Shown here: positions 1 through 16,427 of the stretch, one piece after another
Layout: the number at the start of each line of letters is the position of its first letter
Position numbering within the stretch: the stretch's first letter is position 1
Assembly: GCA_003660555.1 (NCBI GenBank)
Contig: QMUK01000019.1
Span: 1 to 16,427 of the forward strand
Length of the DNA stretch: 16,427 nt
Origin: Thermococci archaeon
GTDB lineage: Archaea > Hadarchaeota > B88-G9
Direction of reading: 5' to 3'
Made by a program: the position numbers and the translations under genes
Notes under the pieces: model-generated
What the model saw: only the letters and a program-made list of their open reading frames with translations
What the model was told of the DNA's origin: nothing
Database searches by the model: none

Positions 1-371
1 ATTTCAGACTCTGTCCTCTGGCCTATCTTGGACTTGGTCTCCTCTAGCAGCTTAGGCAAACTTTCCATAGCTATTTCCACTTCCATATCACTATATTCGG
101 AAATGGTTATTATTCCATCGCCTTTGTCTGACAACATTCTCTCCATTGCGTCTTTTTCCTCAAATACCCTACTTCCCACCTCTTCCAGATAAGAGAGGAC
201 AATCTCTCCTTCACGAAAGAGTATGTAGCCATCCTCTAGCTTCCCATCTTCGGTTCTCCTAGTCACTCTAAGATATCCAGTGAACTTCTTCTTCTCTAGG
301 TCCTTTAATATGGTCTTCGTTTTCTTCTCTCCAATTTTGAAATGGCCTATGTCTCTACCCCTAGGTACCAA
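1..371 (-). CDS. DUF2226-like protein, N-terminal part (cut by window edge)
   Basis: About 123 codons are visible and the frame is still open at base 1, so the C-terminus lies outside. I chose a TTG start: an in-frame TAG lies two codons upstream, a GAGGTG-type ribosome-binding site sits just 5' of it, and the next ATG is deep inside the protein. The visible N-terminus reads VPRGRDIGHF, then ILKDLEKKKFTGYLRV, then a charged hairpin and GYILFREGEIVLSYLEE. That layout (short helix, 'F-x-G-Y-L-x-V', then 'I-L-F-x-x-G-E-I') is typical of the uncharacterised archaeal DUF2226 group and resembles DUF4388-type sensory domains. It is last in the visible operon, 30 bases after a Roadblock/LC7-like gene, which suggests joint work in small-GTPase or polarity-type regulation. 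The family name is from memory of the pattern; no biochemical function is known to me. Confidence 0.55.
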   Translation of the reverse strand, partial: MVPRGRDIGHFKIGEKKTKTILKDLEKKKFTGYLRVTRRTEDGKLEDGYILFREGEIVLSYLEEVGSRVFEEKDAMERMLSDKGDGIITISEYSDMEVEIAMESLPKLLEETKSKIGQRTESE

Positions 372-401
372 GGACTACACCTCTCAGCACTGTTTGTGAG
401 T

Positions 402-731
402 TTATATTAGGGATTCTATTTTTTGTACTGCCTCTTTAGCCTTTTTTATTGTGAATGCCAAAGAAAACTCGGATTCTAGGAATACTACCAGAGATATCCT
501 TTTTCCCAAAACTACTATAGAACTCATTTTTTCTCCGTCAAATATCCCGAATTCTAGGTCTCCTAATTCTGTCTCCTTTAGTCCTATGTTGTTCAGATAC
601 CCGACCAACGTTTGCGCCACGTCCTCCCCGCTTTCCCCTCTTTTGAACAATACGAAACCCTCCTGGGATACAACGTAGATCTCTCTCACTCCTTCTATCC
701 ATGATAGCTCTTCTAGAGGCTTCTCTATCAT
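402..731 (-). CDS. Roadblock/LC7-like protein (second of a tandem pair)
   Basis: This small single-domain protein of 109 residues is predicted cytoplasmic, with no signal or membrane segment. The pattern fits a Roadblock/LC7 alpha-beta fold: an N-terminal helix (IEKPLEELSWIEGV), a strand pair 'REIYVVSQEGFVLFKRG', a long middle helix (GEDVAQTLVGYLNNIGL), three further strands including SSIVVLGKRISLVVFLE, and a C-terminal helix (IKKAKEAVQKIESL). Roadblock proteins in prokaryotes commonly pair with small Ras-like GTPases as regulators; no GTPase of that type is visible here. The ATG lies one base after the stop of the preceding Roadblock-like gene, with a GGAGGGG site inside that gene's 3' end, so the two are very probably translationally coupled. 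The two are weakly similar in sequence but share length and order, so they may form a heterodimer. Assignment rests on fold pattern only. Confidence 0.6.
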   Translation of the reverse strand: MIEKPLEELSWIEGVREIYVVSQEGFVLFKRGESGEDVAQTLVGYLNNIGLKETELGDLEFGIFDGEKMSSIVVLGKRISLVVFLESEFSLAFTIKKAKEAVQKIESLI

Positions 732-732
732 G

Positions 733-1065
733 CTAGCCCCTCCCTATCCTCGAGAGTTGTAGTCTCACCCATCCTAGATTGGAGTTTTTCCCTCCTACAG
801 AGATGAGTATCTTTTCGTTCTCCATAACGGAGAACAAGTACCCTTTGCTAAATCCAATACTGATGCTCCTAATTCTTCCGAAATCTTTTAGGGTCTCAAA
901 CCCCTTCTCCCTAAAAACCGCTCTTATTAGTTCTAGCAAATCTCTCTTTTTAGTTAGAATTCCCTTTGGCTCCTCGATTTCAACTTCTCCTTTGTTAAGG
1001 TCAAGTATCGCTGAGCCAATTATTCCTTCGCTCCTATTTAGGTCAAGCATGACTCTCTCTATCAT
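733..1065 (-). CDS. Roadblock/LC7-like protein (first of a tandem pair)
   Basis: This protein has 110 residues. The segment 'GIIGSAILDLNKGEVEIEEP' resembles the Roadblock/LC7 first hairpin (usually 'G-v-x-g-a-x-v-x-d-x-x-G'), followed by a helix (KKRDLLELIRAVFREKG), two strands around 'RIRSISIGFSKGYLFSVM', a final strand 'EKILISVGG' and the C-terminal helix 'NLGWVRLQLSRI', also typical of the fold. The ATG is preceded by GGGGAGG five bases away. It starts 31 bases after the HD-domain gene and ends one base before the next Roadblock-like gene. It probably acts as a cytoplasmic adaptor or a GTPase regulator, by analogy with the family; the partner is unknown. The assignment is by pattern, and a Longin-type fold is the main alternative. 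Confidence 0.55.
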   Translation of the reverse strand: MIERVMLDLNRSEGIIGSAILDLNKGEVEIEEPKGILTKKRDLLELIRAVFREKGFETLKDFGRIRSISIGFSKGYLFSVMENEKILISVGGKNSNLGWVRLQLSRIGRG

Positions 1066-1096
1066 ATAGTTGCCTCCCCTTTTCGTCTTTGAATTA

Positions 1097-1645
1097 TCAT
1101 TTATTTAACTTTCCCCAGAGCTCTTCGAGGGCTGACTTCTCATTTGGAAAGAATTCGAAGACTTCTTTTGAATTCATTGCGTTTTTAAATCTGTCCAACC
1201 TCCTCCTATTGTCTAAGGAGTATTCATACGCTTGCAAGACCATTTCTAATTTATCTGATGCAATAACTAGCTTAGCTTCCCTGCTTTCCCCATTTATTAG
1301 TTCTGAATGTATCTTTCTGAGTTTCTCCCTCAGTTCATCCGGAAGCTCAGAGGTCATCTCCCTGAATATTTCTCTCTCGACGTCTTTTTTCTTTTCCTTC
1401 CCTATTTTTCTCCATCCCATCTCAGTGACGTCCCCGATCACTGCCTCGACTAGGTCGTGAATGAGAGCCATGACTGCTACTTTCCCCACGTCTAGACCTA
1501 ACTCCATTGCCTTCAGCGTTGCTATGAGTGTAGTCCTAAAGGTATGCTCTGCTACACTCTCTCCAAGTATGCCTTCGATACACCATCCCGTTCTAGGAAC
1601 GTTCTTCAATTTCCCTGCTCTATGGAGGAATTGAAGGACGTTCAA
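1097..1645 (-). CDS. HD-domain phosphohydrolase, HDDC2/YfbR-like (putative 5'-deoxynucleotidase)
   Basis: This protein of 182 residues carries the metal ligands of an HD phosphohydrolase: H34 in 'VAEHTFR', H63-D64 in 'ALIHDLVEA', the following E67 and D72 in 'VIGDV', and D131 in 'VIASDKLE'. The layout 'GESVAEHT...HDLVEAVIGDV' is that of the HDDC2/YfbR branch, whose characterised members remove phosphate from deoxynucleoside 5'-monophosphates. The true substrate here is not established. The start is TTG: GGAGGTG lies five bases upstream, no other start codon is in frame before it, and the protein begins at the usual first helix (NVLQFLHRAGKLK). It heads an operon with two Roadblock-like genes and a DUF2226-like gene, and is divergent from sepF across about 80 bases. 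Confidence 0.8.
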   Translation of the reverse strand: MNVLQFLHRAGKLKNVPRTGWCIEGILGESVAEHTFRTTLIATLKAMELGLDVGKVAVMALIHDLVEAVIGDVTEMGWRKIGKEKKKDVEREIFREMTSELPDELREKLRKIHSELINGESREAKLVIASDKLEMVLQAYEYSLDNRRRLDRFKNAMNSKEVFEFFPNEKSALEELWGKLNK

Positions 1646-1723
1646 TTCAACACCTCCACGGTCCTATTACTAAAGATAAATTATTTATGTATGTGTCATC
1701 ATAATACTGAGGGAGGGATAGAA
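1646..1723. promoter_or_regulatory. Divergent promoter region, HD operon / sepF
   Basis: An AT-rich core at about 1672-1690 (AAAGATAAATTATTTATG) can supply a TATA-like box in both directions. For sepF its centre lies about 27 bases before a possible start near 1711, where a GGGAGGG ribosome-binding site (1711-1717) leads to the ATG at 1724. For the HD gene the same core is followed by GGAGGTG close to the TTG at 1645. The box is inferred from composition and spacing. Confidence 0.5.
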
Positions 1724-2128
1724 ATGGGTTTCAGGAGGAGAAGGGTTAGAGAGAAGTCTACCGAGGAATACCCTACCCCTTATGAGTATCCAGCATATTA
1801 TCCAAGGAGACGTGACGAGTCTCTAGAAATAACTGAATATGAGGAGGATTTGCTCAGAGAGGAAGAGTTGATTGCCCAAGAAGAAATATACATAAAATCT
1901 ATGCCACTTTCCTCGGCAGGAGACGTGCACAGAGTAGTAGAGGAACTCAAGAAGGGAAACATAGTGATAATAAACGTTCAACCTCTAGCAAACAAAGATG
2001 CAGTTGAGCTGAAAAAGGCCATAGAGCAGTTGAAGGGAATATGTGAGGGCATCGGAGGAGACATAGCTGGAATATGTGAAGAAAGAGTGATAGTCACTCC
2101 TCCATACGTTAAGATATGGAAGGGATAA
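1724..2128 (+). CDS. sepF: SepF, archaeal cell-division protein (FtsZ membrane anchor)
   Basis: Archaeal SepF links FtsZ to the membrane at the division site. The C-terminal 75 residues show the SepF fold: 'IYIKSMPLSSAGDVHRVVEE', then 'GNIVIINVQPL', a helix 'DAVELKKAIEQLKGI', then 'GGDIAGICEERVIVTPPYVKIW'. I start at the ATG preceded by GGGAGGG, giving 134 residues and the 'MGF' beginning known in archaeal SepF. The frame stays open another 60 codons upstream, but that stretch is antisense to the HD gene and looks non-coding. Residues 2-60 are a charged, Tyr/Pro-rich linker with an RRRR run and another RRR. The short hydrophobic membrane-targeting helix usual at the N-terminus is not obvious. 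It converges on aCPSF1 with only eight bases between stops. No ftsZ is in the window. Confidence 0.85.
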   Translation: MGFRRRRVREKSTEEYPTPYEYPAYYPRRRDESLEITEYEEDLLREEELIAQEEIYIKSMPLSSAGDVHRVVEELKKGNIVIINVQPLANKDAVELKKAIEQLKGICEGIGGDIAGICEERVIVTPPYVKIWKG

Positions 2129-2136
2129 TTTGAGAG

Positions 2137-4074
2137 TCACTTGAGCCTTATGGTCTCGAGGTTTTGGGGACACCTAGTTTCTAGTCTCATTCCCTTGTAA
2201 ACACTACTAGCTATGTCTAGGCATTTGCTGTTCTCCCCATGGCAGAATATGACCCTTTCCGGCCTAGGGTGTATCTTTCCTATGTACCCCATGAGCTGTC
2301 TCCTGTCACTGTGTCCGCTAAATCCGTCTATAGTCTTAACTTCCATTTTTACCTCTACGTATTCCCCTTTGCCCTCTCTTTGTCCTATTTGGACTACATC
2401 TTTTCCCTTCTGAACCTCTCTTCCTAGAGATCCTTCAGCCTGATAAGCTACGAAGACTATGGTGTTTCTCTCATCTATTGCCAGTTCCCTGAAGTACTCT
2501 ATGACTGGGCCACCAGTCATCATTCCTGAAGTAGAAAGTATGACGAACGGTCCCTTTTCCTCTATTACTTCGTGTCTCCTCTCCTCATCTTCTACTTTTT
2601 CGAATATCTCAGAAAGAAAAGGATTCATTCCCTCTTGAAATATGAGATCCCTTATTTCCTTTCTCATGTAATTGGGATAAGCTGTGTGTATAGCTGTAGC
2701 CTCCCATATCATTCCGTCCAAGAAGACTGTTACGTCCTCTAAGAGTTTGCTTCTAGCATATTCTTCTAGGACTACCATTACTTCCTGAGCCCTACCGACT
2801 CCCATTACTGGTACGAGGACCTTTCCTCCCCTTTTCAGTGTGTTTATCACAGTTCTAACGAGTTCTTTCTCTGCTTCCTTTCTAGGAGGCTGTATGTCCT
2901 CACTTCCTCCATAGGTACTCTCTGATATTAGTGTTTCAACCCTAGGAAATTGATATTTGGCAGATTCTAGTAGCCTAGTCCCTCCAAATTTAAAATCTCC
3001 TGTGTAGACCACATTGTAGAGCCCTTCTCCTACATGTAGATGTACTATGGCTGAACCCAGAATGTGCCCAGCGTTGTGCAAAGTAAGTCTCACTTCTGGT
3101 GTGATATCTGTAGTCTCTCCATATTCCAAGGGTATGCAATGTTTTATGAATTCCTTTACCTCTTTCTTTGTGTATGGTGGGTTTCCCTCTCCCCTGTCCG
3201 ACTTATCGATTATCTCAAGGTAGTCCATGACCAAGAGGGTCACTAGGTCTCTAGTCGGTGGTGTACAATACACTGGGCCGTCGTATCCGTACTTATACAG
3301 ATAGGGAACGAATCCACTGTGATCTAAGTGAGCGTGAGTTATCACTACTGCGTCTAGCATGTCGAATCTGCTTACCTCAGGTGCATTCAAGTATGGATAA
3401 GCTTTCTCTGGATCGTTGTGGGCTACGTTTATTCCACAGTCTAGCAATATCCTACTCTCTGGCCCTCTCCTGCTTCCCGTTTGAAAGAGTATTGCAGACC
3501 TACCAACTTCTCTGAAGCCTCCTAGGCCTGTGATTCTTATCCAGGAGGTCTTGTCTAACGGTTCTCTGTGTATTAGCTTCCCTATTCTCCTTAAAATTGC
3601 TCTTCTCTCCTTGCTTTCAGTTTGAAGCATATTTCTTATTCTCTTTATTGTTTTAGATTCTATCGGTGGAGTTCTTATTGGCTCTGGTGTCCACCTAACT
3701 TTGCTGGTTATTTCTCTCACTAATTCTCCTTTTTTTCCTATAACTAAGCCGGGCTTTCTTGCCTCTATTATGACCTTTCCCATAACTGGATCGAAATTTA
3801 TGGATGTTATATCAGCCTCTTGTGGGACTATCTCTAATATCTTTTTCTTAGCTTCTTCCATATCCATTAGAACGTCTGGGTCTGGTCTAACTTCCACTCT
3901 TTTTCTTATTTCTTTGGCCAAATTTCTTATCAGATCACCATCTTCTAGGAGAATAGCTGGATTCCTCGTATAGATTATTATCTTTGGACCTTCCGCCCAT
4001 ATCCCAGAAATTAACTCAGGATATTTTATTTTCTCGATTATCGCTTTCCTAATGTCTTTAGGGACATTTGTCAT
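2137..4074 (-). CDS. aCPSF1: KH-domain beta-CASP ribonuclease / transcription termination factor
   Basis: This is the archaeal homologue of the eukaryotic 3'-end endonuclease CPSF73. Family members cut RNA, often in U-rich tracts after genes, and bring about transcription termination. The 645 residues match family length. Residues 1-140 form the N-terminal KH region, with the KH loop 'VIGKKGE' at 111-117. The metallo-beta-lactamase core follows: 'THAHLDH' at 246-252, the later ligand H337 in 'GHILG', and 'TGD' at 358-360. The beta-CASP part holds 'STSGMMTGG' and 'FSGHSDRRQL', the last supplying a late catalytic His. The ATG lies one base after the psmB stop, so the two genes form a bicistronic unit; the same adjacency is known in Methanocaldococcus (MJ1237-MJ1236) and Pyrococcus. 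No separate promoter is seen. Nothing essential is missing. Confidence 0.95.
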   Translation of the reverse strand: MTNVPKDIRKAIIEKIKYPELISGIWAEGPKIIIYTRNPAILLEDGDLIRNLAKEIRKRVEVRPDPDVLMDMEEAKKKILEIVPQEADITSINFDPVMGKVIIEARKPGLVIGKKGELVREITSKVRWTPEPIRTPPIESKTIKRIRNMLQTESKERRAILRRIGKLIHREPLDKTSWIRITGLGGFREVGRSAILFQTGSRRGPESRILLDCGINVAHNDPEKAYPYLNAPEVSRFDMLDAVVITHAHLDHSGFVPYLYKYGYDGPVYCTPPTRDLVTLLVMDYLEIIDKSDRGEGNPPYTKKEVKEFIKHCIPLEYGETTDITPEVRLTLHNAGHILGSAIVHLHVGEGLYNVVYTGDFKFGGTRLLESAKYQFPRVETLISESTYGGSEDIQPPRKEAEKELVRTVINTLKRGGKVLVPVMGVGRAQEVMVVLEEYARSKLLEDVTVFLDGMIWEATAIHTAYPNYMRKEIRDLIFQEGMNPFLSEIFEKVEDEERRHEVIEEKGPFVILSTSGMMTGGPVIEYFRELAIDERNTIVFVAYQAEGSLGREVQKGKDVVQIGQREGKGEYVEVKMEVKTIDGFSGHSDRRQLMGYIGKIHPRPERVIFCHGENSKCLDIASSVYKGMRLETRCPQNLETIRLK

Positions 4075-4075
4075 G

Positions 4076-4711
4076 CTATCCCCTTATTTTATTGAGAATC
4101 TCCTCTACTTCTCTAGGGGAATATTCCCTAAAGCCCTTCTCGAAGTCTACAGAGGCCAGAGATATTCCATTTCCTGAGGCTGTGTCTCTTTGCATTGCTG
4201 CCCAAACTGCTTTTACAGCCACTTCTACTCCTTTGTCTATGTCTATGTCCTCTGAATACTCGCTTTCTAATACACCTAAAGCATATGGTGAGCCTGATCC
4301 TGTTGCTATTAGTTTGTCCTCGGTTATTCCTCCGAATATGTCCAATGAGAACATCCTAGGACTGTCATCGACTCCTCCTACGACTAAGTTCGTTACGAGT
4401 GGGAATAACCTCCAAGAGTGTAGTACCGTGGAGGCCAAGTTCACCATGCTCTTCACTGGTATTGGCCTTCCTACTCTCACTTTGTAAAGTTTGGCATGTA
4501 TTCCCATGAGATTGGTCATTGACTGGGCATCTCCCACTACTCCAGCTATGGTCACTCCTATGTGGTCGTCTACTTTGTATATTTTTCTGGCTTCCTTCGA
4601 GGCCACCATGTATCCCACGGTAGCTCTCTTGTCAGTTGCTAGAACTACTCCGTCCTTACACACCAAGCCCACAGTAGTCGTGCCCTTAAAAGTCATCTCC
4701 GATAACTCCAT
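4076..4711 (-). CDS. psmB: 20S proteasome beta subunit (catalytic)
   Basis: This is the proteolytic subunit of the archaeal 20S proteasome, an N-terminal threonine hydrolase that assembles with PsmA. The 10-residue propeptide ends in Gly10, and self-cleavage at 'KG|TTTVG' would expose Thr11 as the nucleophile. In mature numbering the expected partners are present: D17 (D27 here), K33 (K43, in 'EARKIY'), S129 (S139, in 'GSGSP'), D166 (D176) and S169 (S179) in 'RDTASG'. The 211 residues are normal for the family. The ATG has GGAGGTG five bases upstream and a strong TATA box about 46 bases upstream. It leads the psmB-aCPSF1 pair. The alpha subunit gene is not in the window; the PAN ATPase that feeds this protease lies about 9 kb away on the other strand. 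Confidence 0.97.
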   Translation of the reverse strand: MELSEMTFKGTTTVGLVCKDGVVLATDKRATVGYMVASKEARKIYKVDDHIGVTIAGVVGDAQSMTNLMGIHAKLYKVRVGRPIPVKSMVNLASTVLHSWRLFPLVTNLVVGGVDDSPRMFSLDIFGGITEDKLIATGSGSPYALGVLESEYSEDIDIDKGVEVAVKAVWAAMQRDTASGNGISLASVDFEKGFREYSPREVEEILNKIRG

Positions 4712-4838
4712 TCGTGCACCTCCGAAAAAGAACTGGTCCCTTCTTGAAGGAAAACATATATAAACTTTCCCCCGATTTGCAGCGATATCTGTCTCCTCGC
4801 TATGGCTTCGGGAATGCTTGACTGTGAATGAATTCCTC
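4712..4838 (-). promoter_or_regulatory. psmB-aCPSF1 promoter (TATA box at 4757-4764)
   Basis: Read on the minus strand, the spacer holds GGGGGAAAGTTTATATATG: a purine-rich BRE-like stretch followed by a consensus archaeal TATA box. Transcription should begin roughly 25-27 bases on, near 4733, leaving a leader of about 20 bases that carries GGAGGTG before the psmB ATG. A weak hairpin (AGCGA/TCGCT, 4781-4785 with 4797-4801) lies upstream, between this promoter and the oxidoreductase beta stop; it has no U-tract and I attach little weight to it. Confidence 0.75.
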
Positions 4839-7602
<2,764 letters not shown>

Positions 7603-7615
7603 AGCATCACCGTTA

Positions 7616-7924
7616 TTAGTCAGCTACTCTAGCTTCCTCGTATACTACCTCATCAGGGAAGCCCTCTAGACCCAGGGTGTGACCCAAGTGTTCTTCTAAT
7701 TCGTCAGGCAATAGTATTGCCCTTTTGCAAGTTAAACAGTACACCCATCCTCTATCTGAGATTGTTCTCTTAACTTCTCCCTCTGATCTCTCTTCAAAAT
7801 ACTCACATTCTACATCTTCATCGTCGGCAGCTAGAATTATTAACTTTCCTTTCTTTGTGCAGAGGACAAAATATTCATAGATCCAATGGGGTGCTGAGTG
7901 TAGGCACTCTATGCATCTGGGCAT
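7616..7924 (-). CDS. Small Cys-rich, probably zinc-binding protein upstream of the oxidoreductase
   Basis: I do not recognise the family. From the ATG the protein has 102 residues and two candidate metal sites. The first is four cysteines, C4-x2-C7, C22 and C40. The second is C63-x2-C66 followed by H79-x2-H82 ('YCLTCKRAILL...HLGH'), a C2H2-finger-like spacing. The C-terminus is acidic. A GTG nine bases further upstream is in frame, but AGGTG, which contains that GTG, sits six bases before the ATG and makes a good ribosome-binding site, so I prefer the ATG at 7924. It is first in an operon with the two oxidoreductase subunits, 13 bases ahead of alpha. It could be a regulator, an assembly factor or an unrelated passenger. 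The four-Cys site could in principle bind iron-sulfur instead of zinc. Confidence 0.75.
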   Translation of the reverse strand: MPRCIECLHSAPHWIYEYFVLCTKKGKLIILAADDEDVECEYFEERSEGEVKRTISDRGWVYCLTCKRAILLPDELEEHLGHTLGLEGFPDEVVYEEARVAD

Positions 7925-7955
7925 GTCTTGCACCTTTCTTAGATTTCTCAGAGAC

Positions 7956-7972
7956 TTGAAAAGTTTTTACTT
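7956..7972 (-). promoter_or_regulatory. Possible TATA region for the Cys-rich/oxidoreductase operon
   Basis: On the minus strand AGTAAAAACTTTTCAA lies 32-48 bases before the ATG at 7924, at a distance that would place the start of transcription close to the ribosome-binding site. It departs from the TATA consensus, so this is tentative. Confidence 0.35.
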
Positions 7973-7984
7973 CTATCTTCAGCC

Positions 7985-8100
7985 CTGCTAGATTAAATTA
8001 ATTTGTTGTGTTTTCAATCCCCTAAATGTGTCTCTAGCCTAGAGGAGGTCACAATAAATTCCCACATAAGCTCATAATTATCCTTACAGTCAGCTCAATC
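7985..8100. other. Unassigned part of the longest intergenic spacer
   Basis: This is the central part of the longest gap between genes. It is AT-rich, holds an interrupted palindrome CTCTAG-C-CTAGAG (8032-8044) and a perfect Shine-Dalgarno-like AGGAGGT (8043-8049) with no ATG, GTG or TTG at a useful distance. I find no tRNA, no ORF of note and no repeated unit. It may simply separate the two divergent promoters. Confidence 0.4.
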
Positions 8101-8140
8101 GATAAATTTTTATGTCAGAAGTTCCACTCCAACTGAGGGA
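8101..8140 (+). promoter_or_regulatory. Promoter and ribosome-binding site of the exported-protein gene
   Basis: GATAAATTTTTATG (8101-8114) is a TATA-like box about 39 bases before the ATG at 8146. GAGGGA (8135-8140) follows with five bases to the start codon. The spacing implies a leader of roughly 12 bases. Confidence 0.55.
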
Positions 8141-8145
8141 TTCGG

Positions 8146-8931
8146 ATGAAGTTCCAGAGATTGGTGTTGTTGGGAATAGTGATCCTAGCTTTAATAACAA
8201 CATTCTATTTGTATCTTGGAGAGGAGGAGGTCAGTGCAGATAAAATAAGAGAACTAGCCTTAATAGCCAGTGAAAAACAAGATTACTATAAATTCAACGG
8301 GGTCTTGACCATTGAATCGGGGGTGATGTCAGCTAGAATGGAACAAAAGGGCACAGTAGACTGTGTAGATAAAAGGATACTAATCGAAATGAAAGGAGAG
8401 ATGAAAATAATGGACAAGGAGGTCTCTATGGATGGGGAAGAATATCTAATTGGAGACACCCTTTACATGAAGATCAATTTCAATGGGAAAGAAGGGGAGT
8501 GGTACAAGATGGAATTTCCAAGTATTGGAGATGCTTGGTCAATGAATCAGGGAGAACTCTTTTTAGAAATGCTAGAAGATGCGGAAGTATTCAGACTGAA
8601 GGACGAAGTAGTTAAAGGTGAGGATTGCTTTGTGTTAAGAGTGAAATTCAGTCCAGAGAGTATAGATAAGATGTATAAGATGTATAGCAACCTTATGGGA
8701 ATGAAAATGGACGTAGACTTAGACAAGGCAGAATTGGAGGGTAAATATTGGATTTCAAAAGAATCCATGCTGATCGTCAAAGCTGAAAGTACCTCTAGGC
8801 TTTACCTCAAAAAGGGAGGGATCAAAATTCCAATCGAGGTAAAAGGCACATACTATTTCTACGACTACGGAGTCCCTGTGAGAATACAACTTCCTCCGGA
8901 GGCAGAAAATGCTACTCCAACTGAGAGGTGA
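8146..8931 (+). CDS. Membrane-anchored exported protein, LolA/LppX-like beta fold suspected
   Basis: The 261-residue protein starts with a single hydrophobic segment at about 6-24 (LVLLGIVILALITTFYLYL) behind a KxxR start. There is no lipobox cysteine and no clear cleavage site, so it is probably held by this helix with the rest outside the cell. The remainder is mainly alternating strands with recurring motifs such as 'KFNGVLTIES', 'MEQKGTVDCVDKRILIEMKG', 'EEYLIGDTLYMKI', 'EGEWYKMEF' and 'EGKYWISKESMLIVKAE'. This resembles the repeated-hairpin half-barrels of LolA/LppX and similar archaeal exported proteins, but I cannot name a family. Two cysteines (C72-ish in 'TVDCV' and one in 'GEDCFVL') could form a disulfide. 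A Met-rich stretch (MYKMYSNLMGMKMDVD) stands out. It is monocistronic and converges on the helicase with 12 bases between stops. Confidence 0.75.
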   Translation: MKFQRLVLLGIVILALITTFYLYLGEEEVSADKIRELALIASEKQDYYKFNGVLTIESGVMSARMEQKGTVDCVDKRILIEMKGEMKIMDKEVSMDGEEYLIGDTLYMKINFNGKEGEWYKMEFPSIGDAWSMNQGELFLEMLEDAEVFRLKDEVVKGEDCFVLRVKFSPESIDKMYKMYSNLMGMKMDVDLDKAELEGKYWISKESMLIVKAESTSRLYLKKGGIKIPIEVKGTYYFYDYGVPVRIQLPPEAENATPTER

Positions 8932-8943
8932 TTCCGTAGCTAA

Positions 8944-11421
8944 TTATCCCCATGGATCCTCTATTCTTTTTCTGATCTCCCTAGTTATTTTTGAGTACTT
9001 AATTTCTCCTAGGGCTTCCGATATTCTCTCTATCCCGTGAAGTAAGTGGAGTATCTCCTCTAACCAATTAAAAACATCTCCTGAGTACAGAAGAAGTCCA
9101 TCTTCCTCGAATTCCTTAGATATTTGGCTTGGATCTAGTTTGTCATCTATCCTCTTCCTAACTATTTCCATAGATAGTTTGAGCTCGCCACATCCACAAA
9201 ATGGAGAGTCCTTGCAATTACACGAGAGATACTTTTGAACTAACCTAGATATCTTCCTTAGAGTTCCCTTGTTCACACCTCTTGGTCTAGACAAGAACTC
9301 CAAGGTTGTGCCAGAAAAGAGCCTCACTGAGACTTTGTCCTTTATCTCGGAATATATGTCTTCTCCGAGGTATGCATTAGTAAAGGGTTTCAGTTCAATG
9401 GCCATCTCTAATGGGTCACACTTATCGCATCTCCCCCTTCTGCTAGATAGGATTCTCCTTTTGATTTCTCTAGAGGTAACTGGATCTATGAAGCTCTCTG
9501 AAACTGCTTTTCCATATCTGGTAACTTTAATTTCCCCATTGGAATATCTCACAAGATCGTCCTCTAACAAAAAGGAGAGAATTTTCCCTAAAGTGGAGGG
9601 GAACTCTAGCTCTCTATGTATCTCGATTAAGTCTTCATAACTCTTCGTTATCCCACTAGAGAGAAATGCAAGTATTTCTTCTGATTCTTTCTTAAAATCG
9701 ACTGAAATAATTGGGTTCGGCTCTATTCTGTCTACTCCTGGGGATAGCAACTCTTCTAGTACTTCTTTCTCAGAAGATCCCATGAAGGATCCCTTTGGAT
9801 CCAATAGGATTACTACTCTTCCTCTGTCGTGATAACTAGGCCTTCCTGCTCTTCCAAGCATCTGATAGAACTCTGCCTTAGTCAACCACTTGTTTCCCAT
9901 TGTTAAACTCTCGAATATTACCTGAGATGCTGGGAAATCCACTCCAGAGCCAAGAGCTGCGGTAGTGACTATTGCTTTTGCCTTTCCCCTATTAAAAGCT
10001 AGTTCCATTGCTCTCCTCTTAGAATACGGCATTCCTGAATGATATGGGAGTGCCATTATCTTCTGGGATATTTCTTCTACTTTCCTCCTCGAGTTCGTGA
10101 AGACTATGGTTTTTCCTCTGTACCCCTTGGTGGAGATCTCTCTGCTCTCTCTTTCCACCAATTTAGATATCAGTCCTATTTTCCTCTTCCCAGAAACTGG
10201 GATAACATGTATCTCTATTGGGACTGGGCGCTCTTCATCTAGAACTAAAGTAGCTCCCAATTCCTCAGACAGTTCCTCTGGATTTCCAACAGTGGCTGAT
10301 AGAAATATGAATTGGGGGTCGTATTTCCTCTTTAGTCTCTCTATTAGTCCCCTAATTCTCCAACCTCTCTCCTCGTCCCCTAAGTTGTGAACCTCGTCTA
10401 TTGCTACAACGCCTATTGGTCCTATTTCCCTTCCCTTTCTTAACAGGTAGTCTATTCCTTCGTAAGTTCCTACTATTACATGGCAATCTATTGACGTGTC
10501 CCTTATCTCTACGTACTCCTTTGTCTTTAATCTGTCTACTCCCACCCTTATACCTACTTTCAGGAAGGGGTACTTGTCCTTGAATTCTTCGTACTTCTGA
10601 TTTGCTAAAGCTACCAAGGGTGTGAGATAAATGAATTTCTCTCCGTTCAGTGCTCTAGTTACCCCGGGAATTTCGGCTATCAAGGTTTTCCCGCTTCCAG
10701 TGGGACTCACTACCAGGAGGTTCCTACCTTCCAAGAGACCAGAATTCAGTGCTTTAGTTTGCATCTCGTTGAGCTCGTTTATTCCCCACCTAATTAGAGA
10801 TTCTTTGATTTTATTTGGGATTTTGAGAGATGATACTTCTATTCTATCTAATTTTTTTGGCTTCTTCTCTTGAATTGTCCTAAAAACTGTTATCTCATTT
10901 GGTTCTGATATTTCCACTAGTTCTAGAAATGCTTTTCTTACTTCCTTGTTCTTCTTAATCGCTTTCTCTAAAATGAAATCTGGAAAGTCTCCGATTCTTT
11001 CTTTGAGTAGTCTCTTAAGTTCTTCTATAGCACATTTCATACACACAGGTTTTCCTTCGAAAAAATAGCTTGTCTCAGTCTTATATTCACCCTTCTGGAG
11101 ACAAGATGTACAGAATGTGACTTCCTCAAACTTTATTTGGAAATTTCTCAAAAAAGACTTCACTTCATCTGCGTCTGAAGAGGTCCTCTCATCTAAGGAT
11201 ATCAAGACCTTTTTAGATTCTTTTAACGCTTTTATGAGCTTCTTTGGTGATACTAGCTTCTCTCTCCCAGTAGGGTCTCTAAGAACACACTTTGATGGAT
11301 ATGGTCTCTCTCCCTTTGAGTCGAACGTCACTAATACTTCCTCTTGAGTGCTTCCAAGAGAAAATGTGAATTTATATTCTTTCTTTCTCTTTCTAGGAGT
11401 CCTACTCACCTTTACCTCCAT
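8944..11421 (-). CDS. Ski2-like DEAD/DEAH-box helicase with two Cys clusters (DUF5814-type)
   Basis: This is an ATP-dependent superfamily 2 helicase of 825 residues. Motif I is 'SPTGSGKT' at 239-246, motif II is DEVH at 342-345, motif III is 'SAT' at 375-377, and motif VI reads 'QMLGRAGRPSYHDRG', as in Ski2/Hel308 relatives. Ahead of the motor are about 190 residues with a four-Cys cluster (C104, C107, C127, C130: 'FCTSC...VCMKC'), likely one zinc. Near the C-terminus a second cluster, 'RCDKC' plus 'SCNCKDSPFCGCGE', could bind another metal. An archaeal helicase group annotated DUF5814 has a similar build; that name is from memory. The substrate, RNA or DNA, is undetermined. The ATG overlaps the hflX end by 10 bases, making it last in the MBF1-DUF2209-hflX-helicase operon. 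Confidence 0.85.
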   Translation of the reverse strand: MEVKVSRTPRKRKKEYKFTFSLGSTQEEVLVTFDSKGERPYPSKCVLRDPTGREKLVSPKKLIKALKESKKVLISLDERTSSDADEVKSFLRNFQIKFEEVTFCTSCLQKGEYKTETSYFFEGKPVCMKCAIEELKRLLKERIGDFPDFILEKAIKKNKEVRKAFLELVEISEPNEITVFRTIQEKKPKKLDRIEVSSLKIPNKIKESLIRWGINELNEMQTKALNSGLLEGRNLLVVSPTGSGKTLIAEIPGVTRALNGEKFIYLTPLVALANQKYEEFKDKYPFLKVGIRVGVDRLKTKEYVEIRDTSIDCHVIVGTYEGIDYLLRKGREIGPIGVVAIDEVHNLGDEERGWRIRGLIERLKRKYDPQFIFLSATVGNPEELSEELGATLVLDEERPVPIEIHVIPVSGKRKIGLISKLVERESREISTKGYRGKTIVFTNSRRKVEEISQKIMALPYHSGMPYSKRRAMELAFNRGKAKAIVTTAALGSGVDFPASQVIFESLTMGNKWLTKAEFYQMLGRAGRPSYHDRGRVVILLDPKGSFMGSSEKEVLEELLSPGVDRIEPNPIISVDFKKESEEILAFLSSGITKSYEDLIEIHRELEFPSTLGKILSFLLEDDLVRYSNGEIKVTRYGKAVSESFIDPVTSREIKRRILSSRRGRCDKCDPLEMAIELKPFTNAYLGEDIYSEIKDKVSVRLFSGTTLEFLSRPRGVNKGTLRKISRLVQKYLSCNCKDSPFCGCGELKLSMEIVRKRIDDKLDPSQISKEFEEDGLLLYSGDVFNWLEEILHLLHGIERISEALGEIKYSKITREIRKRIEDPWG
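8963..8973 (+). terminator. Possible U-tract terminator for the exported-protein gene
   Basis: ATTCTTTTTCT on the plus strand lies about 35 bases past the stop at 8931, antisense to the end of the helicase gene. Archaeal termination commonly uses U-tracts, cut by aCPSF1. Such tracts also occur by chance in coding DNA, so this is weak. Confidence 0.25.
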
Positions 11422-12659
11422 GTTTCCATCCCCAGAACTCCGGTTCCTTCCGGAGCCTCTTTGGTTGGATCTCTGTCCGATTCTAGGTCTACTAATACTT
11501 CCTCTGGAGTATAGTGTCTGTAAATTACTCTCGACTTTCTCTCTAATTCGTTCATAAACCTGTATCCATTCGGCACGTTTGGTACGGAAAGTATGAATCT
11601 CTTCAGTCTCGGCAAAGATGAAAACATCGCTCTTTTCAGTCCATCGAGGTTTCTACCAGTCTTGGCGGAGATTAGTACTGGATTGTGAAAATACCTAGAG
11701 AGTTTCTCGTATTTCTCTTCAATTTCCTCCTCCTCTAGGAGATCTATTTTGTTTAAAGCTGTAACTATGGGAGTTTTTAGTCCTATTCTCTCGAATATTT
11801 TGTGACAGGACTTAGCCTTCCTTTCTATCTCTCTAACTGGCTCTGAGAAGTCTACTACCCACACCACTAGGTCAGAAAGAGTTATTTCTTCTATTGTAGA
11901 AAAAAAGGCTTCTAGGACCAAACTAGGCATGTTTTCTATGAAGCCAACGGTGTCTGTGAGTAGGGCTTTTCTACCGAATAGGTCCACTCTTCTGGTGGTA
12001 GTTCTTATGGTCGTGAACATCTCTTCGCCGCATTCTACGCTCTCAGATGCGATGGAATTAAGAAGTGTGCTCTTTCCAGCATTGGTATATCCAGCCAACG
12101 ATATGAGATCAAATCCAGATCTTCTTCTCCTCCTTCTAACTGAGGTCCTCTTGTTCCTAATCGAATCTAATTTCTTTCGTGTTTCAATCATTCTTTTCCT
12201 TATTTCCCTGTAGTACTTCTCCACCTCATATCTTCCTAAGCCTCTGAATCCTGGTCTCTCCTCCATTTTAGCTAATTTTACTTTCTCTTTAGCTCTCGGG
12301 AGTTCATATCTTAATTTAGCTAGCTCTACTTGTAGTTTACTCTCTTTAGTCCCAGATCTCTTGGAGAAAACTTCCAATATAAGTTGGGTTCTATCCATTA
12401 CCTCTGTGCCGATCTCTCCTGCCAAATTGTAAGCTTGAGATGGGGAGAGCTCCCCAGAGAAGATTACTACCTCTGCCTTAGTTTCTTTGACTAATCTGGA
12501 TAATTCTTTTACTTTTCCAACACCTATTTTGTATTTAGGATCTTCCCCCTCTTTCCTCTGTAGTAGTCTCCCGACTACATCCATTCCAGCACTTCTAGCT
12601 AGTTCTTCGAGTTCTGAGAGCTCACTATACTTTCCTCTGCAAACTACCAGAGCCCTCAT
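11412..12659 (-). CDS. hflX: HflX, ribosome-associated GTPase
   Basis: HflX is a translational GTPase of the OBG/HflX group. Bacterial homologues bind 50S subunits and split stalled 70S ribosomes, and archaeal ones bind the large subunit. The 415 residues begin with the HflX N-terminal domain ('ALVVCRGKYSELSELEELARSAG', 'GVGKVKEL', 'VIFSGELSPSQAYNL'), followed by a coiled coil at about 105-175 and a basic run (RRRRRR at 175-180). The G domain has G1 'GYTNAGKST' at 190-198, G2 threonines at about 216-221, G3 'DTVGF' at 236-240 and G4 'NKID' at 303-306; G5 is probably 'ISAKTG'. A C-terminal domain of about 60 residues follows. The ATG lies 35 bases inside the upstream gene, preceded by GAGGGT, and the end overlaps the helicase gene. 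Confidence 0.93.
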   Translation of the reverse strand: MRALVVCRGKYSELSELEELARSAGMDVVGRLLQRKEGEDPKYKIGVGKVKELSRLVKETKAEVVIFSGELSPSQAYNLAGEIGTEVMDRTQLILEVFSKRSGTKESKLQVELAKLRYELPRAKEKVKLAKMEERPGFRGLGRYEVEKYYREIRKRMIETRKKLDSIRNKRTSVRRRRRRSGFDLISLAGYTNAGKSTLLNSIASESVECGEEMFTTIRTTTRRVDLFGRKALLTDTVGFIENMPSLVLEAFFSTIEEITLSDLVVWVVDFSEPVREIERKAKSCHKIFERIGLKTPIVTALNKIDLLEEEEIEEKYEKLSRYFHNPVLISAKTGRNLDGLKRAMFSSLPRLKRFILSVPNVPNGYRFMNELERKSRVIYRHYTPEEVLVDLESDRDPTKEAPEGTGVLGMETWR

Positions 12660-13038
12660 GGAATACCCTCATTAACAGATCTCTACTTGCCTTGGAGACG
12701 TGGTGGGCAATCCTTACTAACTCTATCTCTCCCAATGTCTCACAGAACTTGAATTCTCTTCCTCCCAGTATTCCCTTCACTATCCACTCCTCTTTTCCCT
12801 TGAATTCTCCCCTCTCGGATGTTATGTAGTCGAACTCAATTGGTAAGTTTCTGAGTATTACCCTTGCCAGATCGGAATGTGTCAATGGTGTTTCAGTGAT
12901 TTCTAGGTCCAATTTCACATCCAGCACTCTCTCTACCCTCGTAGGAGATATTTCCGCCTCCACAAAAGCGAAGACTAGGTAATACTTACCGTTCACTGAA
13001 TGTTTTCCTGAGATATCAAAGCCCACTACCCTAGCCAA
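12625..13038 (-). CDS. Uncharacterised archaeal protein, DUF2209-like
   Basis: This is a 137-residue protein of unknown function. Its start, 'RVVGFDISGKHSVNGKYYLVFAFVEAE', looks like a strand ending in an acidic residue (D8) followed by a hairpin, a pattern met in RNase H-like and actin-like folds. I associate it with the archaeal family DUF2209, from memory. The rest is mixed: 'LTHSDLARVILRNLP', 'GREFKFCETLGEIE' and a C-terminal helix 'ELVRIAHHVSKASRDLLMRVF'. The start is TTG, four bases past the MBF1 stop, with GGGAGTGAG just upstream. Its last 35 bases overlap hflX. Placement between MBF1 and HflX suggests a translation-linked role; this is context only. Confidence 0.65.
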   Translation of the reverse strand: MARVVGFDISGKHSVNGKYYLVFAFVEAEISPTRVERVLDVKLDLEITETPLTHSDLARVILRNLPIEFDYITSERGEFKGKEEWIVKGILGGREFKFCETLGEIELVRIAHHVSKASRDLLMRVFHEGSGSLQRKV

Positions 13039-13042
13039 GGGC

Positions 13043-13528
13043 TCACTCCCTCTTCTTCACCTCGGCAACGTCTCCCAAGGTTAGTTCTAACTCTTCTTCC
13101 TCTAGCTCGAACTCCTCCTCGCCAATCCTCTCTATTAATCTTATTCCTAGTTCCCTTTCTAATTTCTTAGCTAGCTTTATACTGGGAGTAAGCCTGCCAG
13201 CCTCTATTCTGTGTATTACAGACTCCTTCTCCATTACCTTTTTGGCTAGTTCCTCTTGGGTAATCCCGAGTCTTTCCCTCCCTCTTCTTATCCTCATATG
13301 GTAGTCTTCTACAATCTCGTAGTCTTCTAGTCTTTCTCTCCTCGGTCTTCTTCTTTTTATTTCCTCTCTTCTTACTCTGGGAGGTGTTATTATTCTCTTG
13401 GGTTCTTGGACCACTTCGTAAATTTCCTTACCGTATTTCGCGCAATCGCTACAGACCATGAGAGGAGTTCCGTCGAGCATTACCTTCTTGAGTTCCCTAA
13501 CCTCTCTACCGCAGACTTCACACTGCAA
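13043..13528 (-). CDS. Archaeal multiprotein bridging factor 1 (MBF1): zinc ribbon plus HTH
   Basis: The 161 residues show the archaeal MBF1 plan. An N-terminal zinc ribbon has C3-x2-C6 and C26-x2-C29. A basic linker (about 45-75, rich in RR pairs) leads to a Cro/C1-type helix-turn-helix at about 77-131: 'MRIRRGRERLGITQEELAKK', then 'EKESVIHRIEAGRLTPSIK', then 'AKKLERELGI'. The tail is strongly acidic (EEFELEEEELELTLGD). Eukaryotic MBF1/EDF1 binds the 40S subunit at collided ribosomes and limits frameshifting; archaeal MBF1 has been linked to the small subunit and translation. The start is TTG with GGGATGGG ahead. It heads the operon through to the helicase and is divergent from PAN. Confidence 0.92.
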   Translation of the reverse strand: MQCEVCGREVRELKKVMLDGTPLMVCSDCAKYGKEIYEVVQEPKRIITPPRVRREEIKRRRPRRERLEDYEIVEDYHMRIRRGRERLGITQEELAKKVMEKESVIHRIEAGRLTPSIKLAKKLERELGIRLIERIGEEEFELEEEELELTLGDVAEVKKRE

Positions 13529-13627
13529 GGCCCATCCCTTCTATTAAGGGATTTACGAACATTGCTGCGACTCTTGGGGTGCTAGGGTTTATATAACTAA
13601 TGACTGAATGGGGAAGGGGGTCAGGGA
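13529..13627. promoter_or_regulatory. Divergent promoter region, MBF1 operon / PAN (TATA 13588-13595)
   Basis: TTTATATAACT at 13588-13598 is the only strong TATA-like element. For PAN, a start of transcription about 27 bases on (near 13618) would leave a leader of roughly 10 bases that begins in the G-rich stretch before the TTG. On the opposite strand it reads TTATATAAA and could serve MBF1 with a leader of about 40 bases. A weaker minus-strand candidate, GTAAATCCCTTAA, lies nearer MBF1. Which direction owns the box cannot be settled by eye. Confidence 0.55.
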
Positions 13628-14872
13628 TTGGTCGAAAGCGAGAGCAGTGGTCTACCTCACACTGAAAGATTGGAAGACCTTTATCTCAAAGCCTTAAGAG
13701 AGAAGATAAGGAAGATCAAGGAATTGGAACAGAGGGTCAAGAAACTAGAGGAAGTTAATAGGAGTCTCGAAATGGAGAAAAAGCTTATGGAGAGACAGAG
13801 ACTCAAACTTGAGAGAGAAGTTAGGAGTTTGAGGAAAGAGATAGAGAAAATGAATGCTCCTCCTCTTATAACCGGGACATTAATTGAACTCCTCCCAGAT
13901 GGAAGAGCTGTGGTGAAGAGTACCACCGGTCCAAACTTCGTGGTTAGGATCTCCTCCAAGGTAAAGAGAGAGTCCCTTTCTCCTGGTTGCATGGTAGCAA
14001 TGAACCAGAGATCCTATGCCATAGTCGAAGTTCTTCCTTCGAGTAAGGATCCGGTAGTGATGAATATGGAAATCGAAGAGAGACCTGGAGTCACCTACAA
14101 TGACATAGGCGGTTTAAAGGAGCAAATAGAGGAGATAAGAGAGACTGTAGAATTGCCATTGTTGAGACCCGATCTATTTGAGAAAGTCGGGATAGAACCT
14201 CCTAAGGGAGTTCTACTTTATGGTCCTCCTGGCTGCGGAAAGACGCTCTTAGCTAAAGCTGTTGCCTCTCAAACGAAAGCTACTTTCATAAGGGTAATAG
14301 CCTCAGAATTCGTCAGGAAGTACATAGGAGAAGGGGCCAGATTAGTGAGAGAAGTTTTCCAACTCGCCAGAGAAAAGTCTCCATCAATAATATTCATAGA
14401 TGAAATCGATGCCATTGCCGCTAAGAGATTGGACGATTCCACCAGTGGAGACAGGGAAGTACACAGGACCCTGATGCAGCTCCTATCTGAAATGGATGGG
14501 TTCGATCCAAGGGGAGACGTCAGGATAATAGGAGCAACTAATAGACCAGACATACTAGACCCAGCAATACTGAGGCCTGGAAGGTTCGACAGATTAATAG
14601 AAATTCCTTTGCCCAGCGAAGAAGGGAGATACGAAATATTCAAGATACACACCAGAAGAATGAATCTCTCTGACGACGTGAGTCTAAGAGAACTAGCTAA
14701 GCTGACCGAAGGGGCAACTGGGGCTGACATAAGACAAATCTGCATAGAAGCTGGTATGTTTGCCATAAAAGAAGGTAGGGATTACGTATCAAATCGGGAT
14801 TTCCTCCTTGGAATAGAGAAAGTGTTAAAGAAGGAATTGGGTGCTAAAACCCAAGAGGGGATGTACTTCTAG
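13628..14872 (+). CDS. pan: Proteasome-activating nucleotidase (PAN), AAA+ unfoldase
   Basis: PAN is the hexameric ATPase that unfolds substrates and feeds the archaeal 20S proteasome. Residues about 10-75 form the N-terminal coiled coil (heptads around '[18 protein letters not shown]'). An OB domain follows (about 80-140, '[20 protein letters not shown]'). The AAA+ module has Walker A 'GPPGCGKT' at 199-206, Walker B 'IIFIDEID' at 254-261, pore loop '[10 protein letters not shown]' with F228, and Arg fingers in 'RPGRFDR' at 316-322. The protein ends Met-Tyr-Phe, a proper HbYX motif that docks into the 20S alpha ring and opens its gate. The 414 residues are slightly short of the usual 400-430 midrange but complete. 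The start is TTG: no ATG or GTG in frame follows the upstream stop, and a G-rich site precedes it. The aRF1 gene follows 67 bases later. Confidence 0.96.
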
Positions 14873-14939
14873 GGATGATGAAAGAGAGCTTTTTCTGATG
14901 AATGAGGAGTGATGGGCGAACTGACCAGGTGTTTGAGAA
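14873..14939 (+). promoter_or_regulatory. Leader between PAN and aRF1 with chained UGA mini-ORFs
   Basis: The spacer holds three overlapping short frames. ATG 14875 encodes MMKESFF and stops at UGA 14896-14898, and ATG 14898 encodes MNEE and stops at UGA 14910-14912. Then ATG 14912 encodes MGELTRCLRNDRLV and stops at TAG 14954-14956, inside aRF1. Both junctions are UGAUG. The third frame covers the aRF1 ribosome-binding site AGGTG (14927-14931). The same bases also resemble a C/D-box RNA (ATGATGA 14875-14881, CTGA 14895-14898, CTGA 14921-14924). No TATA box is seen, so aRF1 is probably co-transcribed with PAN. Confidence 0.4.
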
Positions 14940-16130
14940 ATGATAGACTTGTATAGATTCAAGAGGGAACTAGAGGACTTAGAGAAGAAGAGAGGCAGAG
15001 GAACTGAGCTCATTTCTGTATACATACCCCCTGGGAGACCGATAAGTGAAGTCATGAGCCACATGAGACAGGAACAGAGTAGTGCCTCTAACATAAAGTC
15101 GAAGTCCACTAGAAAGAACGTCATATCTGCTTTAGAAGTAATAATGCAGAGGCTGAAATTAATCAGGAAGGTTCCAGAGAATGGATTGGTAATATTCGCC
15201 GGAGTAGTACCGAAGAACGGTGGAGGGGAAAAGATGGAGACTCACTTAATAGTTCCTCCGGAACCAATCAACCTCTACTTGTATCACTGTGACTCCAAAT
15301 TCTACTTAGAGCCGCTAAAAGAGATGCTCAAAGAAAAGGAGGTATATGGGATAATTCTCCTCGACAGGAGAGAGGCCACTATAGCCTTATTGAAGGGGAA
15401 GAGGTTCGAGGTTCTCAAGAGATTGACCTCTGGAGTGCCGGGAAAGATAAAGGCCGGAGGACAGAGCTCTAGGAGATTTCAACGATTGATAGAACAAGCT
15501 GCATATGAATTCCTGGTAAGAATAGGGGAACACTCCTCTAGAATATTCATGGAGATTCCAGAAATAAAGGGAATAATAATAGGTGGTCCAGGTCCAACTA
15601 AGGAGAAGTTCTTCGAAGGAGATTTTCTACATCACGAGCTAAAGAAGAAAGTAGTAGCCGTGGTAGACACAGGATACACTGGGGAGGATGGGATAAGAGA
15701 ACTAATAGACAGAGCAACTGGGAAATTACAAGAACTCTCAATAGTAAAGCAAAGGAAGCTGTTTCAGAGGTTCCTGAAAGAAGTTGTCAAGGGAACTGGA
15801 TTGGCCACATATGGTGTGAGGGAGGTAATGGATGCACTCGAGAAGGGTTTGGTAGACACTCTGCTAATATCTGAGGGATTAGAGATCAAGTTCATTAGAG
15901 GGAAGTGTGACTCTTGCAACGAGAAAATAGAGGGGATTTTCATGGAGAGTCCAAAGTGCAAGTGTGGTGGTAACTTAAACATAGAGGAAGAGAGAGATCT
16001 AGTAGAGGAAATGATAGAGAAGGCAGAGGCCACTGGAGCTGAAATAGAGGTACTCCCAGAGGACACAGAGGAGGGGGCCCAATTGAAGAACTTCGGTGGA
16101 GTGGCTGCCATACTCAGGTTTGCAGGGTGA
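14940..16130 (+). CDS. prf1: Peptide chain release factor aRF1
   Basis: aRF1 reads all three stop codons and triggers release of the finished peptide. The stop-codon reader is in the N-domain: 'NIKS' at 51-54 and the YxCxxxF motif Y115-C117-F121 ('YHCDSKF'). The catalytic 'GGQ' is at 173-175 ('KAGGQSSRRFQ'). The C-domain carries the four-Cys zinc minidomain ('KCDSC' and 'KCKC') and ends 'GAQLKNFGGVAAILRF'. The 396 residues are a little shorter than the commonest length of about 410, from a trimmed N-terminus. The ATG has AGGTG eight bases upstream and gives the usual first helix. It lies 67 bases after PAN and four bases before argS, with the argS ribosome-binding site overlapping its stop. 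Confidence 0.96.
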   Translation: MIDLYRFKRELEDLEKKRGRGTELISVYIPPGRPISEVMSHMRQEQSSASNIKSKSTRKNVISALEVIMQRLKLIRKVPENGLVIFAGVVPKNGGGEKMETHLIVPPEPINLYLYHCDSKFYLEPLKEMLKEKEVYGIILLDRREATIALLKGKRFEVLKRLTSGVPGKIKAGGQSSRRFQRLIEQAAYEFLVRIGEHSSRIFMEIPEIKGIIIGGPGPTKEKFFEGDFLHHELKKKVVAVVDTGYTGEDGIRELIDRATGKLQELSIVKQRKLFQRFLKEVVKGTGLATYGVREVMDALEKGLVDTLLISEGLEIKFIRGKCDSCNEKIEGIFMESPKCKCGGNLNIEEERDLVEEMIEKAEATGAEIEVLPEDTEEGAQLKNFGGVAAILRFAG

Positions 16131-16134
16131 TTCC

Positions 16135-16427
16135 TTGCTAGAGAACCCATTTGGAGAGCTTAAAAAGAGGGTTCGAGAAAGAGCCATAGAGACTTTTTCG
16201 GAAATTGGAATAGAAATAGAAGACATAGAAGTAAAGGAAACTGAGAGGGAATTCGGAGACCTGACCATTACCAAGTGTTTCGAATTGGCTAAGAATCTTA
16301 GGAGGAGTCCTAGAGAAATAGCATTGGAGTTCGCCTCTTCTTTTAAAGGAGACGATTTAATAGAGAGAGTGGAGGTTGCAGGACCTGGATACTTGAACTT
16401 CTGGGGAAGTCCTCTTTACTTAAGAGA
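16135..16427 (+). CDS. argS: Arginyl-tRNA synthetase, N-terminal part (cut by window edge)
   Basis: ArgS charges tRNA-Arg with arginine. Only about 97 codons are visible and the frame runs off the end. They match the ArgRS-specific N-terminal additional domain that recognises the tRNA D-loop: 'EREFGDLTITKCFELAKNLR', then 'SPREIALEFASSF', and 'VEVAGPGYLNFWGSPLYL'. The pattern 'GDxxx...LAK...xPxxIA...VxxAGPGxxNF' is diagnostic of ArgRS. The HIGH and KMSK signatures lie outside the window. The start is TTG, preceded by GGGTGATT that overlaps the aRF1 stop, so translation is likely coupled to aRF1. Confidence 0.88.
   Translation, partial: MLENPFGELKKRVRERAIETFSEIGIEIEDIEVKETEREFGDLTITKCFELAKNLRRSPREIALEFASSFKGDDLIERVEVAGPGYLNFWGSPLYLR

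Follow-up and report, generated by a model that had tools for sequence, protein, structure and literature searches.

DUF2209 and HflX form a strong and, as far as found, undescribed pairing in archaea, and it is very likely that DUF2209 is a functional partner of HflX. The region analysed here lies in a window of 16,427 nucleotides (contig QMUK01000019.1), and on balance we favour this DUF2209-hflX unit as its functional core, in which DUF2209, a putative RNase H-like nuclease, would act with HflX on ribosome-bound RNA. The original prediction had read six adjoining genes as a possible ribosome rescue module. That arrangement is mostly a local coincidence around a real DUF2209-hflX pair, and the other genes around the pair are ordinary or already-known neighbours. 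An appealing but unsupported six-gene story gives way to a testable two-gene one.

All six genes were verified at the coordinates and strands in Table 1, and the identities first read for them were borne out by curated models and catalytic motifs. The genes for aMBF1, DUF2209, HflX and the Ski2-like helicase make up a single minus-strand operon from which PAN and aRF1 diverge. The tight packing noted earlier is confirmed, with an overlap of 10 nt between the helicase and HflX genes and a gap of 4 nt between those of DUF2209 and aMBF1, in addition to the overlap and spacer listed. A candidate TATA-like sequence, TTATATAAA, was read by eye in the divergent spacer at 13588-13596. The source genome is compact (1.3 Mb).

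Table 1. Features of the locus, by position in the window.
Feature	Position	Strand	Basis
Ski2-like helicase with DUF5814	8944-11421	-	PF00270, PF00271, PF19131
hflX, 415 aa, with 67-residue C-terminal domain	11412-12659	-	TIGR03156
DUF2209 gene, 137 aa, TTG start	12625-13038	-	PF09974
aMBF1, 161 aa, TTG start, zinc ribbon and HTH	13043-13528	-	TIGR00270
PAN, proteasome-activating nucleotidase	13628-14872	+	TIGR01242
aRF1, class-1 release factor	14940-16130	+	TIGR03676
Overlap of DUF2209 3' end and hflX 5' end, 35 nt	12625-12659	-	coordinates and sequence
Divergent promoter region, 99 bp	13529-13627	.	between aMBF1 and PAN

The linkage of the two genes extends well beyond this genome. Of 80 named loci, 74 have DUF2209 as the gene immediately preceding hflX on the same strand, and it is directly upstream in 77 of the 78 genomes with listed HflX coordinates (eight families, covering Methanosarcinia, Methanocella and haloarchaea), counts that are phylogenetically non-independent and come from samples consisting mostly of Methanosarcinia. 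The same adjacency was found in five genomes of a Methanopyrus-like phylum and in the present window. Short or overlapping spacing is common to most relatives, and the overlap of the DUF2209 gene with hflX makes co-translation of the pair probable. Every genome with DUF2209 also carries HflX, both in a sample of 342 genomes (91/91) and in one of 246 (21/21), and DUF2209 without HflX was not found in any genome of either sample. HflX can work without DUF2209, as the latter is missing from roughly half of the genomes with HflX in the larger sample. Both genes are present in Methanocaldococcus, where they are unlinked. A profile search run at maximum sensitivity (E <= 1) for a hidden divergent DUF2209 upstream of hflX, in phylum-mates of the window and in other archaeal families, found none; where DUF2209 is lacking, the ORFs in that position are other genes. 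The suggestion that DUF2209 belongs functionally with HflX is thus upheld, both by this tight linkage across many archaeal families and by the predicted RNase H fold of the protein.

DUF2209 is a small, single-domain protein, and the product encoded here scored 89.2 bits against PF09974 (cut-off 26.8). Its AF2 model (pLDDT 92.8, pTM 0.85) has the element order E-E-E-H-E-(H)-E-H, as in the RNase H fold, whose first three strands are antiparallel. The top VIA-align matches of the model are RNase H-fold enzymes acting on nucleic acid, led by RNase HII (Z 10.2) and followed by EndoV (9.3), integrase (8.4) and Argonaute (8.0). Foldseek alone returned nothing below E 0.001 (top match 2.7e-3), and in hhalign the HMM-HMM alignment of the DISGRH motif onto the catalytic DEAGRG of RNase HII was weak (E 0.03). 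Judged from the model, DUF2209 is almost certainly an RNase H-fold protein. Membership of RNase HII itself was ruled out by profile, since the Pfam scan gave PF09974 only, and just the fold is shared; genome G000 encodes a separate RNase HII of its own.

Conserved residues agree with this assignment. Among 84 DUF2209 sequences E75, G77, D/E78 and H112 are invariant, and E104 is acidic in 83. The 80 named loci had been fetched by the pattern [IV][ILV][AG][VI]D[IV]SGRH, so that the invariance of D8-H13 among them is by construction. Because of this selection bias, conservation was re-checked in 13 sequences collected by profile, and D8, S10, G11, H13, E75, D/E78 and H112 are kept in 14 sequences, 13 of them found by profile and not by motif. 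Stops within the haloarchaeal matches were read as natural ends, since the translations of comparable proteins end cleanly nearby. The secondary structure of the AF2 model puts D8 on the first strand, E75 and D/E78 where strand 4 ends, and both E104 and H112 in the final helix; the predicted placement follows the acid pattern of the RNase H-like superfamily (strand 1, strand 4 end, last-helix acid/His). We consider it probable that this putative nuclease is active. It is most likely a metal-dependent enzyme, although its catalysis and substrate are what we infer. The name DUF2209 occurs in none of the papers searched, and PF09974 is absent from the main text of a survey of the RNase H superfamily (PMC3985635).

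HflX was identified by TIGR03156 (GTP_HflX, 317.7 bits against a cut-off of 216.75), with an N-terminal domain and a GTPase in which motifs G1, G3 and G4 are present, and by phmmer it matches solved HflX-ribosome structures. Its relatives in bacteria attach to the large subunit and split stalled ribosomes; binding and splitting are known for bacterial HflX (PMC4770234). The C-terminal domain is at least 56 residues long in all 26 HflX proteins checked from DUF2209 genomes, and exceeds 35 residues in 5 of the 33 archaeal HflX from genomes without DUF2209. The lineages with DUF2209 all fall into one group of the HflX tree, with moderate support (83/92).

Working from identities, a fold, acids and a linkage that are computational, we infer the RNA substrate, the contact with HflX, the timing and any role in collisions. 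The partner of DUF2209 would be archaeal HflX in its long form. HflX-GTP would bind a stalled or immature ribosome and then remodel or split it, and would recruit DUF2209, perhaps via the HflX C-terminal domain. DUF2209 would then cleave exposed RNA, either mRNA or a segment of pre-rRNA or rRNA, whereby the subunit or message may be cleared or matured. Whether DUF2209 acts on ribosome-bound RNA appears evenly balanced. One may speculate, and only tentatively, that archaeal HflX is the GTPase half of a two-component system for rescue or repair whose nuclease, DUF2209, cuts exposed RNA. To our knowledge, such a nuclease-coupled pathway of ribosome rescue or repair is not known in bacteria or eukaryotes; if the proposal is true, archaea would have a dedicated nuclease acting on split or immature ribosomes. 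aMBF1 may perhaps belong to such a ribosome-associated group, given its ribosome binding, its place in the operon here and, in the Methanopyrus-like phylum, its position upstream at a distance of about 3.5 kb.

The pair might instead serve large-subunit maturation or 50S repair, and not stall rescue, with DUF2209 as a YqgF-like rRNA-trimming RNase and HflX as a late-assembly GTPase. This is possible but doubtful. In 21 Methanosarcinaceae-type loci the gene directly preceding DUF2209 encodes the tRNA-intron endonuclease, an enzyme that also cuts the bulge-helix-bulge sites of archaeal pre-rRNA; this RNA-related neighbour counts in favour of the main reading as well. In Methanocaldococcus the second gene upstream is that of aIF2-beta, as read from translations. 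GTPBP6 (7of2), a relative of HflX with a role in mitoribosome large-subunit assembly, is among the structures matched by HflX. The upstream gene nevertheless varies by lineage, being a PHP-domain gene in 39 loci, and the neighbours of DUF2209 in the window are aMBF1 and PAN, not rRNA-processing genes.

A protein of RNase H fold can lack catalytic activity or can have DNA as its substrate, and DUF2209 could be an inactive adaptor, serving to dock HflX onto rRNA or to regulate the HflX GTPase. The small single domain, the gene overlap with hflX and the extra HflX C-terminal domain of DUF2209 genomes, a possible docking site, are consistent with such a role. We find it unlikely, as the invariant acids at the catalytic positions of the superfamily and the invariant last-helix His suggest chemistry beyond binding. 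Grouping of housekeeping genes under shared promoters, with no direct functional link, is quite unlikely: it fits the compactness of the genome and the unconserved positions of helicase and aRF1, but the DUF2209-hflX adjacency is kept over many families while all other neighbours change, and in the samples DUF2209 never occurs in a genome that lacks HflX.

aMBF1 scored 157.1 bits with TIGR00270 (cut-off 110) and carries zinc-ribbon CxxC motifs at residues 3 and 26. PAN is above cut-off with TIGR01242 (618 bits) and has a Walker A motif and an M-Y-F C-terminus. An archaeal mbf1-hflX-pan neighbourhood has been published and read as a general information-processing context (PMC3062615, citing de Koning 2009 and Wu 2010). 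It occurs here with DUF2209 between mbf1 and hflX. Other archaea, too, have a divergent PAN next to hflX or to mbf1-hflX, and the arrangement of all three genes side by side recurs in loci L152, L156, L159, L162, L165 and L167. aRF1 is a release and termination factor as had been proposed (TIGR03676, 551.7 bits, above cut-off; NIKS and GGQ present), but not a rescue factor of the Pelota type, as it scores 77.1 bits with the pelota model, under the cut-off. aRF1 adjoining PAN was not found in the other fetched loci, and it is probably an unrelated neighbour. The helicase, of SF2/Ski2-like type, carries DUF5814 at the C-terminus (PF19131, 95.6 bits), motifs DEVH, SAT and QMLGRAGR, and an N-terminal CxxC...CxxC; its residues 193-821 match 7ujb, a 'DEAD/DEAH box RNA helicase' (E 9e-138), better than Hel308. 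None of 28 genomes with both genes on one contig has the DUF5814 helicase within 10 kb of hflX, and its place in the operon is a local addition.

The arrangement recurs in part: DUF2209-hflX and mbf1-hflX/pan are found elsewhere, but the positions of helicase and aRF1 are not. All six genes together were seen in no other locus, and the comparison of neighbourhoods across archaea that the original prediction had called for found the four-gene order MBF1-DUF2209-HflX-helicase only here, so that the four-gene module falls by the condition which that prediction had set. As a unit for rescue the six-gene set was rejected, helicase and aRF1 being unlinked elsewhere in the samples. A stall or collision module, in which aMBF1 senses, HflX splits, the helicase extracts mRNA, DUF2209 cuts, aRF1 releases and PAN degrades, has all its components side by side in the window, a widespread mbf1-hflX-pan link, and an aMBF1 that binds ribosomes, as yeast Mbf1 acts on stalled ones (PMC6301793), but is highly improbable: in each of the 28 other genomes that carry helicase and hflX on a single contig, at least 177 kb separates the two, PAN lacks an adjoining aRF1 in other fetched regions, mbf1 adjoins DUF2209 in this locus alone and stands some 3.5 kb away from it in the Methanopyrus-like phylum, and elsewhere general transcription genes are among the neighbours of pan/mbf1 (PMC3062615).

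The DUF2209-HflX pairing provides a handle on archaeal HflX function, since in the samples DUF2209 occurs only with HflX and its long form. The pair is present in the genetic model Methanosarcina, and the Pfam family PF09974 is now given a predicted fold and active site.

Compared with known systems, the locus shares aMBF1, HflX and a divergent PAN side by side with the archaeal mbf1-hflX-pan neighbourhood, and adds DUF2209 between mbf1 and hflX, the DUF5814 helicase and aRF1. DUF2209 resembles RNase HII and Endonuclease V in fold and in the acids of strand 1 and strand 4 end, and its DISGRH resembles DEAGRG; in contrast to these it is shorter (about 130 aa), has the second acid of the RNase HII DE pair replaced by I/V in the motif DISGRH/K, shows only weak sequence similarity and is hflX-linked. 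The HflX resembles the splitting GTPases of bacteria and S. solfataricus and human GTPBP6 by TIGR03156, GTPase motifs and structure matches, but is coupled to DUF2209 and has retained a C-terminal domain that most archaeal HflX without DUF2209 lack. ASH-Ski2 is an archaeal Ski2-like RNA helicase with an N-terminal zinc finger that acts with aRNase J. The helicase of the window is like ASH-Ski2 and DUF5814 Ski2-like helicases in its Ski2-like core, N-terminal zinc-finger-like cysteines and DUF5814, a likeness read from sequence features that leaves it a candidate ASH-Ski2, and is beside hflX only here. Should DUF2209 cut mRNA at stalled ribosomes, it would be analogous to the collision nucleases SmrB of bacteria and Cue2 of yeast (PMC9841427), whose SMR domain has a different fold.

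All six genes that the original prediction had read as a possible archaeal ribosome-rescue or collision module are present, in the order and on the strands given there, and each carries its expected motifs. A single minus-strand operon comprises aMBF1, DUF2209, hflX and the helicase gene: the first two are separated by 4 nt, DUF2209 and hflX overlap by 35 nt, and hflX and the helicase gene by 10 nt. PAN and aRF1 are transcribed on the opposite strand from the other side of a 99-bp spacer. The near-palindromic TATA-like TTATATAAA in this spacer could serve the aMBF1 operon and PAN alike. The assembly behind the window is archaeal, 1.3 Mb in 150 contigs and 91% complete.

Features of the window
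Feature	Position	Strand	Remark
ORF	402-1065	-	no Pfam match
SepF-like gene, archaeal cell division	1544-2128	+	PF04472
FttA/aCPSF1-type beta-CASP RNase, KH domain (termination factor)	2137-4711	-	1 bp from proteasome beta subunit gene
2-oxoacid:ferredoxin oxidoreductase, beta subunit	4839-5756	-	
2-oxoacid:ferredoxin oxidoreductase, fused alpha/gamma subunit	5746-7602	-	
ORF	7616-7933	-	no Pfam match
ORF	8146-8931	+	no Pfam match
Helicase	8944-11421	-	DUF5814
hflX	11412-12659	-	
DUF2209	12625-13038	-	PF09974
aMBF1	13043-13528	-	
TATA-like sequence	13588-13596		
PAN	13628-14872	+	
aRF1	14940-16130	+	

The gene of FttA/aCPSF1 type beside that of the proteasome beta subunit is another RNA-factor/proteasome adjacency within the window. 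The SepF-like ORF as listed probably begins too far upstream. Four ORFs of 105-261 aa, among them the three in the table, had no match in Pfam, and the one of 261 aa looks like a secreted lipoprotein-type protein.

Neighbourhoods were compared piece by piece. The mbf1-hflX pair with divergent pan, a previously published neighbourhood (PMC3062615), reappears at six of the loci fetched from archaea of other families and, in a partly disrupted form, in other genomes of the window's phylum. Twenty-seven such phylum-mates were compared, every one from another family than the window's genome; a clear aMBF1 was found in only two, and it seems that this protein has been largely lost or is very divergent in the phylum. 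HflX was present in all 12 phylum-mates within a sample of 246 genomes. Of these 246 genomes, 72 encode the DUF5814 helicase; 43 have both it and hflX, 28 of them on the same contig. The helicase and aRF1 are local additions, since in these 28 genomes the former lies at least 177 kb from hflX, the distance of the closest pair, and aRF1 was not found adjoining PAN in any other fetched region.

The real conserved signal of the cluster is DUF2209-hflX. This pairing was first met in a one-genus phylum, taken to be Methanopyrus-like. A survey of named genomes then found hflX immediately downstream of DUF2209 on the same strand, frequently overlapping it, in 74 of 80 loci. These loci cover Methanosarcinaceae, Methanotrichaceae, Methanocella and haloarchaea (Haloparvum, Haladaptatus, Halorubrum and one Halococcaceae MAG). 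A further sample of 342 genomes yielded DUF2209 in 91, all 91 of which also encode HflX, and the two genes adjoin in 77 of the 78 genomes with coordinates listed, spread over eight families. DUF2209 without HflX was not seen among the sampled genomes, whereas HflX without DUF2209 is common (172 genomes with HflX against 91 with DUF2209 among the 342). The exception to adjacency is Methanocaldococcus, where the genes are unlinked, and a few further displaced cases occur, e.g. locus L040 and genome G410. What stands of the module reading is thus the DUF2209-HflX pairing, while the helicase and aRF1 drop out as members because their positions are not kept elsewhere; the collision module as first drawn is quite improbable.

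A C-terminal domain of 56-74 residues is kept in 26/26 HflX from DUF2209 genomes, and HflX from genomes lacking DUF2209 is mostly shortened at this end (exceptions 5/33). In the HflX tree the DUF2209 lineages, including the window, cluster together with moderate support (83/92), and the phylum-mates stand apart. Both observations are consistent with co-evolution of DUF2209 and HflX, not proof of it, because phylogeny confounds both.

The upstream neighbour of DUF2209 varies with lineage. A PHP-domain gene occupies this place in 39 loci, and a tRNA-intron endonuclease gene lies directly upstream in 21 loci of Methanosarcinaceae-type genomes (including L006, L060, L082 and L084-L086), which favours a role of the pair in RNA processing. 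In the window the direct upstream neighbour is aMBF1, which favours a role in translation; aMBF1 is reported to bind 30S/70S (Blombach 2014, cited in PMC6301793). In Methanopyrus-like genomes aMBF1 lies about 3.5 kb from DUF2209. In Methanocaldococcus (loci L013-L022 and L081), DUF2209 is flanked on one side by putative genes for aIF2-beta and a membrane protein and on the other by a methanogenesis marker 7-like gene, as judged by eye from their sequences.

A structure model of DUF2209, with a 44-sequence alignment as input, reached a mean pLDDT of 92.8 and a pTM of 0.85, and its order of elements is that of the RNase H fold. The top VIA-align match was archaeal RNase HII (Z 10.2, rmsd 4.6, 128 residues), followed by endonuclease V (Z 9.3), retroviral integrases (about 8.4) and Argonaute (8.0); Foldseek alone gave weaker matches (best E 2.7e-3). 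In the model the conserved positions match an RNase H-superfamily active site: strand 1 carries D8, strand 4 ends with E75 and D/E78, and the final helix holds E104 and H112. Since the motif with which the 80 named loci were collected includes D8, conservation was re-checked on 13 profile-found sequences, and D8, S10, G11, H13, E75, G77, D/E78 and H112 are kept in all 13. A literature search found no paper on DUF2209, and PF09974 is absent from the main text of the RNase H superfamily survey PMC3985635.

The DUF2209-HflX pair and the predicted RNase H fold of DUF2209 are well supported, and the pair is worth testing. The proposed mechanism is that HflX and DUF2209, a putative nuclease, act jointly on ribosomes: HflX would bind ribosomes and open or split them, and DUF2209 would cut RNA, which may be pre-rRNA or else mRNA on a ribosome that has stalled; both catalysis and substrate are inferred. 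Ribosome splitting is established for bacterial HflX (PMC4770234). As to RNase HII, profile comparison with the archaeal enzyme sets DISGRH of DUF2209, in a weak alignment, against the DEAGRG motif found there.
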